Shown here piece by piece: positions 1-64,000 of a DNA stretch of 64,000 nt. Each line of letters starts with the position of its first letter. Positions within the stretch are counted from its first letter, which is position 1. Made by a program: the position numbers and the translations under genes. The notes below the pieces were generated by a model. That model saw only the letters and a list, made by a program, of their open reading frames with translations, had not been told where the DNA came from and did no database searches. Origin of the DNA: Candidatus Poribacteria bacterium (lineage in GTDB: Bacteria; Poribacteria; WGA-4E; WGA-3G); assembly GCA_022821965.1 (NCBI GenBank), contig JAJECN010000054.1, positions 1 to 64,000 of the forward strand. Direction: 5' to 3'.

Positions 1-114
1 CATTAGCTACGATAAACTTAGAGAAACGCGTTTAGGATTTCGGTATCTCGCATATTCTATGATTAACTTTCGCACGACTTTCAACCATTCTTAGCGCGTA
101 CTCGCTATGAGTTC
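1..114 (+). mobile_element. Right end of an IS5-type insertion sequence, cut by the contig edge
   Basis: Bases 1-114 are identical, in opposite orientation, to the end of the complete element at 54965-55960. The match covers the transposase C-terminus and the terminal inverted repeat ending in CTATGAGTTC, and stops at 114. Perfect identity between two copies suggests recent movement. The window edge inside a repeated element is a typical assembly break. Confidence 0.85.
2..94 (+). CDS. IS5-type transposase, C-terminal fragment
   Basis: The frame from base 2 to the TAG at 92-94 encodes the last 30 residues of the transposase also found at 54985-55356 on the other strand, with no differences. 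It contains the end of the DDE region (ISYDKLRETRLGFRYLAY). The 5' part lies outside the window, so it cannot be told whether the gene is intact. Confidence 0.8.
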   Translation: MSYDKLRETRLGFRYLAYSMINFRTTFNHS

Positions 115-580
115 ATTATTAACTGTCGGCTTTCAGTCGGAAGCGTATTCCACTTTCTGTAACCGATGACTTTGCCCCTCAACTCGTCCTTTCACGTGAG
201 TTCGGGAACCTTGAAAATGTATCTTAATTTGAGTGGCACACATTAATGTTTTCTTCAAACCAATACGGGATGTCATCCCTTTCGATTATTAGTGACGCAT
301 TTTGGCATCGAAAAAGGTGCATAATTTTAGAAAATACTATGATACTGCCCAGAAGCATCATTTTTTAGAGCGATATATCATCCACAAATCTTGCATTAGA
401 AGTCGGTTCTGAGAGCCAGGCGTTGCTCAGTGGCTAAGCGCGGTATACGGTCCCACTTAATTATAGTGACACACTTTTGAAGTGAAAAGGTTGCAGAATC
501 TCAGAGAAAATGGAGCATAAGCACCTCTCTGAAGGTTGCCCGTAAATGCTTAAACTGAATTCATTATTACTATAGCAAAG
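115..580. other. Gene-free stretch
   Basis: No convincing coding region is seen on either strand. Two stretches starting near 283 and 460 (AGTGACGCATTTTGGCATCG and AGTGACACACTTTTGAAGTG) are similar over about 45 bp and may be degenerate copies of one repeat. Nothing else is recognised. Confidence 0.5.
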
Positions 581-816
581 ACTAAAGTTTGGACAATTTT
601 TACACAATAAACATATCGCCCCTACGGGGAAACCTAGCTTCGCGAGGGATAACGTTTCTATTCTCACTGCGAAGCAATATCGCCCCTACGGGGCTGCGCA
701 TCGCTGCATCTAAGTTTATTTTTCTCTGAGTTGCGTTTGTGGCTATAATGCGAAAAAAACACACAAAATGCGGTGGAAACAGCCCGCGTTTTGGACAGAA
801 ACTGTCCAAAGTTTAG
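581..816. mobile_element. MITE-like element, family A, copy 1
   Basis: This 236-bp element starts with ACTAAAGTTTGGACAATTTT and ends with ACTGTCCAAAGTTTAGT, which are imperfect terminal inverted repeats. Inside are two hairpins of the type CGCCCCTACGGGGC. Related elements lie at 44761-44982, 48140-48370 and 54440-54703, and a lone right end at 29441-29455. It has no coding capacity, so it fits a non-autonomous element mobilised in trans. No matching transposase is visible in the window. Confidence 0.75.
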
Positions 817-956
817 TAGCAAGGAGCAAATTCCATGCCAGTCCAAGCAATACTAAACCAGCCAGATTCCTTGTAAACTGCCAAGAAGAACTGCACAAAA
901 CGGGGCAGACCCTATATCCACCTGCACCAAATAGGGCAAACTCAATAGCGGTTTCG

Positions 957-2444
957 TTAGTGCGAAGCGACGCGTGGTATCATCTGCGGGTGCGCATAGA
1001 CAGCCGCGTCGAAACTCTTCTGCATGAGTTCCCACTTGACCTCTCGATAATCGGTGTGCTCAGAAAGGTCGTTGTGTTCCCAGGGGTCGTTGTCAAGGTC
1101 ATACAGTTCGCAGATCCCTTTCTGATGGTACACAACGAGTTTCCAGCGTCGGTCCCGATACATCGTGGCATGGGTCTGGTCAGGCATTGAGATTGCATCG
1201 AAAAATTCACAACGAACCGCCTCTCGATGCTCGTTGGAAGGAACATCACCGCGCAACAGGGGGGCGAGCGACTTGCCCTGCACATAGTAAGGAACATCTA
1301 CGCCCAACACATCATACAGCGTGGGAACGATATCGAGCAGTTCAACGAGTGCTTCGCTTTGAACGTCCTGCAAGAACTGTCGCCCCTTCCCAGTAACGGG
1401 TGGGGACCCCGGCCACGAAATTATGAGTGGAACCCGCACCGATCCTTCGTAAAAGCGACATCCTTTGTAGGTGAGTCCGTGGTCTCCGAGTGCCTCTCCG
1501 TGGTCGGAAGTGAAGATGACGATTGTATCTTCACGGAGTCCTTCGGCATCAAGGTAGTCGAGGATGCGTCCGAATTCATGGTCGAGTTGTTCAATCATAG
1601 CGTAGTAAGACGCTTGCATCCGCTTGTCGTCCCACTCTGCAGGTGGTTTCGCCTGAGATTGAAAATCAATACCAGCATCTGTTAACTTCGACTGAAAGGC
1701 AATATCGCTTTCCTGAAAGTACGGACCGGGCAGCGTTTCGGGGTCATACCGCCGGTAATACTCCCAAGGTGCATCAAACGGCGGATGCGGGTCAAACGGA
1801 TTGATGCTAAGCATCCAGGGCTGATTTTCTCGGCGATTTTTCTCAACAAACTCGATTGTTTTCTCGGTACACCAGTAGGTCTGGTGGAGGTGTGGCGGGA
1901 CGTTGTCAATGTCCTGCGTCGGTTCTTTCACGCGTCCGGTCCTGTTCGGATACTTTTGAGAGATTGCCTTTTCAGCAATCAACGCTTCAGGATCAACACC
2001 TTGTGCGCGTTGCCAGTCTGCGTATTCGTGTCCGAGCGCGTTCGGCTTTCCGTGGTCATGACTATATTGGAAGTAGCGGTATCCATCATCTACGCGGTGT
2101 TCTTGTGCATCGAAGGCACTGGCGAGATGGAGTTTACCAATCAATCCACAGTCGTAACCATTTTGTGTGAGCGCATGCGTAATGAGGCGATCTTCATAAT
2201 ATTGGGGGAAAACCGGATTGCCGTTGCCTGTGACACTGACGGCTGAAGGATACATACCTGTCATAAAACTTGCACGAGAAGGTGTGCAGATGGGAGATTG
2301 GCAATAGGCGTGGGTGAATGTGACTGACTGACTGACAAATTCGTCGAGTCTCGGTGTGTTAATATGTGCGTTACCTAACGCTCCGATGGTGTCGAAACGT
2401 TGTTGGTCTGTACAGTACCATAAGATGTTTGGACGTTTTTCCAT
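957..2444 (-). CDS. Type I sulfatase (arylsulfatase family)
   Basis: Predicted to hydrolyse sulfate esters on sugars or polysaccharides. The 495-residue protein opens with the metal-binding TDQQR segment (Asp13) and has the sulfatase signature C-T-P-S-R at 53-57, whose Cys is converted to formylglycine. A later SDHGEALGDHG segment supplies further metal ligands. No signal peptide is seen, so it may act inside the cell. AGGAGT lies 7 nt before the ATG, supporting this start. No maturase (FGE) gene is in the window. It opens a carbohydrate-related island. The substrate cannot be told from the sequence, although the fold resembles choline-sulfatase and heparan-sulfatase types. Confidence 0.95.
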   Translation of the reverse strand: MEKRPNILWYCTDQQRFDTIGALGNAHINTPRLDEFVSQSVTFTHAYCQSPICTPSRASFMTGMYPSAVSVTGNGNPVFPQYYEDRLITHALTQNGYDCGLIGKLHLASAFDAQEHRVDDGYRYFQYSHDHGKPNALGHEYADWQRAQGVDPEALIAEKAISQKYPNRTGRVKEPTQDIDNVPPHLHQTYWCTEKTIEFVEKNRRENQPWMLSINPFDPHPPFDAPWEYYRRYDPETLPGPYFQESDIAFQSKLTDAGIDFQSQAKPPAEWDDKRMQASYYAMIEQLDHEFGRILDYLDAEGLREDTIVIFTSDHGEALGDHGLTYKGCRFYEGSVRVPLIISWPGSPPVTGKGRQFLQDVQSEALVELLDIVPTLYDVLGVDVPYYVQGKSLAPLLRGDVPSNEHREAVRCEFFDAISMPDQTHATMYRDRRWKLVVYHQKGICELYDLDNDPWEHNDLSEHTDYREVKWELMQKSFDAAVYAHPQMIPRVASH

Positions 2445-2463
2445 ACTTTACTCCTTTTTTTAC

Positions 2464-2584
2464 AGGACTTACGCAAACTGAGCAAATATTGGACATTTGG
2501 ACGCAAAAAAGCGGTATTTTCCATATTTTCAACCCCCTAAATCCCCCTTATCAGGGGGACTTTAAGAGGAAATGCGTAAGTCCT
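2464..2584. repeat. 121-bp inverted-repeat element (AGGACTTACGCA ends)
   Basis: It has perfect 12-bp terminal inverted repeats, AGGACTTACGCA and TGCGTAAGTCCT. Inside is the palindromic block CCCCCTTATCAGGGGG, which also occurs at about 12698-12719. It lies between the sulfatase and the aldo/keto reductase and looks like a MITE. Confidence 0.75.
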
Positions 2585-2595
2585 ATTTAAGTTCG

Positions 2596-3555
2596 TTACC
2601 ATGCATACGCTTCTGGTGCTTCACCACCCGGACCTGTCCAAATCTCATCGAGTCTTGCGAGTATATCAGCGTCCAATTTTAATTCCAAGACCGATAAATT
2701 TTCTTCAAGTTGTTTAACCGTCCGGGGTCCGATAATTGGCGTTGTAATGTCTGGGTTGTTGAGTACCCACGCCAAAGCAACGTTAGCTGGAGGTTGCCCT
2801 ATTGACGCGCAGAGTTCCTCATACGCTTGTAGCTGGGTTCGATGCGTTTCAATCGTCTGTCTGAGCGATTCTCTGCCCCGTCGTCCAGTGGTTGGGTTGT
2901 CAAGGACTCCGCAGAGCAATCCTCCACCCATCGGACTGTACGGAATCACCGCTAAACCGAGTTCCCGACAACACGGAAGGACTTCGAGTTCAATTTTCCG
3001 ACTGCGGAGATTATACAGGCTCTGCTCTGAGACCAGCCCAAGGGAATTGCGTTGGGCAGCGATACTTTGCGCTTGCGCGATGTGCCACGCTGCGAAGTTG
3101 CTGCTGCCGACGTATGAAATCTTCCCTTCACGCACCAACTGCTCCATCGCTTGCCAAATCTCATCCCACGGTGTTTGGCGATCAACATGGTGCATCTGGT
3201 ACAGGTCTATATGGTCGGTTTGCAAACGGCGTAGACTGTCTTCGCATGCGCGCCGGATATGATACGCCGACAGACGACCGTCATTCGGTCCTTCACCTGT
3301 TTGACTATATACTTTGGTTGCCAGCACGATCTGATTGCGTCGACTTTTATCCTGCGCTAACCAGTTTCCAATAATTGTCTCCGTTAAACCTTCGTTATAG
3401 GAATTAGCGGTATCAAAAAAGTTGATTCCGGCTTGCAATGCGCGACTCAACACCGGTAACGTATCCTCTTCGGACACGTGTCTACCAAAATTGACTGTGC
3501 CGAGACAGAGACGACTCACCCGTAGCCCAATTCGACCGAGATAGGTATACTCCAT
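2596..3555 (-). CDS. Aldo/keto reductase
   Basis: NADPH-dependent oxidoreductase of the aldo/keto reductase superfamily, with a TIM-barrel fold. The catalytic tetrad is visible as Asp48 and Tyr53 (FDTANSY), Lys81 (ATKVY) and His122 (YQMHH). The C-terminal cofactor-binding part is IIGPRTVKQLEENL. The frame is open for 32 more codons upstream, but AGGAG lies 9 nt before the ATG at 3555 and the family N-terminus (MEYTYLGRIGLRVSRLCLG) begins there, giving 319 residues. It resembles the YajO/Tas-like and potassium-channel beta-subunit-like subgroup. The natural substrate, probably a sugar or aldehyde, is not known. Confidence 0.93.
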   Translation of the reverse strand: MEYTYLGRIGLRVSRLCLGTVNFGRHVSEEDTLPVLSRALQAGINFFDTANSYNEGLTETIIGNWLAQDKSRRNQIVLATKVYSQTGEGPNDGRLSAYHIRRACEDSLRRLQTDHIDLYQMHHVDRQTPWDEIWQAMEQLVREGKISYVGSSNFAAWHIAQAQSIAAQRNSLGLVSEQSLYNLRSRKIELEVLPCCRELGLAVIPYSPMGGGLLCGVLDNPTTGRRGRESLRQTIETHRTQLQAYEELCASIGQPPANVALAWVLNNPDITTPIIGPRTVKQLEENLSVLELKLDADILARLDEIWTGPGGEAPEAYAW

Positions 3556-3702
3556 AACAATTGCTCCTGTATGTGTATTGGCAATGCTCAAATTTAGCGG
3601 CTCAGAATACTTGTCAACTATTCTATCAAACCTTTGCTTTTTGATTAACAAAAATTTGGTGAACTTTTGCTTGGTACATTATTAAGGATGTGGTATATTT
3701 GT

Positions 3703-3823
3703 TTTATAGTAAAACCCGTAATTACCTATACACTCACAAAATGGCGAGGATTGTATCCTCGCCAGCGGCGGTGGGGGGTGTTCCCTGCCGAACTGTAAAC
3801 ATATTTTCGGATTCTACTATAAA
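3703..3823. repeat. Inverted-repeat element (TTTATAGTA ends), copy 1
   Basis: The 121-bp segment is bounded by TTTATAGTAAAACCCGTAA and, inverted, TTTATAGTAGAATCCGAAAA. The interior carries a hairpin GGCGAGGAT...ATCCTCGCC. A related, more decayed copy is at about 50729-50856. It occupies the space between the divergent aldo/keto reductase and M81 genes, so their promoters may be partly built from it. Confidence 0.6.
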
Positions 3824-3856
3824 TTGCTAAGCATTCAAGCGTGAAAGGGGTGCCCT

Positions 3857-5338
3857 ATGCGAATCGCAGTCGGTTGTATCGGACACGAAACCAACACATT
3901 TTCACCTGTCACGACAACCATCGATAACTTCAAAAAGGGGAGTTACCACCGAGGTGACGAAATCATTGATGCGTTTCGAGGAACCCGAACAATTACAGGC
4001 GGTTTCCTTGATGTCGCCGAACAACTCAGTTTACAACCCGTTCCGCTGTTATGGGCGTTTGCGACACCGTCCGGGACGGTAGAGCATGCTGCTTACGAGG
4101 TGCTTAAGGCGGAGTTTCTAACGCTTTTGCAGAACGCTGGAAAGCTCGACGGGGTGCTCCTTGATTTACACGGTGCGATGGTAACAGATGAACTTGAAGA
4201 TGCCGAAGGGGACCTGATTAAAGCAGTTCGTGAAATGGTAGGTGAAACGTGGATTGTCACAACGCTCGACTTGCACGCGAATATCACCGCCAAAATGGCG
4301 CGCTACTCCGACGTTATCATCGGGTTCGATACCTATCCACACGTAGACTGCTATGAACGCGGGTTTGAAGCGGGACAGTTGCTCTTCGGTATGAACAATG
4401 GAAAGATTCAGCCAACAATGGTGTATCGTCAACTCCCTCTACTGACCGCACCGCCTGCGCAATGCACAATGAAACCCCCAATGACGGACGTGCTCAAGGC
4501 ACTCCATGCTCTCGAAACCGAGCGTGGTGTTGTGACCGCGACCCTCTCTATGGGTTTCCCATTTGCTGATATAACGGACGCGGGGGTCTCTATACTCGTT
4601 ACCGCCAATGGGGACATGGCACTCGCGGAAGACTACGCTGATCAGTTCGCATCACATATCTGGGAGATGCGCGAGCAATTTACGTTTAACTTGCACACCG
4701 TCGAATCGGCAATTGAAATCGCCAGTCAGACAGATGGCAGACCAATTATACTCGCTGACGGTGCGGATAATCCCGGTGGTGGCGGTCCCTGTGATGGCAC
4801 AACGATTCTACAGAAATTCATGGAAGCAGACGTTCAGGACGCGGTCATCGCGGTGATTGCCGATCCCGAATCGGTTGCCCAAGCAGTTGAGGCGGGTGTT
4901 GGAAATCGCGTCCAATTGAATGTCGGTGGTAAAACAGACACACAACATGGGGCACCTATTGCGCTAACAGGTCACGTCAAAACCCTCTGTGACGGTAGAT
5001 TTATCCTCAAGGGTCCAATGGGACGCGGCACCCTCGGACAGATGGGCACGACAGCCGTCATTCAAGTCGGTGGAATTGAGATCATCTTGACGGAAAGACG
5101 GATCCAGCCTTACGACGCTGAAGTGCTTCGGAGCGTTGGGATTGAACCACAGGCACGTAAACTCATCGCTCTTAAATCGGCTGTCCATTTCCGTGCAGAT
5201 GACACACCGATTGCACATCGGATTTTAGATGTGGATACCCCCGGCGTTCATAGCCCGAACCTTTTCAGTTATGACTACCAGAAGTTAAGAAGTCCAATCT
5301 ATCCACTCGATTCAACCGTCACATATAAGGTTGGGTGA
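3857..5338 (+). CDS. M81 family metallopeptidase (MlrC-like)
   Basis: The 493-residue protein matches the layout of the MlrC/DUF1485 family: an N-terminal part beginning MRIAVGCIGHETNTFSP and a C-terminal MlrC domain with a DGADNPGGGGPCDGT segment. Histidine-acid stretches such as LLDLHGAM and TTLDLHANIT are candidate zinc ligands. MlrC is known for the last step of microcystin breakdown, but most homologues sit in catabolic clusters with unknown amide substrates. AAGGGG lies about 8 nt before the ATG. The TGA stop is in the loop of a palindromic repeat (5329-5345). The GH43-like gene follows 21 nt later on the same strand. Confidence 0.92.
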   Translation: MRIAVGCIGHETNTFSPVTTTIDNFKKGSYHRGDEIIDAFRGTRTITGGFLDVAEQLSLQPVPLLWAFATPSGTVEHAAYEVLKAEFLTLLQNAGKLDGVLLDLHGAMVTDELEDAEGDLIKAVREMVGETWIVTTLDLHANITAKMARYSDVIIGFDTYPHVDCYERGFEAGQLLFGMNNGKIQPTMVYRQLPLLTAPPAQCTMKPPMTDVLKALHALETERGVVTATLSMGFPFADITDAGVSILVTANGDMALAEDYADQFASHIWEMREQFTFNLHTVESAIEIASQTDGRPIILADGADNPGGGGPCDGTTILQKFMEADVQDAVIAVIADPESVAQAVEAGVGNRVQLNVGGKTDTQHGAPIALTGHVKTLCDGRFILKGPMGRGTLGQMGTTAVIQVGGIEIILTERRIQPYDAEVLRSVGIEPQARKLIALKSAVHFRADDTPIAHRILDVDTPGVHSPNLFSYDYQKLRSPIYPLDSTVTYKVG

Positions 5339-5345
5339 CCCAACC
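5329..5345. terminator. Palindrome across the M81 stop codon
   Basis: GGTTGGG-TGA-CCCAACC is a perfect 7-bp stem whose 3-nt loop is the stop codon of the M81 gene. The flank CCCTAC continues the repeat seen at 15704-15732. There is no T-tract, so it may be a repeat that also acts as an mRNA 3' stabiliser rather than a true terminator. Confidence 0.5.
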
Positions 5346-5359
5346 CCTACGACCTAAAA

Positions 5360-6817
5360 ATGAAATACCTCAATGTACTCACATTTCTTGTTTTAATTGT
5401 CTTGTGCCTACCTTTCTCTTACCCACAACCCTTTAAAGGACAGAAACAATTGATAGAAAAGCGCGTTACTGGAAACTATGAAATGAATCTGATATTGACT
5501 GGAGAATCAGGCACCGAAAAGGTCAAAGTCTTTTTCTCTGGAAACTCGGCGTTAAGCAAGCGAGCATATCTTGCGATTGCCGCGGACGAACTCAAAGTTG
5601 TGCGTGAAACCAACACTGACACGCAAACTTGGAAAACGGACAATAACATCGGAAAACCGCCTTGGAATGTCAGGATTCTGAAAAAGGGGAATTTTTTTAG
5701 GTTCTGGGTCAATAATACAACTGGCTGGATTCGGGGTCCGCTGGGGGAGTGGGAGAATGTTTACGAACCGATGGACAATTATCTCGGTGTTGAAACGCCA
5801 GCAGGCATCAGTCTTCAATCCGGCACTGTGACAATCCTCCCGTGGCTCCAAGAGATTACCAAACCGGTCATGTCCCGCGGTACGAAAGGTTCCTTCTATG
5901 AAAAACAGATTATTCCGGGTGCGATCATTGAATACGATGGCTTGTATTACATGTATGTGATGGCGGGAATGGCAGGCGACGAAGAAGGGTCTTCAAGACG
6001 ATCGATTGGTGTGGCAGTGAGTCCAGATTTGAAACAGTGGGAGGTGCATCCAGAACCGCTCATCTCCTACCGCGATACACCGTACGATAATTTATACGTC
6101 AGCGGTGCTGTTGTCACAGATGAAGGACGTGTCGCGATCATGTTCTCTGCACAGAAGTTCCCAGAGTGGCAGGGGTTCATGTTAGCCACGGCGGCGCATC
6201 CGATGGGTCCATTCACTCAGTATGCAGACAACCCAGTCTACAAACATCCGACGCACGCACACGAATTCGATTTGATCCGCACTGATGGACTACCACATCG
6301 CTATCTCCTTTTCTACGCGGGGTTTACGCCAGAGCCTCAGCACGGACTGGCAGGAGATAGGGGGTATCTACTCTACAGCGACGATCTGGTGAACTGGCAC
6401 TCTGACGAACGGAACCCAGTTTTTGGTCCCGGAACGCTGGATAACTGGGACGCGATCCACGTGCGACCAAGATCTCTGAACAAGGTCGGTGATACATGGT
6501 ATCTGTGGTATGAGGGGTGCAACACGTGGAAGCCGGAGGGTGTGTCTCATCACGGCTGGTGGGATACGGTAGGACTCGCCCGCTCGAAAGACTTCGTCAA
6601 CTGGGAGTACTATCCGAGGAATCCTGCTTTACCCGGTCTCGGCATCAACGCCGACCAATTCGACAGCAACTGGGTCGGCTGGCCTCGTATGTACATCAAA
6701 GATGGCGTTGGCTACGTTTTTTATACAGGAAACGCTCAGGTCGGGCTGCGGACAATTCGGTTGGACGACCTCACTAATTGGCAGACAGAGGGCGGACAGA
6801 CATTCGATTTGTTGTAA
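5360..6817 (+). CDS. Secreted GH43/GH32-like five-bladed propeller glycosidase
   Basis: Residues 1-22 form a signal peptide (hydrophobic FLVLIVLCLPFSY). The N-terminal ~150 residues look like a beta-sandwich module. From about 185 on, repeated segments such as IEYDGLYYMYVMAG, SRRSIGVAVSPDLKQWEVHP, HRYLLFYAGFTPE and DDLVNWHSDERNPVF have the pattern of five-bladed beta-propeller glycosidases (GH43, GH32, GH130 relatives). It probably acts on plant- or algal-type polysaccharide outside the cytoplasm. I cannot assign the catalytic acids or an exact GH family. It follows the M81 gene by 21 nt and may be co-transcribed. No strong ribosome-binding site is seen. Confidence 0.8.
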   Translation: MKYLNVLTFLVLIVLCLPFSYPQPFKGQKQLIEKRVTGNYEMNLILTGESGTEKVKVFFSGNSALSKRAYLAIAADELKVVRETNTDTQTWKTDNNIGKPPWNVRILKKGNFFRFWVNNTTGWIRGPLGEWENVYEPMDNYLGVETPAGISLQSGTVTILPWLQEITKPVMSRGTKGSFYEKQIIPGAIIEYDGLYYMYVMAGMAGDEEGSSRRSIGVAVSPDLKQWEVHPEPLISYRDTPYDNLYVSGAVVTDEGRVAIMFSAQKFPEWQGFMLATAAHPMGPFTQYADNPVYKHPTHAHEFDLIRTDGLPHRYLLFYAGFTPEPQHGLAGDRGYLLYSDDLVNWHSDERNPVFGPGTLDNWDAIHVRPRSLNKVGDTWYLWYEGCNTWKPEGVSHHGWWDTVGLARSKDFVNWEYYPRNPALPGLGINADQFDSNWVGWPRMYIKDGVGYVFYTGNAQVGLRTIRLDDLTNWQTEGGQTFDLL

Positions 6818-6877
6818 CGCTTTTCCTTGTAGGAGTGATCGCCACAAATCAATAAATCCTGATTCAGATAATAAATC

Positions 6878-8119
6878 TTATACACCGCTCTCCAGAATCA
6901 TACCTTCCCGTTCAATCCGTTCAAACATTTTCCTATATTCAGGGGTGCCGTCGTCATCCCAATATGTTGTGGAGATAGGGGAGGTGTAGCTCATTGGAAT
7001 CAGACGACTCCGATCTGGCCGGACCATGAAAAGCGAGTTTTGGGGATCGGCGATGTTATACATGCGTGTGCCGTTTTTGAATTGAGATTTGAGAATCCAC
7101 GGCTTCTGTTCGGGTAGTTTTAAAGACTTCAAACGCTCTAATTCATCGCGATTCAGCGTCACACCAAGTCCGGGGGATTCGGGGACGCGGACAAACCCGT
7201 TAATCGGTGTCAACTTCTCGTTGACCACATCCCTCTTCCATGTCTCGGTATCGGAATGGAAATGGAAGGTCGCTGTTGGAAACGCCGCCATCATGTGGGT
7301 TGTCATCGCACGCGTGATATTGCCACCGACATTCTGAAGCATAAACGGACTCTCGTTCGCAGCAAAAAGCCCGGCACGCCGGATCGCATCACCGATCTTG
7401 GCATGACCGAGCATGTAAATGTCCGCGGGTTTCATAAACACCTCGTACGTCGCACCCATTGGAAAATGGTGTAGCACAATCGGAAGTCGTGAGCGTTGGC
7501 GGAGTTCAATGTATCCGTGTATGTCCTCCCCAGGTAAAGGATCTTCAAAGCAACCAGCAATCCGATATTGAGACAATGCATCAACCAATTCAGGGATGTG
7601 GTCGTCCGTTCCACCCATCGTGAAGTCGTAGTGAATTTTGAACCCCTCCGGTGCAACGGTTTCCATCGCCTCGGTTTGGTCGAACACGTTCTCAAAGGGT
7701 GAAAGATGATATTTCATCCACGTGTATCCTTGCGCTGCGTAGGTAGCGACGGTATCTGCCATGCGTGAGGGATCCGTCGAGACAGTCCAACACCCGGCAG
7801 GCACCCACGAACGATACTTTTGTCCGAAAAGTTTATAGACAGGCACACCAGCTGCCTTCCCCATCAGATCGTACATCGCCGTGCCGAGTCCAAGCGAAGT
7901 TTCGTCCCCTATCCAATCGAACGGGTTCGTATTGATATACTGGTCAATGATCTCTTGAGGTTCACGTCTCCCGCTCTCACCCAATCCCTCTAAGCCTATA
8001 TCTGTGTGAACAACATACACGGTACGCCGGATCGGACCGTAGTAGTGATTGAGTTGATAGGCGAGAAAATCCTTGTACTCAAGGGTAATCTCGTGAACCT
8101 CAATCTCTGTAATTTTCAT
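6878..8119 (-). CDS. Enolase-superfamily (mandelate racemase/muconate lactonizing-like) protein
   Basis: The N-terminal capping domain (MKITEIEVHEITLEYK) and a (beta/alpha)7beta-type barrel match acid-sugar dehydratases and racemases. Asp in KIHYDFTMGG and Glu in AGCFEDPLPGED fit the first two metal ligands. The third, usually Glu or Asp, appears replaced by His in LPIVLHHFPMG, and the usual base motif reads WMKYHLS. The function may therefore differ from standard dehydratases. The frame is open for 11 more codons, but the ATG at 8119 overlaps the stop of the upstream gene as ATGA and GGAGGGG precedes it by 10 nt, which indicates translational coupling. Length is 413 residues. Confidence 0.85.
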   Translation of the reverse strand: MKITEIEVHEITLEYKDFLAYQLNHYYGPIRRTVYVVHTDIGLEGLGESGRREPQEIIDQYINTNPFDWIGDETSLGLGTAMYDLMGKAAGVPVYKLFGQKYRSWVPAGCWTVSTDPSRMADTVATYAAQGYTWMKYHLSPFENVFDQTEAMETVAPEGFKIHYDFTMGGTDDHIPELVDALSQYRIAGCFEDPLPGEDIHGYIELRQRSRLPIVLHHFPMGATYEVFMKPADIYMLGHAKIGDAIRRAGLFAANESPFMLQNVGGNITRAMTTHMMAAFPTATFHFHSDTETWKRDVVNEKLTPINGFVRVPESPGLGVTLNRDELERLKSLKLPEQKPWILKSQFKNGTRMYNIADPQNSLFMVRPDRSRLIPMSYTSPISTTYWDDDGTPEYRKMFERIEREGMILESGV

Positions 8120-11100
8120 TGAGGGGTATCCCCTCCATTGACGAGGAAGCAATCTTGAACGGTGACGTTTTCTTCACCCGTGACTTTGATTGCCTCACCA
8201 CCGCCAACGGGTCTTCCGTATTCGCGGCGCACAGCGTCGATATGGCAGGCAGCAACCTTCACGTTGTGGCACTCAGAAAGGTGAAGTCCATTGATGTCGG
8301 TGCGGATGTTAATGTTGTCGATGAGCAGCCCGTCACACCCCTCAGTTAGAACAGCGGAATCACCCCCCCTTTGGACGTTCAAATTGCGAATTTCCACGTC
8401 TTTGCAGCGTTTCAGGGTAATACACGCGCTGCCCACTCCATCAAGGGTGCCGGGACCGTAGATGTTTACGTTCTCCAAGTCCTCTCCGATAAGGAGACCT
8501 GCATCAGTGGCGGAAAACTTAAGGGTAGCACCTGCATCAACAGCGAGCGTAACATTACTCTTCAGATGGATAGCACCGGTGGCATAGACACCAGACGGTA
8601 CAAAGACGGTGCCACCGCCAGCGGCGTGGCAGACAGTGATCGCTTTGTTGATGGCATCCGCATCGTTCGATTTGCCATCGGCTACGGTACCGAAATGCCG
8701 TACATTGTATGTACCAACCTCAGCGAGCGCCTCAGCAGTCAATCCTTCAAGCGTGTCCAGCCGTGTCCTGCCTGTATGTGCTTCAAAGTTTGTCACCCAT
8801 TTCTTAAGGGTACGGCTGCGTTCGGATGCGGCATAGTCCACCAGCGTTTTCAGCGTGTATTCATATCTGTGTGGATCTACCTTGCCTTCAAGCGTTTTCC
8901 ACAACTCGGCTGCGTGTTCAGCCAACTCAACGCCCTCTTCCATGTTGGCATAGATGTCCTGTATGAGAGTTCTACCGATGGAGAGTCGCTGATCGTGTTC
9001 TGTGAAGTGGAAGGCAGTGAGGTGTGCTTCTCCACGTAACCGGTCTCCATATATCTCACGAAGTCCTGGCGCGTACTGTGCTAACACACGCTCACGCAAC
9101 GCCGGTGTGATAACGCCTGCGCCTTCCCTATTGACTATATACGGGGTCTTGACTTGTGCCATACCGGGGTCGCTGGAATCAAGCCAGATGCCGCGATATC
9201 CACGGTAGTTATAGGTCTTGCGCGTGACTTCTTCGAGTATCATCAAGATAGTTTTGGTTGTCCTCAGCACTTCTGGATCATCGCCGAATGTCTGCTGAAT
9301 CCATTCTGTATAGATTTCATCTACGGTCAGATCGGGATTCCAAGAGAGTCGCCCCAACCCATAGTAGTTCACTGCGTTCAACGGGGATTTTGTCCATGCG
9401 GGGGCGGGTGAGATCATAGACACACCCATGATGCAATCGACACTGAATTTGTTCAGGCTTCCGGGTCCGTTGTGGTAGGTATCCTGTTCAAACCACCACT
9501 TCCACTTTTTGACCCAGGAAACGGGCCAACTCTTGTCAATGACGAGTTCACTGCCAGATAGGTTTTTCTGCATTGCGCCGTCAAGTGCTGGGATTGGTGC
9601 CCACAGATCCCAATCCAGAGGACTGCCTTTCGGAACTATGATGACGTTGTCCCGGAAGTTGCCGTCTCCGTGTGCGAACAGATCATGCGGAATCAGGTTT
9701 CGATAGGGTTCCTGTGTATAGCGAAGATTGCCATAAACGAAACCACGCACAAGCACCTTTCCACCGTACGGTTTCAGTGTGTCGGCAATTCGGTTCGCCA
9801 TCGGGGGGCGTGGATCGCCGTTCTGTTTCTCCGAACCGAGTTTCATCAGGTATCCACCGAAGTCTGGTACCCGTGCATAGAGTGCGTCTGCGGTTTCTTG
9901 GTCGAGTGCAAGGAGATAATTCGGGCTCCAATAGAGTTTGATACCGTAATCTCGGCAGATGTTGCCAAGTTTTTCGACTTCGTCAAGATGTTCCAGAAAA
10001 TTGTTTCGATAATGCCAGTTAATTTCACTCGGACAGAGTGCGTTCCAACCACACGATGCCAGCATACGGACCCAATCGCGGATGAGTTTGGTATCGCCGG
10101 TGCGCAACTCTTCCCAACTGAAAATTGAGTTGTCTCTGCCGCCACCCCGCCATCTGTCCCCGAGAAGTCCACGGAAGTATGACCAATGTGCGACCATACG
10201 GATAGGCACCTGCGGGTTCTCCAAGACATCAAGTTCAAGCGGATCCTGCCCAATTTGAATGCGACGAATCAGATCGAATACACCGAAAACAACGCCTGCG
10301 GGTATTCCTCCAGCGACAACAACCGTTCCTTCCATCGCCTTGATGACGAACCCATCCCGTTCAATTCGATCCAATTGGAGGTCTTCAGCACGATCGCGGA
10401 TCCAGTTTGAGGTTTCGGCTGTTCCGAGGATAACCTTCGGTCCAGCGACAGAGGCAGTCTCCGAAACGGAGGGTTTGAAACCGAACATGGATTCCGTCGC
10501 TTGTGCTAATTCAGAGCCAGCCGTCTGGACAGTCGAATTTGTGCTTTCAGCAACAATATTTTTAAACACATCCTGATTTGGCTGTTCAGTCGCGGGTGGA
10601 TTGAACTGTAGCCACGCCTTATAGAGCGTCCTGTCTACCTCTTGGTACTTGTAAGTGTTCTGCCTTTTTTCGGTAGGGTTCGTATCACGTCTTCCTGCAT
10701 AGATGTCCTTGGTTTCGTCGTAAATCTGCCTAACTTCAGCGTCGGTCAGCGGCTTATTGTAGATACGGAGATCGTCGAGATAGCCAGTAAAGTCTTCACT
10801 GGTGCGAATCTCCGTTAAACCCTCTCGGCGGAGCGGCTCCATGTTCACCGTAGATAAATCAATAGTTGCGATCTGCTCACCATCACGCCAACCGACGATC
10901 TGTTTCGCTTTGTCATCGTAGGCGACGGCGAACAGATGCCACTCGGAATCGCCGACGGAGGCTTTCACGTGTGGATAGAACGCCCATTCTCGCAAGTCGT
11001 ACTTGGGCCAATCATAATCAAGGATTCCTTCCCAGTATTCAAAATCCTTCTCACCTTGGAAACGCACTTGAAAACAACCACGATAGTTGTTAAGTTCGAT

Positions 11101-11448
11101 CGCATCGTTGTTGTATCCGAGAATGTTGGACCTATCCGACCCCGAATTTAACCAGAAGCAGATTGTGCCACGCGATATTGCAAGTGGGGAATTCTCAGGT
11201 ACAGGGATTCGCATTGGCTCTGTCTTCCGCATCACTTCGATGCAAGCATGTCCTTCACCGAGTGAATAGATTGTTGTTCCACCAAACACGGCGTGGTTCC
11301 CGTTCCCGGAGAGGTCAGTCCCTGTTCCATCGTCAAAATCCCAACGACCAACCAGCCCTTCGGGTTCACTTGCTGTGACACTACTGAGTTCATTTGCCAA
11401 TACCAGCGCAACGACTACAAAAACAGTAATGAATACTTGATATTCCAT
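8116..11448 (-). CDS. Secreted multidomain protein: LamG + GH67-like + right-handed beta-helix
   Basis: The 1110-residue protein starts with a signal peptide (to about residue 26). Residues ~30-260 are a LamG/concanavalin-like domain (GLVGRWDFDDGTG, GYLDDLRIYNKPLTDAEV). Residues ~290-890 resemble GH67 alpha-glucuronidases, with an N-terminal non-catalytic part and a barrel with RMVAHWSYFRGLLGDRW and CPSEINWHYRNN. From ~914 the protein is a pectate-lyase-3/GH28-like beta-helix (YNVRHFGTVADGKSNDADAI, GGGTVFVPSGVY). This helix is only about 197 residues and looks short for a complete enzyme. GGAGAG precedes the ATG. It is coupled to the enolase-superfamily gene by a 4-nt overlap. A role in uronic-acid-containing polysaccharide breakdown is inferred. 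Confidence 0.85.
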   Translation of the reverse strand: MEYQVFITVFVVVALVLANELSSVTASEPEGLVGRWDFDDGTGTDLSGNGNHAVFGGTTIYSLGEGHACIEVMRKTEPMRIPVPENSPLAISRGTICFWLNSGSDRSNILGYNNDAIELNNYRGCFQVRFQGEKDFEYWEGILDYDWPKYDLREWAFYPHVKASVGDSEWHLFAVAYDDKAKQIVGWRDGEQIATIDLSTVNMEPLRREGLTEIRTSEDFTGYLDDLRIYNKPLTDAEVRQIYDETKDIYAGRRDTNPTEKRQNTYKYQEVDRTLYKAWLQFNPPATEQPNQDVFKNIVAESTNSTVQTAGSELAQATESMFGFKPSVSETASVAGPKVILGTAETSNWIRDRAEDLQLDRIERDGFVIKAMEGTVVVAGGIPAGVVFGVFDLIRRIQIGQDPLELDVLENPQVPIRMVAHWSYFRGLLGDRWRGGGRDNSIFSWEELRTGDTKLIRDWVRMLASCGWNALCPSEINWHYRNNFLEHLDEVEKLGNICRDYGIKLYWSPNYLLALDQETADALYARVPDFGGYLMKLGSEKQNGDPRPPMANRIADTLKPYGGKVLVRGFVYGNLRYTQEPYRNLIPHDLFAHGDGNFRDNVIIVPKGSPLDWDLWAPIPALDGAMQKNLSGSELVIDKSWPVSWVKKWKWWFEQDTYHNGPGSLNKFSVDCIMGVSMISPAPAWTKSPLNAVNYYGLGRLSWNPDLTVDEIYTEWIQQTFGDDPEVLRTTKTILMILEEVTRKTYNYRGYRGIWLDSSDPGMAQVKTPYIVNREGAGVITPALRERVLAQYAPGLREIYGDRLRGEAHLTAFHFTEHDQRLSIGRTLIQDIYANMEEGVELAEHAAELWKTLEGKVDPHRYEYTLKTLVDYAASERSRTLKKWVTNFEAHTGRTRLDTLEGLTAEALAEVGTYNVRHFGTVADGKSNDADAINKAITVCHAAGGGTVFVPSGVYATGAIHLKSNVTLAVDAGATLKFSATDAGLLIGEDLENVNIYGPGTLDGVGSACITLKRCKDVEIRNLNVQRGGDSAVLTEGCDGLLIDNINIRTDINGLHLSECHNVKVAACHIDAVRREYGRPVGGGEAIKVTGEENVTVQDCFLVNGGDTPQ

Positions 11449-11475
11449 GTGTTCTCTCCATATATTTGAGGTTCT

Positions 11476-12240
11476 TTACGGGCTGATTTTTATATTGCCC
11501 CATGTAGTGGTTAATTTACCTGCTGGGTAAACCGCCAACGCGGATTTAAGTCCTCTTGTCATGAGGGTTTTAATATCATCTTCAGTCAATGCGAGGTTGA
11601 AAAACGCGACCTCGTCAAAGACCCCGGAATAATATTGTCCCCATTGATGCAAAAAAGTTGCCCCGATACCGATATCCGTAAAAATATAGGTATCGGTAAC
11701 TGTAGCACCTTCTTTGCTATTGTAATAGCCCGTAGCGTTTCCCTCGCCATCTAATACAAATGCATAGTGTCCCCATTTATTGTCATCAAATTTTGGGATG
11801 ACGGGTTTCCACGCCCTGCCCCAAATGTCAACGGCACCATTTTGAAACCGAATTGCGAAAGCCGGATTCGTCGGCCCACTGAGATTCGATATTAACCGAT
11901 CATCATTGGCGGCATCCGTCGGCTTTGCCCACAAGACCAATGTAACCTCTCCGGACAAACCTAAATTTCCGACGACAACATGCCCTTTACTCTCATTTCC
12001 ATCAAATTCCAAGGCGGCTCCGAACTTACCGTTCTTTATCCATTTCGGGTTGTTCTCAAGTTTCCCATCGTTGCCATTTTCGGAGGAATCCGCGGCGGTA
12101 TTACCCTTGCCCTCATCAAAGAGCCACATCCCGACGACGGTTTTCGGATCGAATTTGGCATTGCTGATAGTGGCAAACATCAGGCTCAGGACAATTAAGC
12201 TGGCACACGCAAGCATTAAATTCGGTATTACGATTTTCAT
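11476..12240 (-). CDS. Secreted LamG domain protein with TTWG-type tail
   Basis: The 254-residue protein has a signal peptide (cleavage near residue 28, ATISNA) and one LamG/jelly-roll domain (VVGMWLFDEGKGNTAADSSE; GQYYSGVFDEVAFFNLALTE). Such domains usually bind carbohydrate. The last residues, AVYPAGKLTTTWGNIKISP, match the tails of the proteins at 50871, 52401 and 60203 although two of those are not LamG proteins. AGGAGG lies 10 nt before the ATG. It is 27 nt upstream of the large multidomain gene on the same strand, so the two are probably one operon. Confidence 0.88.
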   Translation of the reverse strand: MKIVIPNLMLACASLIVLSLMFATISNAKFDPKTVVGMWLFDEGKGNTAADSSENGNDGKLENNPKWIKNGKFGAALEFDGNESKGHVVVGNLGLSGEVTLVLWAKPTDAANDDRLISNLSGPTNPAFAIRFQNGAVDIWGRAWKPVIPKFDDNKWGHYAFVLDGEGNATGYYNSKEGATVTDTYIFTDIGIGATFLHQWGQYYSGVFDEVAFFNLALTEDDIKTLMTRGLKSALAVYPAGKLTTTWGNIKISP

Positions 12241-12868
12241 TTGTCAGAACCTCCTTTATTCTGCAAGAGAGTTGTGAATTGAGAATTCGTGACGGCACAT
12301 AGCGTTAAATGTACGACCTGTTTCTATCAATCGTTCGCTATTTTATCATAATCCAAGTTGCTATCCAATAGAAAAATTGTATTGTCTGTAGGCGTAGGTT
12401 TTTTACTTACCCATAGGTGTCAATTTAGGGATTTTGGATGGTGTTTTAGCAGAGGCGATATAAACATGCCACCCTTACAGGGTTGAATACTTGTTTCAAA
12501 TGCATTTCTATAAACATAACGTCCCTACGGGACTGAAAAGGTTTTTGAAGTCTTCAAGATTTTCGCGTAGGATCCGGTTCGGTTAGGAAACCGAACCTAC
12601 CGGGCTTGGTACCAAGACGGTTATTTTTTCTAAAATTGACAGTTATGGTGCGGTTGGGAATGCAGATCGAAAGAAACACCCCAGCAAAAACCCCCCTTTA
12701 TCCCCCCTTATCAGGGGGGCAGGTGAGTACACCGCAAAACCGCACCTACCGGGCCTGGGGCTGCGAAATTGGCGTAAAAAACCGAAAACTAAATCGTCCT
12801 GGGAAAACGATATGGAAACTTTGTACGTAGGGATTAGAGGAAAGAGAAATCAACAGACAACAGACGTA
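12241..12868. other. Repeat-filled intergenic region
   Basis: No gene is seen. The segment 12456-12647 is related to 29612-29752: both have ATATAAACATGCC.CCCTTACAGGG, the palindrome GGTTCGGTTAGGAAACCGAA and TCTAAAATTGAC. From 12647 a second palindrome of the type GGTGCGGTT...AACCGCACC appears split by about 70 bp that includes a CCCCTTATCAGGGG block (see findings). Confidence 0.6.
12576..12597. repeat. Short palindromic repeat, family B, copy 1
   Basis: GGTTCGGTT-AGGA-AACCGAACC is a 9-bp stem followed by CTACCGGGC. Copies of the same design are at 29683-29704 and, with compensating changes in both arms, at 53173-53194 (GGTGCGGTT...AACCGCACC). Paired changes in both arms suggest the hairpin itself is selected. 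Confidence 0.65.
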
Positions 12869-14254
12869 TTACGCTTCAGTTTGCTCTTCCATTTCATCTT
12901 CGTGCATAATTTCTTGCAAGCCGGTAGCGATGCGGAAGCCAGCGATAGAGATGCCGATTGAGATAGCGAACAACCACCGATAACCGACATACGGAGCGAG
13001 AATTCCACCTAATACTGGTGCGAAACTCACGGGCATAAGTAAGGTGTTCATGAAGCCAATGTAAGTCGGACGGTTCCGCGGCGGTGCGATATTCAGCATG
13101 TATGCCATAAAGCCTACCATCATGCCGTTCCCCAAAATGCCGCCGATTATGAAAATCAGCAAGAAGGATGGCATTTGTAAGGACACTGGTAATATACCCG
13201 AAGAAAACGCGATTGCAGGAGGAATACCCATCAGTCCTGCAGTGATAATCAGGAGCCACCGTACGCCGTATCTTTCGCCGATGTGTCCCCATATTGTGTT
13301 TGAAATTACACCGCTGAGTGCGGAACAGACGATAAAAAAGCCTATCGTTGCCTCAGAAAGTCCGAGTTCATTCAGCGCATACGGAATATAAAACGGGGAT
13401 GCCATTCCAGAGAAATGCCCAAAGACGCGAAAAAAAATAAAGCGGCGATAATTGATATCTGTTCGGAGGAAATGCGGTCCCTGTTTTAAATGCTGTGAGA
13501 TGGGTTGCCGGATCGGCTGGACAGGATGAATCGGTTCACGGACACCTAAGAAACTGACGAATGAGAGGAACGCTGCAGCCACTGAACAGATAAAAAGGAA
13601 GGCGTAATTATACGGAAAACCGAGATCGGTCTCGACCTTACAGATGGAACCGATGAAGTACATGGTGAACGTTTTGAAGGTTTGCGTAATGCTACCGAGT
13701 ATGCCCGTAAATTCGGATTCGTTTCCGAGCACCGCACGCACGAGGAATCCGACCCAGATGGCGAAAAAGCCACCATAGAGTTGTCGCAGGCTAAAGAAAC
13801 GGGCGCGCTGCTGCGGTGCTATCGCCTTAGAGACGATGTCCATGTAGGGCAGCGTTGAGACACCCATAGCGGAGGAGGATAAGAAGTAGAATCCGAGGAA
13901 GCAGGCGGCAAGCAACATTGGGTTTTGCTCACCTATTGTGATGGTACAGAAAAAGACGGCAAGCCATGCCAAAACGCGGACGCTCATGCCGAGCGCGTAA
14001 AATGGCATTTTGCGTGGGCGGTGCTCCAGTAGGTTGGACATTAACAGTTGGGGCCACATCCACCCCGCTGTCATCATTGAACCGGTTAGACCTACCAGAA
14101 GGTCGGAACCGCTTAATTTATGGATAAAAGCAGGAAGCACGGTCGATGAATCTGCAAACGCGAGATTGATACGCATGAAGGCGCCTTGGAGCAGCGCAAA
14201 TCGGAAGTTTCGCGTTTTGGTATCGGGGTTAGAAACCCCTCCTACTTTAGGCAT
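12869..14254 (-). CDS. Major facilitator superfamily transporter
   Basis: An integral membrane protein of about 461 residues with roughly 12 hydrophobic segments, typical of MFS permeases. The first helix contains NFRFALLQGAFMRINLAFAD, a form seen in a Poribacteria/Planctomycetes-rich MFS group. It may import a sugar or acid released by the neighbouring hydrolases, but nothing in the sequence fixes the substrate. The frame is open up to 14332, but the upstream part is a translated intergenic repeat, so I place the start at the ATG at 14254. Even so, residues VGGVSNPD near the N-terminus are encoded by a palindromic repeat (14222-14245) also found between genes elsewhere. Confidence 0.88.
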   Translation of the reverse strand: MPKVGGVSNPDTKTRNFRFALLQGAFMRINLAFADSSTVLPAFIHKLSGSDLLVGLTGSMMTAGWMWPQLLMSNLLEHRPRKMPFYALGMSVRVLAWLAVFFCTITIGEQNPMLLAACFLGFYFLSSSAMGVSTLPYMDIVSKAIAPQQRARFFSLRQLYGGFFAIWVGFLVRAVLGNESEFTGILGSITQTFKTFTMYFIGSICKVETDLGFPYNYAFLFICSVAAAFLSFVSFLGVREPIHPVQPIRQPISQHLKQGPHFLRTDINYRRFIFFRVFGHFSGMASPFYIPYALNELGLSEATIGFFIVCSALSGVISNTIWGHIGERYGVRWLLIITAGLMGIPPAIAFSSGILPVSLQMPSFLLIFIIGGILGNGMMVGFMAYMLNIAPPRNRPTYIGFMNTLLMPVSFAPVLGGILAPYVGYRWLFAISIGISIAGFRIATGLQEIMHEDEMEEQTEA

Positions 14255-14745
14255 TCTCTCTTTGTTCCTATTTTTTAATTTCCTTGTGGTTCGGTGAGAG
14301 TCGCCTGTGGTTTTACGCTCATCTCCGTCCAATCGCTTTCCACTTCGTTTCAGGCTACGCGCTTTGGTCGGTGCCCCATAGCGATTGGCGTATGGGAAGC
14401 GCGTAGGGGACAGGTTGCTTGTAATGTTTTAAGGTTCGTATAGTGCATGCAAAATTCTGCGTTCTATCTTTTGACATAATTTTCGCAATTAGGTTGAATC
14501 GAATTTTTCGTCGTTTGTCCGGCACTAAAAAATTTCCTTTACAACACCTCTGGGGTGTGCTAAATTTCATATAAATTTTTATTTTTTTAAATGGCTATCA
14601 GCAATCAGCCGTCAGCGGAATAGTTATCAGTTGTCGGTTGTCAGTTTTCGGTAGCAAGAGACCTCCGTTAAACGAGTGCCTCTTAACCGATAACTGGTAA
14701 CTGACTGCCGCGTGCCGGAAGCCGAGAGCCAAAAAAGGAACAGAT
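14255..14745. other. Intergenic region with repeats
   Basis: No gene is supported. The region holds a copy of the ribosome-binding-site-carrying repeat (14270-14297, then TTCCACTTCGTTTCAGGCTA at about 14338). Near 14590-14700 there is a degenerate run of short units like ATCAGC/GTCAGC and TATCAGTTGTCGG, similar to 17196-17224. The oxidoreductase start signals lie at its right end. Confidence 0.5.
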
Positions 14746-15693
14746 ATGGAACCTCTTCGGATAGGATTTCTCGGTGCCGGTGGTTTTGCAAGGCACACCA
14801 TTTATCCTGCACTACATCTCGCCCCTGTCGCATTGCAAGCCGTTTGTGATGCCGACGAAAATCGAGCAAAAGACGCTGCTGGCAAATTCGGCACAGGCAG
14901 ATATTACACTGATCGGCACGAAATGTTTGAAAAAGAAGATTTGGAAGCAGTGATCATAAGCATGGGACCTGACCCGAGACAGCCACTCGTGCTTGAAACG
15001 CTTGCGGCGGGATATCATGTGTTCACTCCAAAACCGCCAGCACCTTCTCTCGCGGAAACGATCACTCTGGCAGAAACCGCAGAACAACACGGCAAGACGC
15101 TAATGGTAAACTTCCAGCGCAGGTTCAGCCTCGGTGTGCGTGAGGCGAGGCGGATCATGCAGACCGAATCCTTCGGGCAACTCACCCAGCTTTTCTGCTC
15201 GTTTTGTAGTGGTAAGTATCCAACAGTCAAAAGTTATCTGCTCGATTTCGCTATCCACCATTTCGATTTGGCGAGACACATCGCCGGTGCGGATGTGAAG
15301 GAACTCAGCGTTTTTCACAATGAGGTCGATGGACAAGGTGCTTTCGCTGTCGCCGTAGAATACACCAACGGCGCGGTGGGAAGTTTGCAGCTGAGCAGCC
15401 AACGGCTATGGCAGCGCAACTATGACTATATTGAAATTACCGGACAACACGAATACATCGTTTTAGATGGGTTGTGGGGTGTGCAACACTTCACCGAATC
15501 CGGGAACACTTTTCACTCAAATTTCTCTGATCAGCGCAACGGCGAACTGACAGGTGACGGGATTAGCCTCACCGAGTTTGTTAGTGCCATTCGTGAAGAC
15601 CGAGAGCCAATATCGAGCATCCACGACTGTGTTGGCACGATGCGGTTCTACGATGCCGTGCTTCAACGCAAAAAAGGGGTTATTAGCCTTTAG
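14746..15693 (+). CDS. Gfo/Idh/MocA family oxidoreductase
   Basis: NAD(P)-dependent sugar or polyol oxidoreductase of 315 residues. The N-terminal Rossmann fold starts MEPLRIGFLGAGGFARHTIY. The usual EKP motif is present only as TPKPPAPS (the Lys is kept, the Glu is not). The C-terminal GFO_IDH_MocA_C part includes DFAIHHFDLARHIAG with the expected acid and histidines. AGGAA lies about 6 nt before the ATG. It converges on the mannitol-dehydrogenase-like gene, with a perfect 13-bp palindrome between them. A role in sugar acid or polyol metabolism is inferred. Confidence 0.92.
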   Translation: MEPLRIGFLGAGGFARHTIYPALHLAPVALQAVCDADENRAKDAAGKFGTGRYYTDRHEMFEKEDLEAVIISMGPDPRQPLVLETLAAGYHVFTPKPPAPSLAETITLAETAEQHGKTLMVNFQRRFSLGVREARRIMQTESFGQLTQLFCSFCSGKYPTVKSYLLDFAIHHFDLARHIAGADVKELSVFHNEVDGQGAFAVAVEYTNGAVGSLQLSSQRLWQRNYDYIEITGQHEYIVLDGLWGVQHFTESGNTFHSNFSDQRNGELTGDGISLTEFVSAIREDREPISSIHDCVGTMRFYDAVLQRKKGVISL

Positions 15694-15703
15694 CAATCGG
15701 CTT

Positions 15704-15732
15704 TGTAGGGGTTGGGTTACCCAACCCCTACA
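15704..15732. terminator. Perfect 13-bp palindrome between convergent genes
   Basis: TGTAGGGGTTGGG-TTA-CCCAACCCCTACA is a perfect 13-bp stem with a 3-nt loop, and it lies between two convergent genes. The loop, read on the minus strand, is the TAA stop of the downstream gene, and the left arm encodes its last residues (VGVG). The same repeat sits across the M81 stop at 5329-5345. There is no T-tract, so termination is possible but unproven. Confidence 0.6.
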
Positions 15733-17171
15733 GTTGCATTGATACTCTCTAAAACTTCAAGACATGTCTCTCCGTTCACCAATCGGTGATAATATCCAGT
15801 AACCCGTTCGGTAAAGTCCTGATTCCCCTCCAAACCGCTCGGTGATGCAGTCCCAGCAGGCGACCACAGTGTCATATTTGAGAAGATAGTAGCAATCCGT
15901 TTTTCCACGTCCGTTTGACTCGTGTCAAATGCCCCTTTCAAAACGTCTTGTATCGTCCGGTCAGGGTCACGGATTTCGTATTCTGTGCCAGTATCGGTGA
16001 TACCGTAATAGTCGTCGTTGTTCGGTGTCAAAAATCTGAGCACTGTTGCGAAGGAATATGCGAAGTCATCTTTGAAGAGTTCTGTGCTGGCGTTGTAGTT
16101 CGGTGAGCGGACGATATCGGCGGCGCGCTCGCGAAGCTTCACCGTTTCAATGATGTTAATCCGGGCGTTGTCGTCTTTGACTCGGCGGATGCGGTCAACG
16201 AATTCCAATGAGTATGCGCGGGCACTTTTTCCTGCGATGGGGATATCCGCTTCCACAATCTCAGCGTATCCGTTCATCAGGCGTTCGAGGTGCGGTGCGA
16301 ATGTAGGATGTGCTGCTGCTTCGTTGACATATTCAATTCCAGAGAGTGCCCCTTTGTGTGTAATCCCCGGCACATGTACGGAATTCACCAAAAGCAATTT
16401 CCAGTCGTGATAAGGTTCAATGCTCTCCCGACTGACGACAACGCCATAGTCCTGAAGTTCACCGAACGGCACGCGCAACCTATTCTCCAAATCTTCCAAA
16501 ATAAGTGATGTCGCGGGGGGTGCCTCTGCATAGGTTATGAGTTCATCTTGACCTTCAATCTGTGCACGTGCAGCTGCCTGAATCTCGTCAGGCACGGCGT
16601 AGACCTGTGGTACGAGTCGGTCGCCCATCTCGTTGAGAAATCCGACGTTTGTCTCTAACCAGGTCGCGTAATCATCACTCCGTTTTGGATATTCGTTGCA
16701 GAGGATATCGCGGATCACATCGCCGTTATTTCGGAGGTTATCGGTATTGATGACGCAGAGTGTCGTATCCGCCCCGTGATGACAAAAGTAGCGATAGAGG
16801 GTCTCATCCAACACATCCATTGCGAGTTCGCCCTTGGCGATCCCTGCCTCGGTTACACCGATGAGGAGAAGATCTAATGGGTTTTCGGTCTGTGCATAGA
16901 ACTGTTCGCGACCGGCTTCCGTAGCGAGTGTTGTCGCGCCAACAACGCTTGAAACTTGTCGGATGTCATGGATACCGCTTAGATCGAATGTGATGACATG
17001 GTATATGCCGTTTTGTTGGTTAAAGGCATCGGCTTTCTCGGTACCGCGCGGTTGTCCGACGAAGATACCGCCGTTGTAGAGGTTCCGTTGGTTGAGAATA
17101 TGAACGAATTCGTGGGTTAAGGCGCGTTGTAAACCGCCCGCACCAATAGCAAGAATCTTGATTGGGTGCAT
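15717..17171 (-). CDS. Mannitol dehydrogenase / fructuronate reductase family protein
   Basis: The 484-residue protein has an N-terminal Rossmann domain (IKILAIGAGGLQRA) and the all-helical C-terminal domain of long-chain polyol dehydrogenases. TLCVINTDNLRNNGDVI corresponds to the N.DN region. KLLLVNSVHVPGITHKG corresponds to the K.....N..H catalytic region, so the active-site Lys, Asn and His are present. Known members interconvert fructose/mannitol, tagaturonate/altronate or fructuronate/mannonate. A uronate role would suit the glucuronidase-like neighbour, but this is inference. AGGAGA lies 10 nt before the ATG. The last four codons and the stop lie in a palindromic repeat. Confidence 0.87.
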   Translation of the reverse strand: MHPIKILAIGAGGLQRALTHEFVHILNQRNLYNGGIFVGQPRGTEKADAFNQQNGIYHVITFDLSGIHDIRQVSSVVGATTLATEAGREQFYAQTENPLDLLLIGVTEAGIAKGELAMDVLDETLYRYFCHHGADTTLCVINTDNLRNNGDVIRDILCNEYPKRSDDYATWLETNVGFLNEMGDRLVPQVYAVPDEIQAAARAQIEGQDELITYAEAPPATSLILEDLENRLRVPFGELQDYGVVVSRESIEPYHDWKLLLVNSVHVPGITHKGALSGIEYVNEAAAHPTFAPHLERLMNGYAEIVEADIPIAGKSARAYSLEFVDRIRRVKDDNARINIIETVKLRERAADIVRSPNYNASTELFKDDFAYSFATVLRFLTPNNDDYYGITDTGTEYEIRDPDRTIQDVLKGAFDTSQTDVEKRIATIFSNMTLWSPAGTASPSGLEGNQDFTERVTGYYHRLVNGETCLEVLESINATVGVG

Positions 17172-17299
17172 GTTTATTGTTCTCCTGTTTATAGGTTATC
17201 AGCCGTCAGCCATCAGCAGTCAGCAAGAGATTTTTGGGCAGTTTCAAACGTTCGCAACCGCCACATAATCTATAGATAACCGATTACCGTTACACGTTT

Positions 17300-18448
17300 C
17301 TATAGTTTATCTTTTGCCAGAATATCAGTATACAGAGCTAAGTAGGCGTCGGCGATGTGTTTCCAATCGTAGGGTTTAACGCGTTCAATGCTCGCTTTGC
17401 CCATCTCAACGCGACCTTCTCCGGCGTTAATCAGTTTGGCGAGAGCGTGCGCAAGTCCATCAACATCTCCCGGATCGAACAGCGCGCCGTTAGCGTTCTC
17501 TACTACGAGTTCATCAATGCCCTGAACGCGGCTGGCAACAATCGGGAGTCCTGTTCCCATTGCTTCCAAAACGACGAGGGGCATCCCTTCTGCGAGTGAG
17601 GGTAAGATGAAAACATCGGCATCGCGATACTTTTGTGGCAATTCGGCATAAGGAACCGATCCCGTAAAGCGGATGTGTGAGGCTACACCGAGGTTTTCTG
17701 CTAATTTCAGAAGTTCTCCGTGATAGGGTCCATCACCGACAACCTCTATTTCAAAGTTATGTGTTGCCTTTTCAATAATTTGGGGGAGTGCGCGAATCAG
17801 AAATTGGAAGCCTTTGCGCGGGATGAGTCTCCCGATTGTGAGGACTCGGACCTTTTCTGGATAGGCATTGCGTTGGACTGGCTCGAAACGTCCCAAATCT
17901 AAACCATCTGGAATCACATCCATTCTTATATTGGTGTCCGTCTCTTTTGCAAGTTCGCGTAAGCCGTCGCTACAAGCGACAACCGCTGAGGCGTTCCCCC
18001 AAATCGCGCGGATGGCAGGTTTCAGCAATAGGTATAACCACCGATAATAAGGTGGATCGGGATTGCGGCTCGGCACATCGCGCCCCCCCAGAAATACGAC
18101 ATACGGCACGTTGCGGCGTTTTTGTAGAAGATATGCACCACCCCCCGCGGGGATACCAAAAAAGACTTGGACGATATCAGGCTGAAACTGCTTGGTGAAC
18201 CGCAGTCCATAGAGACTTGAACTCACGGCGTACGTCAGCATTTCGTGGACTGCGCACACATCAGGGTTTTTCCGAAGTGCACGGACGCGATGCACGTGGA
18301 TACCCTCCACTTGTTCGTCTGTCGGACAATCACGAAATTGAGAGGTTATCAGATGCACCTCATGTCCCGCTTCTGCAAAGTGTTTACCTAAGAAATGACT
18401 GACCCAACCGCCGCCGCCACCGATCGGTGGAAATTCGTGATTGAACAT
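17300..18448 (-). CDS. GT4 family glycosyltransferase
   Basis: A retaining sugar transferase of the GT-B fold, about 382 residues. The acceptor domain begins MFNHEFPPIGGGGGWVSHFL and contains the glycine-rich loop typical of GT4. The donor domain has VLTIGRLIPRKGFQFLI and the E-x7-E motif in EGMPLVVLE. It probably acts in exopolysaccharide or glycolipid synthesis at the inner face of the membrane. The frame is open to 18598, but the upstream residues are a translated intergenic repeat, so the start is put at 18448. The repeat supplies AAGGA about 14 nt before this ATG, or 11 nt before the adjacent TTG codon, which is an alternative start. Confidence 0.92.
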   Translation of the reverse strand: MFNHEFPPIGGGGGWVSHFLGKHFAEAGHEVHLITSQFRDCPTDEQVEGIHVHRVRALRKNPDVCAVHEMLTYAVSSSLYGLRFTKQFQPDIVQVFFGIPAGGGAYLLQKRRNVPYVVFLGGRDVPSRNPDPPYYRWLYLLLKPAIRAIWGNASAVVACSDGLRELAKETDTNIRMDVIPDGLDLGRFEPVQRNAYPEKVRVLTIGRLIPRKGFQFLIRALPQIIEKATHNFEIEVVGDGPYHGELLKLAENLGVASHIRFTGSVPYAELPQKYRDADVFILPSLAEGMPLVVLEAMGTGLPIVASRVQGIDELVVENANGALFDPGDVDGLAHALAKLINAGEGRVEMGKASIERVKPYDWKHIADAYLALYTDILAKDKL

Positions 18449-18452
18449 CAAT

Positions 18453-18478
18453 ATTTTTAATTTTCCTTGCGGTTCGGT
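18453..18478 (-). repeat. Ribosome-binding-site-carrying repeat, upstream of GT4
   Basis: Read on the minus strand this is ACCGAACCGCAAGGAAAATTAAAAAT directly before the GT4 start (written here only to define the unit; core AAGGAAAATTAAAAAT). Related copies are at 14270-14297, 18605-18633, 21392, 21516 and 21640. The AAGGAAAA core can serve as a Shine-Dalgarno sequence. Confidence 0.6.
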
Positions 18479-18721
18479 AAAGTGGGTCTGTGATTTCAAA
18501 GTGCCTCTCCGTATATCCGTTCCGGCGCGTTGCTTGGGACTACATATTTGATTTTTTTCACCAGAACCCCGATTTGGACAACGGACAAATCGGAGCAAAA
18601 CCCAATATTTAAAAAGCCTTGCGGTTCGGTGAGGTGAGTTGGGGGTTTGCTGTCCATTTCCATAGATCTGAAGAAACCCCCAAGCAAAAACCCTTCCACT
18701 TCGTTTCAGGCTACGTGCTTT

Positions 18722-19603
18722 TTAATTTTTTTGTCCGAATTTCACTGCAAATTCGATGATCGCCTTTGCAGTATCGATTCCTGTGACTGACTCCAATTCC
18801 TCAAATCCCGGCGACGGATTGACTTCCAGAACAACGGGTCCCTCGTTTGTTTCAAGTAAATCGACACCGGCTATTTCTAACTCAAGTGCTGCGGTTGCTT
18901 CTATCGCGAGACGGGTGTAGTCATCCGTTAGTGTAATCGCTTCTCCTGTCGCGCCTTTATGAATATTCGCTCGGAATTCGCCGGGCGGTGCACTTCTTTT
19001 CATCGCCGCAATCGCTTCATCTCCTACGACAAGAACACGGATGTCAATTCCATCTGCTTCGGCGATAAAAGGCTGAATCACATAGTCCTGATGGAGGTCA
19101 CACAGTGCGTCTACAGTTGAAGTGAGCGATGTAGGTGTATCTAACAACATTACGCCCCTGCCGTGTGTGCCGTAAAAGGGTTTTAAAATAAATGGGTAAT
19201 TCCCTATCTCGGCTACGGCGTTCTCTAAAGACGTGGTGGTACCGACGGTTAGGCTTGGTGGGATAGGCAATCCATGCTGCGCAAGGATGCGTAGCGAGTG
19301 AAATTTGTGCCGTGCTGCCTCGATGGGTTTTGCACGATTGATAACAGGCGTGCCGATCCATTCAAAGTGTGCTACGACCTCTTCGCCATATCGTGCTGTT
19401 GTCCGACTGAGCCGTGGCACGATGACATCAAAGTCTTCTGCTGGCTTTCCTTCATAGGTGATGCGGTTACCAAGACCACCGATATGAAGGTAAAAACCGA
19501 AGGGATCTAAAATTTCTGCGATGTGTCCTGCATGTAGGGCAGCTTCGCTGAGCCTGCGTGTGGAGTGGTTTTGGGGTCCTCGGGAGAGGATACCGATTTT
19601 CAT
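18722..19603 (-). CDS. ATP-grasp ligase, RimK-like
   Basis: An ATP-dependent carboxylate-amine ligase of 293 residues resembling RimK (which adds glutamate to ribosomal protein S6), LysX and coenzyme F420 gamma-glutamyl ligases. Visible parts are a preATP-grasp domain (MKIGILSRGPQNHSTRRL), the ATP-binding loop KPFYGTHGRGVMLL, and the metal-binding end VVLEVNPSPGFEELE. The acceptor substrate is not known; it could be a protein C-terminus or a small amino acid. ATTAAAAAT directly precedes the ATG, as in two neighbouring genes, but without a strong Shine-Dalgarno sequence. It lies between a glycosyltransferase and two genes of uncertain role on the same strand. Confidence 0.88.
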   Translation of the reverse strand: MKIGILSRGPQNHSTRRLSEAALHAGHIAEILDPFGFYLHIGGLGNRITYEGKPAEDFDVIVPRLSRTTARYGEEVVAHFEWIGTPVINRAKPIEAARHKFHSLRILAQHGLPIPPSLTVGTTTSLENAVAEIGNYPFILKPFYGTHGRGVMLLDTPTSLTSTVDALCDLHQDYVIQPFIAEADGIDIRVLVVGDEAIAAMKRSAPPGEFRANIHKGATGEAITLTDDYTRLAIEATAALELEIAGVDLLETNEGPVVLEVNPSPGFEELESVTGIDTAKAIIEFAVKFGQKN

Positions 19604-19786
19604 ATTTTTAATTATGGGGTTTTCGCTCGGTTTTTTCCGTTGTCAAAAACCGGTTTTCGCTTAGATTGGCACACATTTAGTGTATGCTTAGCACTCTTCC
19701 CGCTATAACCGAATTTTTCAAGTTCCATGTGCCATTCAGCTTTACACCAGCGACACAAGCACAGAATCTGGCATCAAGACACTGCG

Positions 19787-20320
19787 TTATCTCGGTGACG
19801 GTGAAGACCCACCGACAAGCAGCTCCAACGGCTCAGTTGATTCTCGTAGGCGTTTCAGTGCTGCTTCCCCCTGACAGCGACGTTCGTTTTGAAGTTCAGA
19901 TACACGTGTCCTGAAAAGCAGCATCGTCTCAGTAACCCCCGGTTCGGTAACAGCTCCGGCGAGTAAGCCTCGAACAATCAATTGCGCATTTTTCAGTGCG
20001 GGGTCTTTTTGGACAGAAAAGGTTGCGCATTCATTGATGAGAGAGCGATATTCGTTTAGCAAGTCGGGGCCTACAAGGGCATTGCTCTCTGTGACCAATA
20101 ACTCGGCATTCAAGACAAAGCCGAAAGTCTTATCCTTTCCATCCTCGTCAAAAATACTATAGCGATCATTGACGAACATAAAAATGTACTGGTGATCGCC
20201 TGCTAAAAAATCCTCGACGTAAAACCTTTTGCCATACCAATCTTTCGTCGGAACAATGGTCCCCTTCTCAATACACTCGTTGTAATGAGATTCGTCGGTT
20301 GTGTAATACGCGTCAACCAT
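19787..20320 (-). CDS. Hypothetical protein
   Basis: I do not recognise this 177-residue protein. It is soluble, acidic at the N-terminus (MVDAYYTTDESHYNECIEKG) and rich in aromatics in the first half (DWYGKRFYVEDFLAGDHQYI). The second half is mostly helical and ends in a short Ser/Pro tail. AGAAGG about 10 nt upstream supports the start. It follows the kinase-like/deoxyribosyltransferase-like gene by 48 nt on the same strand, so the two may work together. No membrane segment or signal peptide is seen. Confidence 0.7.
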   Translation of the reverse strand: MVDAYYTTDESHYNECIEKGTIVPTKDWYGKRFYVEDFLAGDHQYIFMFVNDRYSIFDEDGKDKTFGFVLNAELLVTESNALVGPDLLNEYRSLINECATFSVQKDPALKNAQLIVRGLLAGAVTEPGVTETMLLFRTRVSELQNERRCQGEAALKRLRESTEPLELLVGGSSPSPR

Positions 20321-20368
20321 AGAATAAAAACCTTCTCTCTTTTTCCTGTTTTTTCGCTTGATTTGGTG

Positions 20369-21391
20369 TCAACTTTCATCCACTTTATACGTGGTCGTTA
20401 GAAAATCTGCCAACTCCTCAAAGGTATCAAAAATCCGGTCACATAGGTTCTCAAAGAAGATACTTCGCGTGCCAGGGTAAACTGCATACACTGGCTTGTT
20501 ATGGCGGGAAGCGTAATTCATTTCACTGAGAACACCGGGCGATAATTTGTCCGTCGGATAGATGACAACCACAAAATCACTCTGATGGACGAACTGGTAA
20601 TCGCGTGAGATTGTGCGCGTTTGAATCTGCTCAATCACTTCTTCACCCATTTCACTCACACGCGGTGCGTCATCACTTTCATCTTTCGTGAGGGTAACGA
20701 GTTCCATGTCCTTGATTGTGAGCGGATCGAAGACGATAAATGAACGACTCAGTTTTTCGCCGATCTCGCGGATTTTCTCGATTTCTTTCGGTGTATCTCT
20801 TAAAAGCGTAATTGGATAACTAAGATAAAATTTCGGTTTCGGGGAGAAGAGGAGTTCATAGAAATTCTCAAGATCGTGTTGTCTCGCGACGGTGTAATGG
20901 GGTTTCTCTGTGAAATGTGCGAGTTGCCGCGTTAGGAACTCTTCCTCATCTAACCAAACATTGAGTGCTGCTTTTCCCATCTCTGCCCACTGTGGCGTTT
21001 TTTCCATCCGTTCTGATATATCGGTGATGTTGTCAACGACATTGATTAGGAGATCTGGTAGCAGGATTTCAATGTCCTTGAAGGAGAACCCTTCAATGAG
21101 ACTCCCGCGCCATCGAAAGCAGGCGTGTAAACCGATGATCGCGTGTTCATAGTCTTCGGCGCGGCGTGCGATTTCGTAGAACGCTGTGCGCCGTGCTAAT
21201 GACAAAACCGCTGGATCCGAATCGAGAACTTTATCTGTGAAATGGACACGAGCTTCCGCGGCGGCGCGGTGCATAACGTCGCCGACATTGAAAAAGCCGA
21301 TGTTCAGTTTTCTTTTCATGCAAAGGATTTTAAAATTCGCCATTAACTCTTTGCGACCTGAGCAGCTGATGCCAGTACAGACGATCTTCAT
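20369..21391 (-). CDS. Adenylate-kinase-like domain fused to nucleoside deoxyribosyltransferase-like domain
   Basis: The 340-residue protein has two parts. Residues 1-~170 resemble archaeal-type adenylate kinases (MKIVCTGISCSGRKEL, then FFNVGDVMHRAAAE and a PDLLINVVD segment), but the P-loop reads GISCSGRKE instead of G....GK[ST], so ATP binding may be lost or altered. Residues ~185-330 look like a nucleoside 2-deoxyribosyltransferase/Rossmann-like domain (FYLSYPITLL, SDFVVVIYPTD, SPGVLSEMNYASRHNKPVYA), with a conserved Ser and Glu. The role may be nucleotide sensing, modification or cleavage; this is inference. The start at 21391 directly follows a repeat with AAGGAAAA. The open frame upstream to 21589 is translated repeat. 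Confidence 0.75.
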   Translation of the reverse strand: MKIVCTGISCSGRKELMANFKILCMKRKLNIGFFNVGDVMHRAAAEARVHFTDKVLDSDPAVLSLARRTAFYEIARRAEDYEHAIIGLHACFRWRGSLIEGFSFKDIEILLPDLLINVVDNITDISERMEKTPQWAEMGKAALNVWLDEEEFLTRQLAHFTEKPHYTVARQHDLENFYELLFSPKPKFYLSYPITLLRDTPKEIEKIREIGEKLSRSFIVFDPLTIKDMELVTLTKDESDDAPRVSEMGEEVIEQIQTRTISRDYQFVHQSDFVVVIYPTDKLSPGVLSEMNYASRHNKPVYAVYPGTRSIFFENLCDRIFDTFEELADFLTTTYKVDES

Positions 21392-21681
21392 ATTTTTAAT
21401 TTTCCTTGCGGTTCGATGAGGCGGGTTGGAAGTTTGATGTTCCTTTCCGTAGATCCGCTTTCCACTTCGTTTCAAGCTGCGTGCCTTTCTGAAATCCGCT
21501 ATCAACTCGTGTCCGATTTTTAATTTTCCTTGCGGTTCGATGAGGTGAGTTGGAAGTTTGATGTTCCTTTCCGTAAATCCGCTTTCCACTTCGTTTCAAG
21601 CTGCGTGCCTTTCTGAAATCCGCTATCAACTCGTGTCCGATTTTTAGTTTTCCTTGCGGTTCGGTGAGGTGGATTGGGGGT
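21392..21681. repeat. Tandem repeat, period 124 bp (two full copies plus a partial)
   Basis: Units start at 21392, 21516 and 21640, exactly 124 bp apart, each with ATTTTTAATTTTCCTTGCGG. The two full units differ at only a few bases (for example GGCGGGTT versus GGTGAGTT, CGTAGATC versus CGTAAATC). The unit closest to the kinase-like gene supplies its ribosome-binding site. It is open in the minus-strand frame and so yields false N-terminal extensions. Confidence 0.85.
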
Positions 21682-22494
21682 TTAAGGATTTGCTGCTAAC
21701 GATTTTAGTTCCGCGAGTGCCTCCTGCTCCTCCGTTTGCCACGGACGGTGCGCGGGTTTATCCAATTTTTTGGGCGGTCCGCTGAAGACGAGGATATACG
21801 CTCTACGTGCCGCTGCTGTGCTATTCGGTGCGGAATAGTGTAAAGTCCGGCAGTGATGAAACGTGGCACCACCCGCAGGTATTGGGCAAGCCACCGCTTC
21901 TGATACGTCAACATCGTCTGTCACCAACCCGTGTACGAGTGGGTCATTATTGATATGCCGATGCCATCGCACCTCTCCCTTGTGTGATTGTGGGATGAAT
22001 TGGAGACATCCACTCTCAAGCGTCGCCTTGTCAAGCGGAAGCCAAACACTCAAACTATGCGGTAGGACTTCGGGGTTCCAGTACGCCTCGTCTTGGTGCC
22101 ACGGGGTTTCGTTGCCGTAGTGCGCTGGCTTTAAAATCATGTGCCCACCACCGCTGACCTTTTCGGTTTCTACACTGAGCAACTGCGCAGCGAGCCGCTG
22201 TGCGTTTCGGAAATAGACAGTCTCACGGAGTTCTGGAAATTGCGCCTCTGGACCTAAGACTTGTGGCAACGTTTCTTGCCCGTTATGTGCACGCGGACCG
22301 GCGAGATCGAAATAGCGTCCTTCCGCCTCTCCAGTCCGTTCCGTGAAGAGTTCATCGTAGATGCCTTTGAGCCATTCGATCTCTTCATCTGTTGTGATAC
22401 GTGGAATGCTTAGGTATCCATTTCCTTGAAAAAAGGCGACTTGTTCGTCGGTTAGGTCAATACGGAAGTTATTATTAGATTTCATCAAGTTCAC
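21682..22494 (-). CDS. Phytanoyl-CoA dioxygenase (PhyH) family protein
   Basis: A Fe(II)/2-oxoglutarate-dependent oxygenase of about 270 residues, double-stranded beta-helix fold. The iron-binding H-x-D is in PWHQDEAYW and the distal His in HHCRTLHYSAPN. The following Arg (AARRAYIL) fits 2-oxoglutarate binding. The family hydroxylates many small molecules, and the substrate here is unknown. Two starts are possible: a GTG at 22494, which overlaps the sppA stop as GTGA, or an ATG at 22485. Either way it is probably translated with sppA. PhyH genes are reported to be abundant in Poribacteria. Confidence 0.92.
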   Translation of the reverse strand: MNLMKSNNNFRIDLTDEQVAFFQGNGYLSIPRITTDEEIEWLKGIYDELFTERTGEAEGRYFDLAGPRAHNGQETLPQVLGPEAQFPELRETVYFRNAQRLAAQLLSVETEKVSGGGHMILKPAHYGNETPWHQDEAYWNPEVLPHSLSVWLPLDKATLESGCLQFIPQSHKGEVRWHRHINNDPLVHGLVTDDVDVSEAVACPIPAGGATFHHCRTLHYSAPNSTAAARRAYILVFSGPPKKLDKPAHRPWQTEEQEALAELKSLAANP

Positions 22495-24344
22495 CGAATT
22501 AAAATACCGTAAGGTAAAATTGTTACGACCTGTGTTCCATCTTCAAAACCAAATAGACTCAGCCATGTGAAGGCATGCTGCCATTGTGTGCCAAATAAGG
22601 AATGGAAGGCAGGAAGGAGGGAAGGTTGGAATCCCCATCCTTTTAAATTTCCAATTTTCCAACCTTTTAGTTGAATCGAACTCTCCGTGTCTTCGATCAT
22701 CTGTTCCAAGAGTTGTTCAAAAAAGGGTCTCTGTTTCGGCAACACGATAAGGTTAACTTTGTCATCATCGGCAAAACCAGCCTGCTTTTTGGCGATGGAG
22801 AGCGCAGTGTCCAGTCCACCGAGTTCATCAACAAGTCCGAGTGCCTTCGCTTGTTTGCCTGTCCAGACTCGCCCTTGTGCGATTTCGTTGATTTCCTCAA
22901 AAGATTTGCTTCTGCCTGCTGCTGCCTTACGGACAAAATCTTCATAGACTGTTTTCATCATCTTTTCGACACGTTCCCGTTCGGTGGGCGTAAAACCGCC
23001 GTAATCGGAATAGAGGGTGGCGTTCTGCCCGTGTGCGATGATTTCCTTTGTCAAACCGATTTTGTTATACAGTCCCTTCATGTTCAGTTTACCGCCGAAC
23101 ACGCCGATTGAGCCTGTTATCGTGCTTGGGTGTGCGACGATTGTCCCAGCCGCCATAGCGATATAGTAGCCGCCGGAGGCAGCGACATTACCCATGGAAA
23201 CAACGACCGGTTTCTCACGTTGTGTGAGCATGACCTCTCGCCAAATCAGATCCGAAGCGAGGGCGGAACCACCCGGGCTGTCTATTCGGAACACAACTGC
23301 CTGAACGGAATCGTCGGTACGTGCTTTCTGAAACGCCTGCTTCAATGTCTCTGGCGTAACGACGGACATTGAGGAGAAGAACGAATCGAAATCGGGTAAA
23401 ATCGGTCCACTGGCATAGATAAGCGCGATCTGGTTCTCGGCAGTACCCGTTCGTGCTCGCTGGGGTGGATTTAACATACTGAGCAGCTGCATAAGTCCAG
23501 CGAAACTATTCATATCCGGTACTTTTCGCTTGCGCTCGTAGTTTGGTTTAGTGATCTGAACCTCTTTATCTTCAGATGCCTCTTTGAGATCCGTGAGCAG
23601 CTCATCGTAGTATTGTAATGTGTCAACCAATTTTTCCTGCTGTGCTTCTTCTGCTGTGAATGGACCGCGATTTATCAAATCCGATGCCTTTTCTACGGTC
23701 ATACCCTCTCGACTCTCAGCAATATGCTCTAACAATCGGGTGTATAAATCATCAAGCAACGCGGTCATCGACTCACGGAATTCATCCGACATACCGTCCC
23801 GCATATAGGGTTCAACACCGGACTTGTATTTTCCCATCGCCAGCATATCGGCTTGGATGTCTAACTTGTCCAGCAGCCCTTTGTAGAAAAGGATTTCGGC
23901 ACGTAATCCGGTTAAATTGAGGCTTCCGGTAGGCATTAGAACGATGCGATCCATCGTAGCGGCAAGGAGATATTCGGCATTACCGCCGCTTTCCAGATAA
24001 CTGATTGTTTCTTTCCCAGCCTCTCGGAATTCGTGAAGTTTCGTGCGGATCTCTTGAAGCGTTGCCCATCCTACGCTGATGCCATCTATTTTGAAGATAA
24101 CTCCAGCGATCTCGTCATCTGCCTTGAGTGTATCTAATTTTTTGAAGAGTCCTCGGAGTGTTTTTGTCGTGGACGTGCTGAAGGTGCTGACTGTTTTGAT
24201 ATCGGCGTAGGTGCCGCTTAGTGTGAACTCAACATATTTTTTGACAGGAATCGTTGGTTCGGTTTCAGCCTCTTCCTCAGCGAATATCGGTGAAACGAGG
24301 AGAAGCAACGTCAGCAGAAACGTGCATATTTGTAATAGTTTCAT
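22491..24344 (-). CDS. sppA: Signal peptide peptidase SppA, 67K type
   Basis: A membrane-anchored serine protease (family S49) that degrades cleaved signal peptides. The 617-residue protein has a signal or anchor segment at 1-22 and two tandem S49 domains. The general-base Lys is expected in MGKYKSGVEPYMRDG of the first half, and the nucleophilic Ser in NVAASGGYYIAMAA of the second. The last ~70 residues, after LIVLPKQRPFFEQLLEQM, have no counterpart in the usual family. This part contains an inverted-repeat insertion (22622-22666). AAGGAT lies 8 nt before the ATG. The stop overlaps the possible GTG start of the PhyH gene. Confidence 0.93.
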   Translation of the reverse strand: MKLLQICTFLLTLLLLVSPIFAEEEAETEPTIPVKKYVEFTLSGTYADIKTVSTFSTSTTKTLRGLFKKLDTLKADDEIAGVIFKIDGISVGWATLQEIRTKLHEFREAGKETISYLESGGNAEYLLAATMDRIVLMPTGSLNLTGLRAEILFYKGLLDKLDIQADMLAMGKYKSGVEPYMRDGMSDEFRESMTALLDDLYTRLLEHIAESREGMTVEKASDLINRGPFTAEEAQQEKLVDTLQYYDELLTDLKEASEDKEVQITKPNYERKRKVPDMNSFAGLMQLLSMLNPPQRARTGTAENQIALIYASGPILPDFDSFFSSMSVVTPETLKQAFQKARTDDSVQAVVFRIDSPGGSALASDLIWREVMLTQREKPVVVSMGNVAASGGYYIAMAAGTIVAHPSTITGSIGVFGGKLNMKGLYNKIGLTKEIIAHGQNATLYSDYGGFTPTERERVEKMMKTVYEDFVRKAAAGRSKSFEEINEIAQGRVWTGKQAKALGLVDELGGLDTALSIAKKQAGFADDDKVNLIVLPKQRPFFEQLLEQMIEDTESSIQLKGWKIGNLKGWGFQPSLLPAFHSLFGTQWQHAFTWLSLFGFEDGTQVVTILPYGILIR

Positions 24345-24815
24345 GAGTCTATCCTTCTTTTAGTATCTGATTTAGCACTGCTATTTTATCACAAGAAGGG
24401 GATTGTGTCAAGTGGCAAATTTTTTTGGGGTGCGTAAATATTTTGTCAATTGTCGTGAGAAATCGGGGTTACAAACCCCTCCCACAGGGGCCCCGGCATT
24501 GAATGCCAAAAACTTTACACACCCATTTTTTTTGGGGTGTGTAAATATTTTGTCGATTGTTGTCTGCGTTTCTATGGGAGTTATGAAATTTCATAGTATT
24601 TCATAGTAAGGATCTGAAAAAGTGTTTCGGGGACCACTACGAGGTAAGGTGTGGCAAGGGTTTTGAAGGTGTTGTTAAGCCTCGTAATTTTTTTCATACC
24701 TGTGAAATTATGGCGAATATCAGAGCGATGTTAAGGGGCGGGTGATGTCCAAACGGGGCGATGACAAGAAAAGTTAAGAGCACGCGAGAAAGTGTGACGG
24801 TGTTTGCGATCATCG
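24345..24815. other. Intergenic region with direct repeats
   Basis: No gene is seen. TTTTTTGGGGTG.GTAAATATTTTGTC occurs twice (about 24421 and 24530). Between the copies is a palindromic repeat ATCGGGGTTACAAACCCCTCCC (24462-24485 region), related to those at 14222-14245 and 62835-62858. The sppA promoter must lie near 24345-24420. Confidence 0.5.
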
Positions 24816-27221
24816 TTATTGTGGTAGTAAATCCTTGTCTATTTCGGGGATCCCTGTTTTGAGGTATTTCAGATCGGTCTTGATGTCAGGTGGATAGTGT
24901 ATCTCCCAAACTTTGACATCAGTTTCCCCAGTTTCTTGAACCTCGTAAACAGGCTTAAACGCGTCACTTGGAATACCTCGTAGGAACAAACGGATAGTGA
25001 AGTTGTCCCATGCGATAGGTGGCACATAATAACCTTTTTGGAAGTGATGGAACGCATCAAAATAGAGGATAATACCTCCTGTTTTTGAACCGTCTTGAGT
25101 GTTGGAGATATTGCGTTCTTTACCGCTAAAAACGACATACGGAATATTTGTGCGAGTGCCGTTTTGACTGAGGGCTATAGCACTGGGCAGTGTATCCGTT
25201 TCCGGCGAGATATTCATCTGGATATTTTTGAAAAAAGGTGTTACTTTTGCGGGAAATAAAAATAGATGTCCCTTTTCGCGTGTTATATATCGGAACTCAA
25301 CGATTTCAAATGTCGGTGTCTGCTCGGAGTGGCGGCCAATCTTGGAATAGGCATGGGCCATTTTGGTGATATCAACTTCAGTGAGCATTAAGTGGGTTGC
25401 CCCGTGGGTTTTTAGGAATTGAAGTACCTCTTTCTCTGATTGTCCACAGAAGAGGTATCGGTAATAGAGATGGATCCAATGCTGTATGAAAGTGTCCTGG
25501 TCCGTAATCGTTTTAACACCACCCAGTACGTTGAGCTGGCTTCCATGTATCCAATCCGCTGCGACAACAGCAGTGTTTGGGAGTTCTGCTTTCATCCACT
25601 GAAACGTTTGGGCAATCGTCCGGTATGGTGGCACACTTCTACGCAGATGTTTTGTAGCACGAAGCGTATTCCATGCGTATCCGTAGGGAGAAGGAAGCCA
25701 TACGAGAAGGGCAAGCATTGCGACAGCCGTGCTTGTTTTCAGGACCGGCTGCGGTATCTGTCCGCTGAGTTTTTTGAACCGTTTCACGCGACAGAGTTTC
25801 ACGCTACAGAATTGTATGAGTTCTGCGGTAAAGAAAGCGATGACGACGGTGGTAAAGATGGCATATCGTTCTGCATCACGGGTGAGGGCTGTCCAAATCA
25901 GAAACCATGTGATGGCGGCAACATAAACAAGTTCGTTTTTCGGTGGGTCGTCCCGCCGCCAAGCCATAAGCAATAATGCCATCGCAGTTGCAGCGATCGC
26001 AATAAAAAACAGGAGATTGTTATTATGTGCCCCCCACAGTGGGTCTAAGTATTCACGAAAAAAAGAGGTTAAGGTAAAAAACGTGAGAGGAATGACAAAC
26101 AAAGTACTATGATTTTGCCACTGGTGCAAGGCAGAAATCATGACACCTATGATGCCCAATACAAAAATATATCCGAAGAGTATCATCCAATATTGTGAAT
26201 TTGTGTCTTTGAGTTCGCCTACGTTTTGCATGAGTGTATTTTGACTCAGTGGGACGGTTGTTTCTGCAAAAGTGTTTCGTTGTATCCAAACATAACCGAT
26301 GGCGAGTGTAAGGGTTACCAACGTTAATCCGAGTGCGAGGGTGCGGGCATACGGTCGGAGTTTTTCTACTTTGGCGAGGAGTAGGTGTCGGAGCGCGCGT
26401 ATCCCCAGAAGCACAACGGGGGGCACCAGGACAAAGGCGAAAAGGTGTTCAGCGAAGCCGTATCCGTTCCGGTAAGCAGGTGAGGCGAGGTAAAGTGTCG
26501 GGACAAAGCAGCACACCCAAAGTGCATAAAGCCCTAATCCGTCCTCTGTCTCGGACGAGAGAAACCGGTAGATTTCCACAACAATAATAACACTCAAGAA
26601 CACGCCAAAACCTTCCCAACTCATACCGCCGAGAAAGACAATGGAACCGCTTGCAAGTGTCCAAATCAGGCGTTTATGTCGGTGTGTTGTTTGTAGAGAT
26701 ACGAGATAGGTCGTAACCGCGAGTATGCCGAGCATTAGGCAAAAAGCATCTCGGTCACCGAAGCCTGCGGTCGAGCGTTCTATACTGCCCGGCAGTGTTG
26801 CCAATAGTATACCCACAATGCCAGAAAAGAGCCATCCGTGGGTCTGATAAAGAAACAGACAGAGTGCCCCCAGTCCGATACAAAAACAGACAATTGGCAT
26901 ATAGAGGCAGACGTGATAAAGCGTGACACTCGGAAACATCCATGTCAGTGCCTTATGTGCGTAGGCGAGAACGTAGCCATAAAGGTTTAGGGTTTGTCCT
27001 AAGTCTCTACCGAGGGGCAACCACCGGTGCATATCGCGTGCGGGTAATGTGCCGTGTTCGGAAATAATTTGTGCTTGCCAGTAGTAGAGATAGGGATCTA
27101 TCCCCGTAAAATGTTCGTCTGGGATAGTGTCTACACTCAGGATGCGAATCCAGAAGGCAACACACAGAATCGCACACAGTAGCAATGATTTTCGCAGCAG
27201 CAAGAAATCAATACTCCTCAT
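24816..27221 (-). CDS. STT3-like oligosaccharyltransferase (GT66-type) membrane protein
   Basis: An 801-residue membrane protein with about a dozen hydrophobic helices followed by a soluble C-terminal domain from about residue 520. The first loop has GIDPYLYYWQAQ and the second a D-x-D motif in AGFGDRDAF, both as in STT3/AglB/PglB. These enzymes move a lipid-linked glycan to protein Asn. The catalytic-domain signature WWDYG is not present as such; the matching place seems to read AADWIHGSQLNVLGG. It may therefore be a divergent oligosaccharyltransferase or another GT-C enzyme. It starts 8 nt after the His-rich membrane protein gene and is surely co-transcribed with it. Confidence 0.78.
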   Translation of the reverse strand: MRSIDFLLLRKSLLLCAILCVAFWIRILSVDTIPDEHFTGIDPYLYYWQAQIISEHGTLPARDMHRWLPLGRDLGQTLNLYGYVLAYAHKALTWMFPSVTLYHVCLYMPIVCFCIGLGALCLFLYQTHGWLFSGIVGILLATLPGSIERSTAGFGDRDAFCLMLGILAVTTYLVSLQTTHRHKRLIWTLASGSIVFLGGMSWEGFGVFLSVIIVVEIYRFLSSETEDGLGLYALWVCCFVPTLYLASPAYRNGYGFAEHLFAFVLVPPVVLLGIRALRHLLLAKVEKLRPYARTLALGLTLVTLTLAIGYVWIQRNTFAETTVPLSQNTLMQNVGELKDTNSQYWMILFGYIFVLGIIGVMISALHQWQNHSTLFVIPLTFFTLTSFFREYLDPLWGAHNNNLLFFIAIAATAMALLLMAWRRDDPPKNELVYVAAITWFLIWTALTRDAERYAIFTTVVIAFFTAELIQFCSVKLCRVKRFKKLSGQIPQPVLKTSTAVAMLALLVWLPSPYGYAWNTLRATKHLRRSVPPYRTIAQTFQWMKAELPNTAVVAADWIHGSQLNVLGGVKTITDQDTFIQHWIHLYYRYLFCGQSEKEVLQFLKTHGATHLMLTEVDITKMAHAYSKIGRHSEQTPTFEIVEFRYITREKGHLFLFPAKVTPFFKNIQMNISPETDTLPSAIALSQNGTRTNIPYVVFSGKERNISNTQDGSKTGGIILYFDAFHHFQKGYYVPPIAWDNFTIRLFLRGIPSDAFKPVYEVQETGETDVKVWEIHYPPDIKTDLKYLKTGIPEIDKDLLPQ

Positions 27222-27229
27222 TGTTGGTT

Positions 27230-27928
27230 TCAGGGGTTTATGATTATGTCCTGATGCTTCGGATCATCTTTATACGAGAACCAAGATCTAATTTTTCTAT
27301 CCGGATGTTGAGCCGCGCGCTGTCTCATTTTTTCCAAGTATGCAGGAGATGGTAGAGGAGACTGAGTGAACTCTTTATTCAACAACTCATACTCGTATAT
27401 CTCTCGATACGTGTAGGAGTCGGCTGCGTATATTTCCCTGTGCAATGCCAAATAGGTATGCGCCTTCGGATGATTTCCAAATTCAGCAAGGAACGCCTCT
27501 CTATCTATCTTTGGCCTTTCACCTGGAGTTGAAATCTTCCATGCCACCACGCCGGGGGGCAGTTGCTCTCCACTTGGGAGGCCTTCAACCGGTTCTTCTA
27601 TATGCTGTGTGGCATCAGACTCCGAAACAGGGGATGATTCTACAGGTAAGTCGTGCGGATGCGTGTGTCCATGAGAGCCAGGATGCTCGTGTAAATCGCC
27701 GTGGGCGTGAGGATTAGACAGGGGATCATCTAATGTCTGTTCTCCTTGATTTTCGGGCGTTCTCGCTTCGTGTTGCGTTGGTGTTTTTTCTCCCGCGTCC
27801 ACGACGCGTTGCTTCGTGGGGGCCTGCGGCAAGTTTTCGATGAACTTCTTGATATCATAGTGTGTATAGACGGTAAGTGCGAACAGTCCTGCGAACATGA
27901 GACAGGCAGCGACAAACAACGTTTTCAT
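27230..27928 (-). CDS. Membrane-anchored His-rich hypothetical protein
   Basis: A protein of 232 residues that I do not recognise. Residues 4-22 form an N-terminal membrane anchor with the rest probably outside the cytoplasm. Residues ~35-110 are low-complexity, with eight His in positions 74-92, which suggests metal binding. The C-terminal ~100 residues (EFGNHPKAHTYLALHREIYA) look like a compact helical domain with many Tyr and Glu. It precedes the STT3-like gene by 8 nt, so it may be a partner or a metal supplier for it (oligosaccharyltransferases need Mn or Mg); this is inference. It follows the small secreted gene at 28008 on the same strand. Confidence 0.75.
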   Translation of the reverse strand: MKTLFVAACLMFAGLFALTVYTHYDIKKFIENLPQAPTKQRVVDAGEKTPTQHEARTPENQGEQTLDDPLSNPHAHGDLHEHPGSHGHTHPHDLPVESSPVSESDATQHIEEPVEGLPSGEQLPPGVVAWKISTPGERPKIDREAFLAEFGNHPKAHTYLALHREIYAADSYTYREIYEYELLNKEFTQSPLPSPAYLEKMRQRAAQHPDRKIRSWFSYKDDPKHQDIIINP

Positions 27929-28007
27929 GAGTGAATCTCCTATTTTATCGCTCTGAAACGCAAACAGAGGTGTTGCGTTTCAGAGCGGTTTCAAGGGCAA
28001 ATCAACC

Positions 28008-28328
28008 CTATTCCCATTTTTTACCGAGAACGTAATGATAGCTGTGATTGCCATGCCCCGACGGATAATAAGCCTGATAGTGCTCCCATTCTGTTGTAGA
28101 ATTACCAGGGTCATGGTAGTAGGTATAGTGATCTTCATGTATCACTTCTTCATATTGCACATCCCAGCGAAGAAAATGACCTGTTGCGAAAGAGTACACT
28201 TCGTAAGACTCCTTATAATACTCCCAAACACCTGCGTAAGCGTCTTGCGAGAAAAAAGGGGCAACGGATATGAATGCCACGGCCAGGATACAGACAATAG
28301 CAATCATTTGAGACCAAGACATTTTCAT
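28008..28328 (-). CDS. Small secreted aromatic-rich protein
   Basis: A 106-residue protein of unknown family. Residues 1-~32 are a signal peptide with a hydrophobic core (MIAIVCILAVAFISVAPFF) ending at DAYAG. The mature ~74 residues are rich in Tyr, His, Trp and Glu (WEYYKESYEVYSF; EDHYTYYHD). AGGAG lies 9 nt before the ATG at 28328, so the in-frame extension to 28394 is not used. It is 79 nt upstream of the His-rich gene on the same strand. A possible function is binding metal or an envelope partner, but nothing in the sequence proves it. Confidence 0.72.
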   Translation of the reverse strand: MKMSWSQMIAIVCILAVAFISVAPFFSQDAYAGVWEYYKESYEVYSFATGHFLRWDVQYEEVIHEDHYTYYHDPGNSTTEWEHYQAYYPSGHGNHSYHYVLGKKWE

Positions 28329-29352
28329 TAGAGAATTCTCCTTTTTCAAGGATTGCGGGCGGAAGGCAAATAGAAGTGGGCAGGTGATTTGCATTCATGG
28401 CAATCCTTTGTATTCTGATATAAGGTGCTAACCTAAAAGGTTCACAAAATGCATCCATTATGTGTTACAATTAGGTTAGCGTTGTCATAGTATCGGCGCA
28501 CCTCAAGAAATGATAGAGGCTGCCATCTCAAAAACATTTACGACAACAACGAGAGACGGGCATAAGTATAACGCGTGCCTGTGTTATTGTCAAACGAAAA
28601 AGTCGAAACGCGAGGGAATACATCATATCTGTGATGCACAACACAAAAAACCCGCTATGCAGTGCCTTGTCCATGACAAAAGCAGCACGCGGGAAACGAA
28701 AGGTCTCCGTAGCCGGACGGACCTTGTGGAACAAAATGCTTAACGTTTGAAAAGTTGGGGGGGATACATGGGCGACAACGAGATATCAGCAGACGTGCCA
28801 CATCGCGCGGACACACGAACATCTACCGTCGCATCCAAGTGATTTCTTTCTAAAGGATCCAAAAATCTGCTTCTCATGACCCCCATTCTATTCATTAACC
28901 TTTCACAAAAGTTAGCAATATTCGCAATCAAAATGTCTAAATGGTCGCGTTCGACAACTTACAAGATTAATTGTACCCGCTAAAACACGTTTTGTCAAAT
29001 TAAAATTTCAAAAAAATGTATTTTTTCGGATATTAGGCTGCTGATTTTTTTACGAGTCGCACATATCCGCAGAACTCAGAGAAAAACAGTGTGCACACCG
29101 CAGGTGTTTTTGCTTGGGTGTTTCCCCCAGGTTGAACGGATGCCTCCCAAAGACCGCGCATAGGCTATCAACTTCGGTGTCCAGGGATCTTTGAACGTCC
29201 CAAAGCCCGAGAGAAACCCAACGATGTTTTCTCAAAGGAGTGGGTTTGTTAGGTTTCGCTGTATCTATTTACAGAAAGCAAGTATTAGCGAACAGCAGTT
29301 TCGGTAGCAACAGAAGGGGCTTGAGTTTTTACCGCTCAACCCAACCTACAGG

Positions 29353-29440
29353 CTACAGAAGATTGAAATTGAACAGGCTAACAGCCTATTCTACAGAAGA
29401 TTCAACAGGAGACCAACGGTTTCCTATTCTACAGAAGATT
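29353..29440 (+). repeat. Three 12-mers with a 38-bp period
   Basis: CTACAGAAGATT starts at 29353, 29391 and 29429, so the spacing is exactly 38 bp twice. The 26-bp segments between differ. The second and third copies are also preceded by the same bases, CCTATT. It is next to the MITE-A right end at 29441. Only three units and a short repeat argue against CRISPR. Confidence 0.6.
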
Positions 29441-29513
29441 GTCCAAACTATAGTATTCTTTATCATAGGGGAGTTCTACCATTTCTAAATAAACGGTTCT
29501 CATTAACGAAAAA

Positions 29514-29548
29514 CCGGTTTGTAGTCGCGCAATTTATTGCGTTCTTAC
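29514..29548. repeat. 35-bp hairpin repeat (GCGCAAT type), copy 1
   Basis: CCGGTTTGTAGTCGCGCAAT followed by TTATTGCGTTCTTAC. The same unit is found inverted at 42978-43012 with a few changes. The core CGCAAT..ATTGCG can form a stem. Confidence 0.6.
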
Positions 29549-29611
29549 ATGCGGATACTTCATAGCGTTCCAAAATCTCTGTAATGCGACTTTATTTTTC
29601 AGATTTGGTAT

Positions 29612-29752
29612 AAGATATAAACATGCCGCCCTTACAGGGCTAAAGCGGTTTTTGAAATTTTCAATGTTTCCGCGTAAAATCCGGTTCGGTTAGGAAACCG
29701 AACCTACCAGGTCTGGGGCCGAGGTTGTTGTTCTAAAATTGACGCTTATGGT
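29612..29752. repeat. Intergenic repeat related to 12456-12647
   Basis: It shares ATATAAACATGCCGCCCTTA, GGTTTTTGAA.TTTTCAA, GGTTCGGTTAGGAAACCGAA and TCTAAAATTGAC in the same order as the copy near 12.5 kb. The palindrome of family B is nested in it at 29683-29704. Confidence 0.65.
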
Positions 29753-29859
29753 TTTATTCACTATAACCTCTTTGAACTCAAACTCAGATAATTGGCGAAG
29801 GTATTGAAATTTTACACCCGATTCTTTATCATAGGGGAGTTCCTTGATCATCTCCGTTT

Positions 29860-32022
29860 CTATTCTCCGATGTGCTGTGCGACGAGTGTTAAATCCAAAA
29901 TGTTGACGATGCCGTCGCCGTTGAGGTCTGGTGAACTTTCCCCGAAACGCGAGGCGACAAAGGTCAAATCCAAGATGTTTACGATACCATCGGCGTTTAC
30001 ATCAGCAGGTTCTCGTTTATTCTGCTCAAAGTGCTCAGCGACGAACGTTAAATCCAAAGCGTTGATGACCCCATCGCCGTTGGCGTCCCATGGCGTTTGT
30101 GATGGTTGCGATGCAAGCTCCCAGAGGAGAATTGTGCCATCCCATCCGCCGCTTGCAAGCGTCCTACTATCGGGTGAAAACGTCAACTGTGTGATCTCTT
30201 TTGTATGCCCTTTGAGGATAGCCGTAGGTGATTTCCGAGGCTCATGCGTACGGAAAGTGACCGCATCCCATAAAAGGATTGTGCCATTCCAACTCCCACT
30301 CGCAAATGTCTTTCCATCTGGCGAGAATGCTAATGCACCAACCTCGCCTGTGTGTCCTCTGAGAGTAGAGAGCCGCTCTGTGGTGTCTGCATCCCATAGC
30401 TGAATCGGTCCGTAAGTTCCGCTACTTGCCAAGGTTTTACTATCAGGTGAAAACGCTAACCCAAAGACATCGTCCCTACGCCCGCCAGTTGAGTCCTGTT
30501 TTCCAAGGGTGGCGCGGTGTTTTCCTGAATCGACATCCCACAGAAGAATCGCTCTGTCCCCACCACCACTTGCCAGCGTTTTACCATCTGGTGAAAATAC
30601 CAACTCAAAAATCCAGTGTATATGCCCTTTGAGGGTGGCGCGGCGTTCTCCGGTTGTTAAATCCCATAAGAGAATGGCATCGTTTCTATCCGTGCTCGCA
30701 AGGATTTTACCGTCTGGCGAGAATGCTGTACTGAAGGAATCTTGCAACGTGAGGAGTGCTTGTGCTTCGCCAGTTGCACGCCAGAGCTGAACTGCCTCGT
30801 CATCACCTCTACTGATAAAAATTATGCCGTCCGGTAAAAACGCCGCTGCCTTAATCCAGTTTTTATATCCCGTGAAGAGGAGTTCCTGCTCTTGTGCCGT
30901 CTCCGCATTCCACAAACGAAGGACACCGTCGCTGTCTCCACTGACAAGTGTATTGCCATCTGGAGAGAAGGCAAGGGCAGCAACATACCCTGGGTGTGCA
31001 TGGAGAATAGCCTTTGGTTGGATATCAGTCGTACTTGGTGTCTGCAGGAGGGCAAGGTCCCACAACCGAACCGTGTTGTCCTCGCTTACACTTGCAAGCG
31101 TTCTACCATCCGGTGAAAACGCGAGCGAATAGATGTGCCACGTGTGTGCTGTGAGTACCGCCTGTTGTTGTCCAGTGTCTGCATCCCACAAGCGAATTGT
31201 GCCGTTTCCACTCCCACTGGCAAGGAGTGTCCCATCCGGTGAAAACGCAACGGCAGAGACACTATATGTATGTCTCGTGAGGCTATCTCGTCGTTGATTT
31301 GTGTGCGACTCCCACAACTGAATTGCATTTGCGCGACTCCCAACAGCGAGGACTGTGCCATCCGGTGAGAATGCTAAAGACCCGACCGGCGCGGTTGTAA
31401 GAATAGAACGATGTTCGCCAGTGGCGATATCCCACAACCGGACTGAACCATCCCGACTCCCACTGGCAAGGAGTGCCCCATCCGGTGAAAATGTCACAGT
31501 CCGGATTCCACCTGTGTGTCCCTCAAAGGTCGCACGATGTTGGGCAGAGGGAATATCCCACAACTGAACGATATTCTCGTAATCCGCACCACTTGCCAGT
31601 GTTCTGCCATCGGAAGAAAAGGCGAGTGTTACAATTGGGCGTTCATGCCCTTTGAATGTGGTGTGCAGCTGTCTCGTCGGAACATCCCATAAAATAAGTG
31701 TCCCATCCGCTCCGCCCCCGGCAAGTATTGTCCCATCGGGTGAATATGCACACGATTGGATGCCACGTGTGTGATCTGTGAGCAGAGCCATTTTTTTATA
31801 CGTTTGGGCATCATAAAGCCAGATGCCTATGGAACTCGCTACGGCGATTTGGGTTCCATCCGGCGAGAACTGGACATCAGTCGCGTTGCCTTTACTGAGG
31901 CGCGCATTAGCACCTTCGGGTAAACGCCACCGTGTGGAATCTTGGGCGAAACCTTTGTGTAAAAAAAAGGCAGAAATGAATAGCAGAGAAATGATAAAAA
32001 AGAGAAATCGCGTCTGTTGCAT
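29860..32022 (-). CDS. Secreted WD40 (14 repeats) protein with three dockerin-type repeats
   Basis: The 720-residue protein has a signal peptide (to about residue 26, GFAQ). It then has 14 WD40 repeats of the form HT..V..LAFSPDG.TLASGS.D.TI.LWD, enough for two seven-bladed propellers. The end carries three Ca-binding dockerin-type loops: DANGDGVINALDL, DVNADGIVNILDL and DLNGDGIVNILDL. In cellulosomes dockerins bind cohesins, but none is in this window, so it may bind elsewhere or just bind calcium. GAGGAGGT, lying inside the end of the upstream gene, is 10 nt before the ATG; the two genes are 3 nt apart. It is the last of three tandem paralogues. Confidence 0.93.
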   Translation of the reverse strand: MQQTRFLFFIISLLFISAFFLHKGFAQDSTRWRLPEGANARLSKGNATDVQFSPDGTQIAVASSIGIWLYDAQTYKKMALLTDHTRGIQSCAYSPDGTILAGGGADGTLILWDVPTRQLHTTFKGHERPIVTLAFSSDGRTLASGADYENIVQLWDIPSAQHRATFEGHTGGIRTVTFSPDGALLASGSRDGSVRLWDIATGEHRSILTTAPVGSLAFSPDGTVLAVGSRANAIQLWESHTNQRRDSLTRHTYSVSAVAFSPDGTLLASGSGNGTIRLWDADTGQQQAVLTAHTWHIYSLAFSPDGRTLASVSEDNTVRLWDLALLQTPSTTDIQPKAILHAHPGYVAALAFSPDGNTLVSGDSDGVLRLWNAETAQEQELLFTGYKNWIKAAAFLPDGIIFISRGDDEAVQLWRATGEAQALLTLQDSFSTAFSPDGKILASTDRNDAILLWDLTTGERRATLKGHIHWIFELVFSPDGKTLASGGGDRAILLWDVDSGKHRATLGKQDSTGGRRDDVFGLAFSPDSKTLASSGTYGPIQLWDADTTERLSTLRGHTGEVGALAFSPDGKTFASGSWNGTILLWDAVTFRTHEPRKSPTAILKGHTKEITQLTFSPDSRTLASGGWDGTILLWELASQPSQTPWDANGDGVINALDLTFVAEHFEQNKREPADVNADGIVNILDLTFVASRFGESSPDLNGDGIVNILDLTLVAQHIGE

Positions 32023-32025
32023 TTC

Positions 32026-34299
32026 TTACTCTACCTCCTCAGAAAGATGGCTCGCCACGGTCGTCAAATCCAAGATATTGATAACACCATCTCCATTGAC
32101 ATCAGCTAGTTTCTGTTCTAAGTAGGAAGCGACGAGCACCAAATCGAGAATGTTGACAATACCATCGCCGTTGACATCCGGAGAATCTTGCTCAAAACCA
32201 GAGGCAACGAGTGCCAAGTCCTGAACACTGACGATTCCATCTCGGTTGACATCCCACGGTGCTTGTGAGACCGGTATTAACAACAAATCCTGCTTGGAAG
32301 GAATGAACTCCCATAGGAGAACTGTGCCGTCCCAACTTCCGCTCGCGAGCGTACCACCATCAGGAGTGAACGCCAGAGCAGCGATGCCGCGTGTATGTCC
32401 TTCAAGAGCACTCTGGTAGCGACCAGTGGCAACATCCCATAAGATAACTGTATTGTCATCACCACCACTCGCAAGCGTCTTACCGTCCGGTGAAAACGCG
32501 AGTGAATAGACATCACCAGTGTGCCCGCCCCAGAGGGTGAATAGACGGCTACCCGTACTTGGCTCCCACAAGCGAATCCCGTAAGAGCCGGAACTGGCGA
32601 GGGTTTTTCCATCTGGCGAGAACGTTACGATTGTCCCCGCCCGCCATGAACGATTATAGATCTCCTCAAGCTTGGTTTTCAATTCTCCGGTTTCTGGATC
32701 CCACAACCAAACCACGCCGTCCCGACTCCCACTGGCGAGGGTTCTCCCGTCTGGGGAAAACGCCATAGAATAGATGGCTTCTGGGGACTCTTCAAAGACT
32801 GTTTGTTGTTGCCCGGTGTGTGCATCCCATAATCGAATCGGATCTTTGCTACCTCCGCTGGCGAGAATTTTTCCATCTGGGGAAAACGCCAATGTGAGAA
32901 CTCTGCCCGTATGTCCTGTGAGAACTGTTTGAAGTTGGAAATCAAAAACGAATGGCGATTGCTGGGTATCCGTGTTCCACAATCGAATTGTTTTGTCGTT
33001 ACTCCCGCTGGCAAGGATTTTTCCATTTGGAGAGAATGCTAACGCATTAACACCTTCTGTATGTCCTTCCAGCGTTTTCCGTAATTGTGTGGTATCTGGA
33101 TTCCATAACAGAATCGGAGCTTCCCAATCCCCATTAGCGAGAATACGACTGTAACTCCCACTGGCAAGAATGCGACCGTTCGGAGAGAGTACCATAGTAT
33201 GGATTCCATCTGTGTGTCCTTTTAGCGTGACTTCTTGGAGCTGTCCGCCGCTTGCGTTCCACAATCGAATTGTCCCGTCACGACTTGCACTGGTAAAGGT
33301 TGTACTATCCGGAGAAAATGCAACATCAGTGATTTCTTGCGAATGTGCACTTAGCCTCTTGAGGTGCTGTCCGGTATTCGCGTCCCACAGGTGAATTACA
33401 CCACGCCGACTGCCACTGACGAGTGTTTTTCCATCCAGAGAAAGTGCCACCGCCGTGAACCAATCCGAAGGTCCCATAAAAGTTGATATCTGACTCCCAG
33501 TATTTGCATTCCACAAGCGAATCGTGCTGTCCCAGCTTGCACTAACGAGCCTTTCGCCATCTGGCGAAAACGCAACTGTTTCAATTTCAGACGTATGTCC
33601 TTCAAGCGTCAAAAGGTGTTGACTGGTGGTAACATCCCACAACTGAATCAGATAATTGTTACTTGTAAGTGGTAGTTCCTGTCCTCCATTAGCGAGGATT
33701 CTGCCATCTGGTGAGAACGCGAGAGCCTTGGCTCTGCCCGTATATGCTTTTAAGCGTGCCGTGTGTTGTCCAGTTTCCACATCCCACAAGCGAATGGATC
33801 CGTGGCTACTACTGGCAAGGGTTTTTCCATCGGGTGAGAATGCGACTGTCCAGATGCCATACGTGTGCTGTGTGAGAGAAACTTTATGTTGCTGGGTTTC
33901 CACATCCCACAAACGGATCGTAGTATCCGTGCTGCCACTGGCGAGGGTTTTACTATCCGGGGAGAATGCCACGCTCAGTACCGACTGTGTATGCCCGCTG
34001 AGAAGGGCAACCTCTGCTCCAGTGCGCGCATTATAGAGCCAAACACCGATAGAACCAGCGACGGCAACAAGGTTTCCATCGGGTGAAAACTTTATATCGT
34101 TTATATCCCCTTTCCCGATACGGGCTTTCGCACCTTCAGGTAACTGCAATTGGGTGTAGTCTTGAGCATGGACGCTTGGCGAAAAGAGGAGCGCAATTAA
34201 AAGCAATGCTAAACTAAAAAATCGTAGATGGATAGTGCCGCGCAAATATACATGCGTGGAAAGTGCGCTAACTCGGAAACTTACCTGCTTTGTTTTCAT
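32026..34299 (-). CDS. Secreted WD40 (14 repeats) protein with three dockerin-type repeats
   Basis: The 757-residue paralogue of the gene at 29860. It has an N-terminal hydrophobic segment at about 25-45 (LALLLIALLFSPSVHAQ) that fits a long signal peptide, then 14 WD40 repeats. The C-terminal dockerin-type loops are DVNRDGIVSVQDL, DVNGDGIVNILDL and DVNGDGVINILDL. No strong Shine-Dalgarno sequence is seen before the ATG at 34299, and an inverted-repeat element (34305-34424) occupies its upstream region. The stop is 3 nt from the next gene, whose ribosome-binding site lies in this gene's last codons. The target of the propellers is not known. Confidence 0.92.
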   Translation of the reverse strand: MKTKQVSFRVSALSTHVYLRGTIHLRFFSLALLLIALLFSPSVHAQDYTQLQLPEGAKARIGKGDINDIKFSPDGNLVAVAGSIGVWLYNARTGAEVALLSGHTQSVLSVAFSPDSKTLASGSTDTTIRLWDVETQQHKVSLTQHTYGIWTVAFSPDGKTLASSSHGSIRLWDVETGQHTARLKAYTGRAKALAFSPDGRILANGGQELPLTSNNYLIQLWDVTTSQHLLTLEGHTSEIETVAFSPDGERLVSASWDSTIRLWNANTGSQISTFMGPSDWFTAVALSLDGKTLVSGSRRGVIHLWDANTGQHLKRLSAHSQEITDVAFSPDSTTFTSASRDGTIRLWNASGGQLQEVTLKGHTDGIHTMVLSPNGRILASGSYSRILANGDWEAPILLWNPDTTQLRKTLEGHTEGVNALAFSPNGKILASGSNDKTIRLWNTDTQQSPFVFDFQLQTVLTGHTGRVLTLAFSPDGKILASGGSKDPIRLWDAHTGQQQTVFEESPEAIYSMAFSPDGRTLASGSRDGVVWLWDPETGELKTKLEEIYNRSWRAGTIVTFSPDGKTLASSGSYGIRLWEPSTGSRLFTLWGGHTGDVYSLAFSPDGKTLASGGDDNTVILWDVATGRYQSALEGHTRGIAALAFTPDGGTLASGSWDGTVLLWEFIPSKQDLLLIPVSQAPWDVNRDGIVSVQDLALVASGFEQDSPDVNGDGIVNILDLVLVASYLEQKLADVNGDGVINILDLTTVASHLSEEVE

Positions 34300-34304
34300 A
34301 ACTT

Positions 34305-34424
34305 ATACCATTTCTAAAAGTTTATATTGCATTAACCGCCCTTTAGTGCACAGACTAACAGTCTATGCTACAAGGGAAACACAACCTATGAAGTTTATGC
34401 TACAATTTCAATCAGAAATGGTAT
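34305..34424. repeat. 120-bp inverted-repeat element (ATACCATTTCT ends)
   Basis: Perfect 11-bp terminal inverted repeats, ATACCATTTCT and AGAAATGGTAT, enclose the palindrome ACAGACTAACAGTCT near 34351. It fills nearly all the space between two WD40-dockerin genes. Confidence 0.7.
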
Positions 34425-34430
34425 TACCTC

Positions 34431-35609
34431 CTATTGTCGGATATGATTTGCAACGATAATCAAATCCAAAATGTTTACGATGCCGTCTCCGTTGAGGTCT
34501 GGTGAATTTTCTCCGAAACGCGAGGCGACAAAGGCGAGGTCCAAGATGTTTACGACACCATCGGCGTTGACATCCCACGGCACCTGTAAGCCGGGCGCGG
34601 TCAGCGATCTCAGTTGGATTATGCCATCAAGGCTGGCACTCGCAAGTGTCTTTCCAGAGGGACCGTCAGTATCTGGTAGGAACGCTAAGGCAAAGACTGG
34701 GGCGGTATACCCTTCAAAAATTGCTTGTAATTGTCCGGTGCGCGGGTGCCACATACGAATTGTGTTATCCCAACCTGCGCTTGCAAGGTTTCCGCTATAA
34801 ATGCCGTGGACATCTGGCACAAATGCTAAGGCAAAAACAGGAGCAGTGTGGTCCTCAAACGTTGTAAGAAGCTGCCCGGTGTGTATGTTCCACAAACGAA
34901 TTGTGTTCTCCGCGTTGGTGTTCCAGTATCCGCCGCTTGCCAAAATTTGGTTATCGGGTGAAAACGCAAGTGCCAAAACTGAATCCGTATGTGCGGAAAG
35001 GTTGTGTCGAAGTTGACCAGTTTCTACATCCCATAACAAGATTGTGCCGTAAAAACTTGTGCTGGCAAGCGTTTTGCTATCTGGTGAGAACGCTAATGTG
35101 GTAACCATATCTCGGTGTCCATGAAGGACTACGGTATGGGAAGCCTGCTCCAAATTTAAGTTCCACAGACGAATTTCTCTAAAGCTTCCACTCGCAAGGG
35201 TATTGCCATTTGGCGAGAATGCCAACGCGACAACTGGATCGGCGTGACCTGTGAGGTTTGTTACATTTTCACGCGTGTGGATATTCCAAAGGTGAATGGT
35301 AGAATTTTCGCTCGCGCTTGCAACTGTTCGGTTATCGGGTGAAACCGCTATTGCTGTCGTGGTATTCGTCAACAACGGAAGTCGTGCGATTTTTTTTCCA
35401 GTATAGGTATCATATAGCGCAATACCGTCCGCAGTTGCCACAGCAATCTGCGTGCCATCGTGGGAAAAGGTTATAGCATTTACGGCTGTTGGACAGAGTG
35501 GAACCTTACCATCTTCAGACACGTGCCATTGTGTCACACCTTGTGCAAAACTATTGGGTAGGCAGAGGGCATGCGTAAAGAGGAGGACAAAGATTTGAAG
35601 TTGTCGCAC
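34431..35609 (-). CDS. Secreted WD40 (7 repeats) protein with two dockerin-type repeats
   Basis: The 392-residue paralogue of the next two genes, half their propeller size: seven WD40 repeats make one propeller. Dockerin-type loops are DVNADGVVNILDL and DLNGDGIVNILDL. The frame is open to 35684, but GGGAGG lies 8 nt before a GTG at 35609 from which a clean signal peptide starts (RQLQIFVLLFTHALCLPNSF), so GTG is chosen. hslU ends 81 nt upstream on the same strand. The first two dockerin segments here and in the gene at 29860 are nearly the same, which points to recent duplication or gene conversion. Confidence 0.9.
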   Translation of the reverse strand: MRQLQIFVLLFTHALCLPNSFAQGVTQWHVSEDGKVPLCPTAVNAITFSHDGTQIAVATADGIALYDTYTGKKIARLPLLTNTTTAIAVSPDNRTVASASENSTIHLWNIHTRENVTNLTGHADPVVALAFSPNGNTLASGSFREIRLWNLNLEQASHTVVLHGHRDMVTTLAFSPDSKTLASTSFYGTILLWDVETGQLRHNLSAHTDSVLALAFSPDNQILASGGYWNTNAENTIRLWNIHTGQLLTTFEDHTAPVFALAFVPDVHGIYSGNLASAGWDNTIRMWHPRTGQLQAIFEGYTAPVFALAFLPDTDGPSGKTLASASLDGIIQLRSLTAPGLQVPWDVNADGVVNILDLAFVASRFGENSPDLNGDGIVNILDLIIVANHIRQ

Positions 35610-35690
35610 GGTTAGCCTCCCTTTCTGCGTACGGACGAGCGAATTACCATGTTCTGAGCAGTCGGGAAACATCACCGGCGACAATTTAAA

Positions 35691-37178
35691 TTAGAGGATG
35701 TATCTGCTCAGATCCTGATCTCTAACGATTTCAGCCAATTCGGATCTGACATATTCAGCATCAATAGTCATGCTGTTCTTCTCAAGGTCGGGTGCGTCAA
35801 AGAAGAGGTTTTCAAAGAGTTTTTCCATAATAGTATGCAGACGACGTGCCCCGATGTCCTCGACGGATTCATTGACTTGGAAGGCGAGTGCAGCGATTTC
35901 GTCAATCGCATCATCCGTGATGGTTGCCTCAATCCCCTCCGTGCGAAGCAGCGCAGTATACTGTTTGACTAACGCGTTCTTCGGTTCTGTCAGAATAGAT
36001 TTAAAGTCAGCCTTATTCAGACTCTTCAGTTCTACTCGTATTGGGAATCTGCCTTGTAGTTCTGGGATGAGGTCAGATGGACTTGAGACATGAAATGCGC
36101 CAGCAGCAATGAACAGAATGTGATGGGTGCGAACCGCGCCGTATTTCGATGTTACCGTGCTACCTTCGATGATAGGGAGGATATCGCGTTGTACACCTTC
36201 ACGCGAAATGTCGGGTCCGTGCCGAGATTCTCTCCCCGCGATCTTGTCGATCTCGTCCAAAAAAACGATACCGGAATTTTCAACTCTTTGAATGGCTTCA
36301 GTGATAACAGCGTCCATATCAATGAGTTTTTCAGATTCCTCTTGCATCAAGATAGTGCGCGCTTCGGAGACCGGGACTCGTCGTTTTTTCGTCTGATTCG
36401 GTAGGATGTTACTGAACATATCCTTGAAATTGATGTCCATCTCCTCGATACCACCGGGCGAGAAGATTTCAACAAAGGGCATGCTCTGATGTTTGACATT
36501 GACTTCAACGGGTTTATCCTCAAGTCTACCTTCCCGCAGCCAATCCCTAAATTTTTCTCGAGTTTTGAGATAGCGTTCGCGTTCCTTCTCTCTGGCTTCC
36601 TCGGTTTCGTTCTCGACATCAGGACCGAGGTCGAACGGAAGTTGAAGGTTGATGTCATCATCCTCTTCCTCCGACTCGTCAAGTGCTTCGTCTTGCAAGC
36701 GAGGTCGTCGCTGGAGCGAACGAGGGACGGGGAAAATGCAATCCAATAGTCGTTCCTCGGTGGATTCCCGTGCTTTTTCCTGAACAGCTTCTGTTTGTTC
36801 TGCCTTGACCCGGCTAATGGCGGTTTCAGTGAGATCGCGAATCATGGATTCAACATCTCGTCCTACGTAACCGATTTCGGTATACTTTGACGCTTCTACT
36901 TTGATGAAGGGCGCGTCAACAAGACGTGCAAGTCTACGTGCAATTTCAGTCTTTCCTACACCTGTCGATCCTATCATTATGATGTTCTTCGGTGAAACTT
37001 CGTCTTGTATATCCTCTGCCAACATTTGGCGCCGCGCGCGATTGCGAAGGGCAATAGCGACGGAACGTTTCGCTTCAAACTGCCCTATGATATATTTATC
37101 TAACTCCTCAACAATCTGCCGCGGCGTGAGTGCAGCCGCTAAAGTGTTCTTGTCACGCGTTGCATTCAGTTTGTCCAA
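35691..37178 (-). CDS. hslU: ATP-dependent protease ATPase subunit HslU (ClpY)
   Basis: The AAA+ unfoldase that feeds proteins to HslV. The 495-residue protein has [20 protein letters not shown] at the N-terminus, Walker [10 protein letters not shown] (70-78), Walker [13 protein letters not shown], and a long charged I-domain in between. The C-terminal tail DLSRYIL is the part that inserts into HslV. It lies 142 nt downstream of hslV on the same strand, with a hairpin at the hslV stop. Length is a little above the usual ~450, mainly from the acidic I-domain. Confidence 0.97.
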
Positions 37179-37290
37179 GGGTAAACCTCCCCAAAATTAC
37201 CAATCCTACCAATCATCTCATAACCGTTTTGTTGGGATGAAGCCCGGTGTTTTCCGGACAACCGTGTATTACGAGATAGTCGTTAACAAC

Positions 37291-37324
37291 TTAATGCGAT
37301 GCTACTCGGATAGCATCGCATTAA
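37291..37324. terminator. Hairpin at the hslV stop codon
   Basis: TTAATGCGATGCT, loop ACTCGGAT, AGCATCGCATTAA: a perfect 13-bp stem. The hslV TAA stop (37321-37323) is in one arm. There is no T-tract. It could reduce hslU expression relative to hslV or protect the hslV message. Confidence 0.6.
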
Positions 37325-37857
37325 ATATCAATTGTGTCAACCTCAATTTTAGCATTCGTGTAAATACAAATTTCACTTGTGAGTTGAAGTGCCTCTAAAG
37401 CGATCTCTTTTGCGGTCAAGTCTGAGTATTTGAGCATGGCTCTCGCCGCAGCGAGGGCGATAGGCCCACCAGAACCAATTGCGAGAACATTGTCATCCGG
37501 GGCAATAACATCGCCGTTTCCTGAAATGAGATAGCTGTCGCTGTCATCCGCAGCGATCATTAAGGCATCCACTTGTCTTAGGACTCTATCGCTGCGCCAC
37601 TCTCGTGCAAGTTCTACCGCTGATTTCTGAAGATTTCCACGGTATTGCTCGAGTTTTTTCTCTAAATTTTCATATAAAGTAATCGCATCCGATGCGGAAC
37701 CCGCGAAACCGATGAGTACTTTGTCGTTATGAATCTTACGGATTTTGCGTGCCCCGTGCTTCATCGCTGTGTCGCCTAAAGTGACTTGACCATCACCCCC
37801 GATAGCAACCTCACCGTCGCGACGAACGGCTAAAATTGTTGTTGCGCGAATTCGCAT
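37321..37857 (-). CDS. hslV: ATP-dependent protease peptidase subunit HslV (ClpQ)
   Basis: The proteasome-like threonine peptidase of the HslUV complex, 178 residues. The protein begins [15 protein letters not shown]. Removal of the first five residues would expose the catalytic Thr6. [20 protein letters not shown] and [17 protein letters not shown] are family hallmarks. AAGGAAAA lies about 9 nt before the ATG. Gene order is arsA-like, membrane protein, hslV, hslU, all on the minus strand with short gaps, so one transcript is likely. Confidence 0.97.
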
Positions 37858-37931
37858 ACTTGTGATTTTCCTTTTCCGCAGTTAAAGGCTTTTGTTTTGG
37901 GGACGAATCGTCCGCTTGTTTTAATCTGCTC

Positions 37932-38663
37932 CTATTTCCAAACGTAAAACAGAAGGAAACCGAAGAACTGCAGTGCTCCCATAAAGATACCACACCGTAT
38001 CCCCGCCACACCTACGTGTTGTTCCCTCAGAAAACTACCGTCTACCCCGAAAAGGTAGGGGCACAACAGAAAAGTAAGCAGAAAAGAAATCGGCATAAAA
38101 ACGGGCACGGATGCGATGTGTGGTATCAAATCTACTTGCGTGGCATTCCACGTCCACAAATACGATGCACCAAACTCGTAAATCAAGGTACTGCCAATTA
38201 CAGCAACGATGCTCGTTATACCTGCCGCCAACATTGCAGTTCCTATGAACCCAATTCTTGGACTACCAGACTCGGATACAAAACGAGTTCGGAAAATCGT
38301 CGCGAGTCGCTGATAGCAGTATGCTGATAGCGTCGCGAATACCACCCAGTTCAGTATGAGTCCAATCGGTGTCGTTTGATCCGCCAGAAAATCCGAACGA
38401 AGGTAGAAGATCAGGTGAACTTTCCGTGAGAACAGCCAATCTATCGGGACATAGGTCAGCGTGGTTGCGATCCCAAAAATGGAACTCCTCGAAAGCAGTA
38501 CTGCATCCTCGTCAGTCTGCCAAATACAATAGAGAAATAAAACGGTTGCAATCAACACGTTTGGATAAAGAACCCAAATGGTGCCAATGCGACTCGCTAT
38601 AAAGAACGTTAAAAGTGTCGTCCCTGTTACAATAAAAACCGCCGTGTCCGCTTTAATTCGCAT
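37932..38663 (-). CDS. Integral membrane protein of unknown function
   Basis: A 243-residue protein with about seven hydrophobic helices (for example VFIVTGTTLLTFFIASRIG, VLIATVLFLYCIW, PVFMPISFLLTFLLCPYLF). A short loop VPIDWLFSRKVHLIFYLRSD carries charged residues. I do not recognise the family with certainty. It starts 18 nt after the ArsA-type ATPase gene and ends 74 nt before hslV, so it belongs to the same operon. A link to tail-anchored or membrane protein handling is possible but is inference only. Confidence 0.8.
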   Translation of the reverse strand: MRIKADTAVFIVTGTTLLTFFIASRIGTIWVLYPNVLIATVLFLYCIWQTDEDAVLLSRSSIFGIATTLTYVPIDWLFSRKVHLIFYLRSDFLADQTTPIGLILNWVVFATLSAYCYQRLATIFRTRFVSESGSPRIGFIGTAMLAAGITSIVAVIGSTLIYEFGASYLWTWNATQVDLIPHIASVPVFMPISFLLTFLLCPYLFGVDGSFLREQHVGVAGIRCGIFMGALQFFGFLLFYVWK

Positions 38664-38681
38664 ACACTTCTCAATAGATGT

Positions 38682-39875
38682 CTATGGTTGATTTTCTCCG
38701 TCAAACTTAATCACGAGCTGATCGCCGGTTAGTTTTGCCCCGGTTGTTTTTTTATTGGAGAGGGTCCGCGGTAATGTGACATGTTGCTTAAAACCACCCA
38801 CCGTGACGATTAATTCATCGCCATGTTTTGTCAATTCAATCTCATCTTTGCTCAAAAAGGGGAGACGCATAGACAATTGATACGCCTCTGCTGTTTTTTG
38901 GAATTGATAGGGACGTTCTTTAGAAAACTGATCTGCTGGATTAATCTCGGAGTAGAGCGTATCTGCCAACCGGTGTAGTCCTTGTTCCCCCACGATCTCT
39001 TCAGAGAACAGATTCACTTTCCAGACGGGTACGTCCGAGAAATAGTCCATCGCCTCTTCAATATAGTGCTGCTGCGTTTGTTTCCAGGCTTCAAAGTACG
39101 AAGCATCGATTCCATCGGGAAAGATACGATTGATGATCACGGCGTCGATACAGAGACCGTAAAGGCAAAAATACATAAACGCGCGTTGTGTTTCTTTGAT
39201 AACAATTTTTTCGGGATTCGTTACCAAGCGGACTGTCGTGATTTCGGGATCTGTTAGCACGCCGTCAATCCCTTCCAACTTATCGAATAGATCTTGAATA
39301 TTTTGAAAGTAGTTATCCCGCGGAATTGGGACTGAACTCACGCGTTCAATCACCGGACCTGCAAGTTTTGCCAGATTGCGTTCCAATTTGAAAATGTGGC
39401 TCATGTACCACTCTAAGGTTGTCGGGATACTAACGAACCGGAGCGATTCCCCGGTTGGTGCGCAGTCAAGGATAATTACATCATAACTTTTTTCACGGAC
39501 ATATTGGTTGATATAGAGAAGGGCACAAATCTCTTCCATCCCCGGAAAAACCGCTATTTCCTCGGCAACAAGACTGTCAAGCCCGGAACGATTCAGCAAC
39601 GAACGGATGTAACTATAGACATCATCCCAATATTCAACAATTGCTTCCTGGACGTTAATCTCCTGTATCCAGAGGTTGTCGCTGATTCGGATTTGTTTCT
39701 CTTTGTGCTGGCGTACAAGTTTCTCGTGGTTATCAAAAGCATCTCGGAGTGAATGTGCCACGTCAAGCGAGATGACAATAGTCTTGTAACCAAGTTCAGC
39801 GAGTTTGATGCCTGTGGCGGCGGCAATGGTTGTTTTGCCGACACCGCCTTTACCCGTATAAAGAATAATTCGCAT
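38682..39875 (-). CDS. ArsA/GET3-type ATPase
   Basis: A 397-residue P-loop ATPase of the ArsA/TRC40 family. The deviant Walker A, GKGGVGKTT, is at 8-16, followed by switch I VISLDVAHSLRDAF and switch II ILDCAPTGESLRF. The C-terminal ~90 residues (LPFLSKDEIELTKHGDELIV) match the small HSP20-like domain found in many bacterial ArsA homologues. No arsenic genes are nearby, so arsenite export is unlikely. A chaperone or targeting role is more plausible. AGGAA lies 9 nt before the ATG. It is divergent from rplM. Confidence 0.92.
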   Translation of the reverse strand: MRIILYTGKGGVGKTTIAAATGIKLAELGYKTIVISLDVAHSLRDAFDNHEKLVRQHKEKQIRISDNLWIQEINVQEAIVEYWDDVYSYIRSLLNRSGLDSLVAEEIAVFPGMEEICALLYINQYVREKSYDVIILDCAPTGESLRFVSIPTTLEWYMSHIFKLERNLAKLAGPVIERVSSVPIPRDNYFQNIQDLFDKLEGIDGVLTDPEITTVRLVTNPEKIVIKETQRAFMYFCLYGLCIDAVIINRIFPDGIDASYFEAWKQTQQHYIEEAMDYFSDVPVWKVNLFSEEIVGEQGLHRLADTLYSEINPADQFSKERPYQFQKTAEAYQLSMRLPFLSKDEIELTKHGDELIVTVGGFKQHVTLPRTLSNKKTTGAKLTGDQLVIKFDGENQP

Positions 39876-39978
39876 TATTTTGAGTTCCTGGCTGCTGCGG
39901 TTTGTGTAAACTTCCTACAGTATACCACAAAAAAAGACGGTTTGCAAGGAAGACGTTGCATAGAACATGGCAAAAAAT

Positions 39979-40007
39979 TTGACATACACCCTCTTTCGTG
40001 ATATAAT
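39979..40007 (+). promoter_or_regulatory. Sigma-70 promoter for rplM-rpsI
   Basis: A perfect -35 TTGACA (39979-39984) and -10 TATAAT (40002-40007) with 17 bp between. Transcription would start near 40014, leaving a leader of about 70 nt before the rplM ATG at 40086. Confidence 0.9.
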
Positions 40008-40085
40008 ATTATGCGGTTGTGGGTGCTATCACATGGCACGCGAACAACAAATGATAAACATTTTGGGTCGAAGGGGCAAGAAATC

Positions 40086-40526
40086 ATGGTACTGAAAACG
40101 AAAACCTATTTTCCAAAAACAGGGAAAGACATTAAATGGTATGTGGTGGACGCGGAGGGGCAGGTGCTCGGGCGTTTAGCCTCCCGTATTGCACAGGTGC
40201 TGCGCGGAAAAAACGATCCGCGGTTTACACCTCACGCCGATTTAGGTTTTCGCGTTGCTGTTGTGAATGCGGAGAAAGTGCACGTCACGGGCAATAAAAG
40301 AGAGCAGAAAACCTATTTTAGGCATAGTGGCTATCCCGGTGGTGATAAATACCGAACTTTCAACGAACAGATGGCTCGGAAACCGGAGGAGATTCTCACA
40401 AGTGCCGTCAGAGGGATGCTCCCTAAGAATCATCTCGGTCGGCAGCTGATGAAGGGTCTCAAGGTTTACGCTGGGCCGACACACCCGCACCAAGCACAGG
40501 AACCGGAAGTCTTAACATTCGATTAA
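40086..40526 (+). CDS. rplM: 50S ribosomal protein L13
   Basis: The 146-residue large-subunit protein binds 23S rRNA early in assembly. [19 protein letters not shown] and [19 protein letters not shown] are family signatures. The frame is open from 40011, but that part lies at the transcription start of the consensus promoter, and AAGGGG is well placed before the ATG at 40086. rpsI follows 37 nt later, the usual L13-S9 pair. Confidence 0.97.
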
Positions 40527-40563
40527 TCAGGTTGGGGATTCCGATCAGGGGTATCCTACAACT

Positions 40564-40977
40564 ATGGAGAGCACGAACAGTATGGCTATTGAACAATTCT
40601 GGGGGACCGGCAGACGCAAAACCTCAGTCGCGCGCGTTCGAATCATTCCCGGTGGTGAAACCGGGGTTACCGTTAATAAAAAACCGATTCAAGAGTATTT
40701 TGATCGTGCAGACCACTGGCAGGCAGCACAGCGCCCTATTGAACATGTTGAGAAGGTCGGCGAATATGCTGTCCATGTCAACGTGAAAGGTGGCGGAAAG
40801 ACTGGACAGGCTGGCGCAATCTCACACGGACTTGCACGTGCGCTTGTCAAAGCAGATGAATCCTTGAAGTCTTCGTTAAAAAAGGGTGGATTTTTAACGC
40901 GCGATCCGAGAATGGTCGAGAGAAAGAAGTACGGGCAGAAAGGCGCGCGGGCACGCTTTCAATTCTCCAAACGTTAG
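40564..40977 (+). CDS. rpsI: 30S ribosomal protein S9
   Basis: The small-subunit head protein, whose basic C-terminal tail (GARARFQFSKR) reaches toward P-site tRNA. FWGTGRRKTSVARVRIIPGG at the start and LTRDPRMVERKKYGQKG near the end are conserved. Length is 137 residues from 40564 or 131 from the in-frame ATG at 40582, which has GGAG about 11 nt upstream; the shorter form fits the family better. It is co-transcribed with rplM. Confidence 0.96.
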   Translation: MESTNSMAIEQFWGTGRRKTSVARVRIIPGGETGVTVNKKPIQEYFDRADHWQAAQRPIEHVEKVGEYAVHVNVKGGGKTGQAGAISHGLARALVKADESLKSSLKKGGFLTRDPRMVERKKYGQKGARARFQFSKR

Positions 40978-41174
40978 AATTGTCGCGTTTTTCGCACATT
41001 TACAAAATTTAACGCAAGCCTCCACCTCTCGCTGGCAGGGTTTCAATCCTCTTTAGAAACCCTTCGGGAGTGTCACACGCACATTCCTTTTCCGCCAGCA
41101 ACAGTGCACTGTTAAATCACCAGTTTTATTAGAATACCAAAAGTACGCGTGGGCTATGAAACAAGCGTGGATAA

Positions 41175-42497
<1,323 letters not shown>

Positions 42498-42545
42498 CGT
42501 GCGTTCTGATAAATGTGAATTTTTTCTAAATTTTGGGGTTTTAAT

Positions 42546-42574
42546 TTGACATCCACCGAAAAGTATGGTATCAT
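42546..42574 (+). promoter_or_regulatory. Promoter for the tRNA genes
   Basis: TTGACA (42546-42551), 17 bp, TATCAT (42569-42574), ending 16 nt before tRNA-Lys. It probably drives both tRNAs to the terminator at 42828-42861. Confidence 0.75.
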
Positions 42575-42590
42575 TAAATGTTGTTAGTCT

Positions 42591-42663
42591 GAGCCGTTAG
42601 CTCAGCTGGTAGAGCATCTGACTTTTAATCAGGTGGTCACAGGTTCGATCCCTGTACGGCTCA
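42591..42663 (+). tRNA. tRNA-Lys (anticodon TTT)
   Basis: A 73-nt cloverleaf: acceptor GAGCCGT/ACGGCTC, D-arm TAGCTCAGCTGGTAGAGC, anticodon stem TCTGA/TCAGG with loop CTTTTAA, T-arm with GGTTCGATC, and discriminator A. CCA is not encoded. Confidence 0.96.
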
Positions 42664-42721
42664 TTTACTTTTCTTCTAATCGAACCAGTGTGGAATTGAA
42701 GTGTACGACTCACATTCTTAT

Positions 42722-42796
42722 GCCCCCGTCGTCTAGCCTGGCCAAGGACACCGCCCTTTCACGGCGGCGACACGAGTTCAAATCTCGTCGGGGGTA
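42722..42796 (+). tRNA. tRNA-Glu (anticodon TTC)
   Basis: A 75-nt cloverleaf: acceptor GCCCCCG/CGGGGGT, anticodon stem CCGCC/GGCGG with loop CTTTCAC, T-arm with AGTTCAAAT, and discriminator A. CCA is not encoded. It lies 58 nt after tRNA-Lys. Confidence 0.95.
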
Positions 42797-42827
42797 TTTT
42801 TTACCGCAAATAGTCCTCTTAAAAAGG

Positions 42828-42861
42828 CAAGCCCCATAAAAAATGAGGCTTGTTTTTTTTT
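42828..42861 (+). terminator. Rho-independent terminator after the tRNAs
   Basis: CAAGCC...GGCTTG, extended by CAT/ATG with one mismatch, followed by nine T. This is the clearest intrinsic terminator in the window. Confidence 0.85.
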
Positions 42862-42977
42862 ACTATCCTTCCAATCATGCCCATTCCGGACAGAAGATTG
42901 AATTACCGGCATTATACCAAATCTAAAAAATAAAATCGCATTTCAGTGGTTTTGAAACGCACTAAAAGTTGCTGTAT

Positions 42978-43012
42978 GTAAGAGCGCAATGAATTGCGCA
43001 ACTACGAACCGG
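42978..43012. repeat. 35-bp hairpin repeat (GCGCAAT type), copy 2
   Basis: GTAAGAGCGCAATGAATTGC followed by GCAACTACGAACCGG. It is the inverse of 29514-29548 with a few substitutions, and forms GCGCAAT-GA-ATTGCGC. Confidence 0.6.
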
Positions 43013-43048
43013 ATACCTTCATTCGCTAACGCTATGGGTTGACCTTCA

Positions 43049-44737
43049 TCAATCCGACAGAAGGGCATCCACAATTGATTCCAACCTCGTGCCCCAAACT
43101 TCAGGGGAGTGAACTCTTCCGCTTCGCGCCTCAACCACCTGTCTATTGGTATCAATCAGCACAATTGCCGGAATTTGTTCGCTTGAGCCGATGCCAAATT
43201 GCTGGGCGAGCGGGCCATTCCATCCACTTCCATCGTAGATGTGGTGTCCTTGATAGTCCTTCTCGCGGATATAGTTGCGTAGTGCTTCTTCGTTGCTCCA
43301 ACCTGCAACATCAACGCCAATAAGCTCAAACCCTTTGTCGTGGTATTTTTCATAAACCGCATCCACACACCTTAATTCTTGCTCACAGTAGTCGCTGGTT
43401 GTCCAAAAATAGAGCAGCGTAACCTTCCCGCGGTATGTCGAAAGCGAGATGGACTTTCCATCTACAGAGACTGCTGAGAAGTCTGGAACTACTTTCCCAA
43501 CCCGTGTGCGTTCAGTCCACTTTATGAGTTGCCCGAGTTGTTCACCTCTGGTCTCAACCGAGATAATCTTGCCATCTCGATCAATAAGCCATTGTGAAGG
43601 CAGGCTATTAATGCCGAAATACCGACCGAGTTCACTGTTCCACCCTTTACCATCAAAAATCAGGAGCCACGGGATGTTATGCGCCTCAATAAATTCGCGG
43701 AGTTCCGCTTCGCTTTCGTCTAAACTCACACCGATAACGTCAAAGCCATCCTTGTGATGGTGCTCGTATGCTTCTTTAATATACGGCATCTCCGGCGCGC
43801 AGAAGCCACACCATTTTGCGCAGAAATTGAGAAGCACCATTTTGCCTCGGTAATCGGAGAGCGAAATCGGTGTACCATCAAGTGCCACCGCTGAAAAATC
43901 GGGAAGTTCTTTGCCAACCCATGCTGTCTGTTTCCATACAGCCTCCGATTCTGAATGACCCGTCCACGGATATTTCTGTGCTAATTCCGTCTCACCCAAC
44001 GTTTCATAAATATCATTGAGTCCGTGTAAAGTGTACCAATCCTCAGGTTCTTGTTCGAGCCGTTGTTGAAAAGCGTGCTGTGCTTCAACGACCAGACGTT
44101 TACACCGCGTAACCAGCTCGGCGTTTTCCTCTGAATTCCTCATAAAATCCCGATAGATGTAGCAAGGCGTTCTGCCTGCATCCTTGTAAAGTTTTGCCAG
44201 CCAGTGATACAATTCAGATTCATCTTGCTGTTTTGCTCTTTTAAACAGCCTTTCGAGTGCGGTAAGCGTCAATTCAAACAGGGGATCTAAGTACTTATTG
44301 TAATGGGTGTAATGTCTAATTGCAAAAAAACAGGTTTCCGCATCGTTAAGGACTTGCATCATCGCCTGTTCAAGGAATAGAAGATCACTATCTTTCTCGC
44401 CGTTAAAAACGTGTTTATCTTCCCAGACAATGATTGCTAACATCTTTGCCGCTGCACCGTTGTCTGGCTGTTTTTCAAGTATTTCTTCGGAGAACTCTCG
44501 GAGTTCTAAACACATCGCTTCGGGAAAACATGAGACGTACTCAGGAAGTTGCGGCGGTAATGTCGTTTTACCATCAACAACGCCTGCTTCAATCTTCGTC
44601 TTGAGGTAATCCAGAAGTTGCTCTTGGACTTTCTGCGTGAGTTCCCATTCAGGAATTGAAAGCCCGCGGTTCTCAAGAGAATCAAGATAAGTCTCCCAAA
44701 AATCTGTGTTTTCGGTTGTTTTATTGCCTACTATCAT
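43049..44737 (-). CDS. Double thioredoxin-like (redoxin/TlpA-type) protein
   Basis: A 562-residue protein without a signal peptide. Residues ~1-280 are helical, resembling TPR-like helices (YTLHGLNDIYETLGETELAQ). Residues ~285-420 form a TlpA/AhpC-TSA-like thioredoxin domain with an active CxxC in FCAKWCGFCAPEMP. Residues ~425-560 form a second such domain in which the motif is degraded (WTTSDYCEQEL; only one Cys). The second domain may be structural. It may be a cytoplasmic disulfide reductase or sensor; the lack of a signal peptide is unusual for TlpA types. GGAGG, inside the upstream in-frame ATG at 44749, serves the ATG at 44737. Confidence 0.88.
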   Translation of the reverse strand: MIVGNKTTENTDFWETYLDSLENRGLSIPEWELTQKVQEQLLDYLKTKIEAGVVDGKTTLPPQLPEYVSCFPEAMCLELREFSEEILEKQPDNGAAAKMLAIIVWEDKHVFNGEKDSDLLFLEQAMMQVLNDAETCFFAIRHYTHYNKYLDPLFELTLTALERLFKRAKQQDESELYHWLAKLYKDAGRTPCYIYRDFMRNSEENAELVTRCKRLVVEAQHAFQQRLEQEPEDWYTLHGLNDIYETLGETELAQKYPWTGHSESEAVWKQTAWVGKELPDFSAVALDGTPISLSDYRGKMVLLNFCAKWCGFCAPEMPYIKEAYEHHHKDGFDVIGVSLDESEAELREFIEAHNIPWLLIFDGKGWNSELGRYFGINSLPSQWLIDRDGKIISVETRGEQLGQLIKWTERTRVGKVVPDFSAVSVDGKSISLSTYRGKVTLLYFWTTSDYCEQELRCVDAVYEKYHDKGFELIGVDVAGWSNEEALRNYIREKDYQGHHIYDGSGWNGPLAQQFGIGSSEQIPAIVLIDTNRQVVEARSGRVHSPEVWGTRLESIVDALLSD

Positions 44738-44760
44738 AATTTCCTCCATGTGCTACTTTT

Positions 44761-44982
44761 ACTAAAGTTTGGACGATTTTTACGCAATAAACATGTCGCC
44801 CCTACGGGGCTTAGCTGCGCGGGGGAGATCTTTTCTATAGACATATCGCCCCTATGGGGCTGCGTATCGGTGCTTCTGGGTTTATTTTTCTGTGAGTTAC
44901 GTTTGTGTCTGTACCACTCAGAAAATCCGAAAATGTGGTGGAAACAGCACCTGATCTGGAGAGAAACTATCCAAACTTTAGT
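44761..44982. mobile_element. MITE-like element, family A, copy 2
   Basis: It starts ACTAAAGTTTGGACGATTTT and ends ACTATCCAAACTTTAGT. It contains two CGCCCCTA.GGGGC hairpins and the internal segment GTTTATTTTTCTGTGAGTTA, which is also in copies 1 and 3. It fills the gap between the redoxin gene and the ferredoxins. Confidence 0.75.
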
Positions 44983-44995
44983 TTACTGTAGAGTC

Positions 44996-45259
44996 CTATT
45001 GAAAATATTCGGCGTTGATCTCTATGAAATGTTCCCATTCCTCTGGTACATCCTCTTCCATAAAGATCGCCTCAACAGGGCATTCGGGTGTACACACATT
45101 ACAATCGATGCATTCTTCAGGATCGATGTAAAGTTGATTCACTGCTTCATATTCGTCGGGGGATTCGTTCGCATGTGGATAAATGCAATCCACAGGACAT
45201 ACGTCAGCACACGCGCTGTCTTTTACGTCGATACAAGGCTCGCAAATTACATAAGCCAT
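44996..45259 (-). CDS. Ferredoxin, 7Fe/8Fe bacterial type
   Basis: An 87-residue electron carrier. The first cluster motif is C-x7-C-x3-CP with a following Cys (CIDVKDSACADVCPVDC), as in Thermus/Azotobacter-type 7Fe ferredoxins. The second is the C-x2-C-x2-C-x3-CP motif CIDCNVCTPECP. AAGGAAGA lies 9 nt before the ATG at 45259, so the upstream extension to 45301 is not used. It is 64 nt downstream of a close paralogue, on the same strand. No partner reductase is adjacent. Confidence 0.95.
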   Translation of the reverse strand: MAYVICEPCIDVKDSACADVCPVDCIYPHANESPDEYEAVNQLYIDPEECIDCNVCTPECPVEAIFMEEDVPEEWEHFIEINAEYFQ

Positions 45260-45323
45260 TTGGAATCTTCCTTTTGTTTTTTCGAGTTTTGGGGTTGGCA
45301 TTAATATGCCAACCCATTGCTAT

Positions 45324-45587
45324 TTACTCAAAATAGGCTGCATTGATTTCTATGAAATCTTCCCACTCTTCTGGGACATCTTCCTCCATAAAGATCGCCT
45401 CAACAGGACATGCCGGTTCACATACGCCACAGTCAATGCATTCTTCGGGATCAATGTAAAGTTGATCTACGGTTTCATATTCATCGGACGCATTAGTCGG
45501 ATGTGGGTGAATGCAATCCACGGGGCATATTTCAACACAAGCGTTGTCTTTTACATCAATGCAGGGTTCGCAAATTACGTACGTCAT
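45324..45587 (-). CDS. Ferredoxin, 7Fe/8Fe bacterial type (tandem paralogue)
   Basis: An 87-residue ferredoxin, very similar to the one at 44996. Cluster motifs are CIDVKDNACVEICPVDC and CIDCGVCEPACP. AGGAG lies 10 nt before the ATG. The two genes are a tandem duplication kept with equal length and the same acidic C-terminus (EEDVPEEWE). They follow the two unknown paralogues of the sigma locus on the same strand (92-nt gap), so co-transcription is possible. Confidence 0.95.
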   Translation of the reverse strand: MTYVICEPCIDVKDNACVEICPVDCIHPHPTNASDEYETVDQLYIDPEECIDCGVCEPACPVEAIFMEEDVPEEWEDFIEINAAYFE

Positions 45588-45679
45588 CTTCTTAATCTCC
45601 TTTTTATGTATTTATTTTACTGGGCATGCTGCCAATGTTAATTTAGGGCGTGCTAAACTGATACTGTTTTATTTTGAAA

Positions 45680-46423
45680 TTACGGCAGGGCAGTAGCTAT
45701 CCTCGCAACTGTCCAGTGGATTTCTGTATCCAACCCGGGTTTTATATCCCTATAGGAATTTTGAATATAGTAGCGGATACCGACCATAGTTTCCAATCGA
45801 TAGGCGAGTTCCTGCGCCTCGGCGATATCCACCTTATCTTCTTCGCACTTTTGTAGTTCAAAACCGTGGTGGAGCAATCTCACCTGCAATCCATATCTAT
45901 CTAAGGCAGATGTGAGGCGATTTACTAACGTCTCAAACTGTGAGAATTGGAGGTCACCACTGGTTTCTTCCTGCCATAGGCTAAAACCTTTATGGCGTAC
46001 TGGAACATCTAAGTCCGCTTCTTCCAACAAAGTCTTGAGTTTCACCATATTTTCACAGCGATAGTCAACTCCTTCATCTACGAGGATTTCCAATTGAAAA
46101 CCGCTGTTGACAACTCTCAAAGGCAGGACTTGTTCTACGACCAAGGACTCCAAAATTTCCTTAACTTCTGGGGCACGATGCGTGTCGGCAGCGAGGCGAG
46201 TTATTGCGTCATCTCTCTCAGACACAGACCTCCCGACGCAGAAACTGTAGTTTAGACTGTCCCCATTCATGCACTGCTTTACCATTTTCTCTATCATTGA
46301 TTGCGTTGAAACATCAAGCCACTGCTCACTTACGAATAGCGGACCGCTATTGGAGGCAACGAGCGGCAGTCCAAGTTCGGCAATCAAAGCGTCTAATAAT
46401 TCTTTTACATCATTTGGACTCAT
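45680..46423 (-). CDS. Unknown protein with repeated GF-x-L units, paralogue 2
   Basis: A soluble 247-residue protein of no family I recognise. It contains about four units of roughly 35 residues: a helix VKELL(D/E).L(I/V).E followed by a strand-turn-strand ending in GF.L. Clear examples are LPLRVVNSGFQLEIL, VPVRHKGFSLWQ and QVRLLHHGFELQK. The C-terminus (GIRYYIQNSYRD...ETxWTVA type) is shared with the gene at 46446. It starts 22 nt after that gene and is probably in one operon under an ECF sigma promoter. No signal peptide or membrane segment is present. The repeats suggest a binding scaffold, but the function is unknown. Confidence 0.85.
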   Translation of the reverse strand: MSPNDVKELLDALIAELGLPLVASNSGPLFVSEQWLDVSTQSMIEKMVKQCMNGDSLNYSFCVGRSVSERDDAITRLAADTHRAPEVKEILESLVVEQVLPLRVVNSGFQLEILVDEGVDYRCENMVKLKTLLEEADLDVPVRHKGFSLWQEETSGDLQFSQFETLVNRLTSALDRYGLQVRLLHHGFELQKCEEDKVDIAEAQELAYRLETMVGIRYYIQNSYRDIKPGLDTEIHWTVARIATALP

Positions 46424-46445
46424 GGGTATTCCTCCTTTTCTTCAA

Positions 46446-47171
46446 TCAGATTTCCGTTCCTTTGGCAGGAAAACGCCACAGAGAAATACGGATAGTGGCA
46501 CTTGTCCAAGCCGTTTCGGATGCCGCTGCATCGGAATGCGGGTAACTGTATGAATTCAACACATAGTTGACCCCAAGGGCAGCATTTATCTGTTTTACAA
46601 TCTCCCGAACTTGTGAGATGCGCATTTCGGTTTCGGAGTACCTCTGTAGCCTGAATCCTCGATGAAGCATTTTCGCCTTTAACCTGTTCTCTTTTAGCAA
46701 AGTCTCAAAGCGATTCGCAACGCCCTGAAGCTGCGATGGTTTAATCTTAGTCCGACCTCTTTTCTCCAGCCGGAATCCACCGTGAAGAATTTTGACGGGG
46801 TAACGCGTCGTGTCATCCTCTGCCAGTGTAATCAGCCGGAAACCGTAATCGGTAAAACGGATAGGCAGCTTCTGCTCGGTTATGATAGATTCAAGGAGGG
46901 CTTCAACCTCTAAGGATTCCAGCAATTCCTTGGTAGCGGAAACAGAATCGGTTTTGGTATAGAATTCCATAATCTCTGCTCGTCCGGGTGCGCGCGTGTA
47001 GATTCTACCGTCCGTGTTCCATTGGTGGATAACATCTTTAATACGACTTTCCGTGGTATGATCCGACGATTTACCTGAACGCCGAACGGGTGCCATATCA
47101 ACAACGTCAATTGGGAGACACGCCTCCACAATTAAGGTTTTCAGTAACTCCTTGACCTCTGTCGGTGTCAT
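46446..47171 (-). CDS. Unknown protein with repeated GF-x-L units, paralogue 1
   Basis: A 241-residue paralogue of the gene at 45680. The start MTPTEVKELLKTLIVEACLP matches MSPNDVKELLDALIAELGLP there. Units LPIRFTDYGFRLITL, YPVKILHGGFRLEK and AKMLHRGFRLQR repeat inside the protein. GGAG lies 7-10 nt before the ATG. Upstream (47194-47224) is a promoter-like sequence identical in its -35, spacing and -10 to that of the neighbouring ECF sigma gene. This protein is therefore a probable target of the sigma factor. It could be an effector or an unusual regulator of the sigma factor; no classical anti-sigma domain or membrane helix is visible. Confidence 0.85.
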   Translation of the reverse strand: MTPTEVKELLKTLIVEACLPIDVVDMAPVRRSGKSSDHTTESRIKDVIHQWNTDGRIYTRAPGRAEIMEFYTKTDSVSATKELLESLEVEALLESIITEQKLPIRFTDYGFRLITLAEDDTTRYPVKILHGGFRLEKRGRTKIKPSQLQGVANRFETLLKENRLKAKMLHRGFRLQRYSETEMRISQVREIVKQINAALGVNYVLNSYSYPHSDAAASETAWTSATIRISLWRFPAKGTEI

Positions 47172-47193
47172 GTCGGACTCTCCTTTCAGTAAA

Positions 47194-47224
47194 TTAAGAA
47201 TGCAAATCAGTAAAATAGGTTACA
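47194..47224 (-). promoter_or_regulatory. Putative ECF sigma promoter upstream of the unknown paralogues
   Basis: On the minus strand: TGTAACC (47224-47218), 16 nt, ATTCTTAA (47201-47194), then 22 nt to the ATG at 47171. The same -35, spacing and -10 precede the sigma gene. TGTAACC- or TGAAACC-type -35 boxes are common for ECF sigma factors. Confidence 0.7.
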
Positions 47225-47241
47225 TAGAAAGTGATTTTTTA

Positions 47242-47841
47242 TTAACTTTTTTCGAGAAATATATGATCAAATTCGCCGGGATATTCCGCTTCCATCCAAG
47301 CGACTAACTTCTGTTTTGCCCGATACAACCGCACCTTCGTCGCCGATGGACTAATGTCCAAGGTTTTGGCAATTTCTTCAAGCGTCATGTTATTGAGTCT
47401 GAGTTCAAACGCACTGCGCTCTGATTCAGGCAGTCGCTGTGCCAAAGCACGGACGATTTTTAACTGCTCTTCAGCAATTATCGACTCCACAGGGGAACGA
47501 TGTTCAGGTTCTATCATGTGGGTTTCAAAGATTTCATCAACCGGCGTTGTCTCAATGCTTCTTTGATTTTCTCTGATGTGTGCTGCGATGAGTTGCTTTG
47601 CTATGCTAAACATCCAACTCGAAAACTTTTTGCGATCCCGAAGGGTTCCGAGGTGAGCATGCACTCTGATGAACGTCTCTTGCACGAGGTCCTGAGCTGT
47701 CTCCCAGTCGCGAACGCGTCTGTAGAAAAAGTTGAGGAGGGGTACTTCATAACGGTGATAAAGAATTTCAAAGGCATTCTCGTCCTCATCGTCTAAACTC
47801 TGATGTACCAGTTCTTCGTCTCGTGATTCATCCATTGCCAT
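47242..47841 (-). CDS. ECF-type RNA polymerase sigma factor
   Basis: A 199-residue sigma-70 family factor with only regions 2 and 4. Region 2 includes AFEILYHRYEVPLLNFFYRR and QDLVQETFIRVHAHL. Region 4 includes LPESERSAFELRLNNMTLEE and the helix-turn-helix IAKTLDISPSATKVRLYRAK. The start may be the GTG at 47844, the ATG at 47841 or the ATG at 47835; AGGG spacing slightly favours 47835. No anti-sigma gene is adjacent. Its upstream region carries the same promoter-like element as the next gene, which suggests autoregulation. Confidence 0.93.
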   Translation of the reverse strand: MAMDESRDEELVHQSLDDEDENAFEILYHRYEVPLLNFFYRRVRDWETAQDLVQETFIRVHAHLGTLRDRKKFSSWMFSIAKQLIAAHIRENQRSIETTPVDEIFETHMIEPEHRSPVESIIAEEQLKIVRALAQRLPESERSAFELRLNNMTLEEIAKTLDISPSATKVRLYRAKQKLVAWMEAEYPGEFDHIFLEKS

Positions 47842-47898
47842 CACACCCTGTTTTGGAATCGCTACCTATAGTAAAATCCTAAAAGATATACAGCATAG

Positions 47899-47929
47899 GT
47901 TAAGAATGTAAACCCAACAAAAAGGTTAC
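47899..47929 (-). promoter_or_regulatory. Putative autoregulated ECF sigma promoter
   Basis: On the minus strand: TGTAACC (47929-47923), 16 nt, ATTCTTAA (47906-47899). Both copies also share the flanking TATGTAACCT and the C before ATTCTTAA. The leader to the sigma start is about 58 nt. Confidence 0.7.
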
Positions 47930-48139
47930 ATAAAAATGTATAATTCAGCAACAACCTTTTCCTCCGTTAGAAAGGTAGCGTAAGCGATTGCTGAATTCTT
48001 TTCTATTTTCTGCTACAATTTTATGATAGCGTTTACAATTAATGGGACATTACACGGCGGGCGAGGAAACCTCGCCCCTACGGTGGGGTGCCTCCGATAT
48101 TGTTGATGCGTCTTTTTAATACTAAGTTTTACTATATCA

Positions 48140-48370
48140 ACTAAACTTTGGACAATTTTAAGATAGACATATCGCCCCGCTGGGGCTTGGACCTTGGGGG
48201 GCATGGCGTTTCTATTCTCACTGCGAAGCAATATCGCCCCGCTGGGGCTGCGCTTTGGTGTATCCAAGTTTATTTTTCTCCGAGTTGGATTGTTGTGAGA
48301 AACATTGAGAAAAATCAGAAATGCTTTGAAAATAGGTCATGTACCTTACAGAAATTGTCCAAACTTTAGT
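48140..48370. mobile_element. MITE-like element, family A, copy 3
   Basis: It starts ACTAAACTTTGGACAATTTT and ends AATTGTCCAAACTTTAGT. The two internal hairpins are CGCCCCGCTGGGGC. Segments such as CGTTTCTATTCTCACTGCGA are the same as in copy 1. It ends 43 nt before the start of the gene at 48414 and may affect its expression. Confidence 0.75.
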
Positions 48371-48413
48371 ATATCAGACTCACGTTATCAAATTTGGCAA
48401 GCGAATACACTAT

Positions 48414-49961
48414 ATGAACCATACTCGCATCACTTGTTCGATTTTATTGCTCTTTTTCTGTGCCACCATTGGCATCTGTCAAACGCCAAACAGTATCTCC
48501 GTCCACGGCACACTCGTGGATGCCGAAAATGGAAATCCAATTGCCGATGTCCTTGTGCGTGTTGCGCCTGAAGAGATCGGGCGTGTTTACCCAGACCGGG
48601 AGTTCGCACACGCAATAGCAACAGATGCTAAAGGTACTTTCTCGTTGACGATCCCCAATGAACCCCAAAACTATTACGCTTTTTCACTCATGGCACTCCA
48701 TCCACAATATCAGGCAAAACTCTTACGGCAGGAGATGCTTCCCCCAAAAAGTAGGTATAATTTAGGAGAAATTGTGCTGAGGCGCACTTTGTTTCTACAA
48801 GGTAACGTATCCAGTGCCAAAAATGCCGAAGGGGTCGTTATCAATCTAAAGATGCACAACAAATCGGCGGACTTTTTTCGCGCCGCTGCACCGATTGAAC
48901 ACGCAGCAAAGACCGACACCGCAGGTAATTTCCACTTTGCCGACCTCTATCCAATCGAATACACCTTGACAGCTTCTCGGGACGGTGTTATTATAGCGTA
49001 TGTGGCATCTATTAACCCGCAAAAACAGACACAGATTTCTGTTCGTGTCCCAAAACTGGATACATTACGCGGCAGCGTTGTGGACGAGCAAGAACGTCCA
49101 ATAGCGGGAGGCCAGATTTACGCAACACGACACAGTGAAACGCCGGAGGGGCACGGTGCGATCCTCGCCGCAACACAGACAGATGACGCAGGCAACTTTC
49201 AGATGCAGGTGTTAGAAACCGAGGCACGATTTCTTTCGCTTGAGGTTCGTAAAAGCGGCTACTTTTCGAGGATCTATGAGAATGTGGATGTCGGAAAGAT
49301 GCCGTCTGTTATCCCGCTTGAAAAAGGGATTACTCTCAAAGGTCGCGTTATCCTGCCGCGAGATGTCCGATCGGATGCGCAATACACCGTGAAGGTATTC
49401 CCCGCATACACACAGATGGAATCCAGTTTGAATCCGTTGGCTTTACACAAACCACTTTTATCAAAATCCTTTCCTGTGACGATGTCTACCTTTATCGTGG
49501 ACGGGCTTTTTGCGGAAGAATATAGGTTCTATATCGTTGGTGATGGCATCTCGGCAACCGGTATTGATGTAAAGGCGTCGGCGGATCCCGAAGAACTTCT
49601 TATGATAGCAGAGTCCCCCGTGAAAGCGCTGGAGGGACGGGTGCTCTGGGCAGATACAGGCAAACCTGTCCACAATGCCGTTGTCTCGCGTTCGTGGTAC
49701 CCGTGGGAGTTACATCCATCTGACATGTCAATGACATTGGATCGGTTTGAAGCGGAAACGGACGCGGCGGGTAGATTCAAATTCGACAATTTAACAGAGG
49801 CACGTTATCAACTCTATATCCGTGCTGTCCATACGACATTTGAAGCCACCACAGAACGCTATCAACGAACACTTGTTCACAAACAAATTGAAATTCCGGC
49901 TTGTGGTACTGGATACCGCATTTATTTAGGTAGTCGAGATGGCACTCCGTTTGCGAAGTAG
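48414..49961 (+). CDS. Secreted protein with carboxypeptidase-regulatory-like domains
   Basis: A 515-residue protein with a signal peptide (ITCSILLLFFCATIGICQ) followed by several Ig-like carboxypeptidase-regulatory-type units: VHGTLVDAENGNPIADVLVR, LRGSVVDEQERPIAGGQIY, LKGRVILPRDVRSDAQYTVK and LEGRVLWADTGKPVHNAVVS, each followed by a DAAGRF/DDAGNF-type turn. Such domains are usually structural or binding modules at the cell surface. The frame is open to 48339, but that part lies in the MITE end, so the ATG before the signal peptide is chosen. No strong ribosome-binding site is seen. The next gene overlaps its last 23 nt. Confidence 0.87.
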   Translation: MNHTRITCSILLLFFCATIGICQTPNSISVHGTLVDAENGNPIADVLVRVAPEEIGRVYPDREFAHAIATDAKGTFSLTIPNEPQNYYAFSLMALHPQYQAKLLRQEMLPPKSRYNLGEIVLRRTLFLQGNVSSAKNAEGVVINLKMHNKSADFFRAAAPIEHAAKTDTAGNFHFADLYPIEYTLTASRDGVIIAYVASINPQKQTQISVRVPKLDTLRGSVVDEQERPIAGGQIYATRHSETPEGHGAILAATQTDDAGNFQMQVLETEARFLSLEVRKSGYFSRIYENVDVGKMPSVIPLEKGITLKGRVILPRDVRSDAQYTVKVFPAYTQMESSLNPLALHKPLLSKSFPVTMSTFIVDGLFAEEYRFYIVGDGISATGIDVKASADPEELLMIAESPVKALEGRVLWADTGKPVHNAVVSRSWYPWELHPSDMSMTLDRFEAETDAAGRFKFDNLTEARYQLYIRAVHTTFEATTERYQRTLVHKQIEIPACGTGYRIYLGSRDGTPFAK

Positions 49962-50727
49962 TCGGTACACTCCGTGCGCCGTTTATCCAGCAGCACTAAT
50001 GTTAATCGCTATGCTTCAATTTCTTGTTTTTCCTGCAAGTGCTGGCTTGCACGGCACCCTCAAAGACGCGGAAAGAATCATCCTTCGGGAGGTTGCTATT
50101 CCTGAAGCGGCGGGCAGTTATTATCGGACACCCGGTAAATTTGTAGCATCCGAAGACGGAGACCGCTGGTTTGGACCGGAAATCGACAGTCGGGTGCTTT
50201 GTCCCATGACAGCGCACCCATTCAATGCAGCCGGATTTTTTGATATTATCTATACCAGAGAAGATGCTATGGTTTGGCCCTCCTCAACGCCGGGAAAGGT
50301 ATGGTGGTACCGGAAGCAGGAGTGGCGGTTCGCAACTGCTGACACACCTTGGGGTACAGACACTGTCCAGATTGTCCTCGTATCTGAGATTGGTTGGACA
50401 GATATTGACGCGGCAGATAGCGTTACGGGATTTCCTTGGAGTGGGTTTGAGGAACATTGGCGCGAGGGAGGGACCGTAAAATCCAAGTCGGAAGTAACCG
50501 GCTATTATCCATACGAGCGTGCCGGTAAGCGATACCTTGCACCGAAGTACCACAAAATTGGAACTGTGAATTACATCTGTGCAACTGGACGAGGACAGTA
50601 TAATATAAAGATACTAAGCCATACCGAGGGACACTTTATGGAGCCGATATCTCGTCCTGAATTCAACACGCTTAGTCGTCGCGAAAAGCGTACAAATAAT
50701 TGGTACGATTGCATACCGCTGGAATAA
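49939..50727 (+). CDS. Secreted protein of unknown family (WFGPE/WYDCI family), copy 1
   Basis: A 262-residue protein with an N-terminal hydrophobic segment ending PASAG (about residue 36). I do not recognise the family. It shares with the gene at 51587 the landmarks YYRTPG, WFGPE, DTPWGT, TG.PWSG.E.HWR.G, Y.KIG and a C-terminal LSR...K..WYDCI. Conserved Cys and Trp point to a compact extracellular fold. It overlaps the previous gene by 23 nt in another frame; an internal ATG at 49999 is an alternative start. It forms a repeated pair with the following gene. Confidence 0.8.
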   Translation: MALRLRSSRYTPCAVYPAALMLIAMLQFLVFPASAGLHGTLKDAERIILREVAIPEAAGSYYRTPGKFVASEDGDRWFGPEIDSRVLCPMTAHPFNAAGFFDIIYTREDAMVWPSSTPGKVWWYRKQEWRFATADTPWGTDTVQIVLVSEIGWTDIDAADSVTGFPWSGFEEHWREGGTVKSKSEVTGYYPYERAGKRYLAPKYHKIGTVNYICATGRGQYNIKILSHTEGHFMEPISRPEFNTLSRREKRTNNWYDCIPLE

Positions 50728-50728
50728 C

Positions 50729-50856
50729 AATTATTTCGACATTACGGTAAGGCGAGGATACTGGGGGGGAACACCCCAGCAAAAACTCTCTCGCCAGCGT
50801 TGGTGAGGGTTTCCTTTATTGAAAAACTGTCTACACATTTTCGGACTTTACTAAAT
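50729..50856. repeat. Inverted-repeat element (TTTATAGTA type), copy 2
   Basis: A decayed relative of 3703-3823: GGCGAGGATA, CTCGCCAGCGTTGGTGAGGG and ACATTTTCGGACTTTACTA align with that copy. It also has a GGGGGG...CCCC hairpin, CTGGGGGGGAACACCCCAG. It separates the two genes of the first module. Confidence 0.5.
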
Positions 50857-50870
50857 AAGGCACCGGCGAT

Positions 50871-51569
50871 ATGAAAAGCATCGCATACACTTTAAAGGCA
50901 CTTATCACTATTTATATCTTTCTTCTTTGGCAAGGGGATGCGGGTGCTGTGCTTTGGGAAGACCATTTTGAAAAAGCGTCAAAAGATGACTGGCAACACG
51001 TCGGAAACGATTCTGTCTGGACGGTTGAAGACGGATTTTTGAGGGCAGAAATTCGGGCGCAAGAGCAGTGGAGCACTGTATTTGAACGCTACCAATTCAT
51101 TGCCTATCCTGGACCTTATGACGACTTTACGATTACGCTCAAAACCGTTGGGGTAACGCAGGCTCGGTTCGGTATTGCACTCGCAAAGCATTTCCGAAAC
51201 CCGGTGACCGAAATAGAGGAGGACGGCTACTACCTCTTTTTCACAAACGATATGCAAGCTTCAAGAAACGGCAGCGTGTTTATTGGACCCGGGCAACGCT
51301 GGAACACAGATGAACTCCAGCAGATGGAATTGCACTTCAATAGCGGTAGGTTTCAACTGCATGCGGATGGAGAATCGCGCCTTGATTTTCGGGATGCGAA
51401 CTTCACTCACATTGATACGATTGCTTTTGTGCTTGCTGGATTTGTCACAGAGGATGTCAATATCGGTCGCGCGTGGGTAGACACATTTACGATTGATGGA
51501 CTCGCTGTCTCACCGAGGCGGAAATTAGCAACAATATGGTCGCGTTTAAAAAAGGGAGCTGACCGCTAA
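50871..51569 (+). CDS. Secreted jelly-roll (DUF1080/LamG-like) protein with WG-type tail, copy 1
   Basis: A 232-residue protein with a signal peptide (to about residue 25, GDAGA). A single concanavalin-like beta-sandwich follows: LWEDHFEKASKDDWQHVGND, VWTVEDGFLRAEI, and near the end FQLHADGESRLDFRDANFTH. The tail LAVSPRRKLATIWSRLKKG matches the tails of LamG proteins at 11476 and 60203. Probable carbohydrate binding at or outside the cell surface; substrate unknown. It is a paralogue of the gene at 52401. The next gene starts 17 nt later. Confidence 0.83.
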   Translation: MKSIAYTLKALITIYIFLLWQGDAGAVLWEDHFEKASKDDWQHVGNDSVWTVEDGFLRAEIRAQEQWSTVFERYQFIAYPGPYDDFTITLKTVGVTQARFGIALAKHFRNPVTEIEEDGYYLFFTNDMQASRNGSVFIGPGQRWNTDELQQMELHFNSGRFQLHADGESRLDFRDANFTHIDTIAFVLAGFVTEDVNIGRAWVDTFTIDGLAVSPRRKLATIWSRLKKGADR

Positions 51570-51586
51570 TCGCCGACAGCATACTT

Positions 51587-52342
51587 ATGAGAAAACGAAC
51601 CTTGCGAAAAAATTTGGATCTGATTTTCGATGCGTTTCTACTTGTGGTAGTTCTCGTTATTGGATTCTGGAACACCTACGCGAAAGCTCGGTTGAATCCG
51701 GGAGAACGTGCCCAACCCGCGAATTCAGGATTTTATTATAGAACCCCCGGTGTAAATGGAACGTGGTTCGGACCTGAGGTAAACTCTCTCACCCTCTGTG
51801 CTGGTGTGCATAACCCTTATAACAATAGAGGTCGGTTCGACATCGTAGAAACCATTGAAAATGCGACGGTTTCCGCTTCACGCATTCGAGGTGCCTTACA
51901 TTGGTATCGTGGTCAGCAGTGGTGTTTCAGTACAAACGATACACCGTGGGGCACAAACTTTTCTTATATTACACTCCGCGACGATTTGGGGTGGAGCGAA
52001 ATTAGTGCTGGCGGTGGAACAACGGGATACCCATGGAGCGGTGTCGAACGGCACTGGCGAGACGGGAACATTATCCGTGCCCAAGCCTTTGTCATGGGTT
52101 GGCGGCGGTATGCTCGCGGTGCAGAACGGTGGATCTGTCCGATGTATTACAAAATCGGCGGATGGGAAGGCGAAACCCTTGAAGTCAACTGCAAAACTCT
52201 CAGAACATGGTTCCCGCCTGATTGGAATGTTCTGAAGCAGAGAGATGGCGACTTCGGTCCGCCAGTTGAACGAAAACCAGGGGTCCTAAGTCGAAAAGGA
52301 AAGAAAACGCAGCAGTGGTACGATTGCATAAGAATCAAGTAG
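51587..52342 (+). CDS. Secreted protein of unknown family (WFGPE/WYDCI family), copy 2
   Basis: A 251-residue paralogue of the gene at 49939. An N-terminal hydrophobic segment (FLLVVVLVIGFWNTYA) could be an uncleaved anchor or a signal peptide. Shared landmarks are YYRTPG, WFGPE, SLTLC, WYRGQQW, DTPWGT, TGYPWSGVERHWRDG, MYYKIGG, and the end LSRKGKKTQQWYDCI. Four conserved Cys could pair outside the cytoplasm. It follows copy 1 of the jelly-roll gene by 17 nt and precedes copy 2 by 58 nt, which defines the duplicated module. The function is unknown. Confidence 0.8.
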   Translation: MRKRTLRKNLDLIFDAFLLVVVLVIGFWNTYAKARLNPGERAQPANSGFYYRTPGVNGTWFGPEVNSLTLCAGVHNPYNNRGRFDIVETIENATVSASRIRGALHWYRGQQWCFSTNDTPWGTNFSYITLRDDLGWSEISAGGGTTGYPWSGVERHWRDGNIIRAQAFVMGWRRYARGAERWICPMYYKIGGWEGETLEVNCKTLRTWFPPDWNVLKQRDGDFGPPVERKPGVLSRKGKKTQQWYDCIRIK

Positions 52343-52400
52343 AGATTTCCGCCTATAGGAGCGATTTTTGAATCTTGACATCAACGAATCGGATTGAATC

Positions 52401-53102
52401 ATGCCAAACAGAGACGTAACAATCCTCATATTTATCTATACTTTCATCAGCTGCACGCTCTCTGCCTCCGCTGAAGTCTGGCGTGACGATTTTGATGTTG
52501 AAAATCCGACAGCATGGCGGATCGTTGGAAACGATTCCCTTTGGAAAATAAGCGATGGATTCCTACGCGCGGAGGTCAAACGGGAATGGGAGGTAGGATA
52601 TGAACTCTACGAATTCACGGCACTCCCGCCACCCTATAGGAACTTCACAGTCACGATAAACGATTTCGGGGGCGACAAGACGCGTTTTGGTTTCTGTGTG
52701 GGGCGGCGTTTTCCCGATACGCCGGAAGAAGACCCGTTCTTCTATGTGTTTTTCCCAGATGAAATCAGAGCGAGACGTTTTGATGGCAAAGGGAGCAGCC
52801 ACCCTTTTCGGATCCGACTTTCCAGAGAGCCACGTATCCGTTGGGAAACCGATGTCCTTACAGAGATGAAACTGTATTTTAATTCAGGGCATTTCGCATT
52901 GTTCGCAGATGGTGAATTTCGCACAACATTTCAAGACGCTAACTTCGATAAAATTGAGATCCTCGGTTTCGTCATGGAGGGCATTAATATCGCAAATGAG
53001 TGGGTTGGCGAAGGATGGGCTGATTCTTTCACCATTTCCGGATTAAACCTCACGCCAGAAGTCAAATCAACCTTAACGTGGGGTCAACTCAAGACCAGAT
53101 GA
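52401..53102 (+). CDS. Secreted jelly-roll (DUF1080/LamG-like) protein with WG-type tail, copy 2
   Basis: A 233-residue paralogue of the gene at 50871. It has a signal peptide (to about residue 24, ASA), then VWRDDFDVENPTAWRIVGND, LWKISDGFLRAEV and LYFNSGHFALFADGEFRTTF. The tail GLNLTPEVKSTLTWGQLKTR keeps the P..K.....WG.LK pattern. It probably binds carbohydrate. It ends the duplicated region, and a family-B palindrome (53173-53194) lies just after it. Confidence 0.83.
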   Translation: MPNRDVTILIFIYTFISCTLSASAEVWRDDFDVENPTAWRIVGNDSLWKISDGFLRAEVKREWEVGYELYEFTALPPPYRNFTVTINDFGGDKTRFGFCVGRRFPDTPEEDPFFYVFFPDEIRARRFDGKGSSHPFRIRLSREPRIRWETDVLTEMKLYFNSGHFALFADGEFRTTFQDANFDKIEILGFVMEGINIANEWVGEGWADSFTISGLNLTPEVKSTLTWGQLKTR

Positions 53103-53172
53103 ATAACAGGGATATTTAGTTTTAGATAAATTATTGGATTTCATAGATGTTTGATTTTCCCTTTTCAGTCCC

Positions 53173-53194
53173 GGTGCGGTTAGGAAACCGCACC
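53173..53194. repeat. Short palindromic repeat, family B, copy 3
   Basis: GGTGCGGTT-AGGA-AACCGCACC followed by CTACCGGGCCTGGGG. It lies between the convergent jelly-roll and solute-binding genes. Compared with 12576-12597, T-to-G and A-to-C changes in the two arms keep the stem paired. Confidence 0.65.
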
Positions 53195-53254
53195 TACCGG
53201 GCCTGGGGGTGCAAAATTGGATAAGGTTTAGGTTATGTCATTCGACACTGGCGA

Positions 53255-54409
53255 TTATTCAAAGAGCTGAAATTCTCCGTCCTTAACGATCAGTACAATC
53301 TGGTCATACAGTGCGTCTCCGTCAGGGTTAAAAGAGAAGTTGCCTAAAATAGTGGGTAAGTCCTTCGTCTGTGCGAGTGCGTCCCGAATGGCGGTCGAAT
53401 CTGCCGATTGTGCTATCTTAATTGCATTGGCAAGAACATAGAGAGTCGCGTACGACTGTGCCGCCCACGGCTCAGGTTCAATACCATATTTCGCTCGATA
53501 ATTCTCAATAAAGGCTTGGTTTCCGGGTGCGTCAGAGGTCCTGGACCATCCGATAAAACCGATTGTCCCCTCAGCACCATCGCCCGCCTTTTGGACTTCA
53601 TCCATAGTTAAATCGGGCGAAATAACGCGAATAGTATCGGGAAAACCTACCTTGGATGTTTGTGCGACAATCTGCGCTATTTCTTGTGAGAGTGCGGAGA
53701 TAAAGAGTGCGTCCGGCTCCACCGCCATTATATTTGTTAATTGCTGAGAAAAATCGGTATCGCCAGTTTTGAAGGTTTCCTGGGTTAGAATCTCAACCCC
53801 GTTTGCCTCAAGGACCGTCTTTAACACTTCGTTGCTGCTTCGGGAGTAGACATCGATGTCATCATAGATCGTCGCGACTTTTTGATAGGCGATTTTCTGC
53901 TGCGTCACTATCACGCCACTCGGAATGCTTATATTTGTGGCGAGACTGGTGCGGAAGATGAAATTTCCGATCCCGCTCAAACCTGCAGCGGAGGAGACCG
54001 AACTGAAAGCTATGACCCGATTTTTCTGTGCAATTGGAGCAGCCTCTTTAAGGTGCGTCGAGATAGCAAGCCCGACTATAGCAGGTACACCTTGATTAAC
54101 CAAGTGCTGTACGGCTTCCTTCGCTCCCTCTACGGTGCTCTGATCGTCCACGGTGATAAACATGAGATTCACACCGCCGAGTCTGTTGATCTCTTCTCGT
54201 GCCAATTCAAAACCGCGTTGCATTGGAAATCCATACGGTTCGGCGTGTTGCCCTGTCAGTGCGACGACAACACCGATGGGAATCTCTTCGCCCATCATCT
54301 GAGGCATTTCGCCATCAGATGCTATTGAGGCGACTCTATCACAACTGAAAAGTCCGACAGTCAAAGCAATGATTAGTAAAGCAAATGTGAATATTATGAT
54401 TTTCTTCAT
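53255..54409 (-). CDS. ABC transporter substrate-binding lipoprotein, branched-chain amino acid (LivJ) type
   Basis: A 384-residue type I periplasmic binding protein. The signal peptide ends in a lipobox-like LFSC (Cys23). The mature part has IPIGVVVALTGQHAEPYGFP, QRGFELAREEINRLGG and the paired lobes typical of the Peripla_BP_6 family, with VDDQSTVEGAKEAVQHLVNQ. It would bind amino acids or other small molecules, possibly aromatics or urea. No permease or ATPase genes are adjacent, so its partners are elsewhere or it acts as a receptor. AAGGAAA is about 13 nt before the ATG. Confidence 0.93.
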   Translation of the reverse strand: MKKIIIFTFALLIIALTVGLFSCDRVASIASDGEMPQMMGEEIPIGVVVALTGQHAEPYGFPMQRGFELAREEINRLGGVNLMFITVDDQSTVEGAKEAVQHLVNQGVPAIVGLAISTHLKEAAPIAQKNRVIAFSSVSSAAGLSGIGNFIFRTSLATNISIPSGVIVTQQKIAYQKVATIYDDIDVYSRSSNEVLKTVLEANGVEILTQETFKTGDTDFSQQLTNIMAVEPDALFISALSQEIAQIVAQTSKVGFPDTIRVISPDLTMDEVQKAGDGAEGTIGFIGWSRTSDAPGNQAFIENYRAKYGIEPEPWAAQSYATLYVLANAIKIAQSADSTAIRDALAQTKDLPTILGNFSFNPDGDALYDQIVLIVKDGEFQLFE

Positions 54410-54439
54410 TTTTTCTGCTAATTTCCTTTATTTATTTAT

Positions 54440-54703
54440 CCTAAACTTTGGACAATGTTAAGAATCAATAGAAACACCTGAAGCTCTCTACAAATGCCGC
54501 CCCGCTGGGGCTTAGGTCTTGGGGCATATAACGTTTCTATAAACATACCGCCCGCAAACGCTAAAATCCAATGCGAAGAAGGCTGCGCTTTTAGGACCTT
54601 TAGCCTGTTTCGCAGAGTTAGGTGTCTGTGTCAAACTCAGAGAAAAATAGGGATTCCTTGAAAACTCAACACGCACGCAACATGAATCGTCCAAACTATA
54701 GTA
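54440..54703. mobile_element. MITE-like element, family A, copy 4 (diverged)
   Basis: It starts CCTAAACTTTGGACAATGTT and ends ATCGTCCAAACTATAGT. One CGCCCCGCTGGGGC hairpin is intact and the second is replaced. At 264 bp it is longer than the others. It lies upstream of the solute-binding gene. Confidence 0.7.
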
Positions 54704-54984
54704 TTTAGGGGATTTTTGGGTCATTCACCGCTCTACCCAACCTACGGAAACACTATCATAAAGTATCACGTAAGTCCAAAAAATGTCAAGAAAATCAGTA
54801 TTTTTTCTTGACCAACAAAGATAGATGCAGTATCCTTAGTAAAAATCAATACCTACTTCACAGGTTTCTGACAAAACGACAACTATATAACCACAGCGCA
54901 CAATAAATATACGACAAAATCACAGGTTGGTCCTTCTTATCGGGACCTATTTACATTTATGATGGAACTCATAGCGAGTACGCG

Positions 54985-55356
54985 CTAAGAATGGTTGAAA
55001 GTCGTGCGAAAGTTAATCATAGAATATGCGAGATACCGAAATCCTAAACGCGTTTCTCTAAGTTTATCGTAGCTAATGGCAAGTCTTCGATAAGTATCTT
55101 GCCATCCGAAAGTTCGTTCTACTTTATATCGGTCTTTATAGATATCTTTGCGAAACCATCGGAACATACGTGCGATTACAATAGATTCTTTGGCATTGCG
55201 GCGGTTGGGATAGATCACAGGTATCAGCCCATGTTCTTTGATAATCTTATGATTTGCCTTCGAGTCAAACCCGGAATCGAGTGTGAGAGCGGATGCGCTG
55301 AGATCGATTCCAATACGATGGCTAAAGGCAATAAGATCGGTAAATGCTTCGGGCAA
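54985..55356 (-). CDS. IS5-type transposase, second frame (orfB)
   Basis: The catalytic C-terminal part. LDSGFDSKANHKIIKEHG holds the second Asp of the DDE triad, and YKDRYKVERTFGWQ matches the Y-(2)-R-(3)-E signature with the catalytic Glu. The ATG at 55356 is internal; the frame continues upstream without stop to the first ORF (G-E-G-T-G-Y-S...), so the working protein is probably a fusion made by -1 frameshifting at AAAAAAGGGG near 55490. The fused length would be about 290 residues, close to that of IS427-like transposases. Confidence 0.85.
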   Translation of the reverse strand: MPEAFTDLIAFSHRIGIDLSASALTLDSGFDSKANHKIIKEHGLIPVIYPNRRNAKESIVIARMFRWFRKDIYKDRYKVERTFGWQDTYRRLAISYDKLRETRLGFRYLAYSMINFRTTFNHS

Positions 55357-55430
55357 AATCGTTGTGTCATGTTGGTTGACGGGTTTCGTCGTTATCGGAG
55401 CAATGATGAAGCCATGATTATCGGTGATGG

Positions 55431-55868
55431 TCAGTTCTTTTTCACCTTTCTGGTGTTTATGTCCTGAATACCCGGTGCCCTCACCCCTTTTTTCACGATG
55501 GTATTTGACCCATCTCCATGAAGGCGAGAGGTATCAAGTTGCTCGGTATCAAGCAGATGTATCACCGATGCTTCAAAGAGTTTCTCATAAGAGCCATCTT
55601 TTGACCACCGGTTATGCCATTTATAGACATTAGACCAATGCAGTTCATTCCGCCGTGTGCGGAGTTGATCCCATTGAATACCCGTATGTAAAACATAAAG
55701 AATATAGTTGAATATCTTATAGAAGGAGAGTTTCGGCTTCGGACCTTTGATGCGCTTCTTTAGATGAGGCAAGATATAACGATTAAAATCCTTACGGGAA
55801 ACCTGCTTGGGAATACCGGTGTATCTCGGTTGCTTTTGAGATTCGGATGCCATAAGAACACCTTTCAT
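55431..55868 (-). CDS. IS5-type transposase, first frame (orfA)
   Basis: The N-terminal half. It contains the DNA-binding DUF4096-like segment (LPHLKKRIKGPKPKLSFYK and YVLHTGIQWDQLRTRRNEL) and the first catalytic Asp in RLHGDGSNTIVKKG. After the A6G4 run the frame leaves the transposase and stops at KVKKN. The ATG at 55853 has AAAGGTG 6 nt upstream and is the more likely start. Frameshifting between two ORFs is established in the IS427 group of the IS5 family; a simple mutation cannot be excluded. Confidence 0.83.
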   Translation of the reverse strand: MKGVLMASESQKQPRYTGIPKQVSRKDFNRYILPHLKKRIKGPKPKLSFYKIFNYILYVLHTGIQWDQLRTRRNELHWSNVYKWHNRWSKDGSYEKLFEASVIHLLDTEQLDTSRLHGDGSNTIVKKGVRAPGIQDINTRKVKKN

Positions 55869-55960
55869 AAAGTGAATGTATATCTAAAGAAAGGGACATA
55901 AACTATCGCCTTTTATTTCTCTATTTTACCATATCCTTATGTTTTACTCAATATGAGTTC

Positions 55961-56290
55961 CTTGATAAAAATGCTTGACCCTTAGGTCTGCTTTTGTAAA
56001 TTAAGCAAAATCTTTCGATCCTGCGGCGGTTTGTTGGATTAGTATATTCCAACGCAAATTCTCTTTGAAAAAAGATTCAGATTACTTATTTGCAAGTGAG
56101 ACTTGTAACCTCACTACCGGAAGTGCGCTTAATCCTAAAATCAACTATAACAACGTTAATTTCGGAATAGAAGATTACACGAAGTTGTGAATCATTAAGA
56201 CTCTCAAACTATTTATGAGACGCACTGTACATAAAAATGGCGCGGTTGGAAACCGCGCCTACAAGTTTAGAATTCGGAGCAGTCAGGAAA
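55961..56290. other. Intergenic region between the IS and the SDR gene
   Basis: No gene is seen. Near 56238-56262 a short hairpin GGCGCGGTTGGAAACCGCGCC, followed by TACAAG, resembles the family-B palindrome. AT-rich sequence fills the rest. Confidence 0.5.
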
Positions 56291-57055
56291 TTACCAAGCG
56301 ACCCAGCCGCCATCGACTGCGATTGTCTGTCCAGTTACCCAGTTTGCTGCATCTGACGCTAAGAATAGGACCGCACCGACAACTTCGTCTACCTCACCGA
56401 CGCGTCCCATTGGGATACGACGGACAACGTCTTCGTAAAATTCTTTACGCTGCAAGAGTACATCTGCGAGGGGTGTCCGAGTAAACGCTGGTGCAACAGC
56501 GTTGACTGTAACGTTATGGGGTGCCCATTCAACGGCGAGTCCTTTGGTTAAAAGCACAACGCCGCCTTTGCTCCCCGAATAGGCAGTACGCAACGGGCCA
56601 CCTACCAATCCCATCGTCGAGGAGATATTGATAATCTTCCCGCTCTCACGTTCTATCATCGGTTTGACGAGCGTCTGTGTCAGAAAGAACAGTCCTTTGA
56701 GATTGAGATCATAGATAGCGTCCCAATCTTCTTCGGTTAACTCAAGTGCGGGTTTTGGGCGGTTGGTACCAGCGTTATTGACGAGGACATCCACTTGACC
56801 CCAGACATCAATCGCTTCTTGTGCGCCTTTAGCGACCTGTGCAATATCGCTAACATCGAATACAACTGATTCCGCTTCGCCACCGTTGGAGCGGATCTCA
56901 CTCGCGACCTCCTCAAGGTCAGACGGTGTACGGCTATTCAAAATAACCTTTGCTCCCATCTGCGCGGCGGCGAGTGCGATACCCCTGCCGATGCCTTTGC
57001 CCGAACCAGTGATTAACATCACTTTATCTTTTAACTCAAATCCTGGAAACGCCAT
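56291..57055 (-). CDS. Short-chain dehydrogenase/reductase
   Basis: A 254-residue NAD(P)-dependent classical SDR. The cofactor motif is TGSGKGIG, the NNAG motif is present (LVNNAGTNRP), and the catalytic Ser-Tyr-Lys are in INISSTMGLVGGPLRTAYSG followed by SKGG. The C-terminus TGQTIAVDGGWVAW is typical. The opening FPGFELKDKVMLITG is like gluconate 5-dehydrogenase and other sugar-acid SDRs, so a sugar-acid substrate is possible. GGAGG lies 8 nt before the ATG, overlapping the folD stop, and the genes are 3 nt apart. Confidence 0.93.
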   Translation of the reverse strand: MAFPGFELKDKVMLITGSGKGIGRGIALAAAQMGAKVILNSRTPSDLEEVASEIRSNGGEAESVVFDVSDIAQVAKGAQEAIDVWGQVDVLVNNAGTNRPKPALELTEEDWDAIYDLNLKGLFFLTQTLVKPMIERESGKIINISSTMGLVGGPLRTAYSGSKGGVVLLTKGLAVEWAPHNVTVNAVAPAFTRTPLADVLLQRKEFYEDVVRRIPMGRVGEVDEVVGAVLFLASDAANWVTGQTIAVDGGWVAW

Positions 57056-57058
57056 ATC

Positions 57059-57892
57059 TTAGCCTCCAATTGCTAATTTTAAAGTATTTTCTAATAACAT
57101 TGCGCGCGTCATGGGACCGACACCACCCGGTACCGGTGTGATAAATCCAGCCACCCCTTTAACTTCCTCAAATTTGACATCCCCGACCGCACGTCCGTCA
57201 ATATGGTTAATGCCAACATCGATGACGACGGCACCGGGTTTTACCATATCTGCACTGACGAATTCTGATCTACCGACAGCAGCGATGAGAATATCCGCTT
57301 GTTGTGTTTGCGCTGGCAAATCGGCTGTTCGGGAATGGCAGTAGGTGACGGTGGCATGCCGATTTAGCAACATCAACCCGACAGGCTTACCAACGAGTGG
57401 ACTTCTACCGATACAGACTGCATGTTTGCCTTCGATCTTCTCGCCTGTTAATTCAATCAAACGGATAATTCCAGTTGGTGTACAAGGTGTCACACGCTCG
57501 CGATTGATGAGCAGATTCCCTAAATTGACAGGGTTTAACCCATCCGCATCTTTATGCGGGGCGATCGTGTCAATAACCGCCTCTTTATCTATGTCCTCCG
57601 GTAGTGGCATTTGTACAAGGATTCCATGAATGTCCGTTCGTTTGTTGAGAGTTTCAACGTGTTCAATGAGACGCTTTTGGCTAATATTTGCTGGTAGGCG
57701 ATGGACTTCAGAGTGGAAATGTACTTTCTCACAATCACGTTGTTTATGTTTGATATAGAGCGTTGATGCGGGGTCATCGCCGACTTGGACAACAGCAAGT
57801 CCGGGGGTGAACGTCAGTTTTTTTATCTTTTTCCGAATTTGGGTCCGGGTGCGCTGCGCAAGACGACTACCATTAAGGAGTTCGGCTGACAA
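57059..57892 (-). CDS. folD: Methylenetetrahydrofolate dehydrogenase/cyclohydrolase FolD
   Basis: A bifunctional enzyme of one-carbon metabolism, interconverting 5,10-methylene-, methenyl- and 10-formyl-tetrahydrofolate. The 277-residue protein has Tyr46 and the catalytic Lys50 (YIKHK), VGDDPAS, GILVQMPLP, KDADGLNPVNLG, the NADP site CIGRSPLVGKPVG and PVPGGVGPMT. The start is a TTG at 57892 preceded by GGAGGAAAAGGG, and the N-terminus matches the family there. The SDR gene follows after 3 nt. The pair is probably one transcript starting near 57950. Confidence 0.96.
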   Translation of the reverse strand: MSAELLNGSRLAQRTRTQIRKKIKKLTFTPGLAVVQVGDDPASTLYIKHKQRDCEKVHFHSEVHRLPANISQKRLIEHVETLNKRTDIHGILVQMPLPEDIDKEAVIDTIAPHKDADGLNPVNLGNLLINRERVTPCTPTGIIRLIELTGEKIEGKHAVCIGRSPLVGKPVGLMLLNRHATVTYCHSRTADLPAQTQQADILIAAVGRSEFVSADMVKPGAVVIDVGINHIDGRAVGDVKFEEVKGVAGFITPVPGGVGPMTRAMLLENTLKLAIGG

Positions 57893-58031
57893 ATCCCTTT
57901 TCCTCCAGTTTACGTTTGCCTATTTTTCGATTTTACTATAACATGCTACGCAATAATTAGTATACCATATATTTCTGTTTTCGCATATCGTTTTTTCGGA
58001 CAAATGCCTCCGAATTTTCAAAACCAAATTG

Positions 58032-58060
58032 TTGACGTTTTCTGGTGAATGTTGTATTAT
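58032..58060 (+). promoter_or_regulatory. Sigma-70 promoter for the FIST gene
   Basis: TTGACG (58032-58037), 17 bp, TATTAT (58055-58060). It ends 26 nt before the ATG at 58087. Confidence 0.75.
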
Positions 58061-58086
58061 GTTCAACAAAAAGGCGGGTGAAAAAA

Positions 58087-59259
58087 ATGATTCATGTAGG
58101 CGTGGGACATTCACATAGCCTTTCGACTGTGGAAGCAGCGGAACGCGCAACACTCATGGCAATGGGGAACGCCGGAATTGCTAAAGCCGACCTTGCCATT
58201 GTGTTTGCTACCATTAACTATCAGACAGAATATGAAGAATTATACCAAGCGGTTCATGCCGCCTCCGGTTGTGATGAGCTCATCGGGTGTAGCGGAATGA
58301 CTGTCCTAACTTCAGCCGGGGAGTTTGAAGAGGAACCTGCACTCGCTGTAATGGTGCTCCGTAGTGAGCAACTTTCTGCTGTGTCGTTTAGTGCACAAGG
58401 GACAGCGTCCGAGATCGGGGAACAGATACAGGAACATGTTCAATCGGGACTTAAAGATGACTCGCTCCTGCTAATTTTTCCAGATGTTCGTGCTGTGAAT
58501 CCAGCGGAGCTTGTGGAGTATATCGGTAGTGATGGTACGACTTTGCCTATTGTAGGGGCTGCTGTTTCCGGTGATGCGACTGGCGCGCAAATGTACCATT
58601 GGAAAGGTGATCAGGCGACAGCGGGCGGTGTTACAGGTGCTCTCTTGACTGGAGATTTCAGGGCAGAGATCGGTGTTGCGCAAGGATGTCAACCTATCGG
58701 TGAACCGCGTGAGGTCACAAAGGCAGACGGACGCGTTATTTTTGAGTTGGCGGATGAACCCGCATTAGAAAATTTTAAAGGAACACTACAGGTGCTAACA
58801 CAGGACGATATTCGGCGGTCGGGTGGCACAGTTTTCGTCGGAATCGCGATGGATCCTGAGAACAAAAATCCGACCCGAGGTGATTTTCTGATTCGCAACC
58901 TTGTGGGTATTAATGAGGAGCACGCCGCCCTCGCCATATCCGAGGAAGTGACAGAGGGACAACTGGTGCAATTCCATCTGCGTAATCCGCTCGCCGCAGC
59001 AGAAGAAATTCAAGCAATTATAGCGCAGTTGGCTGAGAAAACGCGTTCGCAGTCCCCTGCGTTCGGGCTTTATTTTAACTGCTTAGGGCGTGGCAAAGGA
59101 TTGTATGGCGCGGCAAATCACGACATTGGTATTATCCAAGAGAAGTTTCCGGGACTACCTGTGATCGGATTCTTCGGCAATTCAGAGTTTGCCCCTATTG
59201 GTGGACGCAACTTCGCACACGCCTATACAGGTGTATTTGTGCTTTGCACCGCAAACTAA
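58087..59259 (+). CDS. FIST domain signal transduction protein
   Basis: A 390-residue protein with a FIST_N domain (ALAVMVLRSEQLSAVSFSAQ; GCSGMTVLTSAG) and a FIST_C domain (SPAFGLYFNCLGRGKGLYGA; LPVIGFFGNSEFAP). FIST domains are thought to sense small ligands, probably amino acids, and are often linked to signal transduction. This one has no fused output domain. AAGGCGGGTG precedes the ATG at 58087, so the upstream ATG at 58045, which lies in the promoter, is not used. The SMP-30 gene follows after 16 nt. Confidence 0.92.
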   Translation: MIHVGVGHSHSLSTVEAAERATLMAMGNAGIAKADLAIVFATINYQTEYEELYQAVHAASGCDELIGCSGMTVLTSAGEFEEEPALAVMVLRSEQLSAVSFSAQGTASEIGEQIQEHVQSGLKDDSLLLIFPDVRAVNPAELVEYIGSDGTTLPIVGAAVSGDATGAQMYHWKGDQATAGGVTGALLTGDFRAEIGVAQGCQPIGEPREVTKADGRVIFELADEPALENFKGTLQVLTQDDIRRSGGTVFVGIAMDPENKNPTRGDFLIRNLVGINEEHAALAISEEVTEGQLVQFHLRNPLAAAEEIQAIIAQLAEKTRSQSPAFGLYFNCLGRGKGLYGAANHDIGIIQEKFPGLPVIGFFGNSEFAPIGGRNFAHAYTGVFVLCTAN

Positions 59260-59275
59260 ATTTGAGGGACCAAAA

Positions 59276-60112
59276 ATGAACGAAGAATTTTTTGTGAGTC
59301 AAGAATTTACACCCGTCAACGGGTTTACGTCCGGAGTTGAAGGACCTGCCTGCGATGCAGCAGGTAATCTCTATGCTGTTAACTACGAGAGACAGCACAC
59401 GATTGGCAAAGTCACGCCTGATGGCACCGCAAGCGTTTTTGTTGAATTGCCAACGGGTAGCATCGGCAACGGTATCCGTTTCGACAGTGAAAGTTTTATG
59501 TACATTGCCGACTACACGAACCACAATGTCCTCAAGGTGGATATGGACACGAGAAACATCAGCGTCCATGCACACGAACCGACAATGAACCAACCGAATG
59601 ATCTTGCTATCGGCGCGAACGATATTCTCTATGCGAGCGATCCGAATTGGGCTGAGACAACCGGTCAAATTTGGCGGGTGGATAGGGATGGAAAAGTTAC
59701 ACTACTTGAAGCGGACATGGGCACGACGAACGGCATTGAAGTAAGTCCCGATGAAAAAGTGCTTTATGTCAACGAATCGGCACAACGTAACGTCTGGGCT
59801 TATGACCTCTCGTCCGAAGGGGCAATCAGCAACAAACGTCTCCTGATCCAGTTCCCTGATTTCAATATGGACGGGATGCGGTGTGATATTGAAGGCAATC
59901 TCTATATTACTCGACACGGTAAAGGTACGGTGGCGAAACTCTCCCCTGCCGGTGAAGTGTTATTGGAAGTGCAGTTAACGGGTAAGCTCTGCACGAATAT
60001 CGCTTTCGGTGGTCCGGATGGGTGCACCTGCTACGTCACGATGGCAGACCGTGGGAATGTAGAGGTGTTTCGCGCGGACCTCCCCGGTAGAAGTTGGCAG
60101 CTGTTCCAATAG
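59276..60112 (+). CDS. SMP-30/gluconolactonase-like beta-propeller protein
   Basis: A 278-residue six-bladed propeller of the SMP-30/gluconolactonase/LRE family. VEGPACDAAGNLYAVNYERQ, NGIRFDSESFMYIADYTNHN, NDLAIGANDILYASDP and TNGIEVSPDEKVLYVNES are the repeated blades. Glu in VEGPA, Asn in QPNDLA and Asp in SPDEK-like positions fit metal binding. Members hydrolyse sugar lactones. No signal peptide is seen. GAGGGA lies 7 nt before the ATG at 59276, so the overlap with the FIST gene suggested by an earlier ATG is not needed. It is in one operon with the FIST gene. Confidence 0.92.
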   Translation: MNEEFFVSQEFTPVNGFTSGVEGPACDAAGNLYAVNYERQHTIGKVTPDGTASVFVELPTGSIGNGIRFDSESFMYIADYTNHNVLKVDMDTRNISVHAHEPTMNQPNDLAIGANDILYASDPNWAETTGQIWRVDRDGKVTLLEADMGTTNGIEVSPDEKVLYVNESAQRNVWAYDLSSEGAISNKRLLIQFPDFNMDGMRCDIEGNLYITRHGKGTVAKLSPAGEVLLEVQLTGKLCTNIAFGGPDGCTCYVTMADRGNVEVFRADLPGRSWQLFQ

Positions 60113-60137
60113 ATACATTTTTTCTAATAGCGAAGTC

Positions 60138-60166
60138 TTGACAACTCGCCTGATTTGTGGTAATAT
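60138..60166 (+). promoter_or_regulatory. Sigma-70 promoter for the LamG gene
   Basis: TTGACA (60138-60143), 17 bp, TAATAT (60161-60166), followed by the start signals GGAGG and GTG at 60203. Confidence 0.8.
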
Positions 60167-60202
60167 TGTACATATTAATTACTATCTCTATGGAGGTAAC
60201 TT

Positions 60203-60985
60203 GTGAAACAACTATTTCTTATCTTAATCCTTGTTGTGGTCTGTACGACTTATGCCACTGCTGATTTGCTTGAAGGACTTGTTCTGTACATGCCACTTGA
60301 CGAGGGAAACGGTAAAAAAACCGAGGATTTCTCAGAAAACGGCTTTGAAGGTGAACTCAGTGGCGGCGCGAAGTGGGTTGATGGTAAATTTGGGAAAGCA
60401 CTCGAATTTAGCGCGTCCAGCGATTTTGTTGCAATTGAAGATGACGAATCTTTTCACATTGAAGATGAAATCACACAGGCCGCGTGGATTAATCTCAACC
60501 GACTGCCTAGTGCACACGCTATTGTTTTCGGCACCCGTATGGGCGGTGGTGGAAGACACATCGGATTCGGCTACGGGATGAACCCCGGAAACGGTATCAA
60601 GGTCTGGACAAACGGTGCTGGTGGTGGGTTCTTAGACATTAATGATAATAAAACAGGCTTGGATACCGGTAAATGGTATTACCTTTCCTATACCCACACA
60701 TCGGACAACAAAGGCAAGGTAAAAATTTACGTGGATGGCAAGGTAACCCATGAGCAGGATTCTAATAATCCGGTAGCACCTGCAGGGGCTACGAGCCGAA
60801 TCCAGATCGGCACATGGTCGGGTGAGGCATGGCCTGGTATGGTTGATGAGGTTCGTCTCTGGAACCGTGCGCTTTCTGATGATGAAATGGAACAGAGCAT
60901 GGAGATGGGGGCTGATGAGTTCTTGGCTGTCAATCCGAAAGACAAACTCGCGACATCTTGGGGCAAAATTAAGAAACTTCGCTAA
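60203..60985 (+). CDS. Secreted LamG domain protein with TSWG-type tail
   Basis: A 260-residue protein starting with GTG, 6 nt after GGAGG. The signal peptide ends near residue 20 (TTYATA). One LamG domain follows (GLVLYMPLDEGNGKKTEDFS; AWPGMVDEVRLWNRALSDDE), likely carbohydrate-binding. The tail LAVNPKDKLATSWGKIKKLR matches that of the LamG protein at 11476 and of the jelly-roll proteins at 50871 and 52401. It has its own promoter and stands apart from the other secreted genes. Confidence 0.9.
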   Translation: MKQLFLILILVVVCTTYATADLLEGLVLYMPLDEGNGKKTEDFSENGFEGELSGGAKWVDGKFGKALEFSASSDFVAIEDDESFHIEDEITQAAWINLNRLPSAHAIVFGTRMGGGGRHIGFGYGMNPGNGIKVWTNGAGGGFLDINDNKTGLDTGKWYYLSYTHTSDNKGKVKIYVDGKVTHEQDSNNPVAPAGATSRIQIGTWSGEAWPGMVDEVRLWNRALSDDEMEQSMEMGADEFLAVNPKDKLATSWGKIKKLR

Positions 60986-61047
60986 CAGGAATGAGGCGGC
61001 AATTTTTGTCGCCTCTCTCTATTGCAAGCTATCGGAATATTGACCCT

Positions 61048-61599
61048 ATGGAACAATACGGTTCTGTTTTAAAGCGACTCGAAAAAACCGCGAAACAGTA
61101 TACCAATATCGCGCCCGAGAACGGGCAATTTCTCTCTATTCTTATCCAATCTATTCAGGCGCGAAACGTCCTTGAAGTTGGGACAAGTAACGGATACTCG
61201 ACAATCTGGCTTGCCGCTGCGCTGAAGGAGACCGGTGGCAGACTCATCACACTTGAGTTTGATCCGAAGCGAGCGGAAGAGGCACAAACACATCTTCAGG
61301 AAGTCGGCCTGGACAGCATTGTTGATGTCCGCGTCGGAAACGCAATTGACGAAATCCCGAAGTGCAACACAACCTTCGATCTCGTGTTCCTTGACGCAGA
61401 GAAAAGCGAGTATCAACGCTATCTTGAATTAGCATTGCCAAATATCCGTCCCGGTGGTCTCATCGTCGCCGATGACACTGTAACAATGCGCGACGAAATG
61501 CCTGACTATGTTGCGTTTGTCTTTAATACACCTATCCTACATTCTGTTGATATCCCTTTAGATGACGGTGTCATTTTGAGTTATAAAACCGGAGATTAA
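61048..61599 (+). CDS. O-methyltransferase (COMT/CCoAOMT-like)
   Basis: An S-adenosylmethionine-dependent methyltransferase of about 183 residues. Motif I is VLEVGTSNGYSTIWLAAAL. LITLEFDPKRAEEAQ gives the acid that binds ribose, and FDLVFLDAEKSEYQRYLELA and GGLIVADDTVTM give the metal and catalytic Asp region of the Methyltransf_3/24 group. The acceptor is unknown. The frame is open from 60991, but the start at 61048 (MEQYGSVLKRLEK) fits the family; its ribosome-binding site is weak (CGGAA). The aminotransferase gene follows after 39 nt. Confidence 0.9.
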   Translation: MEQYGSVLKRLEKTAKQYTNIAPENGQFLSILIQSIQARNVLEVGTSNGYSTIWLAAALKETGGRLITLEFDPKRAEEAQTHLQEVGLDSIVDVRVGNAIDEIPKCNTTFDLVFLDAEKSEYQRYLELALPNIRPGGLIVADDTVTMRDEMPDYVAFVFNTPILHSVDIPLDDGVILSYKTGD

Positions 61600-61638
61600 G
61601 ATATAGTCATACATTAAGATACCAAGAGGGCATTCAAA

Positions 61639-62832
61639 ATTTCGCTCCAATCTAAACTCTCAGACAAATCTACCCGTTTCACCGAATCCGTCATCCGTGG
61701 TATGACGCAGCTCTGCCTGCGCTACGATGCGATCAACCTATCACAAGGCACGCCAGCGTATCAACCCCCGCCCGAAGTCAAAGCCGCAGCGATTGAGGCA
61801 ATCCAAGAAGGATATAATCAATATAGTATCACGTGGGGAGCACCGGCTTTTCGAGAAGCAATCGCACAGAAGATGACGACGTTTAATGACATTCCCACCG
61901 ATCCCGACAGAAACGTCACCGTCACCTGCGGTTCAACCGAAGGCATGCTCTCCTCACTTCTTGCGGTTATCAATCCCGACGACGAGATTATCATCTTTGA
62001 ACCTTTTTATGAAAACTATGGACCGGATACGATCATCTCTGGTGCGAAACCGGTCTACGTAGCGTTACAAGAGACACCAGCATCTGATGGTACTATCCAA
62101 TTTACCTATGACGCAGCCGAACTCAGAGATGCTTTTTCTGCCAATACGAAAGCCATCATCATAAACACCCCGAATAACCCACTCGGTAAGGTTTTTAGTC
62201 GGGACGAACTTCAACAGATTGCTGACCTCTGCTGTGCGTACGATTGTCTTGCTATCACCGATGAAATATATGAGCACATGATTTACGATGAAAGACCGCA
62301 TGTTAGTATCGGTGCGCTGCCGCAGATGCGGGATCGAACGATTACCGTGTCAGGATTGAGCAAAGCCTATTCAATGACCGGGTGGCGGTTAGGATATGTC
62401 ATCGCGCCAGAGCCGTTAACCGATGCTATCCGTAAAATGCACGATTTTTTGACAGTCGGTGCGCCGCATCCACTTCAACGTGCTGGCGTTGTTGCCCTCA
62501 ATTTGCCACCGAGTTATCACCAAGAACTGGTCGCGAAATATGATAAGAATCGCAAACGTCTCGTAAATGACCTCACAGAAGCAGGATTTGTCTGCCATCA
62601 GCCGGAGGGTGCCTATTACATCATGACTGACATCACCGATTTTGGGTTTTCGGATGATACGGCTTTTGCCCATTGGTTGGTGAAGGAGATTGGCGTAGGT
62701 GGCGTGCCGGGTTCCAGTTTCTATAGCCGTCCACACCTCGGCAAGACGAAATTCCGGTTTATGTTCAGCATGGCGGACGACATTCTCTCAGAAGCTGCCG
62801 AACGCTTGATGCAAATCAAGGCAAAAATCTGA
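61639..62832 (+). CDS. Class I/II pyridoxal-phosphate aminotransferase, possible ATT start
   Basis: A fold-type I aminotransferase, about 397 residues. Substrate-binding INLSQGTPAYQPPP, INTPNNPLG and the PLP-lysine in TVSGLSKAYSMTGWRLG are conserved, as is the Arg near the end in KTKFRFMFSM. The first ATG (61702) would remove the usual N-terminal arm: the open frame above it reads SKLSDKSTRFTESVIRGM, as in homologues. AGGG lies 8 nt before an ATT codon at 61639, so an ATT start is the best reading; a sequencing or assembly error could also explain it. Kynurenine- or methionine-type aminotransferase activity is possible. Confidence 0.88.
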   Translation: MSLQSKLSDKSTRFTESVIRGMTQLCLRYDAINLSQGTPAYQPPPEVKAAAIEAIQEGYNQYSITWGAPAFREAIAQKMTTFNDIPTDPDRNVTVTCGSTEGMLSSLLAVINPDDEIIIFEPFYENYGPDTIISGAKPVYVALQETPASDGTIQFTYDAAELRDAFSANTKAIIINTPNNPLGKVFSRDELQQIADLCCAYDCLAITDEIYEHMIYDERPHVSIGALPQMRDRTITVSGLSKAYSMTGWRLGYVIAPEPLTDAIRKMHDFLTVGAPHPLQRAGVVALNLPPSYHQELVAKYDKNRKRLVNDLTEAGFVCHQPEGAYYIMTDITDFGFSDDTAFAHWLVKEIGVGGVPGSSFYSRPHLGKTKFRFMFSMADDILSEAAERLMQIKAKI

Positions 62833-62834
62833 AA

Positions 62835-62858
62835 GTAGGAGGGCTTTAGAAAGCCTAC
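62835..62858. repeat. Palindromic repeat GTAGGAGG type
   Basis: GTAGGAGGGCTTTAGAAAGC followed by CTAC, 2 nt after the aminotransferase stop. It is related to 14222-14245 (inside the MFS gene) and 24462-24485. It may form an mRNA 3' hairpin. Confidence 0.55.
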
Positions 62859-62911
62859 ACGCTGCTTTCTCCCACCGCGGGTTCTCTGTTCACAATTTAA
62901 GAAGGATTGAT

Positions 62912-63118
62912 ATGGACATTTCTCTTGAAAACGAAACGCAGGACATCTACAGAAGAGAGATTGAGACTCTTATTCAGCGGGATGAGAAGTATAGAGATTT
63001 AGGTCCCGCGGAACTTGAGGCGATTGTGCGAGCGTTTGAATTGACTTTGACAAACGGACGCGAGAAGGTCCGAGCACAGATGCTTTATGACCTCATCCAC
63101 CAAAAGAGAGACGATTGA
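62912..63118 (+). CDS. Small conserved-looking helical protein
   Basis: A 68-residue protein, fully helical by composition and strongly charged (YRREIETLIQRDEKYRDLGP; ELTLTNGREKVRAQMLYDLI). I do not recognise the family. AAGGA lies 5-6 nt before the ATG. The Rad50/SMC-like gene starts only 1 nt after its stop, so the two are translationally linked and the small protein may be a partner or regulator of that ATPase. No signal peptide or cysteine motif is present. Confidence 0.8.
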   Translation: MDISLENETQDIYRREIETLIQRDEKYRDLGPAELEAIVRAFELTLTNGREKVRAQMLYDLIHQKRDD

Positions 63119-63119
63119 T

Positions 63120-64000
63120 ATGCAGTTAGAACGGATCCGGCTTAAGACTTTTGGCTGTTTCCAACAGCGTGATTTTGAACTTCATAACGGCATTAATCTC
63201 ATTTTTGGTCCCAATTTTAGTGGGAAAAGCACGCTTGTCAATGCAATCTTCTTCACACTGACAGGGAAACCGATTGTTCCGCGCGTGGATACCTCTGCCA
63301 TTAAAAACGCCAAAGCCTATAGCGGTACAGCTGGACTCCAATTTGTCGTAGATGGTGAGCGTTACCAACTCTACCGTGCCACCGGAAAACGCATCCAGCT
63401 CCGTTCTGAGAAAAATGGCGCGTGGCATGTTCTGTTCGATGAGAATCGGGTCAAGGTAACAGAAGCGATGTTGCAAGAGCAATTTGGGATTATGCACGAG
63501 CAACTTGCGCTCACCACCTTCCTCCGCGAGGGAGAAATTTTTGAATTCCTCGCCCGCCAAACTGCCAGCCGTCGCGATATTCTTCACACCCTTCTCGGTA
63601 TCGACAGATTGATTGAGGTTCGGCAGCGGTTCATTGACACGCGTCGTATTGCCAAACGTGAACAGGGAAGGATCCATGCCCACCAAAATAGCCTGCGGTT
63701 CAATGCTCAGAACGCAAACGCATCCGAAATCGATCGGATTGAAGCGAAGTTGAAAAGTTTGGAAGCCGCTTACGGTGCTGAAACGGGTGATACCGCACTC
63801 ATTGCAGAGTGGCTCCAGCACCAGAACCGCTTGCAAAAGCAATTGGATACGCTTACACATCAACAGCACGAGGCATTGAGCGGTTTCAACGATATCGCGG
63901 GGCTGCGTGGAATGATAACCACCATTGAGACTGCCGTTCAGGAAGCCGTCGGATTAGAAACAAAACGTGAGAAACTCATACAACAAATTGGCAGCCTTGA
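63120..64000 (+). CDS. Rad50/SbcC/SMC-like ATPase, N-terminal part (runs off the window)
   Basis: At least 293 residues with no stop before the window end. The N-terminus MQLERIRLKTFGCFQQRDFE and Walker A GPNFSGKST match Rad50/SbcC-type ATPases. LTTFLREGEIFEFLARQTAS followed by RRDILHTLLGIDRLIEVRQ fits the Q-loop and following segment of Rad50. From about residue 190 the protein becomes coiled coil. It probably works in DNA end processing with an Mre11/SbcD nuclease, which is not seen upstream and may lie downstream. Its ATG begins 1 nt after the stop of the 68-residue protein. Confidence 0.9.
   Translation, partial: MQLERIRLKTFGCFQQRDFELHNGINLIFGPNFSGKSTLVNAIFFTLTGKPIVPRVDTSAIKNAKAYSGTAGLQFVVDGERYQLYRATGKRIQLRSEKNGAWHVLFDENRVKVTEAMLQEQFGIMHEQLALTTFLREGEIFEFLARQTASRRDILHTLLGIDRLIEVRQRFIDTRRIAKREQGRIHAHQNSLRFNAQNANASEIDRIEAKLKSLEAAYGAETGDTALIAEWLQHQNRLQKQLDTLTHQQHEALSGFNDIAGLRGMITTIETAVQEAVGLETKREKLIQQIGSL

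Follow-up and report, generated by a model that had tools for sequence, protein, structure and literature searches.

What can a protein do that joins an adenylate-kinase-like half without the usual ATP-binding residues to a half resembling nucleoside deoxyribosyltransferases (NDT) and the nucleotide hydrolase DNPH1? The question is raised by a gene in a 64,000-nucleotide stretch of DNA (positions 1 to 64,000 of contig JAJECN010000054.1, here called the window) from a Candidatus Poribacteria bacterium, a sponge-dwelling organism. An initial annotation, made from the letters alone, had described the gene at 20369 to 21391 in similar terms, and what it had read in the sequence was confirmed as a whole. 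Its interpretation held for the domain identities, the degenerate P-loop, the idea of glycosidic cleavage, and the RimK neighbor, and was not supported for a 177-residue partner or for a role in defense. The features discussed below are as follows.

20369 to 21391, minus strand: gene of the two-domain protein, adenylate-kinase-like N-terminal half and NDT/DNPH1-like C-terminal half, 340 amino acids from ATG
20843 to 21391, minus strand: archaeal adenylate-kinase-like domain, N-terminal, residues 1 to 183, without a Walker-type ATP site
21347 to 21373, minus strand: P-loop position, residues 7 to 15, GISCSGRKE
20372 to 20842, minus strand: NDT/DNPH1-like domain, C-terminal, residues 184 to 340
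20825 to 20827, minus strand: Tyr189, at the place of DNPH1 Tyr24 and MilB Phe17 by VIA-align start offsets
20600 to 20602, minus strand: Asp264, proposed general acid/base (compare DNPH1 D80), from conservation and the aligned Asp of 7o62
20540 to 20542, minus strand: Ser284, proposed 5'-phosphate ligand (compare DNPH1 S98 and MilB S97)
20522 to 20524, minus strand: Glu290, proposed nucleophile (compare DNPH1 E104), aligned with a Glu of 7o62
18722 to 19603, minus strand: RimK-family alpha-L-glutamate ligase, the downstream neighbor (TIGR00768, E 5e-69)
19787 to 20320, minus strand: uncharacterized 177-amino-acid gene between the RimK gene and the 340-amino-acid gene

By profile and by Foldseek, the latter on a low-confidence model, the N-terminal half has the fold of the archaeal adenylate kinase AdkA, which bears out the kinase type first assigned to it. 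Pfam AAA_17 matched residues 6 to 131 (E 1.2e-6, 29.3 bits against a cut-off of 27), the family profile found the archaeal adenylate kinase 6pjw in the PDB (E 1.3e-7), and the whole-protein model (mean pLDDT 51.8), whose fold-search matches came through this half, had archaeal adenylate kinases at the top (E about 1e-6, TMt 0.6 to 0.7). The NCBIfam archaeal adenylate kinase model gave E 2.3e-4 and 20.8 bits, below its equivalog cut-off of 155 bits. The alignments behind the structure models were built without the copies from the four other phylum-level groups described below.

The P-loop lies at the expected place, lacking GK[ST] as had been noted, and the same holds throughout the family. Among 83 distinct copies (left from 158 hits once those identical over the last 300 residues were merged, and in part from near-identical genomes), none had GK[ST] and the Ser/Thr place was never filled by either residue, while the Lys place held Arg in 73 and Lys in 6. 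The Walker-B Asp, part of the DTH stretch of archaeal kinases, was absent from all 83 (Gly in 70, Ser in 11, and Thr in 2). Neither element expected of a Mg-ATP site, this Asp or a Ser/Thr behind the P-loop Lys place, is present in any copy. Other residues of this half were invariant over the 83 copies (G7, S9, D57, R67, H89, F92, and W94). Homologues with normal kinase activity, the outcome that the initial annotation had named as telling against it, were not seen, as far as the GK[ST] motif can indicate. The missing Lys alone is no proof of a dead kinase, since methanococcal archaeal adenylate kinases of known structure also lack it (GVPGVGGTT and GVPGVGSTT in the profile alignments) and are active enzymes; the joint loss of the Ser/Thr and the Asp is the stronger sign.

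For the C-terminal half, PF05014 (Nuc_deoxyrib_tr) reached E 2.7e-5 and 24.7 bits, under its gathering cut-off of 28.8, and matched 15 of 20 diverse family members at E up to 1 (best 5.6e-7). Modeled alone (pLDDT 70.1), this half retrieved the 2'-deoxyribosyltransferase 7o62 (E 3.7e-7) and DNPH1 (E 1.6e-5) in the fold search. VIA-align matched the model to 7o62 (Z 16.9, 128 residues aligned, rmsd 3.6), to DNPH1 (Z up to 14.6; 128 residues aligned and rmsd 2.8 for 9i57), and to MilB (Z up to 13.2), so that its predicted fold is the Rossmannoid one of NDT. Structure prediction and fold search for both halves, the check initially proposed, led in this way to adenylate kinases for one and to 7o62 and DNPH1 for the other.

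The Ser and Glu first recognized in this half are Ser284 and Glu290. In the 82 copies that reach the C-terminal half, Y189, D264, and S284 were kept in all and E290 in 81, the exception being the second copy of genome G074, which has Lys; the remaining row, cut off at a contig end, does not include this half. Conservation of the GK[ST]-less P-loop, the Ser, and the Glu to this extent goes beyond chance. The family carries, to judge by its residues, the catalytic Tyr/Phe, Asp, and Glu of the NDT/DNPH1 superfamily, and, in terms of residue presence only, the Ser that precedes the catalytic Glu by six residues and marks the DNPH1/MilB subgroup, with the same spacing as S98 to E104 of DNPH1. The start offsets of VIA-align (model 3 to DNPH1 18 and to MilB 11) set Y189 on Y24 of DNPH1 and F17 of MilB, assuming a gap-free stretch before Y189. 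We read D264 as the probable counterpart of DNPH1 D80 from its conservation and the 7o62 alignment; it stands 26 residues from E290, compared with 24 in DNPH1. In the HMMER alignment with 7o62, Asp264 and Glu290 pair with Asp and Glu and Ser284 faces Asp. The place of DNPH1 R30, located in the sequence with the VIA-align offset, is Thr. As described in the part of PMC10603095 consulted, Y24, D80, and E104 are the triad of DNPH1, with D80 as general acid/base and E104 as nucleophile, and S98 binds phosphate, a phosphate-binding Ser occupies that place in both DNPH1 and MilB, and the Tyr/Phe difference (Y24 in DNPH1, F17 in MilB) goes with deoxyribose versus ribose.

Because GK[ST] and the Walker-B Asp occur in none of the 83 copies while the C-terminal residues are kept, the lapsed ATP site defines the family, and residue conservation over these copies argues that its loss is old and that the glycosidase-like site is under constraint. 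The second G074 copy (full length, L124 4527 to 5627), with its Lys at the catalytic Glu place, also sits on a longer branch and is probably a decaying gene or a pseudoenzyme.

The gene was found in 69 of the 84 genomes of the phylum, and all 43 loci from named relatives belong to Candidatus Poribacteria. The 15 genomes without it include all three of family f3, both of f6, and all six of f5. Three genomes have a second full-length copy (G006, G008, and G074) and five an extra N-terminal fragment (G058, G063, G064, G065, and G067), the match in G002 being a contig-end piece. These fragments, of some 20 to 45 residues and mostly near a full copy (for example, L027 7227 to 7346, L039 7466 to 7588, and L040 7343 to 7468), look as if left from duplications. 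Outside Poribacteria, a first, wide sample of 386 genomes turned up four carriers. Searches that started from these uncovered three other phylum-level groups, in which the gene occurs in 4 of 54, 2 of 4, and 6 of 7 genomes, and another sample of 386 led to a fourth group (2 of 6), for a total of 14 genomes in four groups. In a tree of the 83 rows, used only for group clades (its root is placed arbitrarily and the branch of the G469 row is very long), every group formed its own clade, the Poribacteria families stayed together, and the topology followed taxonomy.

Neighboring genes in two of the outside groups point to deoxynucleotides. In the G181 group, thymidine phosphorylase, hpt (hypoxanthine phosphoribosyltransferase), and deoC stand directly upstream in 6 of 6 loci (L144 is cut by the contig end) and a BtpA-family gene directly downstream, the names being taken from family models on L127 and L128 and by similarity on L141 to L144. 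Further genes of L128 match thymidine kinase and adenosine deaminase models, with similar ORFs in L141 to L143, and a metalloenzyme-family gene on L127 can be read as phosphopentomutase. In the G469 group, the gene is immediately followed, in 2 of 2 loci, by genes for a deoxynucleotide monophosphate kinase and a dCMP deaminase; G520, of a different genus from G469, has the same gene order at 59% and 81% identity. Family models run on the loci of the other two groups, G096 and G180, gave no pointer to nucleotides. A sigma-70-type factor gene and a small uncharacterized gene, the frame of which overlaps the 340-amino-acid-type gene, come directly before it in the G096 group (L126 3838 to 5045, L147 8002 to 9218, and L148 3898 to 5111), and a homospermidine-biosynthesis (deoxyhypusine-synthase-like) gene lies directly upstream in the G180 group (L125 6049 to 7140).

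In Poribacteria the usual neighbor is RimK. The ligase of the window, which matches RimK ligases of known structure at E about 1e-65, had already been noted beside the gene, and the arrangement proved to be conserved: RimK lies downstream, on the same strand and less than 5 kb away, in 57 of the 69 genomes that carry the gene, and in 26 of these the distance is no more than 250 bp. Among the other 12 it was on another contig in eight, far away in one, close but on the opposite strand in one, and missing in two. The 177-residue gene, to be surveyed as a partner according to the initial annotation, did not share this conservation. It gave tblastn matches in 18 of 74 loci, all close relatives, a floor because several of the 74 loci have only about 1.5 kb of flank, and it was seen neither in loci with 8-kb flanks nor beside more distant copies. 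The gene deoC was found in 6 of the 84 phylum genomes, 3 of them among the 69 bearing the gene (absent from 66), compared with 10 of 14 control genomes in the same search, and a deoC-fed pathway in Poribacteria was rejected on this count. Deoxyribose 5-phosphate would be left without an obvious sink there, so that the product would need another fate in these bacteria, or the substrate differs.

We lean toward a two-domain 2'-deoxynucleoside 5'-monophosphate (dNMP) N-glycosidase of the DNPH1 type, possibly able also to transfer deoxyribose 5-phosphate to another base, and hold this reading with moderate confidence. The conserved Tyr, Asp, Glu, and Ser are, at the level of sequence, the pattern of a deoxyribonucleoside 5'-monophosphate glycosidase, and the predicted fold, these four residues, and two unrelated dNMP/deoxynucleoside neighborhoods agree with one another. 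The glycosidic-bond cleavage suggested at the outset is accordingly a prediction that the DNPH1-like fold and the four residues favor. In the reaction that we infer, Ser284 would hold the 5'-phosphate and Tyr189 would lie under the sugar, favoring 2'-deoxyribose; Glu290 would attack C1' while Asp264 protonates the leaving base, and hydrolysis of the glycosyl-Glu290 ester would release deoxyribose 5-phosphate. The N-terminal half would be a descendant of an archaeal-type adenylate kinase that lost its Mg-ATP site and may now bind nucleotides, regulate, or oligomerize. The main point against a dNMP N-glycosidase is the rarity of deoC among gene-bearing Poribacteria genomes (3 of 69). RimK as the Poribacteria neighbor does not point to dNMP metabolism either, the top single fold match is a nucleoside transferase and not DNPH1, PF05014 stays below its cut-off, and the R30 place is Thr. 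The models are also modest (pLDDT 51.8 for the whole protein and 70.1 for the C-terminal half) and two outside groups have nucleotide-neutral neighbors. A wider and more tentative proposal, which we consider doubtful though worth stating, is that this protein, which occurs in at least five phylum-level groups of bacteria, is a regulated glycosidase of nucleotides, in which a former kinase serving as nucleotide sensor would switch a dNMP-destroying site on the same chain and so set or clean the deoxynucleotide pool; in Poribacteria the target would perhaps be a noncanonical or signaling nucleotide linked to RimK.

The fold match to 7o62, the highest obtained, would also suit a nucleoside 2'-deoxyribosyltransferase that swaps the bases of deoxynucleosides carrying no phosphate, the kinase-like half serving as a scaffold, as would the thymidine phosphorylase, hpt, and deoC genes adjoining the gene in one group. 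We consider this unlikely, however, given that Ser284 replaces an Asp of 7o62, that a Ser at this place binds the 5'-phosphate in DNPH1 and MilB (in the passages of PMC10603095 cited above), and that the partners in another group act on dNMPs, not on nucleosides. The enzyme may also be taken as bifunctional, the kinase half working through a non-standard P-loop and phosphorylating the product or substrate of the other half. Active methanococcal kinases without the P-loop Lys, together with the Arg (73 of 83) or Lys (6 of 83) at that place here, give this some ground, but those kinases retain the following Thr, where the present family never has Ser or Thr, and the IxDTH Asp is Gly, Ser, or Thr in every copy, which makes such an activity quite improbable.

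A function tied to RimK in Poribacteria, such as producing or clearing a nucleotide that acts as the signal for glutamylation of proteins, draws on the frequency of the downstream same-strand arrangement, which spans families with differing upstream neighbors. RimK is nevertheless present in 78 of the 84 phylum genomes, including some without the 340-amino-acid gene, its spacing ranges from 26 bp to 4 kb, and none of the loci of other groups that were read showed it beside the gene; we regard such a tie as rather improbable. An enzyme of defense or signaling with NAD or a cyclic nucleotide as its target has in its favor that the C-terminal half falls in a broad Rossmannoid group whose members, according to PMC9503650, include NADases and ADP-ribosyl cyclases. 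We give it very little credence, and the defense role contemplated in the initial annotation was not upheld. The protein resembled no known or candidate defense protein and lay in no defense neighborhood: PADLOC returned nothing for it or its two downstream neighbors, phage and plasmid (tblastn) and viral-contig collections yielded no match, and the gene, close to universal in the phylum, gives a tree in line with taxonomy. Of 10 other proteins encoded nearby, PADLOC matched only two HEAT-repeat ones, as HEAT-ARM_XIII, encoded by adjacent genes on the minus strand at 29860 to 32022 and 32026 to 34299, 8 kb and more away; these are likely generic HEAT repeats.

Animal DNPH1 and MilB are known to clean the nucleotide pool by removing bases. 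The proposed dNMP N-glycosidase shares with DNPH1/Rcl (2'-deoxynucleoside 5'-monophosphate N-hydrolase) the fold of its C-terminal half and the places of the Tyr, Asp, and Glu triad and of the phosphate-binding Ser, but differs in its extra kinase-like half, in the Thr at the Arg30 place, and in an identity of only 14 to 22% in the fold alignments. The CMP N-glycosidase MilB likewise has this fold and the phosphate-binding Ser, although it carries Phe17 (ribose), according to the same portion of PMC10603095, where the present family has Tyr. The closest fold, that of the Desulfotalea psychrophila nucleoside 2'-deoxyribosyltransferase 7o62, has the Asp and Glu in the HMMER alignment, yet puts Asp in place of the Ser and is a 151-residue chain without a kinase-like half. 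AdkA (1ki9, 6pjw, 1nks, and 6ln3) and the N-terminal half have in common profile, fold, the TG start, and the His of the DTH stretch, whereas the latter lacks GK[ST] and the Walker-B Asp, has invariants of its own such as W94, W146, and E150, and is fused to a glycosidase-like domain. Phage DmtZ and NDT-Dut fusions, as presented in the portion of PMC12884076 consulted, show an NDT-family domain that acts on dNMP and is sometimes fused to another nucleotide enzyme; there the partner is dUTPase-like, while here it has an adenylate kinase fold. A literature search, with most subscription papers outside its reach, returned no description of an adenylate-kinase-like/NDT-like fusion.

If the protein is a dNMP glycosidase, it would add a bacterial form whose partner domain is a former kinase and which is present in most Poribacteria and in four other phylum-level groups. 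The prediction of its substrate rests on a few residues and two unrelated gene neighborhoods. The family also offers a case of a small-molecule kinase without an ATP site yet under strong conservation, and its significance would lie in an old and little-known handling of nucleotides, not in defense against viruses.

The start Met of the 340-amino-acid protein is common to 18 of 18 aligned sequences. An in-frame upstream extension to 21589 crosses a tandem repeat and was not used as the start. This repeat, a 124-bp unit in 2.3 copies at 21392 to 21671, lies immediately upstream of the gene, and a 20-base piece of the unit occurs five times in the window with up to three mismatches, against 0.03 expected, including at 18456 to 18475 and 14273 to 14292. 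The unit may be a dispersed intergenic repeat found near gene starts.
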